Origin: Micromonospora sp. NBC_00389
Lineage (GTDB): Bacteria > Actinomycetota > Actinomycetes > Mycobacteriales > Micromonosporaceae
Length of the DNA: 64,000 bases
Reading direction: 5' to 3'
Assembly: GCF_036059255.1 (NCBI RefSeq)
Contig: NZ_CP107947.1
Span: 2,356,001-2,420,000 of the forward strand
The position numbers and the translations under genes were made by a program. A model generated the notes under the pieces. It had not been told where the DNA came from. It worked only from the letters and a program-made list of their open reading frames with translations, and did no database searches. Positions 1 through 64,000 of this stretch are shown here, piece after piece. Numbering within the stretch: position 1 is the stretch's first letter; each line of letters begins with the position of its first letter.

Positions 1-1436
1 GGGGTGGCCGCGCGGATCCGGGCCATCGCTCGGGCGATCTCCCGCAGGTCGTCCACCCGGACGGAGAGCTGGTCGGTGTGGTGCACACCGAACTCGGCGG
101 CCAGCTCGTTCAGCCGGTCGGTCAGCGTACGACCCTGCGCCTTGAGGCCGGCGGCCAGTTCGGCCACGGTCAGCGCGGCGGTGATGCCGTCCTTGTCGCG
201 TACGTGCTCCGGGGCGACGCAGTAGCCGAGCGCCTCCTCGTAGCCGTAGACCAGCGGCGCGCTCCCGCCGCCGGCCCGGACGATCCACTTGAAGCCGGTC
301 AGCGTCTCGTCGTAGGGCAGCCCCCGGGCCGCGCACATCGCCCGGAGCAGTGACGACGAGACGATGGTGGTGGCGTAGAGCCCGGTCACCCCGCGGCGCA
401 TCAGGTGGTCGGCGAGCAGTACGCCCACCTCGTCGCCGCGCAGCATCCGCCAGCTCTGCCCGCCGTCGGTCGTGCCGTCGCGGACCACCACCGCGCAGCG
501 GTCCGCGTCGGGGTCGTTGGCGATGGCGAGGTCGGCGCCGGTGGAGTCGGCCAACGCGATCAGCCGGTCCACCGCTCCCGGCTCCTCCGGGTTGGGGAAT
601 GACACGGTGGGAAACTCCGGGTCCGGCTCGGCCTGATCGGGCACCACACCGGGCACCGGGAAGCCGGCGCGGGCGAAGGCGGCGGTGAGCACCGCGGCGC
701 CCACCCCGTGCAGCGGGGTGTACGCCACCGTCAGGTCCCGTGACCCGTCCGGCGCGATCACCGCGGTGGCCCGCTCGACGTACGAGGCGACCACGTCGTC
801 GCCGAGCACCTGACCGGGTTGGCCCAGCGGCACCCGGGTCAGCGGGCCGACCGCGCGGATGGCGGCTTCGATACCGGCGTCGGCGGGCGGCACGATCTGC
901 GCTCCCGCGCCCAGTTCCCCGCCCAGCTCGGCGCCGAGGTAGACCTTGTAGCCGTTGTCCTGCGGTGGGTTGTGGCTGGCCGTGACCATCACGCCAGCGA
1001 CCGCGCCGAGCTGGCGCACCACGTACGCCAGCACCGGGGTGGGTAGCGGGCGGGGCAGCAGCAGAGCCGGCCGGCCGGCACCGGTGGCCACCTGGGCGGT
1101 CCGCTCGGCGAACTCGCGGGAGCCGTGCCGGGCGTCGTACCCGATCACCAGTGGGCCGGTGCCGCCCTGGGCGGCGAGCCAGCCGACCAGGCCAGCGGCG
1201 GCCTGGGTGACCACGGCGATGTTCATTCCGTTGGGACCGGCGCGCAGCGGGCCGCGGAGGCCCGCGGTGCCGAAGGTCAGCGGCCCGGCGAACCGGTCGG
1301 CCAACTCCGGGGCGCTCGCCGGCAGCCGGTCGAGCACTGCCGTCAGCTCATCCCGGCTGGCCGGGTCCGGGTCGTCGGCGAGCCAGCGCCGGGCTTGCTC
1401 GCGAATGTCGTCGATTTCAGTGGTGTCCGCCGCCAT
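1..1436 (-). CDS. Phosphohexomutase (phosphoglucomutase/phosphomannomutase type), 3' end cut by window edge
   Basis: Interconverts hexose 1-phosphates and 6-phosphates in the cytoplasm, supplying glycogen, trehalose and cell-wall sugar pathways. From the ATG, 478 codons are visible; the family is usually near 550 residues, so roughly the last 70 lie outside the window. Motifs seen after translating the minus strand are FGTAGLRG (55-62), the phosphoserine loop TASHNP (about 151-156), the metal loop DPDADR (about 308) and the sugar-binding loop GYEEALG (about 399). All key residues are present. It starts 48 bp after the stop of the kinase gene on the same strand, so read-through from the kinase promoter is possible. 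Preference for glucose or mannose phosphates cannot be decided from sequence. Confidence 0.9.
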   Translation of the reverse strand, partial: MAADTTEIDDIREQARRWLADDPDPASRDELTAVLDRLPASAPELADRFAGPLTFGTAGLRGPLRAGPNGMNIAVVTQAAAGLVGWLAAQGGTGPLVIGYDARHGSREFAERTAQVATGAGRPALLLPRPLPTPVLAYVVRQLGAVAGVMVTASHNPPQDNGYKVYLGAELGGELGAGAQIVPPADAGIEAAIRAVGPLTRVPLGQPGQVLGDDVVASYVERATAVIAPDGSRDLTVAYTPLHGVGAAVLTAAFARAGFPVPGVVPDQAEPDPEFPTVSFPNPEEPGAVDRLIALADSTGADLAIANDPDADRCAVVVRDGTTDGGQSWRMLRGDEVGVLLADHLMRRGVTGLYATTIVSSSLLRAMCAARGLPYDETLTGFKWIVRAGGGSAPLVYGYEEALGYCVAPEHVRDKDGITAALTVAELAAGLKAQGRTLTDRLNELAAEFGVHHTDQLSVRVDDLREIARAMARIRAAT

Positions 1437-1484
1437 GCCCCTTGATAGCACGGCGGCGGATCACCGCTGTCGGTTCCCTCCGGC

Positions 1485-3587
1485 TCAGCCGTCGCCGGTG
1501 AGCTGGAACGTCCGGACCATCTCGTCGAAGATCGGCTTGCTCTCGCCGTACCGGGCGTCGCTGGAGGACAGGTAGAACGAGTAGGCCTTGCCGTCGTTGA
1601 CCACCGCGTGCCACACCCCGTGGCGCATGTCGCCACCCTCGCCGCAGGTGTACTCGAATTCGACGCCAGGGCTGCCCGCCGACTCCCGCTCGCTGATGGC
1701 GACCTGCTCGTACGGCTTCTTGCAGGACGTGCTCTTGGTGCGGAGGAAGTTCTGTGCGCTCTCCGCCCAGCGCGTGGGCGTCCCGGTCCACTTCTCGGTG
1801 AGGATCCGGATCTTGCGACCGTCGTCCTCCGGGTCGATGTAGTCGGTGTAGCTGCCGCCGGTGGACTTCTTCCAGCCCTTCGGCACCAGCACCTGCACGC
1901 CCCGGGCGGAGTGCTCCTGCATCTCCACCCCCGGATCAGCCGGGGCGGACGCGGTGGGCTGGGCCTGGGGGGTGACCGGCGGGGGTTCGTCGCCGCCGCT
2001 GGACAGCGCCACGATGCCGAGCAGCAGCACCACGACCAGCCCACCGGCCGCGGCCAACTGCACCTTGCGCGGCCAGCCCTTCACGGTGCTGACCAGCTGA
2101 CCACCGGTGGCACGGACCTTGCCGAGGGCGCCGCCGCCCGACGGGGCAGGCGGCGTGGCCCAGGGCTGCCCGGTGCCGGGCACCGACCACTGGTTTCCAC
2201 CGCCGTAGGTGCCGCCGATGCGCTGGGTGGCCTCCGGCGCGCCGCCGTAGGCGACCTGCTGGGTGGCGTCGGACCGGCTGCCGTAACTGACCCGCTGGGT
2301 GGCGTCCGGGTGCCCGCCGGCGTCCACCCGCTGGGTGGCGTCCGCGTTGCCGCCGTAGGTGCGCCCGGTAGCGGGTCGGCCGGGAACCGGCATGGCGCCG
2401 GTGGGCGTGTGCAGCGGGCCGGCCAGCGCGTCGGCGCTGGTTTCGTCGAGCCCGGTGGCGCCGGCCGCGCCGGCCGGCTGCGGGCGTTCGCCCCGGCGCA
2501 GCGCGGCCAGCCGGTCGGTCAACGACTCGCCCGGGGCCAGCATCGCCCGGCCGCCGATCTGGTTGTCCGGCTTCGGCTCCGGCTGGGCAGGCAGGGCGAG
2601 GGGCGCCGGTCGCTGCTGCACCGGCACCACGGCGTACGGGTCGGTGACCGAGTGCACGGCGGTGGCGGTGCTGCCCAGCGGGCCGGCGAGCAGCTCGCGC
2701 AGCATGGACCGGGAGGTGTGCACGTCCAGCCGGCGGGCCGGGTCCTTCTCCAACAGGCCCATCAGCACCCGGGTCAGCGGACCGCTGCGCTGCGGCGGGG
2801 CGGGCGGGTCCTCGACGACGGCGTGCATGGTCTCGATCGGGTCGCCCTTGTCGAACGGGGGCCGCCCCTCGACCGCCGTGTAGAGCGTCACACCCAGCGA
2901 GAAGAGGTCGCTCGGCGGCCCGAACTCCTGGCCCATGGCCCGCTCAGGCGAGATGAAGTGCGGCGAGCCGAGCACCATGCCGGGGGTGGTGAGCTGCACG
3001 TCGGTGGGCATCCGGGCGACCCCGAAGTCGGTCAGCACGCAGCGCCCGTCGGTGCAGATCAGCACGTTGGCCGGTTTGACGTCGCGGTGCAGCACGCCGA
3101 TCGCGTGTGCGACCTCCAACGCGCCGAGCAGCGCGATGCCGATCTTGGCAACCGCGCGCTGCGCGACCGGCCCGTCCTCGATCACCATGTCGGCGAGGCT
3201 GCGGGCGTCCAACAGCTCCATGACGATCCACGGCCGGCCGGCCTCGGTGACCACGTCGTACACCTGGACCACCGCGGGGTGCTGGATGGCAGCCGCGGCG
3301 CGGGCCTCGCGCAGGGTGCGTTCGTACATGGCGTCGCGGTCGCTGGGGGCCAGCCCCGGGGGCAGGACGACCTCCTTCACCGCCACGTCCCGGCGCAGCA
3401 GGGTGTCTGTGGCGCGCCACACCGTACCCATGCCGCCGTTGCCCACCGAGGACCGCAGCGAGTACCGGCCACCGATGGTGGTGCCGGGCGCCGCTCGTCC
3501 GTTGGCGGAACTAACCGGTCCGCCGCTCCACGTCGGGATCTGAGTCACAGAAAAGCCACCGGGGGAAATCGAGGGGGGCTGGGACAC
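1485..3587 (-). CDS. Transmembrane Ser/Thr protein kinase (PknB-like) with 12-residue repeats in the linker
   Basis: Receptor-like kinase of 700 residues. The cytoplasmic kinase domain (about 41-300) has the glycine loop GNGGMG, catalytic Lys71, HRDVKPANV and DFGVAR, so it should be active. A long Pro/Ala/Gly-rich linker follows and holds four exact-length 12-residue units (about 405-461), each with DATQRV or a close variant. One membrane helix (about 512-532) leads to an extracellular domain of about 160 residues with two cysteines (SCKK and EYTC), probably disulfide-bonded, that may sense a ligand. ATG at 3587 gives a full N-lobe. It diverges from the mutase gene. The kinase call is firm; the stimulus and substrates are unknown. 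Confidence 0.92.
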   Translation of the reverse strand: MSQPPSISPGGFSVTQIPTWSGGPVSSANGRAAPGTTIGGRYSLRSSVGNGGMGTVWRATDTLLRRDVAVKEVVLPPGLAPSDRDAMYERTLREARAAAAIQHPAVVQVYDVVTEAGRPWIVMELLDARSLADMVIEDGPVAQRAVAKIGIALLGALEVAHAIGVLHRDVKPANVLICTDGRCVLTDFGVARMPTDVQLTTPGMVLGSPHFISPERAMGQEFGPPSDLFSLGVTLYTAVEGRPPFDKGDPIETMHAVVEDPPAPPQRSGPLTRVLMGLLEKDPARRLDVHTSRSMLRELLAGPLGSTATAVHSVTDPYAVVPVQQRPAPLALPAQPEPKPDNQIGGRAMLAPGESLTDRLAALRRGERPQPAGAAGATGLDETSADALAGPLHTPTGAMPVPGRPATGRTYGGNADATQRVDAGGHPDATQRVSYGSRSDATQQVAYGGAPEATQRIGGTYGGGNQWSVPGTGQPWATPPAPSGGGALGKVRATGGQLVSTVKGWPRKVQLAAAGGLVVVLLLGIVALSSGGDEPPPVTPQAQPTASAPADPGVEMQEHSARGVQVLVPKGWKKSTGGSYTDYIDPEDDGRKIRILTEKWTGTPTRWAESAQNFLRTKSTSCKKPYEQVAISERESAGSPGVEFEYTCGEGGDMRHGVWHAVVNDGKAYSFYLSSSDARYGESKPIFDEMVRTFQLTGDG

Positions 3588-3754
3588 AACCCCCCTATCT
3601 TGCTGGTTCCGACGCCCGATGCGAAAGCCGACGCGACGGACGTTTATCCAACTCGACAGAACGTGGCCAACCGTTCACCTCCTGTTGAGCTGTCGGGACG
3701 CACTGTGCGGTATCCCTCACCCGACGACGCGCCCACGGGTCCTACCATCCGGGG
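3588..3754. promoter_or_regulatory. Divergent promoter region, kinase / mutase
   Basis: This 167-bp gap separates two divergent genes. On the plus strand TACCAT (3743-3748) stands 6 bases before the mutase ATG, the spacing expected for a -10 box of a leaderless transcript. The gap is visibly richer in A/T than its flanks. No convincing -35 was found for either gene and no strong palindrome is visible. Confidence 0.45.
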
Positions 3755-5338
<1,584 letters not shown>

Positions 5339-5881
5339 TCGGACGATCGGCTGTTTTGCCAGGTCAAGGCGGGTTTGCTGGGCGTCGGCGGAGCTACAGT
5401 CGGAAGCGGATCCTCCGGCTAGGCCGGGGGCGGCGTGGCCCCCGACGGCGTCCGGGGTGTGCCCACCAGGTTTAGGGGTAACCCGACCGGGTGAACGCGG
5501 ACGCACACGGTGTGCGGTCACGGCGGACGGGTGCGTGTGAGCGTCTTTATCCGGCTCGTTGCGGAGCGTGGTCGGCTAATTGTCGGAGTGTCCGTTCATC
5601 AGCCGGACTAATGCGACAATTCGCAACGGGGGCCCATGAGTGGCGCCGGGATTCGTGACCGCCGAGATCGGTTACGCGTTGTAGGAGGTGAGGGGCGGAT
5701 GACGGCGTTCGACCGTGATCTACCTGCTGTCCCACACATCTCCGAGCGCCCTCAGCAGGGCATACGTGACGCTGCGCGGTCTGATCATTACCGTAACGAG
5801 GTTGCGCAGCGTCACCGCCGGAGGTCTAGGCTGTCTGCTGTCCCCGATGATCCATCCATCTCTAGTGATCGAGAATTCGAC
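5339..5881. other. 543-bp gene-free stretch with several strong inverted repeats
   Basis: No convincing gene lies here. Between about 5420 and 5530 there are stacked inverted repeats: GGGGG (5426-5430) with CCCCC (5439-5443), extended by flanking GCC and GGC, and a perfect CGCACAC-G-GTGTGCG (5502-5516). A possible promoter for the M20 gene is TTGCGC (5802-5807) with TAGGCT (5827-5832), although its 19-bp spacing is long. A ribosome-site-like GGAGG at about 5685 precedes an in-frame ATG at 5700, which would be an alternative, less likely start for the M20 protein. I could not match the structured part to a known riboswitch. Confidence 0.4.
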
Positions 5882-7141
5882 GTGACGAGTGCGTTGACGC
5901 TGCCCACGGGCAGCCAGCTGGCGTCGTCCTGGCCGGAGACGCCGCCCGGGTCCATCCCTCTGCCCCGCGATCTGGACCACCTCCTCGCGCTCCGCGTACC
6001 AGGGCTGATCGCTACGCGCCGTCACCTCCACTCGCACCCAGAGCTTTCCGGCACGGAGTTCGAGACGGCCGCCCTGATCGCCCGGGAGCTCTCACTGGCC
6101 GGGCTGCACCCACGGCTGCTGCCCAAGGGCAACGGCGTGATCTGCGACGTCGACGGCCGCCAGGACGGCCCGGTCATCGCGCTGCGCGCCGACATCGACG
6201 CCCTTCCGCTGCACGATCCCAAGGACGTGCCGTATCGGTCCACCGTGGAGGGCGTCTGCCACGCCTGCGGCCACGACGTGCACACCTCGATCCTGCTCGG
6301 CGTCGGCATGCTGCTGGCCCAGCTCGCCGACCTCGGTGAGCTGGACGGCCGGGTCCGGCTCATCTTCCAGCCCGCCGAGGAGATCCTGCCCTGCGGCTCG
6401 CTCGAGGTCATCGAGGCCGGCGGCCTGGACGACGTGGTGCAGATCTTCGCGCTGCACTGCGACCCGAACCTGCCGGTGGGCCAGGTCGGCCTGCGGGTCG
6501 GCCCGATCACCGCGGCCGCCGACAACGTCACCGTCCGGCTCTCCGGACCGGGCGGGCACACCGCCCGTCCGCACCTGACGGTCGACCTGGTCGACGCGCT
6601 CGGCCGGCTGATCACCGAGGTGCCCGCCCTGGTCAGCCGCCGGGTGCCGGCCAACAGCGGGCTGCTGCTGGTCTTCGGCCACGCCTCGGCCGGCACCCGC
6701 TACAACGTCATTCCCTCCGAGGCGTGCGCCTCGGGCACGCTGCGGGTGATGGACCGCGACACCTGGGAGCAGGCTCCCAAGATCGTGGCTCAGGTGGTCC
6801 GCGACGTGATCGCTCCGACCGGCGCCACGGTCGACCTGGAGTACCTGCGCGGCCGGCCGCCGGTGAGCAACGACTCCCGGGCCATCCAGGTGCTGACGGC
6901 AGCCACCGCCGCCGCGCTCGGCCCGCAAGGGATCGCCGAGACGCCGCAGAGCATGGGCGGCGAGGACTTCTCCTGGTATCTGGAGTACGTCCCCGGCGCC
7001 CTCGCCCGCCTCGGCGTGGGCCGTTCCGGCCCCAACGTCGACCTGCACCGCGCGTCCTTCGACGTGGACGAGCGGGCCATCCCGGCCGGCGTACGCGTCA
7101 TGGTGCAGACCGCGCTGCGGGCACTGGCGGCGGCGCGCTGA
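5882..7141 (+). CDS. M20 family amidohydrolase (N-acyl-amino-acid / IAA-amino-acid hydrolase type)
   Basis: Zinc-dependent cytosolic hydrolase that removes N-acyl groups from amino acids or related amides, 419 residues from the GTG. Metal and active-site motifs are HSHPELSG near the start, CHACGHDVHT (metal His/Asp), QPAEEILPCG with the catalytic Glu pair, and MGGEDFSWY near the C-terminus; a lid or dimerization domain lies between. The GTG is preferred because homologous sequence begins shortly after it, whereas the upstream in-frame stretch is low-complexity and contains the candidate promoter. Its 3' end overlaps the convergent DUF4349 gene by 44 bp. The natural substrate cannot be told from sequence. 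Confidence 0.85.
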   Translation: MTSALTLPTGSQLASSWPETPPGSIPLPRDLDHLLALRVPGLIATRRHLHSHPELSGTEFETAALIARELSLAGLHPRLLPKGNGVICDVDGRQDGPVIALRADIDALPLHDPKDVPYRSTVEGVCHACGHDVHTSILLGVGMLLAQLADLGELDGRVRLIFQPAEEILPCGSLEVIEAGGLDDVVQIFALHCDPNLPVGQVGLRVGPITAAADNVTVRLSGPGGHTARPHLTVDLVDALGRLITEVPALVSRRVPANSGLLLVFGHASAGTRYNVIPSEACASGTLRVMDRDTWEQAPKIVAQVVRDVIAPTGATVDLEYLRGRPPVSNDSRAIQVLTAATAAALGPQGIAETPQSMGGEDFSWYLEYVPGALARLGVGRSGPNVDLHRASFDVDERAIPAGVRVMVQTALRALAAAR

Positions 7142-8063
7142 CCGGTGCCACCAGGGCCGGATCCTTCCGCCGCCGGCGCAGCACCAGCAGCAGCACCGCC
7201 AGCGGTACGCCGAGCGCCACCAGCCAGGGCAGCAGCGCGCCCAGCACGGTGAGCAGGACGGTCAGCGAGGCGACGAACGCCTTCCAGCCGCCCTTCAGCC
7301 CGACCAGGAAGCCGGTTTCGGTCTTCTCTTCGGCGGTCTTCGCCGCCGGGCCGGCCAGCGACACGGTGATCGTGGAGAGGGCGGTCAGGTCGGCCAGCCG
7401 CCGCTTCTTGGCCTCCAGTGAGGCCAGGTCCGCCTCCCGGCGACCAAGCTCGTTCTCCAGCGACACCAGGTCGGTGATCGAGGTGGCGCGGGCGAGCAGC
7501 CGGCGGGCGCTGTCCACCCGGGCCCGCTGACTGATGATCCGCGCGTCCAGGTCGACCGTCTCCTCGGTGACGTCCTGGGTGCTGATCTCCCGGCTCTGCT
7601 GCCGGCCGAGTTTGGCGATCTCGTCCACCACGCCGGAAAACTTCGGCGCCGGCACCCGCAACTGCAACTCCGCCACCGCGTCGGCCTCGGCGCTGTGTCG
7701 CTGGTCGCCACCGATGAAGCCACCGGCCCGGGTGACCACGGCAGTGACCTCGCGGGCGGCCGCGTCCACATCGTCCACCTGGACCCGCATCGCTCCGGTG
7801 TAGATGATCGCCCGCTGGTCGATCCGCAGGTCCGGTGCGCCGGCCCCGGCCGCCCCGGGCCCGCCAGCCCCGGCCGCCTCCGGTGCGCCCGCGGCGCTGT
7901 CCTTGTCCGCGGCGCCGCCGTTCGCGGCCGGCGCGTCGGCCGCCGAGCCGGCCGTGTCCCGCGCCCCGCTGTCGCCGGCACCGCACCCCGTCAACACCAT
8001 CGCCGCCGCCAGTGCCGTTACCGCCAGCAGTGTGCCGTGGCGTCGTCCCGCCCGTTCGTCCAT
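7098..8063 (-). CDS. DUF4349 family lipoprotein
   Basis: Exported lipoprotein of 321 residues. The N-terminus has a positively charged stretch, a hydrophobic core and the lipobox LTGC with lipidation at about Cys27. An acidic Ala/Gly-rich linker leads to the DUF4349 core (IIYTGAMRVQV, then a coiled-coil region rich in Arg, Glu and Leu). A C-terminal membrane helix (LPWLVALGVPLAVLLLVL) ends in a basic tail. It would thus be anchored at both ends with the middle outside the membrane. The function of the family is unknown. Its end overlaps the M20 gene tail on the opposite strand. Confidence 0.82.
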   Translation of the reverse strand: MDERAGRRHGTLLAVTALAAAMVLTGCGAGDSGARDTAGSAADAPAANGGAADKDSAAGAPEAAGAGGPGAAGAGAPDLRIDQRAIIYTGAMRVQVDDVDAAAREVTAVVTRAGGFIGGDQRHSAEADAVAELQLRVPAPKFSGVVDEIAKLGRQQSREISTQDVTEETVDLDARIISQRARVDSARRLLARATSITDLVSLENELGRREADLASLEAKKRRLADLTALSTITVSLAGPAAKTAEEKTETGFLVGLKGGWKAFVASLTVLLTVLGALLPWLVALGVPLAVLLLVLRRRRKDPALVAPVSAPPPVPAARSAP

Positions 8064-8177
8064 CCCCGCTCCTTCTGTCGTCAGCCGGTGTGGCGATACC
8101 TCGGACGCGGCGCGCTCGTCGGCTGGTTCCGGCAGACTGCGCTGAGGACGTCACGATTCGATAATCGAGGAGTCACG

Positions 8178-8807
8178 ATGCGGCTCACCAAGTACGCCCA
8201 CTCCTGCCTCCGGGTGGAACACGACGGGGGAGTGCTCGTCGTCGACCCCGGGGTGTTCAGCGATCCCGCAGCGCTGGAAGGTGCGGACGCGGTGCTGGTC
8301 ACCCATGAACATGCCGACCACCTCGATGTGGCGGCGGTGTGTCTCCAGCTCGACCGGGGACCGCTCACGATCCACGGGCCCGCCTCGCTCGCCGGCACCC
8401 TCGGCGACGCGGCCGAGGCGCTACACCCGGTCGCGGCCGGCGAGTCGTTCACCGCCGCCGGGATCGCCATCCGCGCGTACGGCGGGCGGCACGCGGTGAT
8501 CCACCCGGACATCCCGGTGGTGGACAACCTCGGTTTCCTGATCAACGACGTGGTCTACCACCCCGGGGACGCCCTGGTGGTGCCGGACGAAACCCCGGTC
8601 GACACGCTCTTCGCGCCGATCCACGCCCCCTGGTCGAAGTTCTCCGAGGTGGTCGACTTCATCCGGGCGGTCGCCCCCCGGCGTGCGTACGCGCTGCATG
8701 ACGGGCTGCTCAACGCAAACGGGCTGGGCGTGCTCGACCGGCAGTACGCCGCGCTGTCCGGCACCGAGTACCAGCGTCTGGAGCCCGGTAGCCGGGTGGA
8801 CGTCTGA
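8178..8807 (+). CDS. MBL-fold metallo-hydrolase
   Basis: Metallo-beta-lactamase fold protein of 209 residues related to the UlaG/YtnP-like cytosolic hydrolases. The metal motif THEHADHLD (about residues 39-47) is intact, and later histidines (GRHAVIH, YHPGD, ALHDGLL) can complete the di-metal site. There is no signal peptide. The ATG is preceded by an AGGAG-like site at 8168-8172. The next gene begins 4 bp after the stop, so the two are probably co-transcribed. The substrate is unknown. Confidence 0.87.
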   Translation: MRLTKYAHSCLRVEHDGGVLVVDPGVFSDPAALEGADAVLVTHEHADHLDVAAVCLQLDRGPLTIHGPASLAGTLGDAAEALHPVAAGESFTAAGIAIRAYGGRHAVIHPDIPVVDNLGFLINDVVYHPGDALVVPDETPVDTLFAPIHAPWSKFSEVVDFIRAVAPRRAYALHDGLLNANGLGVLDRQYAALSGTEYQRLEPGSRVDV

Positions 8808-8811
8808 GGCC

Positions 8812-9789
8812 ATGCCCGGCCCCTCCCCGGAGCTGGTGGAGCAGCTCTACCGCACCCCACCGGAGCGGTTCGTGGCCGCCCGGGACGCCGCCGTGTCCGA
8901 GGCCCGCCGCGCCGGCGACCCGACCACCGCCCGGCAGTTGGCCCGACTGCGCCGCCCCACGGTGGCCGCCTGGCTGGTCAACCTGCTCGCCATCCACCGC
9001 CCCGAGCTGGTCGCCGACCTCGTCCAGCTCGCCGACGCGCTGCGTGCCGCCCAGCGGGAGTTGCGCGGGCCTCGGCTCCGGGAGCTGTCCGCGCAGCGTC
9101 GGGCGGTGGTGGCCGCCCTGGTCGCCGAGGTCCGCAAGCTCGCCGCAGCGGAGCCGGACGCCCCGCCGGCCAGCAAGCTGCCGCTGGCCGAGGTGGAGGC
9201 GACCCTGAACGCGGCGCTCTCCGACACCGAGGTCGCCGAGCAGGTCCGGGCCGGACGCCTGATCCGAGCGGCCAGCTACGCCGGCTTCGGCGAGGTGCCC
9301 CGCCCGCAGTTGCGGCTGGTCACCGGCGACGAAGAGGGGCCGGCCGTGGAACGCCCGGTCCGCCGCCCCGGTGCCCAGCGGGCCCGCCCCGAGGAGGCGG
9401 CCCCCCGTACCGACCGGGCCGCAGAGCGGGCCGAGCGGGCGGCGCAACGGGCGGCCCGCGCCGAGCGGGACCGGCAGCGCCGGGCACTGGACCGGGAACT
9501 GGCCAGGGCCCGCACCGACCAGGAGCGTGCCGAAGCCGAATTGACCGAGGCGACCGACCATGAGCGCGACGGCACCGCCGTACTCGATCGGATCGAGACC
9601 GAGCTGGCCGAGTTGGAGCGGCGGCGGGCGGTCGCGGAGCAGGATCTCAGCCGGGCCAAGCTGGCCCGGCGCGCGGCCGAGCGGGCGGTCACCGTGGCCC
9701 GGCGGCGCGCGGGCGAGGTCGAGGCGGCGGTCGAGGCGCTGGCGGCCGAAGAGGGGACTGCGGACTCCGGCGGTGGCCCGGCAGACTGA
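8812..9789 (+). CDS. Conserved actinobacterial coiled-coil protein of unknown function
   Basis: 325 residues. The N-terminal half (about 1-165) is helical with a recognizable stretch FVAARDAAVSEARRAGD and LRRPTVAAWLVNLLA that recurs in actinobacterial hypothetical proteins. From about residue 180 the sequence becomes charged and repetitive (AERAERAAQRAARAE onward), a long coiled coil running to about 315. No signal peptide or catalytic motif is visible. It follows the MBL hydrolase by 4 bp, suggesting one operon. The function is not known; a scaffold or filament-like role is only a guess. Confidence 0.75.
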   Translation: MPGPSPELVEQLYRTPPERFVAARDAAVSEARRAGDPTTARQLARLRRPTVAAWLVNLLAIHRPELVADLVQLADALRAAQRELRGPRLRELSAQRRAVVAALVAEVRKLAAAEPDAPPASKLPLAEVEATLNAALSDTEVAEQVRAGRLIRAASYAGFGEVPRPQLRLVTGDEEGPAVERPVRRPGAQRARPEEAAPRTDRAAERAERAAQRAARAERDRQRRALDRELARARTDQERAEAELTEATDHERDGTAVLDRIETELAELERRRAVAEQDLSRAKLARRAAERAVTVARRRAGEVEAAVEALAAEEGTADSGGGPAD

Positions 9790-9893
9790 CCATCGATGGA
9801 CGACGACGAGCGGGCGGGCCGTCGCGGGCTGGCAGTCCCGGGTCGGGAATCCGCCGTGGCTGGTGGGCCGGTGCGCCCGGGGGTGGCGTTCGG

Positions 9894-10649
9894 ATGACGC
9901 CGGAGCAGGTCGCCGCCGCCAGCAAGCCGGTCGTGCTCGACCTGGGCGACGGGTTCAGTCGATGCCCGACCACACTGCGCCGGGCTCGGCTGCTCGGCAT
10001 CTCCGGCTGGGCCTTCTACATCAGCGGCAGGGCCGGCGCGCTCGGCGACGTACGGGCCGAGACGGCCGCCGCCGCCCTCGGCTTCATCGCCCCGGACGCG
10101 GTCGCGGACGGTTGGGACGCCGCGGCCCGGGTCCTCCGGCCGGCCGAGGTGGCTGCCGCGAGCCTCGCCGAGTGTTGCCGGTGGGGGACGCAGCACCTGG
10201 GCGCGCTGCCCGGCACCGAGCGCCTGGCCGGGCTGGTCGAGCGCGCGGTGACGGCGGCGGACGCCAGTGGCATGCCGCTCTTCGCCGCCTGGCGGGCCAT
10301 GCCGCTGCCGGATCTCTCCGCCGGCGCACGGAGCGCCGCAGGGCTGCGACTGCTCCGCGAACACTTCACCGGCGCCTACCTGCTGGCGGTGCGCGCCGCC
10401 GGAATGACCCCGCTGGAGGCCGTGCTGGCCGGGCCCGAGGGGGAGGCCGGCGCGGTGGCCTGTGGCTGGCCGCCGCCGTACCCGCCGGTCGGGCCGCTGG
10501 TGCGTCGGCGGCTCTGGGCGGAGGCGGTGACCAACCGGCTGGCCGCGCCGGCGTTCGCGGTGCTCGGCGCCGCCGACGGCGCCGAGCTGGTGGAGCTGTT
10601 GCACCGGACCCGGGCCGACCTCGCCCCCACGCTGCCCCTCGGCCGGTGA
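9894..10649 (+). CDS. SCO6745-like protein of unknown function
   Basis: 251-residue cytosolic protein that resembles the actinobacterial SCO6745 family: the early GWAFYISGRAGALGDV segment, a mostly helical Ala-rich body, and WRAMPLPD in the middle. The family has no established reaction. No membrane segment or export signal is seen. The ATG is the only reasonable in-frame start. The family assignment is from memory of its look and is less certain than the reality of the gene. Confidence 0.6.
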   Translation: MTPEQVAAASKPVVLDLGDGFSRCPTTLRRARLLGISGWAFYISGRAGALGDVRAETAAAALGFIAPDAVADGWDAAARVLRPAEVAAASLAECCRWGTQHLGALPGTERLAGLVERAVTAADASGMPLFAAWRAMPLPDLSAGARSAAGLRLLREHFTGAYLLAVRAAGMTPLEAVLAGPEGEAGAVACGWPPPYPPVGPLVRRRLWAEAVTNRLAAPAFAVLGAADGAELVELLHRTRADLAPTLPLGR

Positions 10650-10708
10650 CGACGGGCTGTCCAAAAATGGGCGGCGCCGGCGGCGGTCGGCTGTCAGGAT
10701 CACCTGCC

Positions 10709-11668
10709 GTGACCCTTCCCGCTGGCTGGACCACGCGCCGGCCCACCCTCGACGACGTTCCGGCGATCCTCGCGGTGGTGCACGCCGCCGACACCTTCGC
10801 CATCGGCCATCCCGACTTCGACGCCGAGGACGTCGCCGAGTCGCTGGGCGCCCCCTTCTTCGACCCCGCGCGGGACTCCTGGCTGGCGGTGGACCCGGAC
10901 GACGCCGTGGTCGCCTGGGCGACCCTGGACAACCCGACCGGGGTCGGCCGGGAGTTCGTGGAGGTCTACGTCGACCCGGAGCGGGCCGCCGCGGTGCGGG
11001 CTCCGCTGCTGGCCCGGCAACTGGACCGGGTCGCCGAGCGGGCGGCCGAGCGGGGGCTGCCCGCGCTCACCGTCCGGTGCGCGGTCTTCGAGCCGGAACG
11101 CGACTGGGAACGGGACCTGCGCACGGCCGGGTTCACCCTGGCCAAGCGGTACGTCCGGATGAGCCGTCCGCTGGCCGACCTGCCCGCCGAGCCGCCCCCG
11201 CCGCCCGGCGTGACGGTCCGCCCGGTCCGCCCGGACGACGAGGCCGACCTGCGGGAGTTCCACCGGATCCACGACATCGCCTTCGGCGACACCCCGGACC
11301 ACGAGCCGCTGTCGTACGAGCGGTGGCGGGCCCGGATCGGTGACGTGACCGCCTGGGACGAGTGGTTCGTCGCCGAGGTGGACGGGGTACCAGCCGGTGC
11401 GTTGCAGTCCTCGGACCAGGCGCTCGACCAGCAGGAGGGCTTCGTGCGGAGCCTGTCGGTGCTGCCCGCGTACCGCCGGCGGGGGGTGGGCGCCGCGCTG
11501 CTGCGCCGTGCCTTCGCCCGCTACGCCGAGAAGGGCCGGCAGTCGGCCGGCCTCGGGGTGGACCTCACCACCCCGACCGCGCCGCTGTCGCTCTACCGGT
11601 CGGTGGGCCTGCGGCAGACGCGGTGGACCGACATGTTCGAGGTGCTCGTCCCGGCGGCCGGTGTGTGA
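10709..11668 (+). CDS. GNAT N-acetyltransferase with two tandem GNAT domains
   Basis: Cytosolic acetyl-CoA-dependent acetyltransferase of 319 residues. The first GNAT-like half (about 1-155) lacks a clear pyrophosphate-binding loop and may be structural. The second half (about 165-319) has the acetyl-CoA loop RRRGVGAALL (Q/R-x-x-G-x-G/A) after VRSLSVLPAY and is probably the catalytic one. The GTG start sits 8 bases after CAGGAT (10695-10700), a possible -10 box. It is monocistronic, ending before a convergent gene. The acceptor substrate is unknown; such twin-GNAT proteins include mycothiol-synthase-like enzymes, but that is only a family resemblance. Confidence 0.85.
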   Translation: MTLPAGWTTRRPTLDDVPAILAVVHAADTFAIGHPDFDAEDVAESLGAPFFDPARDSWLAVDPDDAVVAWATLDNPTGVGREFVEVYVDPERAAAVRAPLLARQLDRVAERAAERGLPALTVRCAVFEPERDWERDLRTAGFTLAKRYVRMSRPLADLPAEPPPPPGVTVRPVRPDDEADLREFHRIHDIAFGDTPDHEPLSYERWRARIGDVTAWDEWFVAEVDGVPAGALQSSDQALDQQEGFVRSLSVLPAYRRRGVGAALLRRAFARYAEKGRQSAGLGVDLTTPTAPLSLYRSVGLRQTRWTDMFEVLVPAAGV

Positions 11669-11740
11669 TTGACGACCCCGGCCGGGGCCGACGAACGGTC
11701 CGGCCGGCGTCGGGAGCAGACTGAGGGCGTGCGATACGCC

Positions 11741-12196
11741 CTACGCCGACGCGGTGCCGGTGGGGCGGGACCGCAGCTCGGTGACGTAGTCGTCCGGCGC
11801 GCCCGCCTTCTCGGCGGCGTTCGCGATCTCCGAGAGATACCACGACGTCGGCAGGCCGCCCTCGTATCCGTCGAAGACGTAGATCCACGCGGTCACGTCG
11901 CCGTCGAGGGTGGAGACCCGGACGTGCAGCTTGCGGTACGTGCCGGCGGCCACCCCCTCAAGCTCGTCGAGCTGGGCCGCGTCGTACGGGTGGATGTCGT
12001 AGATCGCCACGAAGACGCGGTCGCCGGGGGACTCGACCAGAGTGCTCACCGCGCCCTCCCAGCCGATCACGTCCGCCCCGGCGAAGGTCAGCCGCCACCC
12101 CTCCAGCCAGCCGGTGCCCACCATCGGCGAATGCGGGCAGTAGGCGCGCATCCGGGCGGGGTCGAGATTTGAGCCGTAGGCGGCGTGATGACGCAC
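11741..12196 (-). CDS. Gamma-glutamylcyclotransferase-like protein
   Basis: 151-residue GGCT/AIG2-fold enzyme expected to release 5-oxoproline from gamma-glutamyl amines. YGSNLDPARM near the N-terminus is the substrate-binding signature, and the Glu in LDELEGV (about residue 80) matches the catalytic acid. The GTG start at 12196 is leaderless: TATCGT (12209-12204, minus strand) lies 7 bases ahead. It diverges from the flavoprotein gene. Substrate choice is unclear. Confidence 0.85.
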   Translation of the reverse strand: MRHHAAYGSNLDPARMRAYCPHSPMVGTGWLEGWRLTFAGADVIGWEGAVSTLVESPGDRVFVAIYDIHPYDAAQLDELEGVAAGTYRKLHVRVSTLDGDVTAWIYVFDGYEGGLPTSWYLSEIANAAEKAGAPDDYVTELRSRPTGTASA

Positions 12197-12302
12197 GGCG
12201 ATGACGATAGCCCTGCCGACGGGTGGGGGAGAATACGACTGTGCGTGTCGGGTGCGCTCGGGAGAAGAAAGTCACTGTGAGCATCGACGAAGGGCGAACG
12301 TT

Positions 12303-13706
12303 GTGAGCCGGATCGTGATCATCGGCGGGGGGCCGGCCGGGTACGAGGCGGCGCTGGTCGCCGCCCAGCTGGATGCCGATGTCACCGTGGTGGAGGCGGA
12401 CGGCGCGGGCGGGGCCTGCGTGCTCTCCGACTGCGTACCGTCGAAGACCTTCATCGCCAGCTCGGGGGTGGTCACCGGTTACCGGGACACCGAGGAGTTC
12501 GGGGTGCACTCGGACGGCCTGGAGGCGGTCACCGTCGACGCGCGGGCGGTGCACGAGCGGGTCAAGCGACTCGCGCTGGCGCAGTCCGCCGACATCCACG
12601 CCAAGCTGCTCAAGGCGGGGGTCACCTTCGTGGCCGGCACCGCCCGGCTGGGCGAGGACGCTCTCGGGCACACCCACCGGGTCATCGTCACCCCGGCCGG
12701 CGGCGGCGAGGAGTACTCGATCGCCGCGTCCACCGTGCTGGTGGCCACCGGCTCGACGCCCCGCCAACTGCCCACCGCCGTACCGGACGGCGAGCGCATC
12801 CTGACCTGGCGTCAGGTGTACGACCTGCCGGAGTTGCCCGCGCACCTGATCGTGGTCGGCTCCGGCGTGACCGGCGCCGAGTTCGCCAGCGCGTACCTGG
12901 CGATGGGGGTCGAGGTCACCCTGGTCTCCAGCCGGGACCGGGTGATGCCGCACGAGGACGCCGACGCTGCCGCTGCCATCGAGCGGGTGTTCCGCAACCG
13001 GGGCATGAACATCCTCAACAACTCCCGGGCCGACGCGGTCCGGCGTACCGCGGACGGCGTCGAGGTGGAGCTCTCCGACGGCCGCAAGGTCTTCGGCTCC
13101 CACGCGCTGATCGCGGTCGGTTCGATCCCGAACACCGCCGACCTGGGCCTCGCCGAGTACGGCGTGCAGCTGGGCCGGGGTGGCTACGTCACGGTCGACC
13201 GGGTGTCCCGCACCAACGTGCCCGGCATCTACGCCGCCGGTGACTGCACCGGCGTGCTGCTGCTGGCCAGCGTCGCCGCCATGCAGGGCCGGATCGCGAT
13301 GTGGCACGCGCTCGGCGAGGCGGTCCGCCCGCTGCGGCTGCGCACCGTCGCGGCGAACGTCTTCACCGACCCGGAGCTGGCCACGGTGGGCGTCTCCCAG
13401 GACGAGGTGGACTCCGGCAAGGTGCCGGCCCGGCAGGTGATGCTGCCGCTGTCCGGCAACGCCCGGGCCAAGATGGACGATCTTTCCGACGGCTTCGTGA
13501 AGCTGTTCTGCCGGCCGGCCAGCGGTCAGGTGGTCGGCGGTGTGGTGGTCGCCCCTAAGGCCAGCGAGCTGATCCTGCCGATCACCATGGCGGTGGAGAA
13601 CAACCTCACCGTCAACGAGCTGGCACAGACCATCACCATCTACCCGTCGCTGTCCGGCTCGATCACCGAGGCGGCCCGCCAGCTCATGCTCCACGAGCTG
13701 GAGTGA
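12303..13706 (+). CDS. lpdA: LpdA-type NAD(P)H-quinone oxidoreductase (flavoprotein disulfide reductase family)
   Basis: 467-residue FAD enzyme of the dihydrolipoamide dehydrogenase family. Visible parts are the FAD loop GGGPAGYEA at the N-terminus, the CVLSDCVPSK active-site helix, the NAD(P) loop GSGVTGAEF, and the second FAD motif GIYAAGDCTG. The C-terminal IYPSLSGS lacks the His of the His-Glu acid pair found in true lipoamide dehydrogenases. Overall it resembles Mycobacterium tuberculosis LpdA (Rv3303c), a quinone reductase that cannot use lipoyl substrates. Unlike that protein as I recall it, both cysteines of the C-x4-C pair are present here. GTG at 12303 was chosen because it directly precedes the FAD motif. 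Its tail overlaps the convergent DUF998 gene by 23 bp. Confidence 0.85.
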   Translation: MSRIVIIGGGPAGYEAALVAAQLDADVTVVEADGAGGACVLSDCVPSKTFIASSGVVTGYRDTEEFGVHSDGLEAVTVDARAVHERVKRLALAQSADIHAKLLKAGVTFVAGTARLGEDALGHTHRVIVTPAGGGEEYSIAASTVLVATGSTPRQLPTAVPDGERILTWRQVYDLPELPAHLIVVGSGVTGAEFASAYLAMGVEVTLVSSRDRVMPHEDADAAAAIERVFRNRGMNILNNSRADAVRRTADGVEVELSDGRKVFGSHALIAVGSIPNTADLGLAEYGVQLGRGGYVTVDRVSRTNVPGIYAAGDCTGVLLLASVAAMQGRIAMWHALGEAVRPLRLRTVAANVFTDPELATVGVSQDEVDSGKVPARQVMLPLSGNARAKMDDLSDGFVKLFCRPASGQVVGGVVVAPKASELILPITMAVENNLTVNELAQTITIYPSLSGSITEAARQLMLHELE

Positions 13707-14322
13707 CCCGCCACCGGGCGACCGGCGTCCGGGCCAGGGTCACCGCGACGGTGCCGAGCACTGCCACCTCGGTGAGGATGAGCAGGCGCTCGGCCAGGCC
13801 GATGAGCAGGCGCTCACCGGGGTAGGCGGACCAGATCATCGCCGTCGCCAGGGCCAGGCTGAGCAGGACGAGGGTGCGCAGCGTCCGGGCGGCGGGTGCC
13901 AGGTCGGGCCGGCGGGCGAGCAGCCAGCCGGCGGCCGGCAGCGCCAGGAAGGCGACCACCGAGGCGTACCGGTGCAGGTACGCGGCGGTGGTCATGGCGG
14001 TGCCCGGCTCGTTCGTCGGCACCACCGCGGCCAGCAGCAGCCCGGCCACCCACGCGCCGAGCAGCAGCTCGGTCGGTCGATCGGAGACCGGCTGGGGCGG
14101 TCCGGCGCGGCGCAGCCCGTACAGCAGCGCCACGGTGGCGAGCGCGAGCACCACCATCGCGATGTCGATGACGCCGCCCCGGTCGGAGACCGCGAAGTCG
14201 CTGATGGTCAGCGCCCACGGGTTGAGGTCGTCGTTGACTTCGAGGTGACCGATCACGGTGAGCAGCGCCGCCAGCGCGATTCCGCCGAGGGCGAGCAGGC
14301 CGGTGCTCCGGGTTCCAGGCAT
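13684..14322 (-). CDS. DUF998 family integral membrane protein
   Basis: 212 residues with about six hydrophobic segments. The first helix is followed by HLEVNDDLNPWALTISDFAV, a DUF998-like loop; later helices include YASVVAFLALPAAGWLLA. No enzymatic motif is visible and the function of the family is unknown. It lies 105 bp from the DedA gene on the same strand and may share its transcript. Confidence 0.8.
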   Translation of the reverse strand: MPGTRSTGLLALGGIALAALLTVIGHLEVNDDLNPWALTISDFAVSDRGGVIDIAMVVLALATVALLYGLRRAGPPQPVSDRPTELLLGAWVAGLLLAAVVPTNEPGTAMTTAAYLHRYASVVAFLALPAAGWLLARRPDLAPAARTLRTLVLLSLALATAMIWSAYPGERLLIGLAERLLILTEVAVLGTVAVTLARTPVARWRVTPARGA

Positions 14323-14427
14323 GCCTCAGCCTGTCGCCGCAGAGACCCGAGCCGGATCCGGGACGGCCACCGAAATCGTCCCGGGGGACCACCCCTAGAC
14401 GTACCCGGACAGCGACCGGTGCGACCC

Positions 14428-15057
14428 TCAGTCGATGGGGATGTCGGCTGCGGCGGCGGCGCGGGCGTGCCGGGCGCTGACCAGGGTCATCGCCCAGCCG
14501 GCCGCGGCGAAGCCGGCCGCCGCGGCGGTGGCGATGATGGCCAGCCGCCACGCCGACTCGGTCAGCGCGGTGCCGCCCAGGTGCCCGACCAGTGCGCCGT
14601 AGGTGGCCCAGCCCAGTGCGGCGACCGCCTCGTAGAGCAGGAACAGCCGGTACGGGTAGCGGCTGCGGCCGGCCGAGAAGCAGGCCGCCATCCGACCGCC
14701 AGGCACGAACCGGCACAGCAGGATGACCACCGGCCCAGGCTGGCGCAGCCCTTGGGTGACCCGGCTGGCCATTCGGCGGGCACGGCTCGGCTCGGTGTGC
14801 CGGGGCGCCCGCCGGTCCGGTGCACTCCGACCGAGCAGGTAGCAGGCCAGGTCGCCAGCGAACACACCGAGCGCGCCGACGGCGATGGTGACCGGCAGGT
14901 TGAGCCCGCCGTAGACGGTGAGCGCGCCGCTGGTGATCATGATGATCTGGGTGGGGATCACCGGGACGAAGGCGTCCGCGATCAGCAGGCTAAGCAGCAC
15001 GAGGTACGCCCACGTCGGCGATGCGACGTCAGTCAGTAGTTCGGGCACGCCTGCCAC
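14428..15057 (-). CDS. DedA family membrane protein
   Basis: 209-residue SNARE-associated/DedA protein. The family acts at the cytoplasmic membrane and members are implicated in flipping or recycling lipid carriers and in membrane homeostasis. Features are the N-terminal re-entrant region (FVPVIPTQIIMITSGAL), the cytoplasmic RFVPGGRMAACFSAG motif with its conserved Arg and Pro-Gly, and C-terminal helices. GTG starts exist at 15057 and 15048; the longer one is used. The specific lipid is not predictable. Confidence 0.87.
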   Translation of the reverse strand: MAGVPELLTDVASPTWAYLVLLSLLIADAFVPVIPTQIIMITSGALTVYGGLNLPVTIAVGALGVFAGDLACYLLGRSAPDRRAPRHTEPSRARRMASRVTQGLRQPGPVVILLCRFVPGGRMAACFSAGRSRYPYRLFLLYEAVAALGWATYGALVGHLGGTALTESAWRLAIIATAAAAGFAAAGWAMTLVSARHARAAAAADIPID

Positions 15058-15406
15058 CTCGCCGGATGCGGCCGATTGAGTGTCCTGAGCCTGACGGCGT
15101 GTCCGGCGTCACCGTGGACAGCCCCGTCCCGTCGTGACCGTCGACACTGCCGGGCCACCCCTGTACAACGAGGCGAACGGTCCTCGGGTGACGGCTCGAC
15201 GACCGTCCCACCGGGCCCGCGTGGGGTCGGCGGATCGGCGTCCGTCGGCGTACCGTTGTGCGCGCGGCCCCGTCCGTCGGGTCCCCCGTTCCTGACGATT
15301 CGGGCCGCCCAGGGCCGCCGGCGGGTCCCGCGCCGGCGGCCCGCCCCTTCCTCCGGCACCACAAATCCGGGTGCGTCCGCGTCCGCCCGGCGGGTACCGT
15401 CGCCGC
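15058..15406. other. Gene-free divergent region, DedA gene / Thr leader
   Basis: About 350 bp of very GC-rich DNA with no credible gene. The only element I can support is TACCGT (15395-15400), placed 6 bases before the leader-peptide ATG and thus a candidate -10 box for a leaderless leader transcript. No clear -35 was found at the right spacing, and no promoter for the DedA gene stands out. Confidence 0.4.
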
Positions 15407-15463
15407 ATGCGCAGCGCGGTAGTGGTGACCACGACGCCGGGTGTCCCCGGCGTGCCGCTCTGA
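15407..15463 (+). CDS. Threonine-rich leader peptide (18 aa) for the short ThrRS
   Basis: Reading from the ATG gives MRSAVVVTTTPGVPGVPL and then TGA. Codons 8-10 are three consecutive threonine codons (ACC ACG ACG, 15428-15436). The peptide ends 103 bp before the ATG of a threonyl-tRNA synthetase, the arrangement seen for amino-acid leader peptides in ribosome-mediated attenuation. A TACCGT box 6 bases upstream suggests that translation begins at the first base of the mRNA. The coding sense is deduced from position and composition alone; the peptide itself is unlikely to have another function. Confidence 0.72.
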   Translation: MRSAVVVTTTPGVPGVPL

Positions 15464-15510
15464 CGTAACCACCGTCGACCAGGCCCCGGGGCGATCCGCC
15501 CCCGAGGGCC
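15434..15510 (+). promoter_or_regulatory. Candidate transcription attenuator controlling the short ThrRS
   Basis: Two hairpins and an alternative pairing can be drawn. Hairpin 1 is ACGCCGGG (15434-15441) with CCCGGCGT (15446-15453), perfect over 8 bp and beginning exactly at the third Thr codon. Hairpin 2 is GGCCC-C-GGGGCG (15482-15493) with CGCCCC-CGA-GGGCC (15497-15510), 11 paired bases and a 3-base loop. CCCCGG (15445-15450) can instead pair with CCGGGG (15486-15491), which would break hairpin 2. A ribosome stalled at uncharged-tRNA-starved Thr codons would block hairpin 1 and favour that alternative. Hairpin 2 has no U-tract, as is common for actinomycete terminators. Confidence 0.65.
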
Positions 15511-15566
15511 GCGCGGCGTTCGGAGTCCAGGTCGCCTCCGGGTCGTACCCGATCCAGGAGCGCGAC

Positions 15567-16784
15567 ATGATTGACCACCGCAGGCTCGGCCGGGAGCTGG
15601 ACCTGTTCGTCTCCGACCCGCTGGCCGGCGCAGGCCTGCCGATCTGGCTGCCGGCCGGCGCCGCCGCCCGGCACGCCGTCGAGGAGTACGTCCGGGAGTT
15701 GGAGCGCCGCTCCGGCCACCAGCACGTCTACTCGCCGCCGCTGGGCAAGCGGGAGCTCTTCGAACTCTCCGGGCACTTCGGCTACTTCGCCGACGACATG
15801 TTCCCGCCGATGCGGCTGAGCGCCGACGACGAGTTCGTGCTCCGGCCGGCACTCTGCCCACACCATGCGCTGGTCTTCCGGGCCCGGGGCCGCTCCTATC
15901 GGGAGCTGCCGCTGCGGATCGCGGAGCTGGGCGGGATGTACCGCTCGGAGCGCTCCGGGGTGCTCGGCGGGCTGTCCCGGGTACGTGCCATCTCGCTCAA
16001 CGACGCGCACACCTTCTGCGCTCCGGACCAGGTGGGCGAGGAGGTCGTGGAGATCCTGGGGCTGATCCGCGCCGCGCTCGCCGCGCTCGGCGTCCGCCCG
16101 GCCGGCTTCCGGCTGTCGCTGCGCGGGCCGGGCGAGAAGTACGTCGGCGACGACGCGCAGTGGGCCCGCGCCGAGGAGTTGCTCCGGGGTGCGCTGGCAG
16201 GGGTGGACTACGTCGAGGCGCCGGGGGAGGCCGCCTTCTACGGCCCGAAGATCGACATACAGATCGTGGACGCGGCCGGCCGGGAGTCGACCATCTCCAC
16301 CATCCAGCTGGACTTCGACAAGCCGGAGCGGTTCGACCTGTCGTACACCGATCGGGACGGCAGCCGGCGGCGGCCGGTGATGGTGCACCGCAGCCTGGTC
16401 GGCAGCATGGAGCGGCTGTTCGCGTACCTCATCGAGGTGCACGAGGGCGCCTTCCCGGCCTGGTACGCGCCGGTCCAGCTGATGCTGTTGCCGGTGGATG
16501 ACGGGCAGGTCGACGCGGTGACCGAGCTGGCCCGGCGGGCCGTCGACGCCGGGCTGCGGGTCGAGGTCGACGCCGCCGGCTCGCTGGGCGCCCGGATCCG
16601 GGACGCGGCCCGCCGCCGCGTCCCGTACCTCGGGGTGCTCGGCTCCCGCGAGGCGGCCGACGGGCACCTCGCGCTGCGCCTGCGCGGCGGCCGCGCCCTG
16701 GACCCGATGCCCGCCGCCGCCGCGCTCGCCCTGATCAGCCGACAGGTCGCCAGCCGCGCGGCCGACCTGCTGCCGCCGGACTGA
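15567..16784 (+). CDS. Short threonyl-tRNA synthetase (catalytic and anticodon domains only)
   Basis: Class II aminoacyl-tRNA synthetase of 405 residues. The catalytic core shows the zinc ligands Cys (RPALCPHH), His (NDAHTFC) and His (VMVHRSLVGS), motif 2 (GGMYRSERSGVLGG) and motif 3 (SMERLFAYLIE); an anticodon-binding domain follows (LMLLPVDDGQVDAV, then RRRVPYLGVLGSREA). Normal bacterial ThrRS has over 630 residues because of N-terminal TGS and editing domains, both missing here. It is probably a second, non-editing ThrRS expressed under threonine shortage, consistent with the upstream leader. AGGAG at 15556-15560 sets the ATG at 15567. A role in antibiotic self-resistance is possible, but nothing nearby shows it. 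Confidence 0.88.
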   Translation: MIDHRRLGRELDLFVSDPLAGAGLPIWLPAGAAARHAVEEYVRELERRSGHQHVYSPPLGKRELFELSGHFGYFADDMFPPMRLSADDEFVLRPALCPHHALVFRARGRSYRELPLRIAELGGMYRSERSGVLGGLSRVRAISLNDAHTFCAPDQVGEEVVEILGLIRAALAALGVRPAGFRLSLRGPGEKYVGDDAQWARAEELLRGALAGVDYVEAPGEAAFYGPKIDIQIVDAAGRESTISTIQLDFDKPERFDLSYTDRDGSRRRPVMVHRSLVGSMERLFAYLIEVHEGAFPAWYAPVQLMLLPVDDGQVDAVTELARRAVDAGLRVEVDAAGSLGARIRDAARRRVPYLGVLGSREAADGHLALRLRGGRALDPMPAAAALALISRQVASRAADLLPPD

Positions 16785-16800
16785 CCCACCCGCCGATCCG

Positions 16801-16844
16801 GGGCGGATCGTCGTCGACCGAACAGTGCGCACGGCGATCCGCCC
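16801..16844. terminator. Bidirectional terminator-like hairpin
   Basis: GGGCGGATCG (16801-16810) and CGATCCGCCC (16835-16844) form a perfect 10-bp inverted repeat with a 24-base loop between the convergent ThrRS and ABC transporter genes. The right arm touches the stop codon of the transporter gene. Confidence 0.55.
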
Positions 16845-18946
16845 TAGACCGACGCGGGCTGGGCGTTGGCGGGCGCGGCAGGGGCGGCGGAGTCGTCGTC
16901 CACGGCGGCGCCGGTGAACTGGGAGCGGTAGAGCCGGTGGTACGCGCCCTGAGCGACGAGCAACTGCTCGTGGGTGCCCTGCTCGACGATGCGACCGTTC
17001 TCCATCATGAGGATCAGGTCGGCGTCCCGGATGGTGGAGAGCCGGTGCGCGATGACGAAGCTGGTCCGATCCGAGCGCAGCGCCGCCATCGCCCGCTGGA
17101 GCAGCACCTCGGTGCGGGTGTCCACCGAGCTGGTCGCCTCGTCCAGGATCAGCAGGGACGGCTCGGCGAGGAACGCCCGGGCGATGGTGATGAGCTGCTT
17201 CTCGCCGGCGCTGACGTTGCTGCCCTCCTCGTCGATCACCGTGTCGTAGCCGTCCGGCAGGCTGTGCACGAACCGGTCGACGAAGGTGGCCCGGGCTGCG
17301 GCGAGGATCTCCTCCTCGGTCGCGTCCGGCCGGCCGTAGGCGATGTTGTCCCGGATGGTGCCGCCGAAGAGCCAGGTGTCCTGGAGCACCATGCCGATCC
17401 GACCGCGCAGGTCGTCGCGGCGCATGGTGGTGATGTCCACCCCGTCCAGGGTGATCCGCCCGGCCTCCAGCTCGTAGAACCGCATGACCAGGTTGACCAG
17501 GGTGGTCTTGCCGGCGCCGGTCGGGCCGACGATGGCAACCGTGTGCCCCGGCTCGGCGACCAGTGACAGGTCGTCGATCAGCGGCTTGTCCGGCTCGTAG
17601 CGGAACGAGACGTGCTCGAACTCGACCCGGCCGTGCGGGTCGAGAACCCGGGCCGGTTCGACCGGGTCGGGGCTCTGCTCCTCGGCGTCGAGGACTGCGA
17701 AGACCCGCTCGGCCGAGGCCACCCCGGACTGGAGCAGGTTGGCCATCGAGGCGAGCTGGGTGAGGGGTTGGGTGAACTGGCGGGAGTACTGGATGAACGC
17801 CTGCACGTCGCCAAGGCTCATCGTCCCGGACGCCACCCGCAGCCCGCCGACCACGGCGATCGCCACGTAGCTGAGGTTCCCGATGAACATCATCGACGGC
17901 ATGATGATCCCGGAGATGAACTGCGCGCCGAAGCTGGCCCGGAACAGCTCCTCGTTCTTCGCGGCGAACGCGGCCTCCACCTCGCGCTGCCGGCCGAAGA
18001 CCTTCACCAGCTCGTGACCGGTGTACGCCTCCTCGATCTGGCCGTTCAGCTCGCCGGTGTGCTTCCACTGCGCGATGAACTGCTGCTGCGAGCGCTTGGC
18101 GATGCGCTGGGTGACCAGCACCGACAACGGCACCGCGACCAGGGCCACGAGGGCCAGCAGCGGCGAGATCCAGAACATCACGCCCAGCACGCCGATCACG
18201 GTCAGCAGCGAGGTGAGCAGCTGGCTGAGGGTCTGCTGGAGACTGGTCGAGATGTTGTCGATGTCGTTGGTGACCCGGCTGAGCAGCTCACCGCGGGGCT
18301 GCCGGTCGAAGTAGGGCAGCGGCAGCCGGTTGAGCTTCTCCTCCACCTCCGCCCGCAGCCGCAGCACGGTGCGCTGGACCACCCCGTTGAGCAGCCAGCC
18401 CTGCCACCACGACAACACACTCGCGGCCAGGTAGAGCCCGAGCGCCAACAAAAGCACCCGGCTCAGGGCGCTGAAGTCGATGCCCGCCCCGGGCACGATG
18501 TCCATCCGGGCCAGCATGTCGGCGAAGCTCTCGTTGCCGCTGGCCCGGGCCGCCGCGACGGCCTGCTCGGTGGTCGTCCCCGCCTCCAACTGCCGGCCGA
18601 TCACCCCGTTGAAGATCAGGTCGGTGGCGTGGCCGAGGATCTTCGGCCCGGCGACACTGAAGCCGACGCTCACCACGGCCAGCGTGATGATCGCGGTCAG
18701 GTGCAGCCGGTGTGGGCGCAGCCGGCCGAGCAGCCGCCGGGCGGACGGCCCGAAGTTCATCGACTTCTCGGCGGGCATCCCGGCGCCCGCCCACGGCGGC
18801 CCGCCGCCCTGGCGGCCCGGAGGCAGCCGCTTCGGCGTCGCCGCGTCGCCGCCGGGCTGTTGCGCGTCGCCCTCCGGCGTCCGCGCGTCGCCGGCCGGCT
18901 TCTGCGTGGGTACGGCCGCGGTCCGCGACTCGTCGGGCTCGCTCAT
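16844..18946 (-). CDS. ABC exporter half-transporter B (fused membrane and ATPase domains)
   Basis: 700-residue half-transporter. A long, hydrophilic, Pro/Gly-rich N-terminal tail (about 70 residues) precedes six membrane helices, then the ATPase domain with Walker [10 protein letters not shown], Walker [11 protein letters not shown] with the catalytic Glu, and the H-loop AHRLS. Its signature is degenerate (NVSAGEKQ instead of LSGGQ). The partner encoded upstream has the opposite arrangement, so the pair should form a heterodimer with one active and one degenerate ATP site, as in many multidrug exporters. It overlaps the partner by 4 bp (ATGA) and is expected to be translationally coupled. 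The substrate is unknown. Confidence 0.9.
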
Positions 18947-20676
18947 GCCGGCACCTCCGCCGTCTGCTGGGAGGCCACGATCTCGGCGTACGTCGGGCAG
19001 CTCTCCAGCAACTCCTCGTGTCGTCCCACTCCGACGACCCCTCCGTCCTCAAGCACGATGATCTGGTCGGCGTCGACGATCGTGGAGACCCGCTGGGCCA
19101 CGATCACCACTGCGGCCTGCGCGGTGACCGGGCGCAGCGCCGCCCGCAGCCGCGCGTCGGTGCCGAGGTCGAGCGCCGAGAACGAGTCGTCGAACAGGTA
19201 GATCTCCGGCTGCCGGACCAACGCCCGGGCGATGGCCAGACGTTGCCGCTGCCCACCGGAGACCGTGCTGCCGCCCTGGGCGATCGGGGCGTCCAGCCCG
19301 CCGGGCATCTCGGCCACGAAGTCCCGGGCCTGGGCGATCTCCAGCGCCGCCCACAGCTCGTCGTCGGTGGCGTCCGGGTTGCCGTAGCGCAGGTTGCTGG
19401 CGACCGTGCCGGTGAACAGGTACGGCCGCTGCGGCACCAGGCCGATGCGCCGCCACAGCTCGTCGGGTGCCAGCTCCCGTACGTCCACACCGTCGACCAG
19501 CACCGCCCCGGCGGTGACGTCGACCAGGCGGGGAACGAGCGACAGCAGGGTGGTCTTGCCGGCACCGGTGCTGCCGATGATCGCCGTGGTGGTGCCCGGG
19601 GTGGCCCGGAAGGAGATGTCCCGCAACACCGGCTCGACCGCGCCCGGGTACTGGAAACGCACCCCGCGCAGCTCCAGTTCGGCCCGGGTGGGCAGCTCGG
19701 TGACCGGGTCGGCGGCGGGGACCACCGACGAGTCGGTGTCCAGCACCTCGATGATCCGCTCGGAGCAGACCGCGGCCCGGGGCACCATCATCAGCATGAA
19801 GGTGGCCATCATCACGGCCATCAGGATCTGCATCAGGTACTGAAGGAAGGCGGTGAGCGCGCCGACCTGGATCGCACCGGCGTCAACCCGCTGCGCGCCG
19901 AACCAGAGCACCGCCACGCTGGAGACGTTCAGCACCAGCATGACCACCGGGAAGATCAGGGCCAGCAGTCGGCCGGTACGCAGCGCGGTGGCGGTCAGGT
20001 CGGCGTTGGCGACGCCGAAGCGATCCGTCTCGTACGGCTCGCGGACGAAGGCGCGGACCACCCGAATGCCGGTGATCTGCTCGCGCAGCACGCGGTTGAC
20101 CGTGTCGATCCGGGTCTGCATCAGCCGGAACCCCGGGACCATCCGGCGGATGATCGCGCTGAGCGCGACGGCCAGCACCGGCACGCTGACCAGCATCAGC
20201 CAGGAGAGCCCGAGATCCTCCCGCAGCGCCATGAACACGCCGCCGACGCTCATGATCGGTGCGGCGACGAGCATGGTGCAGCTCATCAGCACGAGCATCT
20301 GCACCTGCTGCACGTCGTTCGTGTTGCGGGTGATCAGCGACGGCGCGCCGAACCGGGCCACCTCGCGGGCGGAGAAGCGGTTGACGTGCCCGAACAGCGA
20401 CGCGCGGACGTCCCGACCGAAGCCCATCGCGATCCGCGCGCCCAGGTAGACCGCCGCGATCGAGCAGATGATCTGGATCAGGCTGACCAGCAGCATCCAG
20501 CCGCCGGTGCGCACGATGTAGTCGGTGTCGCCGCGGGCCACGCCCTGGTCGATGATGTCGGCGTTGAGGCTGGGCAGGTAGAGCGAGGCCATGGTGCCCA
20601 CGAACTGGAGCAGCACGACCGCCGTCAACGGTTGGTGGTAGGGACGCAGATGATTGCGCAACAGTCGGATCAGCAC
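18943..20676 (-). CDS. ABC exporter half-transporter A (fused membrane and ATPase domains)
   Basis: 577-residue half-transporter with six membrane helices followed by an ATPase domain: Walker [10 protein letters not shown], canonical signature VSGGQRQRL, and Walker [11 protein letters not shown] in which Asp replaces the catalytic Glu. This loss, together with the degenerate signature of the partner, predicts an asymmetric heterodimer. The gene overlaps the MarR gene by 7 bp upstream and the partner by 4 bp downstream, making a three-gene operon under the MarR promoter. Drug or lipid export is likely from the context; the substrate cannot be read. Confidence 0.9.
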
Positions 20677-21152
20677 GACGGATCCTTCGGTTCGTTGTCA
20701 CGTCCGGCCATCCGCGGGTCGTCCCCGCTGCCGATGACCTCGAGCAGGAATTCGCGGATGACCTGGGCCTTCGCCGGGTCGGCGTCGACCGAGGTGAGCG
20801 GAATTCCGGAGTGCATCAGCGTGGTGAGCGCCGCCACCCGCTCTCGCCCAGCGGGCGTGATGGCGAGCCGGACGCTGCGCCGGTCGCTCTCGTCGCGCTG
20901 CCGCTCGACCAGCCCGTCGCGGGCCAGCGTGTCCACGATGCCGGTCAGGGTCGCCGGGCGCACGAAGCCCTTTTCGGCGACCTTCCGGTGGGGCAGCTCG
21001 CCGTGTCGGGCGAGCGTCATCAGCGTCACCATGCCAGCCTGGGTGAGGCCGTGCTCCTCGGCGAGGTAGCGGTTCCACCGCTGCCCGACCAGGTGCCCGG
21101 CCACCACCACCAGCCGGCCGAGCGGCACATCCTGGAGTGAGACGAGTTCCAC
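20670..21152 (-). CDS. MarR family transcriptional regulator of the ABC exporter operon
   Basis: 160-residue winged-helix regulator when started at GTG 21152. The DNA-binding region reads LPHRKVAEKGFVRPATLTGI followed by the wing (RDESDRRSVRLAITPAG). The GTG is preferred to longer starts because TAACCT lies exactly 7 bases upstream with TTGGCC 17 bp before it, a good leaderless promoter. The same promoter contains a 17-bp palindrome, so autoregulation of the marR-exporter operon is likely. The inducing ligand is unknown, perhaps a substrate of the exporter. Confidence 0.87.
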   Translation of the reverse strand: MELVSLQDVPLGRLVVVAGHLVGQRWNRYLAEEHGLTQAGMVTLMTLARHGELPHRKVAEKGFVRPATLTGIVDTLARDGLVERQRDESDRRSVRLAITPAGRERVAALTTLMHSGIPLTSVDADPAKAQVIREFLLEVIGSGDDPRMAGRDNEPKDPSC

Positions 21153-21159
21153 GGAAGGC

Positions 21160-21188
21160 AGGTTAGCCCCCTGATAGTCAGGGGCCAA
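21160..21188 (-). promoter_or_regulatory. MarR promoter with 17-bp palindromic operator
   Basis: On the minus strand TTGGCC (-35), a 17-bp spacer and TAACCT (-10, 21165-21160) precede the leaderless GTG. The spacer carries the perfect palindrome CCCCTGA-TAG-TCAGGGG (21168-21184), an ideal site for a MarR dimer to block RNA polymerase. The same DNA contains the stop codon of the upstream DoxX gene. Confidence 0.7.
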
Positions 21189-21624
21189 ATGAAATAACCG
21201 CCGCAGTAGCCACGAACGCGATCTGCAGGGCGGTGCGCGGGCCGAGCGGGGTGACCGGCTTCCCGCCCAGGGTCAGCCCTCGGCGGGCGGCCGAGACGTT
21301 GGCCGGGAACATCGCGAGCATGAGAAGGCCGAGCCCGGCCGCGGCCAGGCGGGCGGTCGCCGGCACCAGCAGGCCGACCGCGCCGACCAGTTCCAGTACG
21401 CCGGTCAGGGTGACCAGCAGGGCCGGCCTGGGCAGGGCGGGCGGGACCATCGCGATCAGGCCGGCGCGCCGCTGGCCGACGAAGTGCGCGACGCCGGTCA
21501 ACACGAACATCAGGGCCAGCCCGACCCGTAGTGCGGGGTGCCAGCCGTCCAGTGCGGTGATGCCGGCCAGGCCGGCCAGGCGGGCCAGTGCGGTGCCGAC
21601 CACCAGGGCGATCAGGGGTGCCAT
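21178..21624 (-). CDS. DoxX family membrane protein
   Basis: 148-residue protein with four hydrophobic helices, including the DoxX-type GLALMFVLTGVAHFVG and GVLELVGAVGLLVP. DoxX proteins are membrane components of poorly defined quinone or thiol redox systems. The ATG is preceded by GAGGAG. It diverges from a TetR gene, and the gap holds two palindromes, so that TetR protein is its likely repressor. Its stop codon lies inside the operator of the following marR gene. Confidence 0.85.
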   Translation of the reverse strand: MAPLIALVVGTALARLAGLAGITALDGWHPALRVGLALMFVLTGVAHFVGQRRAGLIAMVPPALPRPALLVTLTGVLELVGAVGLLVPATARLAAAGLGLLMLAMFPANVSAARRGLTLGGKPVTPLGPRTALQIAFVATAAVISFGP

Positions 21625-21641
21625 CGAATCCTCCTCGGGAA

Positions 21642-21695
21642 AACTTGTCAGTGACAAGATTGCCGCCTGGGCCGGCATCTTGTCAATGGCAAGAT
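21642..21695. promoter_or_regulatory. Twin TetR operators and divergent doxX/tetR promoters
   Basis: Two related palindromes lie 35 bp apart, centre to centre: CTTGTCA-G-TGACAAG (21644-21658) and CTTGTCA-A-TGGCAAG (21679-21693), each with a matching flank. A perfect minus-strand TTGACA lies inside the second site with CAATCT 18 bp downstream, a fair doxX promoter. On the plus strand TATGAT (21695-21700) stands 6 bases before the tetR ATG. Binding would cover both promoters. Confidence 0.68.
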
Positions 21696-21706
21696 ATGAT
21701 TCGGGC

Positions 21707-22267
21707 ATGACCGAAACGCGCGCGTACCACCACGGCGACCTGCGCCATGCCCTGCTCGCCGCTGCGGTGGAGGCGATCGAGGAGGTCGGGCCGGCCGCGT
21801 TGAGCCTGCGCGACCTGGCCCGCAGGGCCGGCGTCTCGCATGCCGCGCCCGCGCACCACTTCGGCGACAAGGCGGGTCTGCTCACCGCGCTGGCAGCCCA
21901 GGGCTTCGACCTGTTGGCGCAGACGCTGGTCAGGGCGGGTGACGACATGTTGGCGGCCGGTGTCGCGTACGTCGACTTCGCCGTCCAACGCCGGGCGCAC
22001 TTCGAGGTGATGTTCCGGCCCGAGCTCTACCGGGCCGACGACGCCGAGTTGGTCGCCGCGCAGGGGCAGGCCCGGGCCGCACTGCGGGCCGGGGTGGGCG
22101 CACTGCCCGCCCGTGGCGCGCCCGCCGATGCCGACCGGGACTCGCTCGCGGCCTGGTCGATCGCGCACGGCTTCGCGACCCTCTGGCTGGCGGGCGCACT
22201 GCCGGACCGGGTCGGTGACGACCCGCGCGTGGCCGCCCGTGCCGTACTGCGCCGGCTCGTCAACTGA
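21707..22267 (+). CDS. TetR family repressor, probable regulator of doxX
   Basis: 186 residues. The N-terminal helix-turn-helix reads LSLRDLARRAGVSHAAPAHHF, with the usual GDKAGLL after it; a C-terminal ligand domain of WHG type follows. The mRNA is predicted to be leaderless from TATGAT 6 bases upstream. Two CTTGTCA palindromes in the divergent gap are candidate binding sites, so it probably represses itself and the DoxX gene. The ligand is unknown. Confidence 0.87.
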   Translation: MTETRAYHHGDLRHALLAAAVEAIEEVGPAALSLRDLARRAGVSHAAPAHHFGDKAGLLTALAAQGFDLLAQTLVRAGDDMLAAGVAYVDFAVQRRAHFEVMFRPELYRADDAELVAAQGQARAALRAGVGALPARGAPADADRDSLAAWSIAHGFATLWLAGALPDRVGDDPRVAARAVLRRLVN

Positions 22268-22294
22268 CCACCACGTGGCGGCCTGCGCCGACCC

Positions 22295-23836
<1,542 letters not shown>

Positions 23837-25588
23837 TCAGGCGATGGTGCAGATGGCGGCACCGGCGGTGATCACGGCACCGACCTCGGCGGTGAGCCCG
23901 CTGACCGTGCCCGCCTTGTGGGCGTGCAGCGGCTGCTCCATCTTCATCGCCTCCAGGACCACCACCAGGTCGCCCTCGGCCACGGTGTCGCCGTCCGCCA
24001 CCGCGATCTTGACGATGGTGCCCTGCATCGGTGAGGTGAGCGCGTCGCCGCCGACCGGGGCGCCGGCCTTGGCTCCGCCGCCGCGCCGGGTCGGCTTGCG
24101 CGCGGCTGGCGCGGCGGTGGTCGTACCCCCGACGAAGCCGGCGGGGAGGCTGACCTCCAGCCGCTTGCCACCCACCTCGACCACCACGGTCTCGCGTTCG
24201 GCCGGCGCCTCGGCGGCGCTGGCGGCCGCGGCGAACGGCGGCACGGTGTTGTGGAACTCGGTCTCGATCCACCGGGTGTGCACGGTGAACGGCTCGGCGG
24301 TGAAAGCCTCGTCCCGTACCACCAGCCGGTGGAACGGCAGCGCGGTGGCCATCCCGTCGATCACCATCTCGTCCAGCGCGCGCCGGGCCCGCTCCAGCGC
24401 CTCGGTCCGCGTCTCACCGCTGATGATCACCTTGGCCAGCAGCGAGTCGAAGTTGCCGCCGATCACGTCTCCGGCCGAGATGCCGGTGTCCACCCGTACG
24501 CCGGGGCCGGTGGGCAGCCGCAACGCGGTGACCGTGCCCGGGGCGGGCAGGAAGTTGCGGCCCGGGTCCTCGCCGTTGATCCGGAACTCGATGGAGTGCC
24601 CACGCGGCGTCGGGTCCTCGGTGATCCGCAGCTTCTCGCCGTCGGCGATCCGGAACTGCTCGCGGACCAGGTCGATGCCGGCGGTCTCCTCGGTGACCGG
24701 GTGCTCGACCTGGAGCCGGGTGTTGACCTCCAGGAAGGAGATGGTGCCGTCGGCGCCGACCAGGTACTCCACCGTGCCGGCGCCGTGGTAGCCGGCCTCG
24801 CGGCAGATCGCCTTGGCGCTGTCGTGGATCTGCGCGCGCTGAGCGTCGGTGAGGAACGGCGCGGGCGCCTCCTCGACGAGCTTCTGGTGCCGCCGCTGCA
24901 ACGAGCAGTCCCGGGTGCCCACCACGATCACGTTGCCGTGCTGGTCGGCGAGGACCTGCGCCTCGACGTGCCGCGGCTGGTCCAGGTAGCGCTCGACGAA
25001 GCACTCGCCCCGGCCGAACGCCGCGACCGCCTCCCGGGTGGCCGACTCGAACAGCTGGGGGATCTCCTCCATGGTCCGGGCCACCTTGAGGCCGCGCCCG
25101 CCGCCACCGAAGGCGGCCTTGATGGCGACCGGCAGGCCGTGGTCGACGGCGAACGCCATCACCTCGTCCGGGTTGGCCACCGGGTCGGGGGTGCCGGGGA
25201 CCAGCGGTGCGCCAGCACGCTGGGCGATGTGCCGGGCGGTGACCTTGTCGCCCAGGTCGCGGATGGCCTGCGGGGTGGGGCCGATCCAGGTCAGCCCGGC
25301 GTCGATGACCGCCTGGGCGAAGTCGGCGTTCTCGGACAGGAAGCCGTAGCCGGGGTGCACGGCGTCGGCGCCGGCCCGGGCGGCCACGTCGAGCAGCTTG
25401 TCGATGCGCAGGTACGTCTCGGTCGCGCTGTCCCCGCCGAGCGCGTACGCCTCGTCCGCGAGAGTGGCGTGCAGGGCGTCGCGGTCGGAGTCCGCGTAGA
25501 CCGCGACACTGCCCAGGCCGGCATCGCGGCAGGCGCGGATCACCCGGACGGCGATCTCGCCGCGATTGGCGATGAGTACCTTGCGCAC
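23837..25588 (-). CDS. Acyl-CoA carboxylase alpha chain (biotin carboxylase + biotin carrier)
   Basis: Carboxylates its own biotin with ATP and bicarbonate for the acyl-CoA carboxylase complex. 583 residues: biotin carboxylase domain (about 1-450; [13 protein letters not shown] at the N-terminus, ATP-grasp loop [28 protein letters not shown]), a linker, and a C-terminal biotinyl domain whose acceptor Lys lies in EAMKMEQ. GTG 25588 is chosen because GGAGGAG sits 8-9 bases before it and homologues begin with RKVLIANRG; upstream ATG codons lack such a site. The beta, epsilon and biotin-ligase genes follow further along in this window. Confidence 0.93.
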
Positions 25589-25691
25589 CTTCGTGGCTCC
25601 TCCCGGCAGGTTACTGACCGGGAGTGTATCGGCCACCCTGGTGGCCCTAACGATCGCTCAGTGTGGGATGCCGCACTGTCCCTGCCGCCTC

Positions 25692-25711
25692 TAGTCAAAC
25701 TTGGCTAATAC
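25692..25711 (+). promoter_or_regulatory. padR promoter with PadR operator
   Basis: TAGTCAA-AC-TTGGCTA (25692-25707) is a 7-bp inverted repeat with one mismatch. It overlaps TAATAC (25706-25711), a -10 box 6 bases before the GTG of padR. The same pattern recurs at the promoter of the ABC exporter, which supports it as a PadR binding site. Confidence 0.6.
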
Positions 25712-25717
25712 GCTTGT

Positions 25718-26347
25718 GTGGTGTCTGCGACTCGGATGATGATCCTCGGGCTGGTGCGGTGGATGCAGCCCGTGCACGGCTACGACGTGCGCCGCGAGCT
25801 GCTGAGCTGGAGCGCCGACAAGTGGGCCAACGTGCAGCCCGGGTCGATCTACCACGCGCTGCGCAAACTCACCGAGGAGGGACTGCTCCGCGCCGTCGCC
25901 ACCGAGCAGGTCGGCGCCCGTCCGGCACGCACCACGTACGAGGTGACCGCCAAGGGGGAGGACGAGTTCGAGACGTTGCTGCGCAACCTCTGGTGGAACT
26001 TCAACGAGCCGACGGACCCGTTCACGGCGGCGTTCTCGTTCCTGCCCGCGATGCCGCGGTCCGAGGCGGCGGCGGCCCTGCGCAACCGGGCCAACCTGCT
26101 GCGTGCGGGCATCGAGTCGATGCGCGCCTCGCTGGAGTCGGACTGGGTGCGTAACACCAAACCGGTGCACGTCGGTTGGATGTTCGAGCTGTGGTCGGCA
26201 CGGGCGGAGGCGGAGATGAGCTGGTGCGAGCGGATCGCGGAACGGATCGACTCCGGAGTGTCGTACCTGCCTGCTGAGCTGACGAACGCCGAAGGTTGGC
26301 CGCAGTGGACGGACGGCGGAGAGCCGGCCGCTCCCGACACGAAATAA
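25718..26347 (+). CDS. PadR family regulator of the downstream ABC exporter
   Basis: 209 residues. The N-terminal winged helix shows the PadR pattern GYDVRRELL, VQPGSIYHALRKLTEEGLL and RTTYEVTAKGEDEF; a long C-terminal helical part allows dimerization. Two GTG codons (25718, 25721) are possible starts in a leaderless message. Like many PadR genes it sits upstream of a drug-type ABC transporter, and matching palindromes occur in both promoters, so repression of itself and of the exporter is likely. The inducer is unknown. Confidence 0.87.
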   Translation: MVSATRMMILGLVRWMQPVHGYDVRRELLSWSADKWANVQPGSIYHALRKLTEEGLLRAVATEQVGARPARTTYEVTAKGEDEFETLLRNLWWNFNEPTDPFTAAFSFLPAMPRSEAAAALRNRANLLRAGIESMRASLESDWVRNTKPVHVGWMFELWSARAEAEMSWCERIAERIDSGVSYLPAELTNAEGWPQWTDGGEPAAPDTK

Positions 26348-26383
26348 TCAACGTTGACCACAAAAGCTATATCGCGTTAGCCT
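26345..26383 (+). promoter_or_regulatory. Promoter and PadR-type operator of the ABC exporter
   Basis: TTGACC (26354-26359), an 18-bp spacer and TAGCCT (26378-26383) make a good actinobacterial promoter about 85 bp before the exporter ATG. TAATCAA-CG-TTGACCA (26345-26360) overlaps the -35 box and agrees with the palindrome in front of padR at 12 of 16 positions. The operator also contains the padR stop codon. Confidence 0.65.
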
Positions 26384-26467
26384 GCTGACGGCACAGCGGG
26401 GAGTGCGCCGTCCGGCGTCGTCCCCCTTGACGGCCGGCCCGGCCGGCCCGGACGACCAGGAGCAGAG

Positions 26468-27427
26468 ATGATCGAGACCAGGGGGCTGCGGAAGTCGTTC
26501 CGCTCCCGCGCGGGTCGAGAGACGAAAACGGTGGACGCCGTGCGGGGCGTCAACCTTGAGGTCGCCGAGGGTGAGATCTTCGGCTTCCTCGGCCCGAACG
26601 GCGCCGGCAAGACCACCACGCTGCGGATGCTCGCCACGCTGATCGAGCCGGATGGCGGCGATGCCACCATCGCCGGCGCCGACCTGCGCAAGGACCCGGC
26701 CGAGGTGCGCCGCCGGATCGGCTATGTCCCGCAGGGCGGCAGCACCTGGGACGAGTCGACCGCGCGCGAGGAGCTGGTGCTGCACGCCCGGATGTACGGC
26801 ATCCGCAAGGCCGACGCGCAGCAGCGCGCCGCCCGCGCCCTGGATGCCTTCCAGCTCACGGAGTACGCCGACCGCAAGTGCAAGACCTACTCCGGCGGCC
26901 AGCGCCGGCGGGTGGAGATCGCGCTCGGCATCATCCACGAGCCGAAGATCGTCTTCCTGGACGAGCCGACCACCGGCCTCGACCCGCAGAGCCGCGCCCA
27001 CATGTGGGACGAGATCCGGCGGCTGCGCAGCGACGGGATGACCGTCTTCATCACCACGCACTACCTGGACGAGGCCGACGCGCTCTGCGACCGGATCGCG
27101 ATCATGGACAACGGCGAGGTGGTGGCCGAAGGCACTCCGGCCGAGCTCAAGCGGGAGATCTCCGGCGACGTGGTGTTGGTCGGCCTCGATCTGGCCGCCA
27201 CCCCGCAGGCCGCCCAGGTGCTCGACGGCGAGCCGTACGTCAACAAGCTGGAGACCGCCGACGAGGGCGGCCTGCGCCTCTACGTCGAAGAGGGCGCCGT
27301 CGCCATCCCGCAGGTCCTGCGCAGACTCGACCACGCCGGGCTGGACCTGCGCTCGATCGAGCTGCACCGGCCCAGCCTGGACGACGTCTTCCTGACCAAG
27401 ACCGGCCGCTCGCTGCGCGAGTCCTGA
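26468..27427 (+). CDS. DrrA-type ABC exporter ATPase
   Basis: 319-residue ATPase subunit of an ABC-2 exporter. Walker A is GPNGAGKTT, the Q-loop lies in VPQGGS, the signature is YSGGQRRRVEIALG, Walker B is IVFLDEPTTGLD and the H-loop is TTHYLDEADAL. The C-terminal 85 residues resemble the DrrA-type tail that couples to the permease. The gene is followed after 17 bp by the permease gene. The daunorubicin-resistance family includes self-resistance and lipid exporters; the real substrate is not evident. Confidence 0.92.
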   Translation: MIETRGLRKSFRSRAGRETKTVDAVRGVNLEVAEGEIFGFLGPNGAGKTTTLRMLATLIEPDGGDATIAGADLRKDPAEVRRRIGYVPQGGSTWDESTAREELVLHARMYGIRKADAQQRAARALDAFQLTEYADRKCKTYSGGQRRRVEIALGIIHEPKIVFLDEPTTGLDPQSRAHMWDEIRRLRSDGMTVFITTHYLDEADALCDRIAIMDNGEVVAEGTPAELKREISGDVVLVGLDLAATPQAAQVLDGEPYVNKLETADEGGLRLYVEEGAVAIPQVLRRLDHAGLDLRSIELHRPSLDDVFLTKTGRSLRES

Positions 27428-27444
27428 CCACCCGGAGACGACTC

Positions 27445-28200
27445 ATGAAATTCGCCCGTGACACCTGGCTGATCTTCGAGCGGCAGACCCAGCTGCTGCT
27501 GCGCAACCCGGTCTGGGTCTTCGTCGGCGTCTTCCAGCCGGTGATGTACCTGCTGCTCTTCGCCCCGCTGCTCAAGCCGGCGCTGAACGCGCCCACCCAG
27601 GCCGCCGCCTACAAGATCTTCGTACCCGGTCTGCTGGTGCTGCTGGCCATCTTCGGCGGCCTGTTCCAGGGCTTCGGCCTGATCGCCGAGCTGCGCGCCG
27701 GGGTCATCGAACGCTCCCGGGTCACCCCGATCAGCCGGCTCGCACTGCTGCTCGGCCGCTCGCTGCGCGACGTGGTCTCGCTCCTCGCGCAGGCGGTCAT
27801 CATCACCCTGCTGGCGCTCCTGTTCGACCTGCGGGTGTTCATCGGGGACCTGCTGTTGGCGTACCTGATGCTCGCCCTGATCGCGCTGATGACCTCGGCC
27901 GTCTCGTACGGCGTCGCGCTCAAGGTCAAGAGCGAGGATGCGCTGGCCCCGCTGATGAACACGGTGGCTCAGCCGGTGCTGCTGCTCTCCGGCATCCTGC
28001 TGCCGCTCACCTTCGCGCCCGGCTGGTTGCAGGGCATCGCCGACTGGAACCCGTTCTCCTGGGCGGTCGACGGCACCCGGGCGCTGTTCGCCGGCGACCT
28101 GGGCAGCGACAAGGTCTGGCAGGGCCTGACCATCACCACGGTGCTCGCCGCGGCGGGGGTCGTCTGGGCCGCCCGCCAGTTCGCCCGCAGCGTGCGCTGA
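27445..28200 (+). CDS. DrrB-type ABC-2 permease
   Basis: 251-residue membrane subunit that pairs with the preceding ATPase. Six hydrophobic segments are visible, with the ABC-2 signature region around GLIAELRAGVIERSRVTPIS and LLLSGILLPLTFAPGWL. The ATG follows a GGAG site. A perfect 16-bp hairpin closes the operon 16 bp after the stop codon. Confidence 0.9.
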   Translation: MKFARDTWLIFERQTQLLLRNPVWVFVGVFQPVMYLLLFAPLLKPALNAPTQAAAYKIFVPGLLVLLAIFGGLFQGFGLIAELRAGVIERSRVTPISRLALLLGRSLRDVVSLLAQAVIITLLALLFDLRVFIGDLLLAYLMLALIALMTSAVSYGVALKVKSEDALAPLMNTVAQPVLLLSGILLPLTFAPGWLQGIADWNPFSWAVDGTRALFAGDLGSDKVWQGLTITTVLAAAGVVWAARQFARSVR

Positions 28201-28215
28201 CGCGACCCAGTTCCT

Positions 28216-28256
28216 GGATATCGGGGTGTCCTTCGCACGTGGACACCCCGATATCC
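28216..28256. terminator. Strong bidirectional terminator hairpin
   Basis: A perfect 16-bp inverted repeat, GGATATCGGGGTGTCC (28216-28231) and its complement (28241-28256), encloses a 9-base loop. It lies between the convergent permease and O-methyltransferase genes and should stop transcription from both sides. Confidence 0.8.
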
Positions 28257-28277
28257 GCGTTCAGCGGTTGTCGCCGT

Positions 28278-28931
28278 TCAGCGCACCCGGGCGAGCGTCA
28301 GGCCGTCCGCGACCGGCAGCATCACCGGGTCGACCCGCACGTCGGCCAGCACCTCGTCGTTGAAGGCGGCGATGGCACGGTCGGCTTCGTTCTGCGGCGC
28401 GATCACCCGGCCGCCGCGCAGCACGTTGTCGACGGCGATCACCCCACCCGGACGCATCCGGGGCACCAACTCCGCCCAGTAGACCGGGTACCCGGTCTTG
28501 TCCGCATCGATGAACGCGAAGTCCAGGTACCGCTCGTGCGGCAGCTCCCGCAGCCTGTCCCCGGCCGGGCCGATACGCAGGTCGATCCGGTCCTGCACGC
28601 CGGCCCGAGCCCAGTAGCGCCGGGCGATGCCGGTGAACTCCTCGGAGATGTCGAAGCAGGTCAGCCGCCCATCCTCGGGCAGTCCTCGGGCGATCGCCAA
28701 CGCTGAGAGCCCGGTGAACGTGCCGACCTCGACCGCCTGCCGCGCGTCGAGCAGCCGGGTGAGGAAGGTCAGGAACGCGGCCTGTTCCGGGGCCACCTGC
28801 ATGGTGGCGTGCTCCGGGAGCACCGACCGGGTCTCCTCGGCCAGGTCCCGGATGATCTCGTCGGGCGGAGAGCCGTGCGCGACCAGGTACGCGTGCAGCT
28901 CGTCGGTGAGCGGGATCGACTTGGTGGTCAT
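28278..28931 (-). CDS. SAM-dependent O-methyltransferase (class I, caffeoyl-CoA type)
   Basis: 217-residue cytosolic methyltransferase. The SAM loop is VEVGTFTGLSALA; the metal-binding and catalytic region reads FIDADKTGYPVYW, with VDNVLRGG further on. These match the metal-dependent O-methyltransferase family that acts on catechol-like or related hydroxyls. The ATG overlaps the end of maf by 4 bp, so both are in one operon. The actual substrate is unknown. Confidence 0.88.
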   Translation of the reverse strand: MTTKSIPLTDELHAYLVAHGSPPDEIIRDLAEETRSVLPEHATMQVAPEQAAFLTFLTRLLDARQAVEVGTFTGLSALAIARGLPEDGRLTCFDISEEFTGIARRYWARAGVQDRIDLRIGPAGDRLRELPHERYLDFAFIDADKTGYPVYWAELVPRMRPGGVIAVDNVLRGGRVIAPQNEADRAIAAFNDEVLADVRVDPVMLPVADGLTLARVR

Positions 28932-29596
28932 GACCGGACGTTACCGAGTGGCTCGATCGTCTGGCCTCCGGGCGCGACCTTCGTCCACAGGTCGGTGATC
29001 CGCAGGCCCAACTCGGCGAGGAGGCGGCGCAGCAACGGCATCGAGAGCCCGACCACCGTCCCCGGGTCACCCTCGATCCGCTCCACGAACGGCCCGCCCA
29101 ACCCGTCGATCGTGAACGCGCCCGCCACGGCCAGCGGCTCGCCGCTGGCCACGTACGCGGCGATCTCGTCGTCGCTGATGTCGGCGAAGTGGACGGTGGT
29201 CGAGGCGACCGCCTCCGCGCGACGCCCGGCGGCAACGTCGATCAGGCAGTGCCCACTGTGCAGAACGCCGCTGCGTCCCCGCATCCGCTGCCACCGCCGG
29301 GTGGCGTCCGCCGGGTCGGCCGGCTTGCCGAGGATCTCCCCGTCGAACGCGAGCACCGAGTCACAGCCGATCACCAACGTCCGCTGGTCGGCGGCCGGGC
29401 TCAGCCGGGTCAGCACCGCCTGCGCCTTGAGCCGAGCCAGCTCCAGGCACAGCTCTTCGGCTCGTTCGGTCACCACCAGGGATTCGTCCACCCCACTGAC
29501 CAGCACGTCTGGCTCGATGCCAGCGGCTTGGAGAGACTTGCGACGGGCAGGGCTCGCCGAGGCGAGCACGAGGCGGAGCGGCAGAGATACAGACAC
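28928..29596 (-). CDS. maf: Maf-family nucleotide pyrophosphatase
   Basis: 222 residues. Maf proteins hydrolyse dTTP/UTP or modified NTPs to monophosphates and clean the nucleotide pool or affect septation. The signature LVLASASPARRKSL occurs at the N-terminus, followed by VIGCDSVLAFDGEILGKP and the later GGPFVERIEGD. GTG 29596 is supported by TAACGT 7 bases upstream (leaderless). The O-methyltransferase gene overlaps its stop by 4 bp. In Streptomyces a maf gene lies inside the propionyl-CoA carboxylase gene neighbourhood, as it does here in a looser form. Confidence 0.88.
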   Translation of the reverse strand: MSVSLPLRLVLASASPARRKSLQAAGIEPDVLVSGVDESLVVTERAEELCLELARLKAQAVLTRLSPAADQRTLVIGCDSVLAFDGEILGKPADPADATRRWQRMRGRSGVLHSGHCLIDVAAGRRAEAVASTTVHFADISDDEIAAYVASGEPLAVAGAFTIDGLGGPFVERIEGDPGTVVGLSMPLLRRLLAELGLRITDLWTKVAPGGQTIEPLGNVRS

Positions 29597-29770
29597 CCGA
29601 CCGACGTTACCGGCCCACCGCCCCCACGACCCGCGCACCACGACCACCCAGCCGCCCCAGCTCGCGCGCCGAACGCCTTGATCCACTCCATATCGCCGAC
29701 ATCGCGCTATCCCATCTCGCGGACGCCCCCAGGTCGCCGACCTTGAGTCGATCACCGTGCCGTCGACCCG

Positions 29771-30910
29771 TCAGCGACTGATTCGGGGTGGCGGATCGCC
29801 GCCTCGCCGCCTCCGCCGCACCACCAGCGCCCATCCGACACCGGCAGCCACGATCACCCCTAGGGTGGCCAGGCCGCGTACCGTCGCGCCGCCGTCGTCG
29901 CCCGACTGAGCGCCGGCCGTCGTAGTCGGACCACCACCGGCCGGCGCGCTCGCCGACTCAAACCCCAACGGGGGTACGTCTGCCGTCAGCGCCGCCACGA
30001 GGTCGATCACGCCATAGCCGTACTCGTCGTCGCGCCCCGGCGGCCCCTTGTCGACGGCCGTGGCCGTGAGCCGGTGCGCCACCTCCCGCGCCGGCAGGTA
30101 CGGGTACTTGGATCGGATCAGCGCCGCCGCACCCGCCACGATCGCCGTCGCACTAGAGGTGCCGGTTCCCTTCGAGTACTTGCCGTCGTAGCTGGTGCTG
30201 TAGATGTCGACCGCCGGTGCGACCACGTCGATCTGCGGCCCAGTCACCGAGACGGCCGCGTGCTGTCCAGCACGGTCGACACCGCCCACGGCAATTACAC
30301 CTTCTTCTGTAGCCGGATACCGCACATCGGTGTCGGGCGGCCAATTGCCCGCAGCCGCTATCACGAGAATGTTGGCGTCTTTGGCGGCCCTCAGTGCTTG
30401 CTGAAGGCGCACACTGGCTCCGGCGACGGCTGAGATGCTTATTACGTCGGCACCCCTTGCGATGGCAAACTCGATACCGGAGGCCAGGGCGTCGGGGTCG
30501 CCCTTGCCGTCAAGTGGGGTGTCAAGGATTGGAAGGATCTGTGCCTTAGGCGCAATGCCAAGGGCACCCTGATCGTTGGCTCTTCCATGTGCAGCTATTA
30601 GGCCCGCCATCGATGTCCCATGACTGTCTCGATCTTGGCGCCCATCGCCGCTACCCCCAGGGATTACGTCGGTGCCGCTTAGGAGGTTCTCACGTAGGTC
30701 AGGATGAGGGTCGACTCCTGTGTCCGGCACGGCGACGACCACCCCTGACCCTTGGCTCAACAAGTGCGCCTGCGTGATACGCAGGAACGGCAAGTGCCAC
30801 TGATCGCCGCGTATAAGGTCTGGATCTTGTTGTGCTGTGAATGGACCTACGGGCAGTAGTATTGCGGCCAGGGCCAGTTTAGGAATGCTGGCCCGTAGCG
30901 GTCTATTCAC
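29771..30910 (-). CDS. Mycosin-like subtilisin protease of a type VII secretion locus
   Basis: 379-residue S8 protease. A hydrophobic N-terminal segment precedes the catalytic domain with Asp63 (VPDTGVD), His97 (SHGTSMAG), oxyanion Asn189 (AAAGNW) and Ser252 (GTGTSSATA). A Pro/Gly-rich stretch leads to a C-terminal membrane helix and a basic tail, the mycosin layout that puts the protease outside the cell. It overlaps the PPE-like gene by 4 bp. Codon use is unlike the neighbours: CTA, ATA, CAT, GGA and AGA occur close together around residues 104-110, which suggests transfer or relaxed selection. Confidence 0.88.
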   Translation of the reverse strand: MNRPLRASIPKLALAAILLPVGPFTAQQDPDLIRGDQWHLPFLRITQAHLLSQGSGVVVAVPDTGVDPHPDLRENLLSGTDVIPGGSGDGRQDRDSHGTSMAGLIAAHGRANDQGALGIAPKAQILPILDTPLDGKGDPDALASGIEFAIARGADVISISAVAGASVRLQQALRAAKDANILVIAAAGNWPPDTDVRYPATEEGVIAVGGVDRAGQHAAVSVTGPQIDVVAPAVDIYSTSYDGKYSKGTGTSSATAIVAGAAALIRSKYPYLPAREVAHRLTATAVDKGPPGRDDEYGYGVIDLVAALTADVPPLGFESASAPAGGGPTTTAGAQSGDDGGATVRGLATLGVIVAAGVGWALVVRRRRRGGDPPPRISR

Positions 30911-32286
30911 CTGTTGAAGCCGATAGCTGGTCCAGGGTCGATTGGGTCATCCCTGTCCGGTGGACGGACTACCGGCGGAACGCCTTTTTCTGTCTCCCAG
31001 GGGTGGTCCGGATTCCATTGGCGGGGCTTATCTTCGGCCTCGGGCCCAACTCCCGAACGGCCTGTGTTCCCATGCAGCCCAGGTGCCCCGCCGATCGGAA
31101 GGCTGCTCGGGCTCCCATTGAAGCTGCGGCCCCCACCCGGACGGGTGCCTGCCGAACCAGTTGGTGCAGTCCCGGCACCGCCACCGCCAATGACGCCGCC
31201 GATCGGGTTGACCCTTCTAGGGGAACCAGAGTTGTTGACCGCCTGGCCCGGGCTCAGGCCTGGGACTCCCCCGATCAAGCCTCCAGTTGTAGGGGTCGAA
31301 CGAGCGGGCGACCCAGGATGCGCCGCACTTCCATCGGAACCTCCACTGACCGCCCTTCCGGTTACCCCATGCTGGGTCGTCCGGGGGTTCGGCAACGGCG
31401 GCGAACCCGCAGAAGCAGGAGGCAGCGTTGGCGTTAGCCCATGCCCCGGCCCAATAGTGGCTGGTGGACCAACCGTTCCCGCTGTCTGAATGCTGGGCGG
31501 CGTTGTGATGGGAGGCGCGTTGAGTCCAGCGGCAGCCCCGCCGAGCACTGGGCCCATCGCTGGCGCCGCTGGCGCCGGAATCGGCCGTGCAGCGGTCGCA
31601 CTAGGCGCGTCGATGGTCGTGGGAATAGTCAGTGGAACCGGCATGATCGGCGGAATAGCGGGCGGGGCAAACCCGCCGTACACGTCGGGGTCGTCTGGCT
31701 GCCTCGCGCTCTTCGGCGCTGCGGGTGGTTTTTGGAGGGTGGCTTGGGCTTGTTGGAGTTCGCCACTGAGGTTGAACATCATGGCGCGCGCCTGCACGTT
31801 CAGCCGTTCCAACTCGACGTCGGTCACCGGTGATGCCGTGACCCGGCTGCCCATGATCGCCTTCGGGTCGGCGGCCGTCGCCTCGTACGCCTGCTTCTGC
31901 TGAAGTTTGGTCGCGTACTCCTCGTAAACCTTGCGGAGTTCGGCGCGGGTGGTGCCGATGGCCTGGGTGGTGGCGGAGAGCGCGGTGTAGTTGGCGGCGG
32001 CGGCGTCGTGGGTGTGCCGCACCTTGTCGATCAGCTCGTCGAGCTGGACGAGGTACGTGACGGAGGCGGCGCTGGTTTCCGGCGGCCATGCCTCGGCCAG
32101 CCCGCGCCGGTAGTCCTGGAGTCGGCCGAGGTGGATCTGCGCCAGGTCGCAGACCTTGCGCCAGCCGGCGACCTGCTTCCAGTGGTTGGCGGTGTCGTGG
32201 TCCTGTAGGCACGCCCACATGCTGCTGACGTCCATCAGCTGCCAGTCGGTGAGGCCGGAGGTGCGGCCGCTGCCCCGTTCGATCAC
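30907..32286 (-). CDS. PPE/WXG-like type VII secretion substrate with Pro/Gly-rich tail
   Basis: 459 residues. The N-terminal 190 are helical and look like a WXG100/PPE hairpin (LAEAWPPETSAASVTYL at the turn, then VRHTHDAAAANYTAL and KVYEEYATKLQQK). Residues from about 195 are a low-complexity Pro/Gly/Thr region, and the end contains HPWETEKGVPPVVRPP and DPGPAIG, an ending I recall from actinomycete type VII substrates. No signal peptide is visible, as expected for that pathway. It overlaps both neighbours by 4 bp, forming an operon with the 151-residue protein and mycosin. The A/T content of its 3' half is above the surroundings. Confidence 0.7.
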   Translation of the reverse strand: MIERGSGRTSGLTDWQLMDVSSMWACLQDHDTANHWKQVAGWRKVCDLAQIHLGRLQDYRRGLAEAWPPETSAASVTYLVQLDELIDKVRHTHDAAAANYTALSATTQAIGTTRAELRKVYEEYATKLQQKQAYEATAADPKAIMGSRVTASPVTDVELERLNVQARAMMFNLSGELQQAQATLQKPPAAPKSARQPDDPDVYGGFAPPAIPPIMPVPLTIPTTIDAPSATAARPIPAPAAPAMGPVLGGAAAGLNAPPITTPPSIQTAGTVGPPATIGPGHGLTPTLPPASAGSPPLPNPRTTQHGVTGRAVSGGSDGSAAHPGSPARSTPTTGGLIGGVPGLSPGQAVNNSGSPRRVNPIGGVIGGGGAGTAPTGSAGTRPGGGRSFNGSPSSLPIGGAPGLHGNTGRSGVGPEAEDKPRQWNPDHPWETEKGVPPVVRPPDRDDPIDPGPAIGFNR

Positions 32287-32738
32287 GGTAGGACCACCGG
32301 CCTCTCGCTGTCCGGGCTGGTCGGGTCGGTCAGCGTCGGCGTCGGGCCGCCAGGCAGGACGGTGCCCGGGTCGGTGAGGGCCCGCTGGACGTCCACCACC
32401 CGGGCGGCGGAGAAGACGTCGGTGTCGGCGTACTGGGTGGCGACCCGGGCGACGGCGGCCAGGTGGCCGGTGGCACCTCGGACCGCGTACACCATGTCGG
32501 TGGTGGCCTGTTGTGTCTCGTGATGGGCGTGCAGGAAGGTGACCAGCTCGATGAAGGCGTCGCAGGGGTTGGGCACCTTCGCGGACATGTCGTCGGCGAT
32601 GTACGACAGGTGTGGCGCGTAGTTGCTCTCGACCTCGGCGGCGAGCCGGTCGGCGAACTCCCGGAGCTGACGGATGTCGGCCTCGATGCCGCCGTAGTTG
32701 CGCAGCCAGGGCGTGGGGCGGTCTTCTTCGGGGATCAT
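32283..32738 (-). CDS. Small helical protein of the type VII-like locus
   Basis: 151 residues, cytosolic by appearance, with two long helices (IEADIRQLREFADRLAAEV and DAFIELVTFLHAHHETQQ) followed by AATQYADTDVF-type sequence and a Pro/Thr-rich tail. The size and hairpin-like layout fit a WXG100-type partner or chaperone for the larger substrate downstream, but no W-x-G motif is present. It is the first gene of the three-gene cassette and overlaps the next by 4 bp. The function is inferred from position only. Confidence 0.62.
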   Translation of the reverse strand: MIPEEDRPTPWLRNYGGIEADIRQLREFADRLAAEVESNYAPHLSYIADDMSAKVPNPCDAFIELVTFLHAHHETQQATTDMVYAVRGATGHLAAVARVATQYADTDVFSAARVVDVQRALTDPGTVLPGGPTPTLTDPTSPDSERPVVLP

Positions 32739-32826
32739 TGATCCTCCCTACCCGTTACTGCACCGTTTCCCTGAGTGAGATTAACGGCTGGGAGCGACGC
32801 TGACAGCCCCCGTACGGCGGGTCGGG

Positions 32827-33039
32827 TCAGCGGGGCAGGCCGGCGGAGCGCCACCCGCCCGGACCGGCCGCGAGCGCCGTGCCGGCCGGTCGACCGCTGC
32901 GGGCCCAGACGGAGGGGTTCACTCGCGCGGGGGCGACGGCCGGGCGGGATCGGACGACGATCGCACCGATCAGGGCGGCCAGCTCCTCGGCGGTGGGCAC
33001 GCCGCGGACGACCCGGAACAGGGGCTCTTCGGCAGACAT
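32827..33039 (-). CDS. Acyl-CoA carboxylase epsilon subunit
   Basis: 70-residue protein that matches the small epsilon subunit which stabilizes actinobacterial acyl-CoA carboxylase: LFRVVRGVPTAEELAALIGA at the N-terminus, a variable middle, and a Trp-containing end (VWARSG, GGWRSAGLPR). In Streptomyces the epsilon gene is next to the beta-chain gene; here the beta chain is 6.7 kb away with unrelated genes between. The ATG is leaderless, 6 bases after TACCCT (33051-33046, minus strand). Confidence 0.78.
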   Translation of the reverse strand: MSAEEPLFRVVRGVPTAEELAALIGAIVVRSRPAVAPARVNPSVWARSGRPAGTALAAGPGGWRSAGLPR

Positions 33040-33129
33040 GACGCCAGGGTACGCGGCGCGAAGTTGTGGGGAACGCAGAGTGGCGTGCCGGCGGTGTGAG
33101 GGTCGGGCCCTCCGGGTACCGTCTCACCG

Positions 33130-35112
33130 ATGTCGAACGCGCTTCCCCAACTTGTCGCTGACCGATACCGGCTTCTGTCGCCGCTCGGCCAGGGCGGCAT
33201 GGGTCGGGTGTGGAAAGCGCGCGACGAGGTGCTGCACCGGGACGTCGCCATCAAGGAGTTGGTGCCACCTCCCGGCCTCACCGACGAGGAGCGCCGCGAG
33301 ATGCGGGAGCGCTCGCTGCGGGAGGCTCGGGCCATCGCCCGGCTCAACCACGTCAATGTCGTCCGCATCTTCGACGTCCTCCGCACTGATGGCGACCCGT
33401 GGATCGTCATGGAGTACGTGGCGTCGAGGTCGTTGCAGGACACTCTCGCCGAGGACGGGCCGGTGTCGCCGGCCCGCGCGGTCGAGATCGGGCTCGGCGT
33501 GCTGGGCGCCCTCAACGCGGCGCACAAGGCCGGCGTCATGCACCGCGACGTCAAGCCCGGCAACGTTCTGCTCGGCGACGACGGCCGGGTGGTGTTGACC
33601 GATTTTGGACTCGCCACCATTCCGGGCGACCCGAACGTCACCCGCACCGGCATGGTGCTCGGTTCGCCGGCGTACATCTCGCCGGAGCGGGCCCGGGACG
33701 GCACCGCCGGGCCGGAGGCCGACCTGTGGTCGTTGGGCGCGACGCTCTACGCCGCCGTGGAGGGCAAGTCGCCGTACGCCCGGCCGTCGGCGATCGGCAC
33801 GCTGGCCGCGTTGGCCACCGAGCCGATGCCGCCGCCGAAGAACGCCGGCCCGCTCAAGGCCGTGCTCAACGGGCTGCTGCGCAAGGACCCGAACGAGCGG
33901 ATCAACGCTGAGGTGGCCGAGCGGCTGCTGCGCCGCGCCGGGGGCAAGCGGGCACGCAGCATCTCGCTGCTGGATGGCGTACGCCGGCCGGGGCCGAACG
34001 GTCCGCGCGAGCCGCGCCCGCCACACGTGCCGGTCCCGCGGCCCGCCGAGAATCACGCCGACCAGCCGGTGTCGCCACCTGCGCCGCGTACCCCGCCACC
34101 AGCGGCCGTTGCCGCGACCCCCGCTGTCGACGCCACGCCGACTGCCGTGGTGCCCTCCGGGGCGGACGCTGACCCGACCGAGACGGTGCCGGCCGACGAC
34201 CCGACCGCCGCGGACGAACGCCCGGCGACCTCCGACGCCGAGCCCACCGCGAGCGTCGCGGTTCCGGGCAACACACCCGCCAACGGTACGAGGGCGGCCG
34301 ACGACGACGAGCCGACCGTGGTCGACGGTCCGCCGGTGGCGCCGGAGCAGCGCAGGCCGACCACGCCGACGGCGGTCATGGCGGCTGCGGTCGACCCGGT
34401 CGGGCGCGCGGCAGTGCCGCCGTCCGACGGTACGAAGCCGAACAACACCCGACGCAATCTGCTGATCGGGGCCGTGGTGGCCCTGCTGCTCATCGGCCTC
34501 GCGGTGATCGTGCCGCTGCTCGGCAACGAGGACGAGACCCCGGAGGCCGGCCCGACCGGGGCGGCCGGGACCTCGGCGCCGCAGACCGCCGCGCCGGCGG
34601 TGCCCCCGCCCGCCAGCGGCGCTCCCAGCCCGAGGCCGTCGGCCACTCCTTCGGTCGACCCGAACGCGCTGCCGCCAGGCTGGAAGCTGTACAGGGACCC
34701 GGCCGGGTTCGCCCTGCCGCTGCCCGACGGCTGGGTGCGCCAGCAGGTCGACGGCAGCACGGTTGTCTTCGACCAGTCCAACGGGCCGGGCGAGCTGCTC
34801 GTGCAGTGGACCAGCAGGCCGGCACCGGACGCGGTCAGTGACTGGCGGGACAAGGAGCCGGACCGCAGGAAGTTCGTCAACAACTACCAGTACATCGACA
34901 TCAAGCGGTGCGACTTCTGGAAGACCTGCGCGGACTGGGATTGGCTGGAGACCCGTGACGGGACCCGGATCCACGTCCGTAACCGGGGCTTCGTGACGGC
35001 CACCAACCGCGGGTACGCCATCCGGTGGGAGGTCGCCGACAAGGACTGGCAGGCCAACCTGCCGAACTTCGAGCGGATCGCCACCGGGTTCGTGCCCGAC
35101 CGCAAGGACTGA
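33130..35112 (+). CDS. Transmembrane Ser/Thr protein kinase (second PknB-like paralogue)
   Basis: 660 residues. The kinase domain (about 13-275) has the glycine loop GQGGMG, Lys42, MHRDVKPGNV and DFGLAT. A long acidic Pro/Thr-rich linker (about 300-440) contains ETVPADD and DEPTVVDG, acidic threonine sites that could be phosphorylated. One membrane helix (about 442-464) is followed by a Pro/Ala-rich stalk and an extracellular domain (about 515-660; GFALPLPDGW, then CDFWKTCADWDW with two cysteines). The architecture is the same as the kinase near the left edge. ATG 33130 lies 7 bases after TACCGT, so the transcript is probably leaderless. The ligand is unknown. Confidence 0.92.
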   Translation: MSNALPQLVADRYRLLSPLGQGGMGRVWKARDEVLHRDVAIKELVPPPGLTDEERREMRERSLREARAIARLNHVNVVRIFDVLRTDGDPWIVMEYVASRSLQDTLAEDGPVSPARAVEIGLGVLGALNAAHKAGVMHRDVKPGNVLLGDDGRVVLTDFGLATIPGDPNVTRTGMVLGSPAYISPERARDGTAGPEADLWSLGATLYAAVEGKSPYARPSAIGTLAALATEPMPPPKNAGPLKAVLNGLLRKDPNERINAEVAERLLRRAGGKRARSISLLDGVRRPGPNGPREPRPPHVPVPRPAENHADQPVSPPAPRTPPPAAVAATPAVDATPTAVVPSGADADPTETVPADDPTAADERPATSDAEPTASVAVPGNTPANGTRAADDDEPTVVDGPPVAPEQRRPTTPTAVMAAAVDPVGRAAVPPSDGTKPNNTRRNLLIGAVVALLLIGLAVIVPLLGNEDETPEAGPTGAAGTSAPQTAAPAVPPPASGAPSPRPSATPSVDPNALPPGWKLYRDPAGFALPLPDGWVRQQVDGSTVVFDQSNGPGELLVQWTSRPAPDAVSDWRDKEPDRRKFVNNYQYIDIKRCDFWKTCADWDWLETRDGTRIHVRNRGFVTATNRGYAIRWEVADKDWQANLPNFERIATGFVPDRKD

Positions 35113-35151
35113 GCCGCGGGATTCGCGCCGGTACGGAACTGATTCGCATGA

Positions 35152-35195
35152 CCTTCCGTCGTCTGGGGTATCTGACCTTCGACGACGGAAGGAGG
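35152..35195 (+). promoter_or_regulatory. Hairpin masking the ribosome binding site of the small membrane protein
   Basis: CCTTCCGTCGTC (35152-35163) and GACGACGGAAGG (35181-35192) form a perfect 12-bp stem with a 17-base loop. The 3' arm runs into the Shine-Dalgarno sequence GGAAGGAGG (35188-35195), which lies 6 bases before the ATG. When folded, most of the ribosome site is paired. It could be a translational switch or thermosensor, provided the transcript starts upstream of 35152. Confidence 0.6.
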
Positions 35196-35201
35196 TACGA
35201 C

Positions 35202-35435
35202 ATGGGTTACCGACGGAGGGATGCGCGGCCCCGGCTGGCACTGTGGATGCTCGTCGCACTCGGCGACGCGGTCCTGCTGCTGGTCAGCGTGGGGATCTCG
35301 GCGCTCATCGCACTGCTCAGCGTCGTGGCCGTTGCCGTCTGCGGCGTGGGCGCCTGGCGGCTGAGCCGGAGATCGACCCTGGCGCGCGAGGACGCTCCCG
35401 TGGTGGTTCCGGCGATGAGTCGGCGGCGGGCCTGA
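35202..35435 (+). CDS. Small membrane protein of unknown function
   Basis: 77 residues: a basic N-terminus (MGYRRRDARPR), a hydrophobic region of about 38 residues that could be one long or two short membrane helices (LALWMLVALGDAVLLLVSVG onward), and a basic tail. A strong GGAAGGAGG ribosome site fixes the start. I do not recognise the family. It lies 89 bp after the receptor kinase gene on the same strand and may be part of that transcript, with translation gated by the hairpin in front of it. Confidence 0.62.
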   Translation: MGYRRRDARPRLALWMLVALGDAVLLLVSVGISALIALLSVVAVAVCGVGAWRLSRRSTLAREDAPVVVPAMSRRRA

Positions 35436-35544
35436 CCCGTACCGGCCCAGTGGCGGCAGCCGGACCGATTGTCGACCGTGAGGTGACAGCCGATCCCGCT
35501 GCCGCCAACTGCCTCCCCAGGCGGATCGGGCGGAGCGGCGCGGA

Positions 35545-36300
35545 TCAGGCCGTGTTGTTGGCCAGCGCGATCAGCCGGGTGCGGTCGCCGTTCCAGTAGT
35601 TGCGGTCCACGTTGCCGCTGATCCCGGAGACGGCGCCGGTGCTGGTGTACTGCCAGAAGCTCCACACTGGCGCACCCGCCGGCAGGGCACCCGGCGTGCT
35701 CGCCCAGCGGGCCAGCCAGAGCGGGTGGTTCGCCCACGGGCCGGTCCAACTGCCGGTGCACTGGTTCCAGAAGCTGGCCGTGGTGTAGATGACCGCGTAG
35801 CGGCCGGTGCGGGAGCGGTAGGTGTTTAGGAAGTCCTGCACCCAGTTGCGCATCCCGGTGGTGCTGAGCCCGTAGCAGTAGCCGCCGGCGTACGGGTTGG
35901 CTTCCAGGTCCAGCGCGGCGGGGAGCGTCCGGCTGTCGGCCGACCAGGCGCCGCCGTTGGAGGCCAGGTAGTTGGCCTGGGTCGAGCCGGCGGAGATGTT
36001 CGGCCGGGCAAAGTGGTACGCCCCGCGGATCACCCCGGCGTTGTACGCGTTGACGTAGTTCGCGTTGAAGCGTGGGTCCTTGTAGCTGGTGCCCTCGGTC
36101 GCCTTGATGAACGCGAACTGGATGCCGGAGTTGCGGACGCTGGTCCAGTTGATGGAGCCCTGGTAGTTGGACACGTCGATGCCCGGCGTGGTGGCTGCCG
36201 CCGCCGGTCCAGCGGTCGCGACCAGGGCCGCCGCCGCGGTGGCGAGCACGGTGAGGCCGGCCGCGAGCACGCGGCGCAGCGATGATCTGGTACGGGCCAT
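35545..36300 (-). CDS. Secreted GH25 lysozyme (N,O-diacetylmuramidase)
   Basis: 251 residues. A classical signal peptide (SLRRVLAAGLTVLATAAAAL, cleavage near AAAATTPG) precedes a GH25 domain with GIDVSNYQGSINW, FAFIKATEGTSY, ALDLEANPY and the late FWQYTSTGAV, i.e. the Asp/Glu active-site set. It cleaves the glycan of peptidoglycan outside the cell. TTGGAGG 5 bases before the ATG fixes the start; an in-frame longer form would lack this. The ribosome site is buried in a strong hairpin, so expression is probably controlled at translation. Confidence 0.9.
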   Translation of the reverse strand: MARTRSSLRRVLAAGLTVLATAAAALVATAGPAAAATTPGIDVSNYQGSINWTSVRNSGIQFAFIKATEGTSYKDPRFNANYVNAYNAGVIRGAYHFARPNISAGSTQANYLASNGGAWSADSRTLPAALDLEANPYAGGYCYGLSTTGMRNWVQDFLNTYRSRTGRYAVIYTTASFWNQCTGSWTGPWANHPLWLARWASTPGALPAGAPVWSFWQYTSTGAVSGISGNVDRNYWNGDRTRLIALANNTA

Positions 36301-36305
36301 GGCTG

Positions 36306-36356
36306 CCTCCAAGGACGTCGGTCTATTGACGTCCATCTTTGGAGGTAACTGCCCTA
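36306..36356 (-). promoter_or_regulatory. Promoter box and ribosome-site-masking hairpin of the GH25 gene
   Basis: Read on the minus strand, CCTCCAA, a 4-base bulge, GGACGTC, an 8-base loop, GACGTCC and TTGGAGG make a 14-bp stem (plus coordinates 36345 down to 36306). The last arm is the Shine-Dalgarno sequence itself. TAGGGC (36356-36351) would place the transcription start at the first base of the hairpin, so the mRNA may consist of little more than this structure before its ATG. Confidence 0.62.
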
Positions 36357-36473
36357 GATCACAAGAGTGGTTAAGAAAAGCTTCATCAACGGGCGTAAGT
36401 CGTCCCGGTGACCGGAGCGGAACGATCAGCGCAGGGCCCGGGGCACTGAACGGCACCGGTAGGCTCGCGCCCC

Positions 36474-37217
36474 ATGATGTCGATCGACGGGCTGGGCGAC
36501 CTGTGGGACACGCTGTTCGGCGCGCAGCCGGACCCGCCCCCGCTGCTGGTGCTGATCACCGCGGTCGTCGCGCTGGTGGTGGTATCCACCCGGCTGCCGT
36601 GGCGGATCGCCCGTAACGCGATCACCATCGCGCACGAGGGCGGGCACGCACTGGTCGCCCTGCTCACCGGTCGCAAGCTGCGGGGCATCCGGCTGCACTC
36701 GGACACCTCCGGCCTCACGCTCTCCGCCGGCCGGCCCAGCGGGCCGGGCATGATCCTCACCCTGCTGGCCGGCTACGTCGCCCCGCCGTTGGTCGGGTTG
36801 GCCGGTGCCTGGCTGCTCGGCGGCAACCGGATCACCCTGCTGCTCTGGGTCGCGGTGGTGCTGTTGCTCGCCATGCTGGTCATGATCCGCAACGCCTTCG
36901 GCGTGGTGTCGCTGCTGGTCACCGGTGCGCTGGTGCTCGCCGTCTCGTGGTACGCCACCCCGCAGGTGCAGGCCGCGTTCGCGTACACCGGGGTGTGGTT
37001 CCTGCTGCTCGGCGGGGTACGGCCGGTGGTGGAGCTGCAACGGCTGCGCTCGCGTGGCCGGATGCCCGCCTCCGACGCCGACCAGCTCGCCGGGCTCACC
37101 CCGTTCCCGGCGTTCTTCTGGGTGACCTTCTTTGCCCTGGTCAACCTGGTAGCGCTCGTCGCCGGCGCACTGCTGCTCGCCGGCCCGATCCTCACCGACG
37201 CCGGCCTGACCGGCTGA
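36474..37217 (+). CDS. M50 family membrane metallopeptidase
   Basis: 247-residue site-2-protease-like membrane enzyme. The zinc motif is HEGGHALVALLTG (about residues 55-67) in a helix, with about six further membrane segments. The usual NPxxDG second motif is not obvious, so a non-proteolytic or divergent role is possible. TAGGCT (36460-36465) lies 8 bases before the ATG. It is a stand-alone gene; no substrate such as an anti-sigma factor is adjacent on the same transcript, although an ECF locus lies 1.1 kb downstream. Confidence 0.82.
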   Translation: MMSIDGLGDLWDTLFGAQPDPPPLLVLITAVVALVVVSTRLPWRIARNAITIAHEGGHALVALLTGRKLRGIRLHSDTSGLTLSAGRPSGPGMILTLLAGYVAPPLVGLAGAWLLGGNRITLLLWVAVVLLLAMLVMIRNAFGVVSLLVTGALVLAVSWYATPQVQAAFAYTGVWFLLLGGVRPVVELQRLRSRGRMPASDADQLAGLTPFPAFFWVTFFALVNLVALVAGALLLAGPILTDAGLTG

Positions 37218-37280
37218 CCGCCAGGGCGCCGCACGGGAGCGAGCACCGGGACCACCTCGCTGGGCGGGCAGAATGAGGCC

Positions 37281-38264
37281 ATGCGATACGTGATCATCGG
37301 GGCGGGCGCGGTCGGCGGGACCATCGGCGTACGGCTGTCCCAGGCCGGCCGGGACGTGACCCTGGTGGCCCGGGGCGCGCACCTGGACGCGATTCGCGCG
37401 CGGGGCCTGACCCTGCGCCAGCCCGACGGCGAGGTCACCGCCCGGCTCGCCGCCGTGGACGGACCAGGTGACCAGCCGCTGCCGGCCGACACGGTGCTGA
37501 TCCTCACCGTCAAGTCGCAGGACACCGCTGGCGCGCTGGCGGCCTGGGTCGACGCGCCGGTGGCCGGCGGCGGCACGGCGGGCGAGCGGCTGCCGCTGGT
37601 CACCGCGCAGAACGGGGTCGCGAACGAGCGGGCCGCGCTGCGGCTCTTCGCCGACGTGCACCCGGTCTGCGTCTGGCTGCCGGCCACCCACCTGGATCCG
37701 GGCGTGGTGGTGGCGAACGGCTACCCGCACCCCGGGATGCTGCACGTCGGGCGGTACCCGACCGGTGCCGACGACACCGATCGGGCGATCGCCGCGGACC
37801 TGGCCGCCGCCGGCTTCGTCGCCCCGGTCCGCGCGGACGTGCTGCGCTGGAAGTACGGCAAGCTGCTCAACAACCTCGGCAACGGCCTGCAGGCGCTGCT
37901 CGGTCGGGACATCCCGGAGGCGCTGTCCGAGCGGGTACGCGCCGAGGGCCTCGCCGCGTTCGCCGCCGCGAGCATCGCGCACACCTCGCCCGAGGAGGAG
38001 AAGGCCGAACGCGGCGACCTGGTCCAGCAGCGCCCAGTGGCCGGTGCGGAGCGCTCCGGCGGCTCCACCTGGCAGAGCCTCGCCCGAGGCGCCGGCTCCA
38101 CCGAGGTCGACCACCTCAACGGGGAGATCGCGCTGCTGGGCCGGCTGCACGGCGTACCGACGCCGGCCAACGTGGCCGTGCAGCGCGCGGTGCGCCGAGC
38201 GGTCCGGGAGCGGATCGCGGCCGGTGCGTTCCCGCTCGCCGAGCTGGAGAAGATGATCGCCTGA
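37281..38264 (+). CDS. Ketopantoate reductase-like oxidoreductase
   Basis: 327-residue NADPH-dependent enzyme of the PanE/ApbA fold. The Rossmann motif is YVIIGAGAVGGTIGVRL at the very N-terminus. A catalytic Lys lies in RWKYGKLLNNLGN, and the C-terminal helical domain has the GSTEVDHLNGEI segment that binds substrate in PanE. Paralogues of PanE are common in actinomycetes and often have other 2-keto substrates, so pantothenate synthesis is not certain. The ATG is leaderless, 6 bases after CAGAAT. Confidence 0.82.
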   Translation: MRYVIIGAGAVGGTIGVRLSQAGRDVTLVARGAHLDAIRARGLTLRQPDGEVTARLAAVDGPGDQPLPADTVLILTVKSQDTAGALAAWVDAPVAGGGTAGERLPLVTAQNGVANERAALRLFADVHPVCVWLPATHLDPGVVVANGYPHPGMLHVGRYPTGADDTDRAIAADLAAAGFVAPVRADVLRWKYGKLLNNLGNGLQALLGRDIPEALSERVRAEGLAAFAAASIAHTSPEEEKAERGDLVQQRPVAGAERSGGSTWQSLARGAGSTEVDHLNGEIALLGRLHGVPTPANVAVQRAVRRAVRERIAAGAFPLAELEKMIA

Positions 38265-38326
38265 TCGGGGCAACCGACGACCCTGCCCGACGCGTGTTCC
38301 CTGCGACCGACACGGGGAGGTAGCGG

Positions 38327-38830
38327 GTGCCGGACGTCGACGGGTTCGACGAGTTCTACCGCGGCAGCCGACAACGGCTGCTCGGTTTCGTCTACGTGCT
38401 CACCGGCGATCGGGTCGAGGCGCAGGACGCCGTGCAGGAGGCGTACATCCGGGCGTGGCAGCGCTGGTCGACGGTCAGCCGGTACGACGAGCCGGAGGCG
38501 TGGGTGCGGGTGGTGGCCAGCCGGATCGCGGTCAGCCGGTGGCGCAGCCTGCGCAGCCGCGCCCGCGCGTACCTGCGGCACGGGGCCACCACCGAAGCCG
38601 TTCCCGGCCCGGGCACCGACACCGTCGAGGTGGTCGCCGCGCTGCGCCGGCTGCCCGAGGAGCAACGCACCGCCATCGCCCTGTACTACCTGGTCGGCAT
38701 GCCGGTCGCCGAGGTGGCGCGGGAGACCGATGCACCGGTCGGCACGGTAAAGGCCCGACTCTCCCGGGGGCGCGCCGCGCTCGCCGGTCTGCTCGCCGTC
38801 TCTGATCTGGAGGAGGCTACCGATGCGTGA
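38327..38830 (+). CDS. ECF RNA polymerase sigma factor
   Basis: 167 residues. Region 2 reads FDEFYRGSRQRLLGFVYVLTGD and DAVQEAYIRAWQRW; region 4 reads RRLPEEQRTAIALYYLVGMPVAEVA with the helix-turn-helix continuing to GTVKARLSRGRAAL. It resembles the SigE-like ECF group of actinomycetes. The GTG start follows a GGGGAGG site. It overlaps the next gene by 8 bp, and that gene is probably its membrane regulator. No target promoter can be derived from this window. Confidence 0.88.
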   Translation: MPDVDGFDEFYRGSRQRLLGFVYVLTGDRVEAQDAVQEAYIRAWQRWSTVSRYDEPEAWVRVVASRIAVSRWRSLRSRARAYLRHGATTEAVPGPGTDTVEVVAALRRLPEEQRTAIALYYLVGMPVAEVARETDAPVGTVKARLSRGRAALAGLLAVSDLEEATDA

Positions 38831-39689
38831 CGACCTGGCATTCATCGAGCGGGTCCACCGGGACCTGGGGGATGTGCGGTGGCCAGAGCCGCAGGAGATC
38901 CGGGCGCGGGCCCGGCGACGCAGCCGACGTGCCGCCGTGGCGGCGACGGTCGTGTTGACGCTCGCGGGCGTGTCGGCCTTCGTGGTGACCGCAGGCGGGA
39001 GGGAGTTGGCACCGCCTCAGGTGGCGGCCTCGGCCTCCCCGAACGCACCCGCCCGTGGCGAGATCACCGCCGACTCCCTGGTGCAGCCGGCCGATCTGGC
39101 CCAGCCGGCGCAGGTGCAGCTCAGCCAGTCGGGGCTGGGGGAGCCGGTCCTCATCGAGGACGTGCTGGGTTACTGCCGGCAGAGCCGGGGGATGACACCC
39201 GTCTGGGAGACGTCCCGCTGGTCACGATCGCAGACCCTGCTGCGGGAAGGCCCTGATGGTGCCGCCCTCACCCCCACCGACGTGCTGCTCAGTCAGGACC
39301 TGTACCGGGTGACGCCGGATGCGGCGGAGTCGTTCTTCGGCGACCTCGACCGGCGGGTGGCACCCTGCGCCGAATGGCGCAGCGTCGGGCCCTACGAGGT
39401 GGCCGGAAGCACGGGTACCGGCGAGGCGGTGCACCGCTGGGCGGTGGTCCAGCGAGGCTTCGCGGGCGACGGAGCAGCCCTGCTGCGCCACACCGTCTCG
39501 CAGCCCCGCGATCAGATGACCGGCAAGGCCATCGGGGGTGGACCCCGGTCGACCAGCATCGCGGTGGTGCAGGTGGGCGACCTGATCGCGGTGCTCACCC
39601 TGGGCGAGGACGGCACCGAGCCGGAGCTGAGCCGCCTCGCCGAGACGGCCGCCCGCCGTATGTGCCTCGCCGCCAATCCGTCGTGCTGA
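38823..39689 (+). CDS. Membrane protein, probable partner/anti-sigma of the ECF factor
   Basis: 288 residues: a short cytoplasmic N-terminus (about 40 residues, RDDLAFIERVHRDLGDVRW), one membrane helix (AAVAATVVLTLAGVSAFVVT) and an extracellular domain with four cysteines (GYCRQS, APCAEW, RMCLAA, PSC). The overlap with the sigma gene and the N-in single-pass layout fit an anti-sigma factor, but no zinc HxxxCxxC motif is present. The external domain is not recognised. The role is inferred from gene order. Confidence 0.68.
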   Translation: MRDDLAFIERVHRDLGDVRWPEPQEIRARARRRSRRAAVAATVVLTLAGVSAFVVTAGGRELAPPQVAASASPNAPARGEITADSLVQPADLAQPAQVQLSQSGLGEPVLIEDVLGYCRQSRGMTPVWETSRWSRSQTLLREGPDGAALTPTDVLLSQDLYRVTPDAAESFFGDLDRRVAPCAEWRSVGPYEVAGSTGTGEAVHRWAVVQRGFAGDGAALLRHTVSQPRDQMTGKAIGGGPRSTSIAVVQVGDLIAVLTLGEDGTEPELSRLAETAARRMCLAANPSC

Positions 39690-39718
39690 CGCCGGTTCTT
39701 GATCCGCGCGCGTCGCGC

Positions 39719-41302
<1,584 letters not shown>

Positions 41303-41386
41303 CCAGGGAATATAACGATGGTTCAGGCCGACGCTGCTGTGCAGTACGCCTCAATGCCGGTCCGGCCACCGCCGTAGGCTGGCGGA

Positions 41387-42262
41387 ATGCCGGGCTCCCC
41401 GTACACCGATCTGGACCGCCCGCCGCTGTCGGTGACCCGGCTGCGGCGCGCGCTGGTCGCGCCGCACGGCCCGTGGGCCCGGCTGGAGCTGCGCGCCGAG
41501 ACCGGCTCCACCAACGCCGATGTGGCCGAGGCGGCGCGGGCCGGCGAGCCGGAGGGTCTGGTCGTGGTCGCCGAGCGGCAGACCGCCGGGCGGGGCCGGC
41601 GCGGCCGGGTCTGGCAGTCGCCGCCGCGGGCGGGGATCGCCACCAGCGTGCTGCTCCGGCCGGGCGAGGCCGTGCCGGACCGCGGCTGGCCGGCGGCGCC
41701 ACCGACGGGGTACGGCTGGCTGCCGCTCCTGGCCGGCGTCGCGCTGGTCGAGGCGGTGGCCCGGCTGGCCGAGCTGGAGGCCAGCCTGAAGTGGCCCAAC
41801 GACCTGCTGATCGGCGGCGCGAAGTGCGCCGGCGTGCTGGCCGAGGGGATTCCCGGGCGCGCACCGGCCCAGCCGCCAGCCATCGTGCTCGGCATTGGGC
41901 TCAACGTGACGCTGCGCGCCGACGAGCTGCCGGTGAACCCGACCGGGCTGCCGGCCACCTCGCTGCAACTGGCCGGCGCGGCGGCCACCGACCGGGACCC
42001 GCTGCTCCGGGCGCTGCTGCGGGCGGTGGCCGACTGGTACGACCGCTGGCGCGCCGCGGGCGGGGACGCCGTGGCCAGCGGCCTGCGCGACGCCTACCTG
42101 GCGGCCTGCGCCACGGTCGGCCGCGAGGTGCGGGTCCTCCTACCCAACGGCGACGACGTGACCGGCACCGCCACCGGCATCGACGCCGACGGCCAACTCC
42201 TCATCACCACCCCCGCCGGCGGCCGCGTCCTGGCCGCAGGCGACGTCCTCCACCTCCGCTGA
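41387..42262 (+). CDS. birA: Biotin-[acetyl-CoA-carboxylase] ligase
   Basis: 291-residue class I biotin protein ligase without the N-terminal DNA-binding domain of the E. coli protein. The biotin/ATP loop is GRGRRGRVWQSPP, followed by KWPNDLLIGGAKCAGVLAE, and there is a small C-terminal SH3-like domain. It attaches biotin to the EAMKMEQ lysine of the carboxylase alpha chain. It is divergently placed next to the beta chain, as in other actinomycetes. TAGGCT 6 bases before the ATG indicates a leaderless transcript. Confidence 0.92.
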   Translation: MPGSPYTDLDRPPLSVTRLRRALVAPHGPWARLELRAETGSTNADVAEAARAGEPEGLVVVAERQTAGRGRRGRVWQSPPRAGIATSVLLRPGEAVPDRGWPAAPPTGYGWLPLLAGVALVEAVARLAELEASLKWPNDLLIGGAKCAGVLAEGIPGRAPAQPPAIVLGIGLNVTLRADELPVNPTGLPATSLQLAGAAATDRDPLLRALLRAVADWYDRWRAAGGDAVASGLRDAYLAACATVGREVRVLLPNGDDVTGTATGIDADGQLLITTPAGGRVLAAGDVLHLR

Positions 42263-42277
42263 CCCGCACCACACCGT

Positions 42278-42353
42278 TTCGCGATCTTGCAGGTGCTTTC
42301 CGGCAGAACGGGCGAGAGTCGCGTAGCGGTGATCGAGGGCGCAAGATCGCGAA
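42278..42353. repeat. 13-bp perfect inverted repeat with 50-base spacer
   Basis: TTCGCGATCTTGC (42278-42290) and GCAAGATCGCGAA (42341-42353) flank 50 bases after the birA stop. It could be a terminator or a small palindromic extragenic repeat; the pattern looks like a dispersed element rather than a site for one gene, but copies were not seen elsewhere in the window. Confidence 0.45.
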
Positions 42354-42440
42354 GAGTGGGATGGGGGCCGCGTGGCGGATGTTGTGTACAGGGGTGGGGG
42401 GTTTACGGTCAGCGCGTCATTTCTGCGTTGGAGGTTTGCC

Positions 42441-43013
42441 GTGGCGTTCCCCGAAGACGTGCTCACCGAGGACGAGCATGTCGTGCTGCACCTACACCCG
42501 CACTGGAAGGCGTTGATCCGGCCGATCGCGGTGCTGGTGCTCGCCATCGCCGCGGTGGTGGCCGGCGTGCTGCTGCTCCCCTCGAGCGGCGGTGGGTCGA
42601 TCGCGCTGGCCGTGATCGGGGTGATCGCCCTGGTCGCGGCACTCTGGCTCGGGCTGTGGCCGTTCCTGGTCTGGCGCACCACGCACTATCTGTTCACCGA
42701 CGAGCGGGTGCTGCTCCAGCAGGGTGTCTTCTCCCGGGACCGGCGGGACATCCCGCTCACCCGGATCAACGACCACTCGATGAACCAGCGTTTCCTTGAG
42801 CGGGTGCTCGGCTGCGGCACGCTCACCATCGAGTCCGCCGGAGAGCGGGGCCAGTCGGTGCTCGCCGACGTCCCAGGTGTCGGCCGGGTGCAGACCAAGC
42901 TGTACGAACTGGTCGAGGCGCAGCACGACAAGCACTCGCTGGGCGATGGGGAGATGCGCGACATCCTCTCCGACATGCGCGAGGGCAAGCCGCTCCGCGA
43001 CACCACGAGCTGA
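42441..43013 (+). CDS. PH-domain membrane protein (bPH2/DUF304 type)
   Basis: 190 residues. Two membrane helices (IRPIAVLVLAIAAVVAGVLL and IALVAALWLGLWPFLVW) are followed by a bacterial PH-like domain (HYLFTDERVLLQQGVFSRD, then IPLTRINDHSM and GCGTLTIESAG). The function of the family is unknown; a membrane-stress role has been suggested for some. The GTG is set by a TTGGAGG site. It follows biotin ligase on the same strand with about 180 bp between. Confidence 0.82.
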   Translation: MAFPEDVLTEDEHVVLHLHPHWKALIRPIAVLVLAIAAVVAGVLLLPSSGGGSIALAVIGVIALVAALWLGLWPFLVWRTTHYLFTDERVLLQQGVFSRDRRDIPLTRINDHSMNQRFLERVLGCGTLTIESAGERGQSVLADVPGVGRVQTKLYELVEAQHDKHSLGDGEMRDILSDMREGKPLRDTTS

Positions 43014-43058
43014 CCCCGACGCACGACCGCCCTGGCCGACGGGCCGGGGCGGGGTCAG
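43010..43058. terminator. Convergent terminator containing both stop codons
   Basis: CTGACCCCG (43010-43018) and CGGGGTCAG (43050-43058) form a perfect 9-bp stem with a 31-base loop. The left arm holds the TGA of the PH-domain gene and the right arm holds the reverse stop codon of the MaoC gene. Confidence 0.55.
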
Positions 43059-43636
43059 TCCGCCGGCCTGCTCTCGGTCAGGGCGCCAGTTTCGGCCGGG
43101 CCGCCCGTCTCGGGCGGGTTGTTCTCCGGTGCGGGCTCGGACGGGCGGAGGGCGAACCAGCCACGGAAGCGGGTCCGCAGCACCTCCTGCTCGGGCCGGT
43201 CGTCCGGGCCGAGGCGGAGCATGGTGCCGGTGAGGCTGGCGGTGCCGAGGCCCGGGCGGGCGGTGGACGGCCGGGCGCCCATCACGTCGACCCGGACAGC
43301 GAGTCGGTCCCCGGCACGTACCGGGGCCAGCCAGCGCAACTCCTCCAGACCAGGGGAGGCGTCCGCCGCCGCCCGGCACAGCAGGTGGTCGACGTACGCC
43401 CGCATGAACAGGCTGACCGTGTAGAAGCCGCTGGCGATCAGCCCGCCGTGCCGGCTCGCCCCGGCCAGCTCCGGGTCGACGTGGTACCACTGCGGGTCGA
43501 AGCGGCGGGCGAAGGCCACCATCTCGTCGCCGTCCACGGTGACCACGCCCAGGTCGACGGTGAGACCCGGCACGAGATCCTCGAAGAACAGCTCGGCGGG
43601 GGCTCCGGTGCCGGAGCGCGCGGTGGGCGCGGTCAC
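43055..43636 (-). CDS. MaoC-like (R)-hydratase / dehydratase
   Basis: 193-residue hot-dog-fold protein. The hydratase 2 motif is visible: FDPQWYHVDPELA with Asp and His, then GGLIASGFYTVSLFMRAYV. Such enzymes hydrate enoyl-CoA thioesters in fatty-acid metabolism. The C-terminal 30 residues are a Pro/Glu-rich tail. It overlaps the upstream GtrA gene by 4 bp, so it is translated from the same message. Confidence 0.83.
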   Translation of the reverse strand: MTAPTARSGTGAPAELFFEDLVPGLTVDLGVVTVDGDEMVAFARRFDPQWYHVDPELAGASRHGGLIASGFYTVSLFMRAYVDHLLCRAAADASPGLEELRWLAPVRAGDRLAVRVDVMGARPSTARPGLGTASLTGTMLRLGPDDRPEQEVLRTRFRGWFALRPSEPAPENNPPETGGPAETGALTESRPAD

Positions 43637-44355
43637 CGGCGGGGCGTGCGCCGGGTGCCGACATGCAGCTCCGCAGCGAGTTCCGCGTCCAGGTCGGCGG
43701 TGAGGCCGGCGGTCAGCGGCGTCGGCCGCCCCTGAGAGGGAGCACCGTTCGGGCTGGGTGTCGGGGCCGGGCGCTCATCAGACTGCGCCTCCTCCAGCTC
43801 GGAGACGGATTCGGCCAGCTCGGCGACCGGGTCCATCTCGGCCACGTTGTCCCACTCGTCACGCGGAATGCTGTGCCAGGTGGGCTCGGCCTTCGCCTCG
43901 GCCTCGGCTGGTTCGACGGGCTGGAAGACGAAGGTCCGGTACGACCAGAACCGGAACAGCGTGGCCAGCAGGACGCCGCCCGTCTTGGCCACGTTCAGCG
44001 CCAGCAGGCTGTTCACGCCGAGCCCGTACTTGGCCGCGGCCAGCACACCCAGTTCGATGATCAGGCCGGTCGCGTTGAAAAGGAAAAACAGGACGTACTC
44101 CCGTCGGAGCGCCGATTTCGGGCGATCCCGGTACGTCCAGTGGCGATTCATTAGATACGACGTGATCGTGGCGACGATGGTCGCGATCACGGTGGCCTTC
44201 AACTGACCGTCGGCAAAGACGGTGAGTGCAAGTGCATTGAACACCGCGTAATTGATGACGGTGTTGATGCCGCCGACGATGCCGAATTTGAGCGCCTCGT
44301 GGATGAACTTCTGCCAGCGCTCAGGCAGCAGACGGACAAGACGCATGCGAAACAC
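43633..44355 (-). CDS. GtrA family membrane protein with long acidic tail
   Basis: 240 residues. Four membrane helices form the GtrA core (KFGIVGGINTVINYAVFNAL, NRHWTYRD, LFRFWSYRTFVF); the cytoplasmic C-terminal 95 residues are acidic and Pro-rich with no known fold. GtrA proteins are thought to move polyprenyl-phosphate-linked sugars across the membrane for envelope glycosylation. The second GtrA gene lies 53 bp upstream on the same strand. Both ATG 44355 and ATG 44346 could start it. Confidence 0.85.
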   Translation of the reverse strand: MFRMRLVRLLPERWQKFIHEALKFGIVGGINTVINYAVFNALALTVFADGQLKATVIATIVATITSYLMNRHWTYRDRPKSALRREYVLFFLFNATGLIIELGVLAAAKYGLGVNSLLALNVAKTGGVLLATLFRFWSYRTFVFQPVEPAEAEAKAEPTWHSIPRDEWDNVAEMDPVAELAESVSELEEAQSDERPAPTPSPNGAPSQGRPTPLTAGLTADLDAELAAELHVGTRRTPRR

Positions 44356-44408
44356 CTTAGGTCAGTCGGTGAAGCCGGCGATCACCGGCCGAACGAGTGG
44401 GCGGCAGG

Positions 44409-44957
44409 TCACGCCCCGTGGTCACGGTCGTGCTTCACCTGCGGAACGGGCCGCGTTCCCGCTTCGACGAAGACGAACCGCCGGTAGGACCAGAATCGGA
44501 ACAGCGTGCCGAGGCCCGTGCCGACGACGAAGCTGGCGACGTTGTCGGCCAGCCTCGTCTGGAACACGGCCGGCCAGATGCTGCCCAGCCCGTACCGGCT
44601 GATCGCGAGGCAGGCCACCGCGATGCCGAGGCCGACGGCGTTGAAGAAGAAGAACAGCGCGTACTCCCGGGCCGGGTTGTTGCGCTGGCGGTGCCGCCAG
44701 GTCCAGAACCGGTTGCCGACGAAGGCGACGGAGGCCGCGATAACGGTGGAGATCGTCTTCGCCGTTACCTGCTCCATGCCGCGCGCGGTCGTCAGGTAGT
44801 TGAAGAGCGCGAAGTCGAGGAGGAAGGCGATGCCGCCCACCGTGGCGAACTTGCTCAACTCGCGGACGAGGTGACCGAAACGGTCGAGCAGTGCCCGGAC
44901 CAGACCCGGTCTGGTCTGCCGGGGACCCGGTTGCTCCCCGGTCATTGTGGCGGCCAC
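44409..44957 (-). CDS. GtrA family membrane protein
   Basis: 182 residues with four helices (KFATVGGIAFLLDFALFNYL, NRFWTWRHRQR, FFFNAVGLGIAV, LFRFWSYRRFVF), parallel to the next gene, so the two are tandem paralogues. Proposed role is transfer of a lipid-linked sugar. The GTG is leaderless: TAGGCT (44969-44964, minus) stands 6 bases upstream. It heads an operon with the second GtrA and the MaoC gene. Confidence 0.87.
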   Translation of the reverse strand: MAATMTGEQPGPRQTRPGLVRALLDRFGHLVRELSKFATVGGIAFLLDFALFNYLTTARGMEQVTAKTISTVIAASVAFVGNRFWTWRHRQRNNPAREYALFFFFNAVGLGIAVACLAISRYGLGSIWPAVFQTRLADNVASFVVGTGLGTLFRFWSYRRFVFVEAGTRPVPQVKHDRDHGA

Positions 44958-45384
44958 GGGCCGAGCCTACCGGCTGTTGACCAGTCAGCGGGGTAGCAAC
45001 GGCGAGCAGGCGTCGTCACTGGTTCCGACCCTCCGTCGGGTGCGCCGCTGTTGAACGCAGCGTAACCAATCCGGAGGACTGACGCGCCACGGAACGGGAA
45101 TCAACCAACCGGTCGGCGGGACCGGTCCACGGCCGGACCGCGACTCGCGTCGACCGGGGTGCACAACAAGATTTGCGTGAAACTGCGCAGGAAAGCGGGT
45201 ATCAGATCGTGATGCCGCAGCGTGGCCGTACCTTGTGCAGTTCTTCACAACCTGTCCCACTGACTCGGAAGGCTGCCCGGTTTACGCTGAGGCCAATCCC
45301 AGGTTTCCACGAAGGCGACGCATCGCGCCGCTGAGACTCGTGCATCCCATAGATCGGTCAGCGTCGACCACAAGGAGATGTGTC
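44958..45384. promoter_or_regulatory. pckG upstream region with CRP-like site
   Basis: This 427-bp gap contains TTGTG-N8-CACAA (45233-45250), a palindrome that fits the CRP/GlxR consensus TGTGA-N6-TCACA except one position. It lies 135 bp before the PEP carboxykinase ATG. A TTGCGT box occurs at about 45174 without a clear -10 at ideal spacing. The rest of the gap shows no gene; a possible 40-codon ORF from the ATG at 45211 is not convincing. Confidence 0.5.
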
Positions 45385-47229
45385 ATGGTTGCTCCGGCTG
45401 TTGTGCGGGGTATCGATCAGGCCCCGACGTCCCATCCGAAACTACTCGCCTGGGTCCGTGAGGTCGCGGAACTGACCACCCCCGACCGCGTCGTCTGGGT
45501 GGACGGGTCCGACGAGGAGTGGCGCCGCCTCACCGACGAACTGGTCGAGGCCGGGACCCTGATCCGGTTGAACCCGGAGAAGAAACCCAACTCGTTCTAC
45601 GCGCGTACCGACCCGACGGACGTCGCCCGGGTCGAGGAACGCACCTTCATCTGCTCCGTTGACGAGGCGGACGCCGGCCCCACCAACAACTGGATGGCGC
45701 CGGCCGAGATGAAGCGGACGATGACCGACCTGTACCGCGGCTCGATGCGCGGGCGCACCATGTACGTCATCCCGTTCGTCATGGGCCCGGTCGAGGCCGA
45801 GAGCCCGATGTTCGGCGTCGAGATCACCGACAGCCCGTACGTGGTCGCCTCGATGCGCATCATGACCCGGATGGGCGCCAGGGTCCTCGAGGCGATGGGT
45901 GACGACGCGGACTTCGTGCACGCGCTGCACTCGATCGGCGCCCCGCTCGCCCCTGGCCAGCAGGACGTCGCGTGGCCGTGCAACGAGACGAAGTACATCT
46001 CGCACTTCCCGGAGAGCCGCGAGATCTGGTCGTACGGCTCCGGCTACGGCGGCAACTCGCTGCTCGGCAAGAAGTGCTACTCGCTGCGGATCGCCAGCGT
46101 GATGGGGCGCGACGAGGGCTGGCTCGCCGAGCACATGCTGATCCTCAAGATCACCTCGCCGGAGGGCAAGGTCTACCACATCGCGGGCGCGTTCCCCTCC
46201 GCCTGCGGCAAGACCAACCTGGCCATGGTGGAGCCGACCATCCCCGGTTGGAAGGTCGAGACCATCGGCGACGACATCGCCTGGATGCGGTTCGGTGAGG
46301 ACGGCCGGCTGTACGCGGTCAACCCGGAGTACGGCCTCTTCGGCGTCGCGCCGGGCACCGACTGGAAGACCAACGCCAACGCGATGCGGACGCTGGACCG
46401 GGGCAACTCCATCTTCACCAACGTCGGCCTCACCGACGATGGGGACATCTGGTGGGAGGGCATGGGAGAGCCCCCGGCGCACCTGATCGACTGGAAGGGC
46501 AACGACTGGACGCCGGAGAGCGACGGCCTCTCCTCGCACGCGAACAGCCGGTTCTGCACCCCGATCACCCAGTGCCCGATCCTGGCAGACGACTACTACG
46601 ACCCGAACGGCGTGCCGATCGACGCGATCCTCTTCGGCGGCCGTCGCAAGGACACCATCCCGCTGGTGACCGAGGCCCGCGACTGGGTGCACGGCGTCTA
46701 CATGGGGGCGACGCTCTCCTCGGAGACCACCGCCGCCGCGTCCGGCGCGGTCGGCGTGGTCCGCCGCGACCCGATGGCCATGCTGCCGTTCATCGGCTAC
46801 AACGCCGGTGACTACTTCCGGCACTGGATCGAGATGGGCAAGGGCACCGACGGCGACGAGGCCAAGCTGCCCAAGATCTACTACGTCAACTGGTTCCGCA
46901 AGGACCCGGACGGCTCGTTCCTCTGGCCGGGCTTCGGCGAGAACTCCCGGGTGCTCAAGTGGGTCGTCGAGCGGATCGAGGGCCGGGCCGACGCGGTGGA
47001 AACGCCGATCGGCATGGTCCCAGCCCCGGACGCGCTGGACGTCGAGGGTCTGGACATGACCCCGGAGGACGTCCGGATCGCGCTGAAGGTCGACCCGGAT
47101 GAGTGGCGCAACGAGTTGCCGCTCGTCACCGAGTGGTTCGAGAAGTTCGGTGACAAGCTGCCAGGCGTGCTCTGGGCCGAGCTGGACGCGCTGCGGGCCC
47201 GCCTGGACGCCACGCAGCCGCAACGGTAG
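45385..47229 (+). CDS. pckG: Phosphoenolpyruvate carboxykinase (GTP)
   Basis: 614-residue GTP-type enzyme converting oxaloacetate to phosphoenolpyruvate for gluconeogenesis. The kinase loop [13 protein letters not shown] holds the reactive Cys and P-loop; other conserved parts are [32 protein letters not shown] and [10 protein letters not shown]. Length and motifs are typical. The ATG at 45385 follows an AAGGAG site. A CRP-like palindrome upstream suggests control by carbon status. Confidence 0.96.
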
Positions 47230-47266
47230 GTGTGAAGATCGCCCGTCGCGGGCATCATCAGATCCC

Positions 47267-48127
47267 ATGAGGACGGCCGCCGAGACCGAGGTCCGGCGGC
47301 CGTCCGCCGTCCGGGTGCTCACCATCCTGCTCGCGACGACCGCGGCGGCCACCGTCGTGGTCGAGCTGCTCAACTGGTGGTACGCCCCGGAGCAGGGCTT
47401 CGGGCTGGCGGTGCGGACCGGCTGGGCCATGCTGCGCTCGTTCGGCTTCCTGTTGCTGATCGGGCACGTCCGCCGGGGCCGGACCGTGGCCCGCCCGTTC
47501 GGGCTGATCCTCGCGGTCACCACGATCTTCGCCGTCGGCCGGCTGATCGTGCCCCGGCAGGGGGTGCCTCCGCTGCCCGGATTGCTCGGCTTCGCCGCGC
47601 TCACCGCACTCTGTGCGGCGGTGGTCTGGCTGCTCTACCGCTCGCCGGCGCTGGCCGGTCACCTCGTCCGGCACCGGCCCCGGCTGGTCATCGACCGAGC
47701 CGGCATCTCCTGGCGGGAAACCCCGCCGCGTCGGCCACAGGCCAGCGCCTGGCTGCTGACCAGCCGGGTCGCGGCGTTCACCTACAGCCCGCTGATGCTG
47801 GTGCCGGCGTTGGTGGCCGGCGGATCCATCCTGGACGGTCGGCTGGCCGCGGTGCCGGCCGTGCTGTTCTGGTTCGGCGCCGGCATCGCGGCCAGCTACG
47901 CGGTGCTGTTCTGCACCGCGTTCCTGATGCGCGGCAAGGACTGGGCTCGCGGGCTGCTGGTCGTCGTCACGGTGGCTGTGCTCGCCGTCGACCTGCCGCT
48001 GTGCTGGTGGCTGCTGGGGGTGGACGGCCTGGTCCGGGACGGCGGCCCGCTGCTCGCCGCCGCCGGGCTGACGCTGCACGGACTCTGGCGAGCGCCCCGC
48101 GCCGCCGACGCCGCCGTCCCAGCCTGA
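47267..48127 (+). CDS. Polytopic membrane protein of unknown function
   Basis: 286 residues, with about seven hydrophobic helices separated by short basic loops; one loop (residues about 130-165) is longer and polar (LVRHRPRLVIDRAGISWRET). I do not recognise a family. The start ATG lies 37 bp after the pckG stop, so read-through is possible. Codon use matches the neighbours, and the pattern of helices argues that it is a real gene. Confidence 0.6.
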   Translation: MRTAAETEVRRPSAVRVLTILLATTAAATVVVELLNWWYAPEQGFGLAVRTGWAMLRSFGFLLLIGHVRRGRTVARPFGLILAVTTIFAVGRLIVPRQGVPPLPGLLGFAALTALCAAVVWLLYRSPALAGHLVRHRPRLVIDRAGISWRETPPRRPQASAWLLTSRVAAFTYSPLMLVPALVAGGSILDGRLAAVPAVLFWFGAGIAASYAVLFCTAFLMRGKDWARGLLVVVTVAVLAVDLPLCWWLLGVDGLVRDGGPLLAAAGLTLHGLWRAPRAADAAVPA

Positions 48128-48460
48128 ACCCGGCCTGAACCCGGCCTCACGTGGCCGGCGCGCGGCGCCCGGTCGATGCCCCGCAGTCCTGGGTTGTACC
48201 GGTTCGGCCTGGCAGGTGCGCGGCGCGGTGGATGCGGCTAGGTCCGGTCTGAGCCGCTTCCGATTCACCGGAGCGCTGTTCGCGCCACCGACGCCGCAGC
48301 CCGTCTGGACCCTTCCACCTGGCCGTACTCACCTGTCGGCGGGCCTCCGATAAGGCGGACTGGCCTACGCGTGCGGGTGGTCCTGTCTCTGCCTCAGATA
48401 CGAACGGCGTGCGGTGTCGGCGGCGGTCGCGGCGAGGACCGCCGCCTGTGTGCTTGTGGG
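48128..48460. other. Gene-free stretch before the repeat element
   Basis: No gene or structured element could be supported in these 333 bp apart from a short direct repeat CCTGAACCCGG at its left end. Frames open on both strands are low-complexity by-products of high GC. Confidence 0.4.
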
Positions 48461-48710
48461 CCTGTCGAGCTGCCCCAGATTTGGACCGGCTGGCGTGTGC
48501 GTGCGGGTGGCCCCTGTTGAGCTGCCCCACATATGGACCGGCTGGCATGTCAGTGCGGGTGGGTCCTACAGAGCTGCCCCAGATTTGGACCGGCCTGGCG
48601 TGTGCGTGCGGGTGGGACCTGTCGAGCTGCCCCACACATGGACCGGCTGGCCTGCGCCTGCGCCTGCGCGTCTGGGTCCCGGTGCCCCATATCTGGGGCA
48701 GCTCGACAGG
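48461..48710. repeat. 250-bp element: four 52-bp tandem units bounded by 20-bp inverted repeats
   Basis: GAGCTGCCCCA recurs at 48467, 48519, 48571 and 48624, giving a period of 52-53 bp; each unit also repeats TGGACCGG and a GTGCGGGTGG-like part. The outer edges are CCTGTCGAGCTGCCCCAGAT (48461-48480) and its exact reverse complement (48691-48710). This combination resembles a miniature inverted-repeat element with internal amplification. It lies about 50 bp from the left end of the IS605-type element. Confidence 0.65.
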
Positions 48711-48792
48711 GTCCTGGACAGGTGCCCCGACCGACGGGGATTCAACTGGATTAGCGAGGAATCCTGGTCCTTCAGGGCCGGGAGGGATCGCG

Positions 48793-49224
48793 TCACGGAC
48801 CGGGACGTTTCTGCCCTTTGATGTAGTCCTTGATCACTTCCAGTGGGGCGCCGCCGCAGGACGCGGCGAAGTACGAAGGGGACCACAGGTGTCCGTGCAT
48901 GATGTGCCGGTTGATCCGGTCGGTGAACTCCTTGCGCAGGTAGTGCGCCGAGACGCCCTTGAGTCGGTTGACCAGCGTGGAGATCGGCAGCTTGGGCGGG
49001 TAGTGCACGAGCAGGTGGACGTGGTCGTCCTCGCCGTTGAACTCGCGCAGCTCGGCGCCCAGGTCGGCGCAGACCTGCCGCATGATCTGTTCGCAGTGGG
49101 TGAGCATCGCGTCGTTGAGGACGTCCCGCCGATACTTGGTGACGAAGACAAGATGTACGTGCAGGTTGTAGACAACGCTTCTACCTCTGCGAATATTCGG
49201 GTCCGGCGTCCATCGTGGCGACAT
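48793..49224 (-). CDS. tnpA: IS200/IS605 family Y1 transposase TnpA
   Basis: 143-residue single-strand transposase. The HUH pair is in DDHVHLLVHYPP and the nucleophilic Tyr in LEVIKDYIKGQ near the C-terminus; FVTKYRRDVL marks the N-terminal part. It excises and inserts one DNA strand at hairpin ends. It reads away from tnpB. All catalytic residues are present. Confidence 0.92.
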   Translation of the reverse strand: MSPRWTPDPNIRRGRSVVYNLHVHLVFVTKYRRDVLNDAMLTHCEQIMRQVCADLGAELREFNGEDDHVHLLVHYPPKLPISTLVNRLKGVSAHYLRKEFTDRINRHIMHGHLWSPSYFAASCGGAPLEVIKDYIKGQKRPGP

Positions 49225-49324
49225 AGATAAGATGGTATGGTGTGGGCATGCCTGCGAAAGCCGCGTGGCGCCGCTGGCCGACGTCGATGGCAGCCGAAGA
49301 GGACTACGCGGACGAGGACGCCTG

Positions 49325-50473
49325 GTGAAGATTGTCGTGCAGGTCCGGCTGTTCCCGGACGCCGCTCAGCAGGCGGCGTTGCGGGCCACTGTGGGCCTGT
49401 GCAACGACGCCGCGAACGTCGCCTCCGGGTTGGCGTACCAGCGGCGGGTGTTCGCCAAGCAGTCGTTGCAGCGGCTCACCTACGGCCAGTTGAAGGACAT
49501 GGGTCTGTCCGCGCAGCCCGCCATCCACGTCGCCCGGAAGGTATCCGGCGCGTACGCCGCCCTGACGGCCAACATCCAGGCCGGCAACCTCGGCAAGCCA
49601 GCCTCGAAGAGGCGCCAGGCCGCCGAGGGCAAACCGATCCGGTTCCGTCGCGACGCGGCGCAGCCGTTCGACGACCGTTGCCTGTCCTGGCAACTGGCTG
49701 CCCGCACCGTGTCGATCTGGACGGTCGCTGGCCGATCCGGGCCGATCCGGTTCGGCTGCTCCGACCAGCAGCACGCCACCCTGGTCGCGCACCGCCGCGG
49801 CGAGTCGGACCTGGTCTGCCGCGACGGCAAGTGGTTCCTGTACGCCACCTGCGACATCCCCGACACCGCGACCAAGGAACCGGACGGGTTCCTCGGCGTC
49901 GACCTCGGCATCGCCAACCTCGCCACCGACTCCGACGGCCGCCACCACAGCGGCAAAGCCACAAACCGCATCCGGCACCGTAACCAGCGCCTCCGCGCGA
50001 AACTCCAGGCCATCGGCACCAAGTCCGCCAAGCGGCTGCTGAAGAAACGCCGCCGCAAGGAATCCCGGTTCGCCGCCGACACCAACCACCGCATCGCCAA
50101 GAGCATCGTGACCGAGGCCGAACGCACCGGCCGCGGAATCGCCCTGGAAGACCTGGGCGGCATCCGCGACCGGGTACGGCTCCGACGGCCCCAGCGGGTC
50201 ACGCTGCACTCGTGGGCGTTCCACCAACTCGGCCAGTACATCGCCTACAAGGCGAAGCGGTCCGCAGTGGCGGTCGTGCACGTCGACCCGGCGTACACCT
50301 CGCAGGGATGCTCCGCCTGCGGACACGTCGCCAAGGCCAACCGGCCCAACCAATCCACCTTCCACTGCCGGTCGTGCGGCTTCGCCGAGCACGCCGACCG
50401 GAACGCAGCCCGCAACATCGCCGCACGCGGTGTTACAGGCTGGGCAGCCGTCAGCCTGCCAAACGCGGCGTGA
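49325..50473 (+). CDS. tnpB: TnpB, RNA-guided nuclease of the IS605 element
   Basis: 382 residues from GTG 49325. The RuvC-like nuclease has its three acids in GVDLGIANLA, IALEDLGGI and HADRNAARNI, and the zinc ribbon is CSACGH and CRSCGF. An N-terminal wedge/REC part begins with VKIVVQVRLFPDAAQQ, the normal start of the family, so the in-frame ATG at 49232 is less likely. TnpB uses a guide RNA from the right end of the element to cut empty donor sites. Catalytic residues are complete. Confidence 0.9.
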   Translation: MKIVVQVRLFPDAAQQAALRATVGLCNDAANVASGLAYQRRVFAKQSLQRLTYGQLKDMGLSAQPAIHVARKVSGAYAALTANIQAGNLGKPASKRRQAAEGKPIRFRRDAAQPFDDRCLSWQLAARTVSIWTVAGRSGPIRFGCSDQQHATLVAHRRGESDLVCRDGKWFLYATCDIPDTATKEPDGFLGVDLGIANLATDSDGRHHSGKATNRIRHRNQRLRAKLQAIGTKSAKRLLKKRRRKESRFAADTNHRIAKSIVTEAERTGRGIALEDLGGIRDRVRLRRPQRVTLHSWAFHQLGQYIAYKAKRSAVAVVHVDPAYTSQGCSACGHVAKANRPNQSTFHCRSCGFAEHADRNAARNIAARGVTGWAAVSLPNAA

Positions 50474-50531
50474 CCTCGTGCTCATCACCACGAGCCGTCA
50501 CGATCCGCAAGCTCGGCCCTCCAGGGTCGAG
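50470..50531 (+). ncRNA. Candidate omega RNA 3' part / right-end hairpins of the IS
   Basis: Directly at the tnpB stop, GTGAC-CTCGTG (50470-50480) pairs with CACGAG-CC-GTCAC (50489-50501), an 11-bp stem with a 2-base bulge, followed by the CTCGGCCCT hairpin (50512-50531). In this family the guide RNA covers the end of tnpB and the right end, with the guide just beyond. The extent of the RNA is inferred, not seen. Confidence 0.5.
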
Positions 50532-50540
50532 CAGCTGACC

Positions 50541-50803
50541 GGAAGCCCGGGCACAACTGGTCGCGGCCGGCCTGGAACCCAAGCGGGGGCAGGGGCCGGG
50601 CGGGGCGTAGGCGGCGGCGATTGGGGATTGGGGATGGGGATTTCGGCCCGGCCGGGCCGTTGAGGACCGGTCGACGCGAGCGGGCAGGGGGCAGGATGGC
50701 GGGTGGCGTCGGTCACAGCGGCCGGCGTCGAGCGGCGCAGGCGGCTCGCCGGGCGGGGAAGGGCGGGAAGGGCCGGGCCGCGTCGGCGGGAGGGAGGCGC
50801 GTG
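50541..50803. other. Gene-free G-rich stretch right of the IS element
   Basis: No gene is supported. Two G-run clusters occur on the plus strand: four runs within 50585-50605 and three GGGG runs within 50623-50639, both able to form G-quadruplex-like structures. The reductase gene begins at the right edge behind GGGAGG. Confidence 0.4.
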
Positions 50804-51946
50804 GTGAGCGAGGAGTTCGATGTGGTGGTGGTGGGAGCGGGGCCGGCCGGGGCGGCCGCCGCGCTGACGGCCCGCCGTGCGGGTGCCAGTGTGCTGCTGC
50901 TGGACCGGGCCGACTTTCCCCGGGACAAGGCGTGCGGCGACGGGATCGCCGCGCACTCGGTGGACGTGCTCGCCGAACTGGGCGTGACCGAGGCGGTGGC
51001 GGGATACGCCCCGCTGCCCGCGCTGCGCATGATCGCCCCGGGCGGTGGCGCGGTGGCCCGGGCGCTGCCCCGGCCGGCGTACACCGTGCCCCGGCAGGTC
51101 TTCGACGCGCGGCTGGTGGCGGCCGCGGTGGCTGCCGGCGCGCAGCTGCGCCGGCACACCGTCCGCCAGGTCGAGCCGCGTGCCGCCCGGGTGGTGCTCG
51201 ACGGGGAGCTGTCCGGCCGGGTGGTGGTGGGCGCGGACGGCGCCGGGTCGGTGGTGCGCCGGGCACTCGGTCACCCGGTGAACCCCGACCGGCACCTGGC
51301 GCTGGCCATCCGGGGGTACGCGCCGGCGCTGCCCGGCCCGTCCGAGCAGGTCATCGTCACCTCGCGGGCGCGCTGGCCGGCGTACGCCTGGTCGTTTCCG
51401 ATCGGCGACGGGCGGGCGAACGTCGGGTACGGGGAGGTGCTGCGCGGTGAGCCGCTGAGCCGGGCGTACCTGCTGGATCGGCTGGCCGCGCTGCTGCCCG
51501 GCACCGACCTCGGGACGGTGACCGCGCTGCGCGCCCACCACCTGCCGCTGTCCACCCATCGGCCCGCACCGGGGCAGGGCCGCACCCTGCTGGTCGGGGA
51601 CGCGTTGTCGCTGATCAACCCGTTCACCGGGGAGGGCATCTTCTATGCGCTGCTCTCCGGCGCGCTGGCCGGGGCGGCGGCGGCTCACGCACCCGAGGGT
51701 GCCGCCCGTCGCTACGCCGACGGACTGCGCCGCCGCCTCGGCACCCACCTGCGGCACAGCTCGGTGGCAGCCTGGTTGGCGCGACGCCGGCGAGTGGTCG
51801 ACGCGGCGGTCCGGGCGGCCCGTCGGGACGACCGGGTGTTCGACGATGTGGTGGAGCTGGGGCTCGGCGACGGGCGGCTCACCGCCCGCACCCTGGCCAT
51901 GATCGGCATCGCGCTGCCAGGCGGGGATGGGCCTCCGAGGCGATGA
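50804..51946 (+). CDS. Geranylgeranyl-reductase-family FAD oxidoreductase
   Basis: 380-residue flavoprotein that saturates double bonds of prenyl chains. The FAD loop is VVVGAGPAGAAAALTARRAG, then CGDGIAAHSVDVL (the CGGG/CGDG-type motif), and GDALSLINPFTGEGIFYAL for the second FAD contact. The C-terminal helical part is typical. GGGAGG places the start at one of two adjacent GTG codons; the second is used. The next gene makes a polyprenyl diphosphate, so the likely substrate is a polyprenyl or menaquinone side chain. Confidence 0.87.
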   Translation: MSEEFDVVVVGAGPAGAAAALTARRAGASVLLLDRADFPRDKACGDGIAAHSVDVLAELGVTEAVAGYAPLPALRMIAPGGGAVARALPRPAYTVPRQVFDARLVAAAVAAGAQLRRHTVRQVEPRAARVVLDGELSGRVVVGADGAGSVVRRALGHPVNPDRHLALAIRGYAPALPGPSEQVIVTSRARWPAYAWSFPIGDGRANVGYGEVLRGEPLSRAYLLDRLAALLPGTDLGTVTALRAHHLPLSTHRPAPGQGRTLLVGDALSLINPFTGEGIFYALLSGALAGAAAAHAPEGAARRYADGLRRRLGTHLRHSSVAAWLARRRRVVDAAVRAARRDDRVFDDVVELGLGDGRLTARTLAMIGIALPGGDGPPRR

Positions 51947-51977
51947 TCCGCCCCGCGGGTCGCTACGCTGCTAGGTG

Positions 51978-52748
51978 ATGACGCTGCGGAACCTTATCTA
52001 CTCCGTGTACGAGCGCCGGCTCACGGCGAAGCTCGCGGGTAAGCCGGTGCCCCGACACGTCGGGGTGATGTGCGACGGCAACCGCCGGTGGGCGAGGGAG
52101 ATGGGCTTCGTCGACCCGAACGACGGGCACCGGGTCGGCGCCGCGAAGATCAAACACGTCCTCGGCTGGTGCGACCAGGCCGGCATCGGGCACGTCACGC
52201 TCTACCTGCTGGCCACGGACAACCTGCGCCGGCCGGCCCGCGAGCTGGACCCGCTGCTGAAGATCATCGAGGATCTGGTGGTGGAGTTGGCCGAGGAGGG
52301 CAACCCCTGGCGGCTGCGCATCGTCGGCGCGCTCGACCTGCTGCCCGCGCAGACCGCGGCGGCGCTCAAGGGCGCCGAGGAGCGCACCCGGGAGCGCAGC
52401 GGCGGCGCGGAGGTCAACATCGCGGTGGGCTACGGCGGCCGGCGGGAGATCACCGACGCGGTCCGCTCGCTGCTGCTGGAGCACGCCGCCTCGGGCGGCA
52501 CCATCGAGGAGTTGGCCGAGGTGCTGGACGTCGAGCACATCAGCGAGCACCTCTACACCCGCGGCCAGCCCGACCCCGACCTGGTCATCCGCACCAGTGG
52601 CGAGCAGCGCCTGTCCGGCTTCATGCTCTGGCAGTCCGCGCACTCGGAGTTCTACTTCTGCGAGCTCAACTGGCCGGATTTCCGGCATATCGACTTCCTG
52701 CGCGCACTCCGCTCGTACGCCACCCGGCAACGCCGCTACGGCGTCTGA
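51978..52748 (+). CDS. Cis-prenyltransferase (short-chain Z-isoprenyl diphosphate synthase type)
   Basis: 256-residue undecaprenyl-diphosphate-synthase family enzyme. The catalytic Asp is in MCDGNRRWAREMG, and RTSGEQRLSGFMLWQ is the C-terminal allylic-substrate motif. NRRWAR and the following GHRVGAAKIKHVLGWC resemble mycobacterial Rv1086 (Z-farnesyl diphosphate synthase) more than the long-chain enzymes (DGNGRWA), so a short product is suggested. TACGCT lies 8 bases before the ATG. It is coupled in position to the reductase gene. Confidence 0.85.
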   Translation: MTLRNLIYSVYERRLTAKLAGKPVPRHVGVMCDGNRRWAREMGFVDPNDGHRVGAAKIKHVLGWCDQAGIGHVTLYLLATDNLRRPARELDPLLKIIEDLVVELAEEGNPWRLRIVGALDLLPAQTAAALKGAEERTRERSGGAEVNIAVGYGGRREITDAVRSLLLEHAASGGTIEELAEVLDVEHISEHLYTRGQPDPDLVIRTSGEQRLSGFMLWQSAHSEFYFCELNWPDFRHIDFLRALRSYATRQRRYGV

Positions 52749-52771
52749 GCGGGCAGCGCCGCTCAGACGCC
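52740..52771. terminator. Convergent terminator hairpin
   Basis: GGCGTCTGAGCG (52740-52751) and CGCTCAGACGCC (52760-52771) form a perfect 12-bp stem with an 8-base loop between the prenyltransferase and trehalose-phosphatase genes. The TGA of the former lies in the left arm. Confidence 0.7.
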
Positions 52772-52779
52772 CGGCCCGC

Positions 52780-53604
52780 TCAGGGCAGGTGGGTCAGCGC
52801 CCGGGTGAGGAAGTCACCCAGAGCGGCCGGGGACTCGATGGTCAGGTCGGCGGCGTTGGCCACCTCATGGCCGGTCTCCGGGTTGGCCACCGCGACGCAG
52901 ACGCCGAAGAAGTCCGGGTCGGCGGCGGCCCGGGCGCGCAGCGCGGCGAACGCCTTGATGTCCGAGACGTCGTCGCCGAAGTACCAGGCGCCGGTGGCAT
53001 CCCGGACCACCTCGCCGATGACCATGCCCTTGTCCCGGTCGACGGGCGGCTTGAGCTCCAGCACCATCCGCCCGGCCTGCACCCGTAGCCCCAGTCGGTC
53101 GGCCTGCGCCTGCCCCCACTGCTGCACGGTCGGCCCGAGCTGCGGCGCGGTACGCCAGTGCAGCGCGACGGAGAGCCGCTTGTATTCGACCAGCGTGCCC
53201 GGCGGCAGCTCCGCCCGAGCCAGGTCGGCCAGCTCCGACATGGTCGGCACCCAGGGCAGCGCGGCCGGTTCCGTGACGGTCTCGCCGCCGGAGTGGCTGT
53301 GCTCCAGCCCGTAGAGGCCGTAGAGATCCACGCCGGCGAGCCCACCGAGTTGGTCCCGGAGGAACTCGACCGGTCGGGCGGAGACGATCGCGACCCGCTG
53401 CACCACCAGGGCCAGGGCCTCGATGGCGGCCAGCGCCTTGGGAGCGGGGCGTACCGCGGTCGGATCGTCGTCGACGGGCGCGAGCGTGCCGTCGAAGTCG
53501 AAGAAGAGCACGGTCCCCCCGGCCCGGCCGGCGGTGGTTCGCCAGGCCTGGTCGGCGTTCAACGGGGTCCTCGGCTGCTGATTGCCCAGATTCAACGGCG
53601 GCAC
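52780..53604 (-). CDS. otsB: Trehalose-6-phosphate phosphatase
   Basis: 274-residue HAD-superfamily phosphatase that removes phosphate from trehalose 6-phosphate. Motif I is FFDFDGTLAPV, motif II VSARPV, and the last motif GDDVSDIKAF; the cap domain lies between (EYKRLSVALHW, LELKPPVDRDKG). GTG 53604 is preferred because TACGCT stands 7 bases upstream, giving a leaderless message; an ATG at 53637 is possible. The synthase OtsA is not in this window. Confidence 0.88.
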   Translation of the reverse strand: MPPLNLGNQQPRTPLNADQAWRTTAGRAGGTVLFFDFDGTLAPVDDDPTAVRPAPKALAAIEALALVVQRVAIVSARPVEFLRDQLGGLAGVDLYGLYGLEHSHSGGETVTEPAALPWVPTMSELADLARAELPPGTLVEYKRLSVALHWRTAPQLGPTVQQWGQAQADRLGLRVQAGRMVLELKPPVDRDKGMVIGEVVRDATGAWYFGDDVSDIKAFAALRARAAADPDFFGVCVAVANPETGHEVANAADLTIESPAALGDFLTRALTHLP

Positions 53605-53671
53605 GCGCGTCAGCGTACCCCGGCGATCGGGGCTCATTCCTGGCCGAGCGGACCCGTTCGGCGGCGTGTGG

Positions 53672-54025
53672 TCAGCGTTCGGCGGCCCCTCGTCCGCGGC
53701 GGCCGAACGGCACCACCGCAGCATCCTGGCCGTGGCTCAGCAGATATCCCTCCACGAACCCGGTGTTGCGATCACCGGTGTGGTTCTCGATCTCATTGAG
53801 CCGTGCGACCAGGAACTCGGTGAGTGCGCTGATCCGGTCGTTCAGCCGCTCGTGCAGCTCGGCGACGACGGCCAGGATGACCGCGGTGCCGGCGCTGGTG
53901 AGCGCGAGGAGGTTGACGAGCATTGGAAGCTGCCCGCCGTTGACCGCGAGGGTCACCACGTTGCCGGTCAGCCACAGTGTCATCGACACCGTGGCGACCA
54001 CGACTGCCAACCACTTCAGGGCCAT
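53672..54025 (-). CDS. Small two-helix membrane protein
   Basis: 117 residues with two membrane helices (WLAVVVATVSMTLWLTGNVV and MLVNLLALTSAGTAVILAVV) and a charged C-terminal half (AELHERLNDRISALTEFLVA and onward). The ATG follows an AGGAGGGG ribosome site. I do not recognise the family. It lies 162 bp downstream of an XRE regulator on the same strand and might be under its control. Confidence 0.62.
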   Translation of the reverse strand: MALKWLAVVVATVSMTLWLTGNVVTLAVNGGQLPMLVNLLALTSAGTAVILAVVAELHERLNDRISALTEFLVARLNEIENHTGDRNTGFVEGYLLSHGQDAAVVPFGRRGRGAAER

Positions 54026-54187
54026 GGACAGACCCCTCCTTTTGTCCCGCAGGGCTGGGTTCGGCCTTGTCCCGTCCCCCCGCCGATGACGAGCCCAAGC
54101 AGTACGAATAGGGACGCTAGCGTGCCCGTTCCGGCCCCGCAGGCAAACGAATGAACCCGACCAGGCGTTCTTTCGCCATCTGAGGAA

Positions 54188-54631
54188 CTACCCTGCTTGA
54201 TTCCCTCTTTTTCGGACATCGGTCGGCAACGTTGGTCGGTATGCGAGGTAACGGATGGTTTCGCGGATGTGGAACTTCTCCGCGTCCGACACGTTCGGAT
54301 CAACCAGCCGGCGCAGCAACGCCTCCACGTCCGGGTCCATCGGAGGTGCCGGTTGGCCGGCGCGAGGGCCGGCGGCGGTGCGGTCCCAGCCGAGCGCGGC
54401 GAAGGCGGCGGCCGGATTCAGCCCGAGGCCCTCACAGAAGGCGACCACCCGTTCGGCCTCCGGATCACTGGCCCAGTCGCCCCGGACCCACCGGTTGATG
54501 GTCTGCCGGGAGACGCCGGTGCGCCGGGACACCTCGGTGCCGCTCCAGGCCCGGGTCGCCCGCGCCTCGTCGAGCGCACGCCGGACGAAGGTGGCGAAGG
54601 CGATCTTCCGCGCGTTGGCCGTCTCGGTCAC
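54188..54631 (-). CDS. XRE-type helix-turn-helix regulator
   Basis: 147 residues. The DNA-binding domain is at the N-terminus: WSGTEVSRRTGVSRQTINRW followed by VRGDWASDPEAERV. The C-terminal part (PDVEALLRRLVDPNVSDAEK, then HIRETIRYLAYRPT) is a short helical region often seen in actinomycete regulators. GTG 54631 is leaderless, 6 bases after TACCGT (54643-54638, minus). Palindromes of the type GTCAC..GTGAC lie over the start and upstream, pointing to autoregulation. Confidence 0.8.
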   Translation of the reverse strand: MTETANARKIAFATFVRRALDEARATRAWSGTEVSRRTGVSRQTINRWVRGDWASDPEAERVVAFCEGLGLNPAAAFAALGWDRTAAGPRAGQPAPPMDPDVEALLRRLVDPNVSDAEKFHIRETIRYLAYRPTLPTDVRKRGNQAG

Positions 54632-54698
54632 CCCGTGACGGTACGGCCACCCGGCTGTGGGGGCGTGCTCTGGCACGCTGCTGTCACGCGAACGTGAC
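54627..54698. promoter_or_regulatory. Palindromes at the XRE promoter
   Basis: GTCAC-CCC-GTGAC (54627-54639) covers the -10 box and GTG start of the XRE gene, and GTCACG-CGAA-CGTGAC (54683-54698) lies 55 bp further upstream. A GTCACG half-site occurs again at 54807, before the divergent small ORF. They are natural candidates for binding by the XRE protein. Confidence 0.5.
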
Positions 54699-54815
54699 GG
54701 ATGCTTCGGATTTCTGGTAAACGATCCAGCGCCGCTCTTGAGGGGTCTCACCCGGGCAGAATAGATGCTCCTAGTGGTGGCGGTAAACGCCCGAAAAGCT
54801 GATACTGTCACGCTC

Positions 54816-54899
54816 ATGGGACAATCTACGGTGTGTCTCGTGCATGAGACGACTGGTGCTCACATGCGTCACGCCTCCGGTGCCTGGGAGGTGTGGTGA
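54816..54899 (+). CDS. 27-codon upstream small ORF, coupled to the next gene
   Basis: ATG 54816 opens a frame of 27 codons (MGQSTVCLVHETTGAHM, ending WEVW) whose TGA overlaps the GTG of the next gene (GTGA, 54896-54899). GATACT (54801-54806) is a possible -10 box. The overlap suggests translational coupling. There is no homology that I recognise, so it may be only a leader. Confidence 0.4.
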   Translation: MGQSTVCLVHETTGAHMRHASGAWEVW

Positions 54900-55240
54900 C
54901 CGAGCTCGCCACCCGAGCCCAGGCCTTCGGGCTGATCGCCGAGGGAGTGGCCGCAGGGCTGAGCGCCCCCTGGCGCCTCTACCTCGCCCGAGGCTGCCGC
55001 TACCTGTCGCTGAGCGTCGGCGACCGCGACGAGTGGAACTCCTGGCGTACCCATCTCGGCTGCCCTGAGCTGAGCGTCCGGGTCTACGACGCGGGCGGCG
55101 AGATCCGCCGCTCCTCGGTCGCCGAGGTCGTCTTGGACGGCTGCCGGATCAGCGTCGAGCTGGTCGAGGAGGTCAGCACCGACGACCTGGACCGGCTGCT
55201 GGTCGCGGATCCCACCACCGTCGAGCCGGAGGAGCGATGA
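54896..55240 (+). CDS. Small conserved-looking protein of unknown function
   Basis: 114 residues, probably cytosolic: a helical N-terminus (ELATRAQAFGLIAEGVAAGL) and alternating strands (RLYLARGCRYLSLSVGD, LSVRVYDAGGEI, CRISVELVEEV). There is no recognised domain. The GGGAGG before the GTG and the overlap with the upstream small ORF support the start. The next gene begins 31 bp after it, so the two are probably co-transcribed. Confidence 0.6.
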   Translation: MTELATRAQAFGLIAEGVAAGLSAPWRLYLARGCRYLSLSVGDRDEWNSWRTHLGCPELSVRVYDAGGEIRRSSVAEVVLDGCRISVELVEEVSTDDLDRLLVADPTTVEPEER

Positions 55241-55271
55241 CCCGACGTCCGGGGCCGGCCGGAGCCGCCCG

Positions 55272-55661
55272 ATGAGCCCATTCCTCGCGGTCTTCCTCGT
55301 CCTGGTGCTCGGTGCGACCAGCTACGCGGCCGGCCGGCTGCATGGGCAGCTCAGCTACCGCATCGGCTACCGCTTCGGCTACCGGCAGGGCTACTTCGAC
55401 GGCGACCGGGGTGCCTGGAACCGGCGCCGCCGCGACGCCCAGGCCGCGATCGCCTCCGCCCTGTCGGTCTCTCCAACGGGCGCCGTCCGGTCCGCCAGCA
55501 CCGTTGCCCGCGCCGGCAGTGGCGCGGGCCCCGGCACCGTCGCCCGGGCCGGCACTGTCGTGGGCCCCGGCACCACCTACACCGGCTCGTCGTTCACCGC
55601 GCCGGCCGCCCCGATCACCGGGCGGCACCCGACCGGCACGCTCGTCCGACGGACCGGCTGA
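55272..55661 (+). CDS. Small single-pass membrane protein with GYR repeats
   Basis: 129 residues. An N-terminal hydrophobic helix (LAVFLVLVLGATSYAAG) is followed by YRIGYRFGYRQGYFDGDRG, a Tyr/Gly/Arg repeat, and then a Ser/Gly/Thr-rich tail. The function is unknown and no family is recognised. It follows the preceding small gene closely on the same strand. Confidence 0.58.
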   Translation: MSPFLAVFLVLVLGATSYAAGRLHGQLSYRIGYRFGYRQGYFDGDRGAWNRRRRDAQAAIASALSVSPTGAVRSASTVARAGSGAGPGTVARAGTVVGPGTTYTGSSFTAPAAPITGRHPTGTLVRRTG

Positions 55662-55775
55662 GGTCGGTCGGCGGGCCGTCAAGCGCGGACCCGCCGACCG
55701 CCACCACGAGCGCGGTGCGTCGTCCGCGGCGGACACGCACCGTCGGGGCCACGTCAGACCGGTGACGGTGGCCCC

Positions 55776-55816
55776 GCCGGCCGGGATGCGCGCAGGGGGC
55801 ATGCATCCCGGCCGGC
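55776..55816. terminator. Terminator-like hairpin after the small-gene operon
   Basis: GCCGGCCGGGATGC (55776-55789) and GCATCCCGGCCGGC (55803-55816) form a perfect 14-bp stem with a 13-base loop, about 115 bp after the last small gene. The rest of 55662-55949 contains nothing else that I can support. Confidence 0.6.
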
Positions 55817-55949
55817 TTCGCCGCGCCGATCCCGGCCGTACTTCTCCCGGCCGGCCAGCGCCCCGGTCGGCGGGCTGTTCACACGGCTGTCCCCGGAGAT
55901 CCACGATCGCCCTCTAGCCGGGACGGTCCGCCGCCGCTAGCGTCTAGGC

Positions 55950-56093
55950 ATGGCACGGGGTTCTCCCGAGCCAACCGGCCCGCCCGGACCTGCGACCTCG
56001 CGCACGGGGCCCGCATCCGACCCCGTGTCTCCGGGCACCGGACGAGGCGGAACACGGGTGGCCGGGTGCCCATCCGTCGGAGCAGGCCTGTGA
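55950..56093 (+). CDS. 47-codon leaderless small ORF, coupled to phoH
   Basis: ATG 55950 lies 6 bases after TAGCGT (55938-55943). The frame codes for a Pro/Gly/Ser-rich peptide ([18 protein letters not shown] at the start) and its TGA overlaps the GTG of the phoH gene. This gives the phoH gene a promoter and a coupled translation start. The peptide has no recognised fold and may be only a device for translation. Confidence 0.42.
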
Positions 56094-57505
56094 CGACTCG
56101 CCGTACCACCGCCGGTGCCGACCAGACCCCGGCCGCGACTGCCACGACCCGCCGCGCCACCCGGAGCCGCCGTACGGCGGCCGCCGCGCCGGCCGATCCC
56201 AAGGAGCCGCGACCAGCCGGCCAGGCGTTCGTCCTGGACACGTCCGTGCTGCTCTCCGACCCGGCGGCATTCCACCGGTTCGCCGAGCACGAGGTGGTGC
56301 TGCCACTGGTGGTCATCACCGAGTTGGAGGGCAAGCGGCACCATCCGGAGCTGGGCTGGTTCGCCCGACAGTCGCTGCGGATGCTCGACGAGCTGCGGAT
56401 CCAGCACGGTCGGTTGGATCGTCCCGTGCCCGCCAACGACGCCGGCGGCACGCTGCGGGTGGAGCTGAACCACACCGACGACGGCGTACTGCCGCCCGGG
56501 TTCCGCACCGAGAGCAACGACGCCCGCATCCTCTCCGTGGCGCTCAACCTCGCCGCCGAAGGGCGGGAGGTCACCCTGGTCAGCAAGGACATGCCGCTGC
56601 GGGTCAAGGCCGCCTCGGTGGGCCTGCGGGCTGACGAGTACCGGCACGGCCAGGCCAGCGATCCGACCTGGACCGGGATGTCCGAGCTGGAGCTGGGTGA
56701 GGAGCAGATCGGTCGGTTGTACGCCGGTGAGTCGCTCGACATCGACGAGGCGGCCGGGCTGCCCTGCCACACCGGCCTGGTGCTGCACTCGGCGCGCGGC
56801 TCCGCGCTCGGCCGGGTGTTGCCGGACAAGTCGGTGCGGTTGGTCCGGGGTGATCGGGAGGCGTTCGGGCTGCACGGCCGCTCGGCCGAGCAGCGGGTCG
56901 CCCTCGACCTGCTGCTCGACGAGTCGATCGGGATCGTTTCGCTGGGCGGTCGGGCCGGCACCGGCAAGTCGGCGTTGGCGCTCTGCGCCGGGCTGGAGGC
57001 GGTGATGGAGCGCCGCCGGCACAAGAAGGTGATCGTGTTCCGCCCGCTGTACGCCGTCGGCGGCCAGGAGTTGGGCTACCTGCCCGGGTCGGAGTCGGAG
57101 AAGATGTCGCCGTGGGCCCAGGCGGTCTTCGACACGCTCGGCGCGGTGGTGCACGAGAACGTTCTGGAGGAGGTCACCTCGCGGGGCATCCTGGAGGTGC
57201 TGCCGCTGACCCACATCCGTGGGCGCAGCCTGCACGACGCCTTCGTGATCGTGGACGAGGCCCAGTCTCTGGAGCGCGGGGTCCTGCTGACCGTGCTGTC
57301 CCGGATCGGGCAGGGCTCACGGGTGGTGCTCACCCACGACGTGGCCCAGCGGGACAATCTGCGGGTTGGCCGGCATGACGGCGTGACGGCGGTCATCGAG
57401 GCGCTCAAGGGCCATCCGCTCTTCGCCCATGTCACGCTCAGCCGTTCGGAGCGGTCGCCGATCGCAGCGATGGTGACGGATCTGTTGGAGGACATCCCAC
57501 TCTGA
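56090..57505 (+). CDS. PIN-PhoH ATPase (YlaK/PhoH2 type)
   Basis: 471-residue RNA-acting protein. After a basic tail the PIN nuclease domain (about 48-180) begins with [12 protein letters not shown] and keeps its acidic residues ([21 protein letters not shown]). The PhoH ATPase domain follows with Walker [14 protein letters not shown] and Walker B VIVDEAQS. PhoH2-type proteins act as RNA helicase/RNase in mycobacteria. The GTG overlaps the stop of an upstream small ORF, which favours this start over GTG 56066. Confidence 0.9.
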
Positions 57506-57783
57506 TGGTGCTTATATAGGGTTTTGTCCGCATTTTTAGTGTGGCACAGATCACAAACGGGTCGGTTGGTTTCCCATCAGCCTCACTGTGCGCGATGGTG
57601 TCCCACGAGCGTCCACGCACCACAGGCATCGTTGGTGATCGTTCGTCCCGAGATGGACGGACATCGGCGAAGGTCGGTGCGTCGGCGCGACCGGCACCGG
57701 TCGGGGCGCTCGCGGTACGGCTGACGGCCCTCCTGTGGCCTGACGCCGCGCCGCGTCCTTGCCCCCGACGAAGGGACCACTTC
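57506..57783 (+). promoter_or_regulatory. Upstream region of the transglycosylase with CRP-like site
   Basis: TGTG-N8-CACA (57540-57555) agrees with the CRP consensus TGTGA-N6-TCACA except one base and lies in an A/T-richer patch beginning TTATATA at 57512. About 230 bases then lead to the GTG. They include a perfect CGACCGG-CA-CCGGTCG hairpin (57688-57703). No c-di-AMP riboswitch pattern could be recognised, although such genes often have one. Confidence 0.5.
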
Positions 57784-58461
57784 GTGAGTCGGCTGTGGAG
57801 CCGGTTGGGCGCCCGTACGGCTGCTGTCGCGTTGCTCTCTGTGGGCGTTGCCGGTGGCTTCTACCTGGGCGACGACCGGGAAACCCAGCAACAGGGCCTG
57901 ACCGCGCAGGTCGGCCTCGAGGTCGACCGCGCTGATTTCGCGTACCAGCGCGAGCGGCAGTCCGCCCACCAGGTGAAGTTCGCCAAGCAGCGGGCCGCCG
58001 AGTACCAGGCCAAGCTGCGGGCGGCGCAGGCCGCCAAGGAAGCCGCCGAGCGGGCCCGTAAGGCCGAGGCAGCCGCGGCGTCCCGCAAGCGCGAGCGGGA
58101 GGCCCAGAATGCCGCCCCCAAGCCGTACGACGGGCCGATCCCGGCGTCCTGCGCCGAGTTCAGCGGCAACCGCAAGATCGGCTGCGCCATGATGATCGAG
58201 GCGGGTTTCGGCATCGCCGAGTTCCCGTGCCTGGAGAAGCTCTGGACCAAGGAGAGCGGCTGGAACCACAAGGCCAGCAACTCCTCGTCCGGTGCGTACG
58301 GGATCCCGCAGGCCCTGCCGGGCAGCAAGATGGGTACCGTCGCCGACGACTGGCGGACGAACCCGGCCACCCAGATCAAGTGGGGGCTGGGCTACATCAA
58401 GGGCAGGTACGACACGCCCTGCGGTGCCTGGGGCTACTTCCAGAGCAACGGCCACTACTGA
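57784..58461 (+). CDS. Exported lytic transglycosylase-like protein
   Basis: 225 residues. A signal-anchor or signal peptide (RTAAVALLSVGVAGGFYLG) is followed by a charged coiled coil (about 60-115, KAEAAAASRKREREAQ at its end) and a C-terminal catalytic-like domain: WTKESGWNHKASNSSSGAYG with the putative catalytic Glu, then WRTNPATQIKWGLGYIKGRY and the final CGAWGYFQSNGHY. It should cut peptidoglycan strands outside the membrane. The long gene-free upstream region carries a CRP-like site. GTG 57784 is the start that directly precedes the export signal. Confidence 0.85.
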   Translation: MSRLWSRLGARTAAVALLSVGVAGGFYLGDDRETQQQGLTAQVGLEVDRADFAYQRERQSAHQVKFAKQRAAEYQAKLRAAQAAKEAAERARKAEAAAASRKREREAQNAAPKPYDGPIPASCAEFSGNRKIGCAMMIEAGFGIAEFPCLEKLWTKESGWNHKASNSSSGAYGIPQALPGSKMGTVADDWRTNPATQIKWGLGYIKGRYDTPCGAWGYFQSNGHY

Positions 58462-58468
58462 CGGGGTC

Positions 58469-58506
58469 GATGGCGGGGTGGGTGGGCGATCACCCGCCCC
58501 GCCATC
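58469..58506 (+). terminator. Terminator hairpin after the transglycosylase gene
   Basis: GATGGCGGGGTGGGTG (58469-58484) pairs with CACCCGCCCCGCCATC (58491-58506) over 16 bp with one G-T wobble and a 6-base loop, starting 8 bases after the stop codon. Confidence 0.7.
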
Positions 58507-58575
58507 ACACGTACCGGGCCCGCCAGGACGGGACGCGAGTGGCGGCTGGCCGGTTTTGCTGATAGCAGTTGTGGA

Positions 58576-59229
58576 GTGACCCTGCAGCCTGGAAGCGGCG
58601 ACCCCAACCGGTTCGGCACCGAGGCGTTCTACGCGGCGCTCGGCCGGGCCTTCGTCGCGATGTGCGCGGTGGTCCCGTTCCTCTTCCTCATCGAGGCCGT
58701 CGACCAGGGGCTGGCGTTCGGCCTGGACGCCACCGCCGGCATCATCCCGAAGCGCATCGACGGGCTGGACGGGGTCTTCTTCTCCCCGTTCCTGCACCAC
58801 GGCTTCGACCACCTCTACAGCAACAGCATCCCGCTGATCCTGCTGGGCACCTTCGTGCTCGCTGCCGGCGCCCGCCGGTTCCTCTGGTCGACCCTGATCA
58901 TCATCCTGGTCAGTGGGCTCGGCGTCTGGTTCACCGGCTCGCCCAACTCGGTCGTGGTCGGCGCCAGCGGGGTGATCTTCGGGTACCTGGGCATCCTGCT
59001 CACGCGGGGCATCTTCGAGCGCAGTTGGTGGAACTTCGCGGTCTTCCTGCTGGTCGGCCTGCTCTACGGCTGGCAACTGGTCGGCATCCTTCCCACCGAC
59101 GAGCGGATCTCCTGGCAGGGTCACCTGTTCGGGCTGCTGGGCGGGGTGGTGGCCGCGATCCTGTTCCGCCGTCGCCGGCCGGTCGCCGGTGGTCCCGACT
59201 ACTCCGGGTCCACCCTCAGCCTGTCCTGA
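58576..59229 (+). CDS. Rhomboid family intramembrane serine protease
   Basis: 217 residues with six membrane helices. The catalytic Ser is in VVGASGVIFGYLG and the partner His in WQGHLFGLLGG; HHGFDHLYSNSIPL supplies the conserved histidines and Asn of the oxyanion region. All residues needed for activity are visible. The GTG lies in a TAGCAG-containing promoter-like stretch without a clear ribosome site. The substrate is unknown. Confidence 0.9.
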   Translation: MTLQPGSGDPNRFGTEAFYAALGRAFVAMCAVVPFLFLIEAVDQGLAFGLDATAGIIPKRIDGLDGVFFSPFLHHGFDHLYSNSIPLILLGTFVLAAGARRFLWSTLIIILVSGLGVWFTGSPNSVVVGASGVIFGYLGILLTRGIFERSWWNFAVFLLVGLLYGWQLVGILPTDERISWQGHLFGLLGGVVAAILFRRRRPVAGGPDYSGSTLSLS

Positions 59230-59334
59230 CCGGTTCCTCGGCGCGCCCCTGGGACGTGCTTGCCCGACCGCTGCCACCCGCCTACCGTCGAGATCAGCAA
59301 GCGTTGATCCGTGAGCGGAAAGCGACGGTACGCC

Positions 59335-60303
59335 ATGCGCGAGGTCGACATCGCCGTGATCGGGGCCGGTCCGGCCGGCCTCTTCGCGGCGTACTACGCC
59401 GGGTTCCGAGGGTTGTCGGTGGCGGTGATCGACGCGCTGCCGGAGCCCGGCGGACAGGTCACCGCGATGTACCCGGAGAAGCTGATCCTGGACGTGGCCG
59501 GCTTCCCCGCCGTCAAGGGCCGCGACCTGGTGGCCAACCTGGTCGCCCAGGCCGCCCCGTTCGGGCCGCAGTACCTGCTCGGCACCCGGGCCGAGAAGCT
59601 CTCGTACGCCGACGACCGGCCGGTGCTCGGCCTGGCCGGCGGTGAGCAGCTGGCCTGCGGCGCCGTCGTGGTCACCGGCGGGCTGGGCAGCTTCAGCCCT
59701 CGGCCGCTGCCCTGCGCCGACGGCGCTCCCGGGGCGGGGATCGTCTACTTCGTCACCGAGCCGGCCGAGCTGGCCGACCGGGACGTGCTGATCGTCGGTG
59801 GCGGCGACTCGGCCTTCGACTGGGCGTTGACGCTGCAACCGCTGGCCCGCTCGGTGACCCTCGTGCACCGACGCGAGAAGTTCCGGGCACACGCCTCGAC
59901 GGTCGCCCGGGTGCTGTCGCTGCCCGTGCGGGTGGTGGTCAACGCCGAGGTCACCCGGCTGTTGGGGGACGGCACGGTGACCGGTGCCGAGGTGACCGTG
60001 CGCGGCGGCGCGGCCGAGACGCTGCCGGTGGACACTGTGGTGGCCGCACTCGGCTTCACCGCCGACCTGGGCCCGCTCGCCGAGTGGGGGCTGCGGCTGG
60101 ACCGCCGGCACATCCTGGTGGACAGCGCGATGGCGACGAACCTGCCCCGGGTCTTCGCGGCCGGTGACATCACCGAGTACCCGGGCAAGGTCCGACTGAT
60201 CGCGACGGGCTTCGGCGAGGCCGCGACGGCGGTGAACAACGCGGCGGTGGCCATCGACCCGAGCGCCCACCTGTTCCCCGGGCACTCCTCCGACGCCGGC
60301 TGA
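59335..60303 (+). CDS. Ferredoxin-NADP reductase of thioredoxin-reductase fold (YumC type)
   Basis: 322-residue FAD/NADPH flavoenzyme. The FAD motif is VIGAGPAGLFAAYYAG, the NADP motif GGGDSAFDWAL, and the second FAD region FAAGDITEYPGKVRL. The CxxC of thioredoxin reductase is absent, which fits the ferredoxin-NADP reductases of YumC type. It would supply reduced ferredoxin to P450s or similar enzymes. A GTG at 59311 is an alternative start. Confidence 0.85.
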   Translation: MREVDIAVIGAGPAGLFAAYYAGFRGLSVAVIDALPEPGGQVTAMYPEKLILDVAGFPAVKGRDLVANLVAQAAPFGPQYLLGTRAEKLSYADDRPVLGLAGGEQLACGAVVVTGGLGSFSPRPLPCADGAPGAGIVYFVTEPAELADRDVLIVGGGDSAFDWALTLQPLARSVTLVHRREKFRAHASTVARVLSLPVRVVVNAEVTRLLGDGTVTGAEVTVRGGAAETLPVDTVVAALGFTADLGPLAEWGLRLDRRHILVDSAMATNLPRVFAAGDITEYPGKVRLIATGFGEAATAVNNAAVAIDPSAHLFPGHSSDAG

Positions 60304-60368
60304 ACGCCGGTATCGGAAGCAGACCGCTCCGTAGCCGGACCGAGACGCCCCGACGCGACCCTGATTGG

Positions 60369-61960
60369 ATGAGCGGTCCCGAGACACCGCACGACGGCGC
60401 ACCCACGACGCTGGCCTGGCTCTGCCACCCGGCGACGCTGCTCGCCCTGCTCGTCCTGGTGGTCAACGATCACCTGCTGAAGCCGGCCTTCCCCGGCCTG
60501 CTGACCGGCAAGCTCAGCGACGTCGCCGGCCTGCTGCTCGCGCCCCCACTGGTCGCGGTGCTGCTGACCCTCCTGGTGCCGCGCCTGCCGGCCCGGGCCG
60601 CCGCGCTGGCCGGGCTGGTCGCGGTGGGCGCCGGGTTCGCGGTCGTCAAATCCAGCGGGTACGCCGCCGAAGTCGCCTCGTCGGCCTGGAGCGCGCTGGC
60701 CGGGCCGTCGCTGGTCCGGGCCGACCCCACCGACCTGCTCACCCTGCCGGCGCTCGCGCTGGCCTGGTGGTGCTGGACGCAGGCCCGTGAGCGGCCGGTG
60801 CGATACCGGCTGGCCCGGCTGGTACGGCTGCTGGTGGTGCTGCCGCTGGCGCTGGTCGCGGTGACCGCCACCAGCCCGGCCTACTTTCCGTACGCCCTCG
60901 GCGTCACCCTGCTTGACGACCGTCCGGCGATCTCGGTCGGCTCGGGTGCCACGTCCTGGCCGCAGCGTGCGGCGGACGGGCAGTGGGCGGTCAGCGACGA
61001 CGGCGCGACCACCTGGCGGCTCGCCACGGAGGCCGAGCAGCCGCGACTGTCCGACCTCGACGATCCGAACCGGCAGGCGTGCGTGCCGGCCGAGCCGCGG
61101 CGGTGCTACCGGGTGGTCGCGGGTCAGCTGCGGGTGGAGCAGAGCGACGACGCCGGTGTGAGCTGGCGGGCCGCCTGGGAGGTGTCGGACGGGCGGCGTG
61201 AGGAGCTGGCCCGCCGGTTCCCGAACCCGGGTGACATCCAACGGCACTTCGCCTCCCGCGAGCTGATCGTCTATCCCACCGTCAACGGTGGTCACGGGTG
61301 CTGGTCGCCAACGGCCGGGACGGCTTCCTGCGCCGCCTGCCGGACGGCGAATGGCGGCGCGACGGCTTCCTCGGGCAGGAGGGTCCACAGGGAACGTACT
61401 GGAGGGGTCTGCCGGCGCTGGAGGATGGCGGGCCGGGTCAGCGGCAGACCGACGTGCTGCTTGTCGTCGCGGTGGCGCTCACCCTCGGGTTCCTGGTTAC
61501 CGTCGTCGCCGCCCACCTGACCGTCCGCCGCCGCGGCGGCCCCTTCTGGCCCGGCCTCGCCGGTGCGCTGTCGATGTCCTTCGTCGTGGTGGCCCTGGCG
61601 GCGGTCTGGCCCCGCAGCGATGATCTCGGCACGGTGCTGGCGGTGTTGATGGCCGTGCTGCCACTGGGTGCGCTGACGGCGATCGTCATGCTGGGCTCCG
61701 CGTGGTACGCGGGTGGGACCCGTCGGTGGACCGCCCGGGTGGCCGGCGGGTTCCTGCTCACCCTGATTCTCGTTGGCCTGCCGTTGACCGGCTGGTTGTA
61801 CGGCGCTCCGGAGCGAGGTCGGATGGCGTTGCTGCTGGCCGGGTTGGCCACCGTGCCCGGCCTGCTGCTGGCCTGGTGGGTGGCCCGGTTGCCGGACCCG
61901 GTTCGCGTCCACGTCGAACCGTCCTACCCGCCGCCGTGGACGTCGGTGCCACCGGGCTGA
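60369..61960 (+). pseudogene. Frameshifted membrane protein with Asp-box-like repeats
   Basis: The first frame (from ATG 60369) codes for several membrane helices (LLALLVLVVNDHLLKPAF, VAVLLTLLVPRLPA and others) and an extracellular part with two Asp-box-like motifs (VSDDGATTWRL, QSDDAGVSWRA). After YPTVNGGH (about 61293-61295) it turns into nonsense, while the -1 frame continues from about 61296 with VLVANGRDGFLRRLPDGEW and five more helices to 61960. Adding one C after 61295 restores a single frame of about 530 codons. The family is not recognised. It is either a recent inactivation or a sequencing error. Confidence 0.72.
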
Positions 61961-61979
61961 CCGGTGGTGTCCACTCCGG

Positions 61980-62681
61980 TCAGCCCGTTTGGGGCAGGCC
62001 GATCAGGTCGGCCAGCAGCCCGACCTGGTGGTCGAAGTACGCGTCCCGGTGCTCGACGGTCCGGTTGAGCCGGCCGAACAGCTCGAAGCTGATCAGCCCG
62101 AAGAGCTGGGTCCAGCCGGCCATGCCCCGGGCCAGCAGGGCGGGGGGCAAGCCGGGAAAGAACGCGTCGGCCAGCTCGGTCAGGTCGTCGTGCAGCGGCG
62201 TCGGCAGCTCTTCGGCGGGCGGCGGGCTGAGCAGGCCGGCCTCCAGCCCTTCGCGGAGCAGGCTGACCAGGGTCAGCGGGGGGCGCTGGGCCGGGCCGAC
62301 GGTGTCGTCCGGGGCGGCGTATCCGGGGACCGGGCTGCCGTAGAGCAGCGCGTATTCGGCGGGGTGGGCGAGTGCCCAGTCCCGGGCCGCCCGGCAGGCC
62401 GCCTGCCAGCGGGCGCGGAGGTCGACCCGGTCGGGGGCGGCGACCGCGGCCGCCTCCACCGTTTCGCCGAGTGCGTTGTACGCCTCGATGATCAGCGCGG
62501 TGAGCAGGTCGTCCCGGCTCGGGAAGTAGCGGTAGATGGCCGACGAGACCATGCCCATGTCCCGGGCCACCGCGCGCAGCGAGAGGTTCGCGCCATCGGT
62601 GGCGAGGTGCTGGCGGGCGACCACCTTGATCTCGTCGAGCATTTCGGCGCGGACCCGGGCGCGGACCGAGGAAGCGGGCAT
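61980..62681 (-). CDS. TetR family regulator of the divergent epimerase gene
   Basis: 233 residues. The helix-turn-helix is LSLRAVARDMGMVSSAIYRY with FPSRDDLLTAL behind it; the C-terminal domain (RARWQAACRAARDWALAHPA, LFGLISFELFGRL) is of the common WHG type. The start is leaderless: TTGATT, 17 bp and CAGACT, then 6 bases to the ATG. Two identical palindromes in the gap to the epimerase gene are its likely operators. The ligand is unknown. Confidence 0.88.
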   Translation of the reverse strand: MPASSVRARVRAEMLDEIKVVARQHLATDGANLSLRAVARDMGMVSSAIYRYFPSRDDLLTALIIEAYNALGETVEAAAVAAPDRVDLRARWQAACRAARDWALAHPAEYALLYGSPVPGYAAPDDTVGPAQRPPLTLVSLLREGLEAGLLSPPPAEELPTPLHDDLTELADAFFPGLPPALLARGMAGWTQLFGLISFELFGRLNRTVEHRDAYFDHQVGLLADLIGLPQTG

Positions 62682-62721
62682 GGGGCCAGTCTGCCACGGA
62701 TCGGAGCGCCAATCAAAAAAG

Positions 62722-62788
62722 AGAGCACCGCTCTTGACGCAGTCGTGTTGGCGGGCCATGCTGGGTGAGCAACCGAGAGCACCGCTCT
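62722..62788. promoter_or_regulatory. Twin TetR operators and epimerase promoter
   Basis: AGAGC-ACC-GCTCT occurs twice (62722-62734 and 62776-62788), each followed by TGA. Between them TTGACG (62734-62739), a 17-bp spacer and CATGCT (62757-62762) make a plausible promoter for the epimerase gene. The first site lies against the -35 boxes of both promoters, and the second just after the expected transcription start, so both genes can be blocked. Confidence 0.72.
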
Positions 62789-62819
62789 TGATTTGTACCC
62801 CCGCTTCCAAGGAGTTCCC

Positions 62820-63737
62820 ATGGCACTGCACGTGATCGTCGGCACCGGCCCGGTCGGCACCGCGACCGCCCGCCTTCTCGCCGAACGAGGTGAGCGGGTC
62901 CGGGTGATCAGTCGCCGGGGTGCCGGGCCGGAGCACCCGTCCATCGAACGGATCGCCGCCGACGCCGCTGACGTCGACCGGCTCAGCGTGCTGACCGACG
63001 GCGCGCAGGCGCTGTACAACTGCGCGAACCCGGCGTACCACCGCTGGTCCATCGACTGGCCGCCGCTGGCCGGTGCGCTGCTCGCCGCCGCCGAGCGGTC
63101 CGGCGCGGTGCTCGCCACGGTCGGCAACCTCTACGGGTACGGACCCGTCGACGGCCCGATGACCGAGCAGACCTTGCCGGCGGCGACCGGCACCAAGGGG
63201 CGGGTACGCAACCAGATGTGGGCCGACGCTCTCGCCGCCCACCAGGCCGGTCGGGCTCGGGTCACCGAGGTACGGGGCTCCGACTATCTCGGTGTGGACG
63301 GCACTTCGCTGGCGATGATGGTGCTGCCCCGGGTGCTCGCCGGGCAGCGGGTCTTCCTGCCGGTCGACTGGGACGCCCCGCACACCTGGACGTACATCCC
63401 GGACGTCGCCCGTACCCTCGTCGCCGCCGCGACCGACGCAGGCGCGTGGGGACGGCCCTGGCACGTGCCCAGCGCGCCGGCAGCACCGATGCGTGAGCTG
63501 GCCACCCGGGCCGCGGCGCTGGCCGGAGTGCCCGTGCCGCGGCTGACCCGGATGCCCTACCCGGTGCTGTGGCTGGGCGGCCTGGCCAATCCGTTCGTCC
63601 GGGAACTGCGGGAAACCGCCTACCAGTTCGACCGGCCGTTCCTGATGGAATCGGCCGCCACCACCGCCGCCCTGGGTGTCGAGCCGACCCCGCTGGACGA
63701 CGCGCTCACGGAGATCGTCGCAGCTCTGCGCCGCTGA
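62820..63737 (+). CDS. NAD-dependent epimerase/dehydratase-like protein (SDR)
   Basis: 305 residues of the extended/atypical SDR fold. The nucleotide loop is VIVGTGPVGTATARLLAERG at the N-terminus. The usual Tyr-x-x-x-Lys is not obvious (NLYGYGPVDGPMTEQTLP, then TKGRVRNQMW), so catalysis may be unusual or lost. AAGGAG precedes the ATG. It diverges from a TetR gene with shared operators, a frequent arrangement for an inducible detoxifying or redox-responsive protein. The substrate is unknown. Confidence 0.8.
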   Translation: MALHVIVGTGPVGTATARLLAERGERVRVISRRGAGPEHPSIERIAADAADVDRLSVLTDGAQALYNCANPAYHRWSIDWPPLAGALLAAAERSGAVLATVGNLYGYGPVDGPMTEQTLPAATGTKGRVRNQMWADALAAHQAGRARVTEVRGSDYLGVDGTSLAMMVLPRVLAGQRVFLPVDWDAPHTWTYIPDVARTLVAAATDAGAWGRPWHVPSAPAAPMRELATRAAALAGVPVPRLTRMPYPVLWLGGLANPFVRELRETAYQFDRPFLMESAATTAALGVEPTPLDDALTEIVAALRR

Positions 63738-63778
63738 GCCCGCCCGTCCCCGCCGCCGACCCGCCAGTGGCTCAGCGG
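63731..63778. terminator. Convergent terminator containing both stop codons
   Basis: CCGCTGAGCC (63731-63740) and GGCTCAGCGG (63769-63778) form a perfect 10-bp stem with a 28-base loop. The left arm holds the TGA of the epimerase gene and the right arm the stop codon of the opposite gene. Confidence 0.55.
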
Positions 63779-64000
63779 CGGGACGGCGGGGCGAGCGCGG
63801 CGATCAGCACGGCCACCATGGCCAGCGCTGCCCCGAGCAGGGTGTCCACGCCGAGGTGCGAGGCCGCCGTGGGCAGCAGCAGGTCCAACAGGACGGCCCC
63901 CACGACCTGACCGGCGATGGTGGCCAGGCCGAGCAGCAGCACACCGGTGAAGCGCACGATCGTCGCGGCGATCGCGATGAACACGATGCCGATCGGGCCA
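63772..64000 (-). CDS. DMT (YdcZ/DUF606) family membrane transporter, C-terminal part
   Basis: Only about 76 codons are inside the window; the 5' part lies beyond its right end. Two to three membrane helices are visible (VRFTGVLLLGLATIAGQVVG, then LLGAALAMVAVLIAAL), with GQVVGAVLLDLLLP resembling the YdcZ-type half-size drug/metabolite transporters. The frame stays open to the last base, which argues that a GTG at 63984 is not the true start. Confidence 0.68.
   Translation of the reverse strand, partial: GPIGIVFIAIAATIVRFTGVLLLGLATIAGQVVGAVLLDLLLPTAASHLGVDTLLGAALAMVAVLIAALAPPSRR

Follow-up and report, generated by a model that had tools for sequence, protein, structure and literature searches.

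A conserved threonine leader with attenuator-like hairpins and a WblC-type promoter motif upstream of an editing-less threonyl-tRNA synthetase gene in Micromonospora

The stretch of Micromonospora sp. NBC_00389 DNA that was analyzed, 64,000 nucleotides in length and referred to here as the window, carries on its + strand a gene for a short threonyl-tRNA synthetase (ThrRS) of 405 residues (15567..16784). Its ATG at 15567 lies one base past the end of the feature (15566) singled out in a previous sequence-only reading of this DNA. The enzyme had been described there as a ThrRS paralogue without editing domains, and the domain analysis agreed. Pfam returned tRNA-synt_2b and HGTP_anticodon and nothing else, a catalytic core and an anticodon domain with no N-terminal editing region, and the match to the NCBIfam thrS model TIGR00418 (419.8 bits, cut-off 383.65) covered profile positions 172-561 of 565. 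Aligned with a ThrRS chain of solved structure, the enzyme retains the Cys, His and His positions, which we take to be the zinc-binding residues of ThrRS. The genome encodes a second, full-length ThrRS of 669 residues that is 42% identical over the shared part; no such Thr leader was found upstream of it. The short ThrRS gene is flanked upstream by a gene for a VTT-domain protein (14428-15057) and on the other side by two adjacent ABC transporter genes (16844-20676), these three neighbors being on the - strand.

Directly upstream of the short ThrRS gene is a leader open reading frame encoding MRSAVVVTTTPGVPGVPL, 18 codons and a stop, at 15407..15463 of the + strand (ATG 15407-15409, stop 15461-15463). 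It contains three consecutive Thr codons, ACC ACG ACG, at 15428-15436; sequence and translation both agree with the earlier description of this leader. The TACCGT box, a -10 element of the form TAnnnT at 15395..15400 (+), is only 6 nt upstream of the leader ATG, and the transcript is therefore predicted to be leaderless. Other short ORFs bearing Thr-Thr-Thr are present at several places in the window, so the run by itself is weak evidence. These ORFs, and the ease with which GC-rich DNA folds, speak for the possibility that there is no regulation at this locus, only a conserved, GC-rich leader in which hairpins form by chance. Within the window, a TAnnnT box was found 5-8 nt before the ATG or GTG of five ORFs of 8-35 codons, and Thr-Thr-Thr occurs in this one only. 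The folding energy of 15407-15567 was lower than that of 200/200 dinucleotide shuffles (z -3.46). The leader arrangement is not due to chance, and conservation is the decisive test.

Within the genus, 132 of 160 genomes carried the short ThrRS, and within the family 258 of 354 did so, representing 29 of 44 genera (E up to 1e-130 in both searches). Most of the named orthologues were from Micromonospora, with identities of up to 95%. The 220 orthologous loci were reduced to 163 distinct upstream regions and examined for conserved Thr codons, a comparison that the sequence-only reading had proposed. The Thr-run leader was retained in all 163, with three Thr in 154 and two in nine. Of these regions, 161 have a leader that starts with ATG and contains Thr-Thr, and the remaining two have GTG leaders with Thr-Thr-Thr. 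The TAnnnT box lies 6-16 nt upstream of the leader start in 159 of the 161 ATG leaders, and both GTG leaders have it too. Asn precedes the Thr pair in seven of the nine two-Thr leaders; the Asn variant NTTPGNPG was seen in the Salinispora loci L204, L206, L208, L209 and L210 and in L106 and L110.

The comparison was extended to a sample of the phylum, where a ThrRS match (E up to 1e-112) was obtained in 13 of 396 genomes, the source genome among them. A leaderless Thr-run leader was found for 11 of the 12 distant matches from other actinobacterial families; the remaining one (L233) clusters in the tree with the full-length enzyme. All 48 leader-bearing enzymes of that tree fall into one clade with support 99/95, as measured against only two outgroup rows, both long-branched. 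The Streptomyces-like distant leaders retain Thr-Thr-Thr-Pro, and the context around the run has drifted in the more distant ones (MAGLRSTTTTTGLPPAVCRVR, VIKRLSPQTTTGSHPSAVRR, MHHHARTTTATEHAPEAGSSR and MFSALATTTPEISGAR). The residue that follows the run in the 11 distant leaders is Pro in seven and Gly or Ala in four, and the remaining peptide is variable, which favors the Thr codons over a stalling peptide motif. The leaders of L229, L230, L231, L232, L234 and L235, all from distant families, have three to five Thr in varying contexts.

Genomes without the enzyme were also searched for the leader. A core motif pattern that recovered 9 of 10 positive genomes was absent in 19 of the 20 searched congeners without a ThrRS match (28 such congeners at E up to 1e-130). 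The sole exception, G038:C61 (L252), has an intact-looking leader, but its ThrRS is a fragment split over two frames and truncated where the contig ends; this may be a pseudogene or an assembly error. The leader and the short ThrRS gene thus co-occur in the genomes tested. In the source genome, a looser core pattern gave five matches, and the other four lack an in-frame start codon behind a TAnnnT box. A scan upstream of the two TrpRS genes of the source genome found no Trp leaders. Both the retention of the Thr run in distant families and the absence of the core motif from 19 of 20 congeners that lack the ThrRS match count against a locus without regulation.

Three hairpins were recognized on the + strand between the leader start and the ThrRS start codon. 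P1 (15408..15467), identified by folding and by the arm-swap test described below, is a long hairpin that encloses the leader ORF and its stop and pairs the first leader codons with the leader end and stop. Hairpin 1 of the previous reading (15434-15453) is present in the sequence and in the fold at the position given for it; however, it is not the whole stem, merely the tip of P1. P2 (15482..15510), the former hairpin 2, was defined by covariation. P3 (15531..15566), found by folding and arm-swap, pairs the ThrRS Shine-Dalgarno sequence AGGAG (15556-15560). The two halves of the proposed antiterminator also lie where they had been placed: CCCCGG, on the 3' side of hairpin 1, at 15445..15450 and CCGGGG, in the 5' arm of P2, at 15486..15491.

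P2 had been called terminator-like. The hairpin covaries, but its standing as a standard terminator was not confirmed: no T run follows it, and no terminator-like sites were detected in 15050-15700. At least four T within the 9 nt 3' of P2 were found in only 17 of 55 species. No Rfam family reached its gathering score in the window; between 15350 and 15620, at E up to 5, there was a sub-threshold SNORD48 match only. A T-box riboswitch was considered and rejected, since no T-box or specifier loop match was obtained with the Rfam model. RNAalifold applied to a MAFFT alignment of the whole leader gave short helices only, because the P1 arms cannot be aligned column by column.

The hairpins were evaluated individually. 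In an alignment of 44 sequences, from which L123 was omitted because its hairpin was mis-located, 88.7% of the P2 cells were paired. Double-sided changes numbered 67, compared with 27.8 +- 4.7 when shuffled (0/500 shuffles) and at most 16 with a slid partner. In the arm-swap test, the duplex energy of each species' own arms was compared with that of arms swapped between species over 10000 permutations, both in a set of 55 species, which omits L234 because no start was found, and in a set of 25 with one sequence per genus. The native and swapped energies (kcal/mol) in the set of 55, with counts for the sets of 55 and 25, were -18.5 and -15.7 for P1 (0/10000 and 2/10000), -30.2 and -24.0 for P2 (0/10000 and 0/10000), -12.1 and -10.5 for P3 (0/10000 and 0/10000), and -18.9 and -18.1 for the antiterminator (23/10000 and 206/10000), all of these counts falling short of strict probabilities, given the high G+C content and partial self-complementarity of the arms and the shared ancestry of the species. 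A hand-picked set of 32, with several sequences from one genus, gave counts of 0, 0, 0 and 43 for P1, P2, P3 and the antiterminator. Nine ThrRS starts had been reassigned by their Shine-Dalgarno sequences in the sets of 55, 32 and 25. The original starts were kept in a series of 5000-permutation tests, which omit L169 and L141 (no core match by pattern; L141 belongs to the diverse set). Without the tip of hairpin 1, the arm-swap result for the antiterminator was not significant (520/5000).

The compensatory changes that the sequence-only reading had asked for are thus found in P2, and the arms of P1, P2 and, more weakly, the antiterminator are matched by species. Among the four, the antiterminator is the least well supported pairing. 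Synonymous redraw of the flanking codons raised the folding energy of the leader in 35 of 45 species, with the native value within the best 5% in nine. With compensatory changes in P2 and species-matched arms added to the phylogenetic evidence, an unregulated leader with fortuitous hairpins is scarcely credible.

The earlier proposal that pairing of CCCCGG with CCGGGG breaks P2 was examined by folding with a ribosome placed on the leader. When P2 was complete, the equilibrium folds gave P2 formation of 0.82 for a ribosome placed at Thr codon 1 and 0.87 for one at the stop. Of the 45 species, only two showed a change in P2 at equilibrium exceeding 0.3 with ribosome position. The window is one of the two, so the proposal held for this locus; however, equilibrium switching of P2 as a general rule is ruled out over the 45 species. 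The mean energy of the antiterminator was -18.8, compared with -30.0 for P2. The nascent RNA behaved differently. When the RNA ended in the P2 loop, a ribosome stalled on the first Thr codon gave a pairing of 0.75 between the P2 5' arm and the leader; the value was 0.23 when no ribosome was present and 0.11 when the ribosome stood at the stop. In the stalled state, 44 of the 45 species showed a pairing probability of more than 0.4 between the 3' part of the leader and the P2 5' arm. Thus, P2 prevails over the antiterminator at equilibrium in most species, yet the nascent RNA forms the alternative pairing, and in these models the logic of the switch is most likely kinetic.

The specificity of this pairing was assessed by shuffling the 3' part of the leader. 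The pairing of 0.75 compared with 0.56 for the shuffled sequences and was better in 44 of 45 species; the energy was better in 42 of 45. The native antiterminator ranked within the best 5% of the shuffles in 14 of the 45 species by pairing and in 16 by energy. In the window, the pairing probability was 0.90 compared with 0.67 for shuffled leaders (6/60 as good), and the energy was no better than that of the shuffles (31/60 as good).

The possibility was considered that control is exerted at translation initiation, with P3 hiding the ThrRS Shine-Dalgarno sequence, translation of the leader deciding whether it opens, and P2 serving as a spacer or stabilizer and not as a terminator. The co-evolution of the P3 arms would suit this explanation, as would the absence of a U-tract from P2 in most species. 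Moreover, the accessibility of the Shine-Dalgarno sequence was 0.30 compared with 0.39 with shuffled spacers and was lower in 35 of 45 species. The difference is modest, however, with native accessibility in the lowest tenth in 11 of 45, and the mean accessibility remained at 0.30 to 0.32 whatever the ribosome position in the folds of the 45 species. Opening of P3 by a freed P2 3' arm was not supported. Pairing of the P2 3' arm with P3 was not matched by species (4959/5000), and removal of the P2 5' arm raised the accessibility by more than 0.2 in 0 of 45 species. Translational control in this form is accordingly rather unlikely, and ribosome-mediated attenuation is preferred.

The classical logic of ribosome-mediated attenuation, which the sequence-only reading had applied to this locus, is well supported by the conserved Thr run and the compensatory pairings. 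The leader, its Thr codons, P1, P2, the Shine-Dalgarno hairpin P3 and, more weakly, the antiterminator are supported by sequence comparison. It is very probable that the element is a ribosome-mediated attenuator that senses the charging of tRNA-Thr and controls the auxiliary, editing-less ThrRS. P2 may end transcription and the element would be expected to respond to threonine starvation.

The promoter upstream of the leader has further elements on the + strand. A putative -35 element, GTGCGT (15371..15376), lies 18 bp before the -10 box, and this spacer was found in 123 of 160 promoters; the -10 box itself is conserved in the orthologues. Three bp before the -35 element is an AT motif, CAAATC (15362..15367), which agrees with the WblC/WhiB7 consensus GAAAWY at 5/6 positions. 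Five or six of the six positions were matched in 134 of 160 leader promoters and in 29 of 42 of the diverse set, compared with 1.4% of mononucleotide-shuffled sequences; L132, L143 and L092, with no box at the assigned start, were omitted from this scoring. Among the proteins encoded by the source genome is one of the WhiB family that carries the stretch RPRGRPRK, resembling the AT-hook that marks WblC. According to the available text of a study of S. coelicolor (PMC7157823), WblC-activated promoters consist of GAAAWY, 3 bp, the -35 element, 16-19 bp and TANNNT, and thrS2 and trpS are on the list of WblC-activated genes. The accessible part of another report (PMC10771440) assigns a sigmaE site to SCO3778, named there as a threonyl-tRNA synthetase and likely to be thrS2. 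By its sequence, the leader promoter matches the WblC/WhiB7 antibiotic-stress motif, and WblC may activate the ThrRS gene.

The uORFs of WhiB7/WblC or ARE-ABCF genes sense the slowing of ribosomes by antibiotics. A leader behind a WblC-type promoter might likewise be a general sensor of such a slow-down, with the Thr run incidental, and the activation of thrS2 by WblC in S. coelicolor, as given in the text available (PMC7157823), would be in keeping with this. However, Thr is the sole residue retained in all of the leaders found, including those of distant families, and it fits the specificity of the gene, while a general sensor needs no Thr. The antibiotic input could, moreover, already come from the promoter. 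A general slow-down sensor is considered improbable, and a sensor of tRNA-Thr charging remains the favored interpretation.

The following mechanism is proposed for the attenuator. From the WblC-type promoter, transcription would begin at the leader ATG and give a leaderless mRNA. With ample Thr-tRNA, the ribosome would clear the three Thr codons, reach the stop and cover the 3' part of the leader. P2 would then form, and transcription would stop early or the message would remain silent. When Thr-tRNA is scarce, the ribosome would stall on the Thr codons and occupy the P1 5' arm. The freed 3' part of the leader, CCCCGG and its neighbors, could then capture the P2 5' arm as it emerges from RNA polymerase, so that formation of P2 is delayed and read-through into the ThrRS gene follows. 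The spare ThrRS would probably be made when charged threonine tRNA runs low, and the best reading of the sequence evidence is that it is licensed by antibiotic stress and gated by the charging of tRNA-Thr.

A more elaborate proposal, offered tentatively and with somewhat less than even confidence, is that many actinobacteria use a three-layer gate consisting of a WblC/WhiB7 promoter licence under antibiotic stress, a kinetic antiterminator in a leaderless Thr leader that gauges tRNA-Thr charging, and a co-evolving Shine-Dalgarno hairpin that sets translation, to control an editing-less backup ThrRS. If so, the enzyme would serve under stress, giving up proofreading in exchange for survival, and the cell would make it only upon failure of the housekeeping ThrRS, as may occur under a ThrRS inhibitor. 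In soil actinomycetes, the comparison suggests, a non-editing ThrRS paralogue is coupled to the charging of tRNA-Thr and probably also to the antibiotic-stress response governed by WblC. Two questions can now be tested: whether the backup synthetases confer protection from ThrRS inhibitors, borrelidin among them, and by what route attenuation proceeds in GC-rich bacteria when the leader is leaderless and its hairpin lacks a U-tract.

Several known systems share elements of this arrangement. E. coli thrS is repressed by ThrRS bound to its own mRNA and not by a leader peptide, while the biosynthetic thrABC operon has Thr codons in its leader. The locus resembles thrABC in the Thr codons of its leader and thrS in the proposed control of ThrRS expression. 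The auxiliary TrpRS1 of S. coelicolor, which is regulated by attenuation, is likewise a second synthetase copy, for another amino acid. In the available portion of PMC9437257, TrpRS1 is listed for indolmycin resistance; inhibitor resistance is a point of difference, being on record for TrpRS1 and not for the short ThrRS. The Streptomyces trpS and leuS attenuators (Seliverstov 2005, PMC1262725), as far as the accessible text describes them, are likewise classical leader-peptide attenuators of actinobacterial aminoacyl-tRNA synthetase genes, with Trp or Leu codons instead; that text also reports finding no conserved RNA structure ahead of threonine operons. Anabaena ThrRS T2 is a second, editing-impaired ThrRS that is stress-induced and under Zur/zinc control (PMC4787780). 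T2 keeps an impaired editing domain and no leader peptide is mentioned in the part of that report available, whereas the ThrRS described here has no editing region and has a leader. An antibiotic with Thr-codon effects (PMC13372681) was considered as a parallel and rejected, as its stall sites, according to the available text, show a depletion of Thr codons.

The closest known system is thrL-thrS of S. lividans TK24. The sequence-only reading knew of no described ThrRS attenuator; however, this one was already in print (PMC8079986). The available text of that report describes, from RNA-seq, a leaderless Thr leader, MKRVRPFLETTPGFVPAR, and one hairpin, and calls termination unclear; actinobacterial leaders without a U-tract are also on record there. 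The S. lividans metL leader contains TTTPG, resembling the ThrRS leaders (Table 4 of the same report), and the attenuated alaS, trpS and thrS of S. lividans resemble the WblC-activated alaS2, trpS and thrS2 of S. coelicolor, although these were matched by name only. Among the literature sources, in the parts accessible, no further Thr leader on an actinobacterial ThrRS gene was found, nor any prior account of the Micromonosporaceae element, its covariation or its Shine-Dalgarno hairpin; a comparative paper of 2010 (doi 10.1134/S0026893310010164) may hold more cases.

The S. lividans locus and the one described here have in common a leaderless Thr leader, a threonine-tRNA ligase gene and a hairpin without a U-rich tract. 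The thrL peptide also shares the frame MKR...TTP...VPAR with several of the Streptomyces leaders found here, and from this likeness SLIV_19410 appears to be orthologous to the short ThrRS. The S. lividans report, in its available text, covers one genome, a leader with two Thr, and no alternative pairing or comparison. The present analysis, in contrast, covers many genera in several families and adds covarying P1 and P2, an antiterminator, a Shine-Dalgarno hairpin and a promoter motif. Thus, as far as the accessible sources go, a ThrRS attenuator has been described once before, in a single genome, while the conservation, the structure and the link to a WblC-type promoter are new here, and what had been a remark on one genome now extends to a regulatory family that is conserved and whose anatomy is defined.
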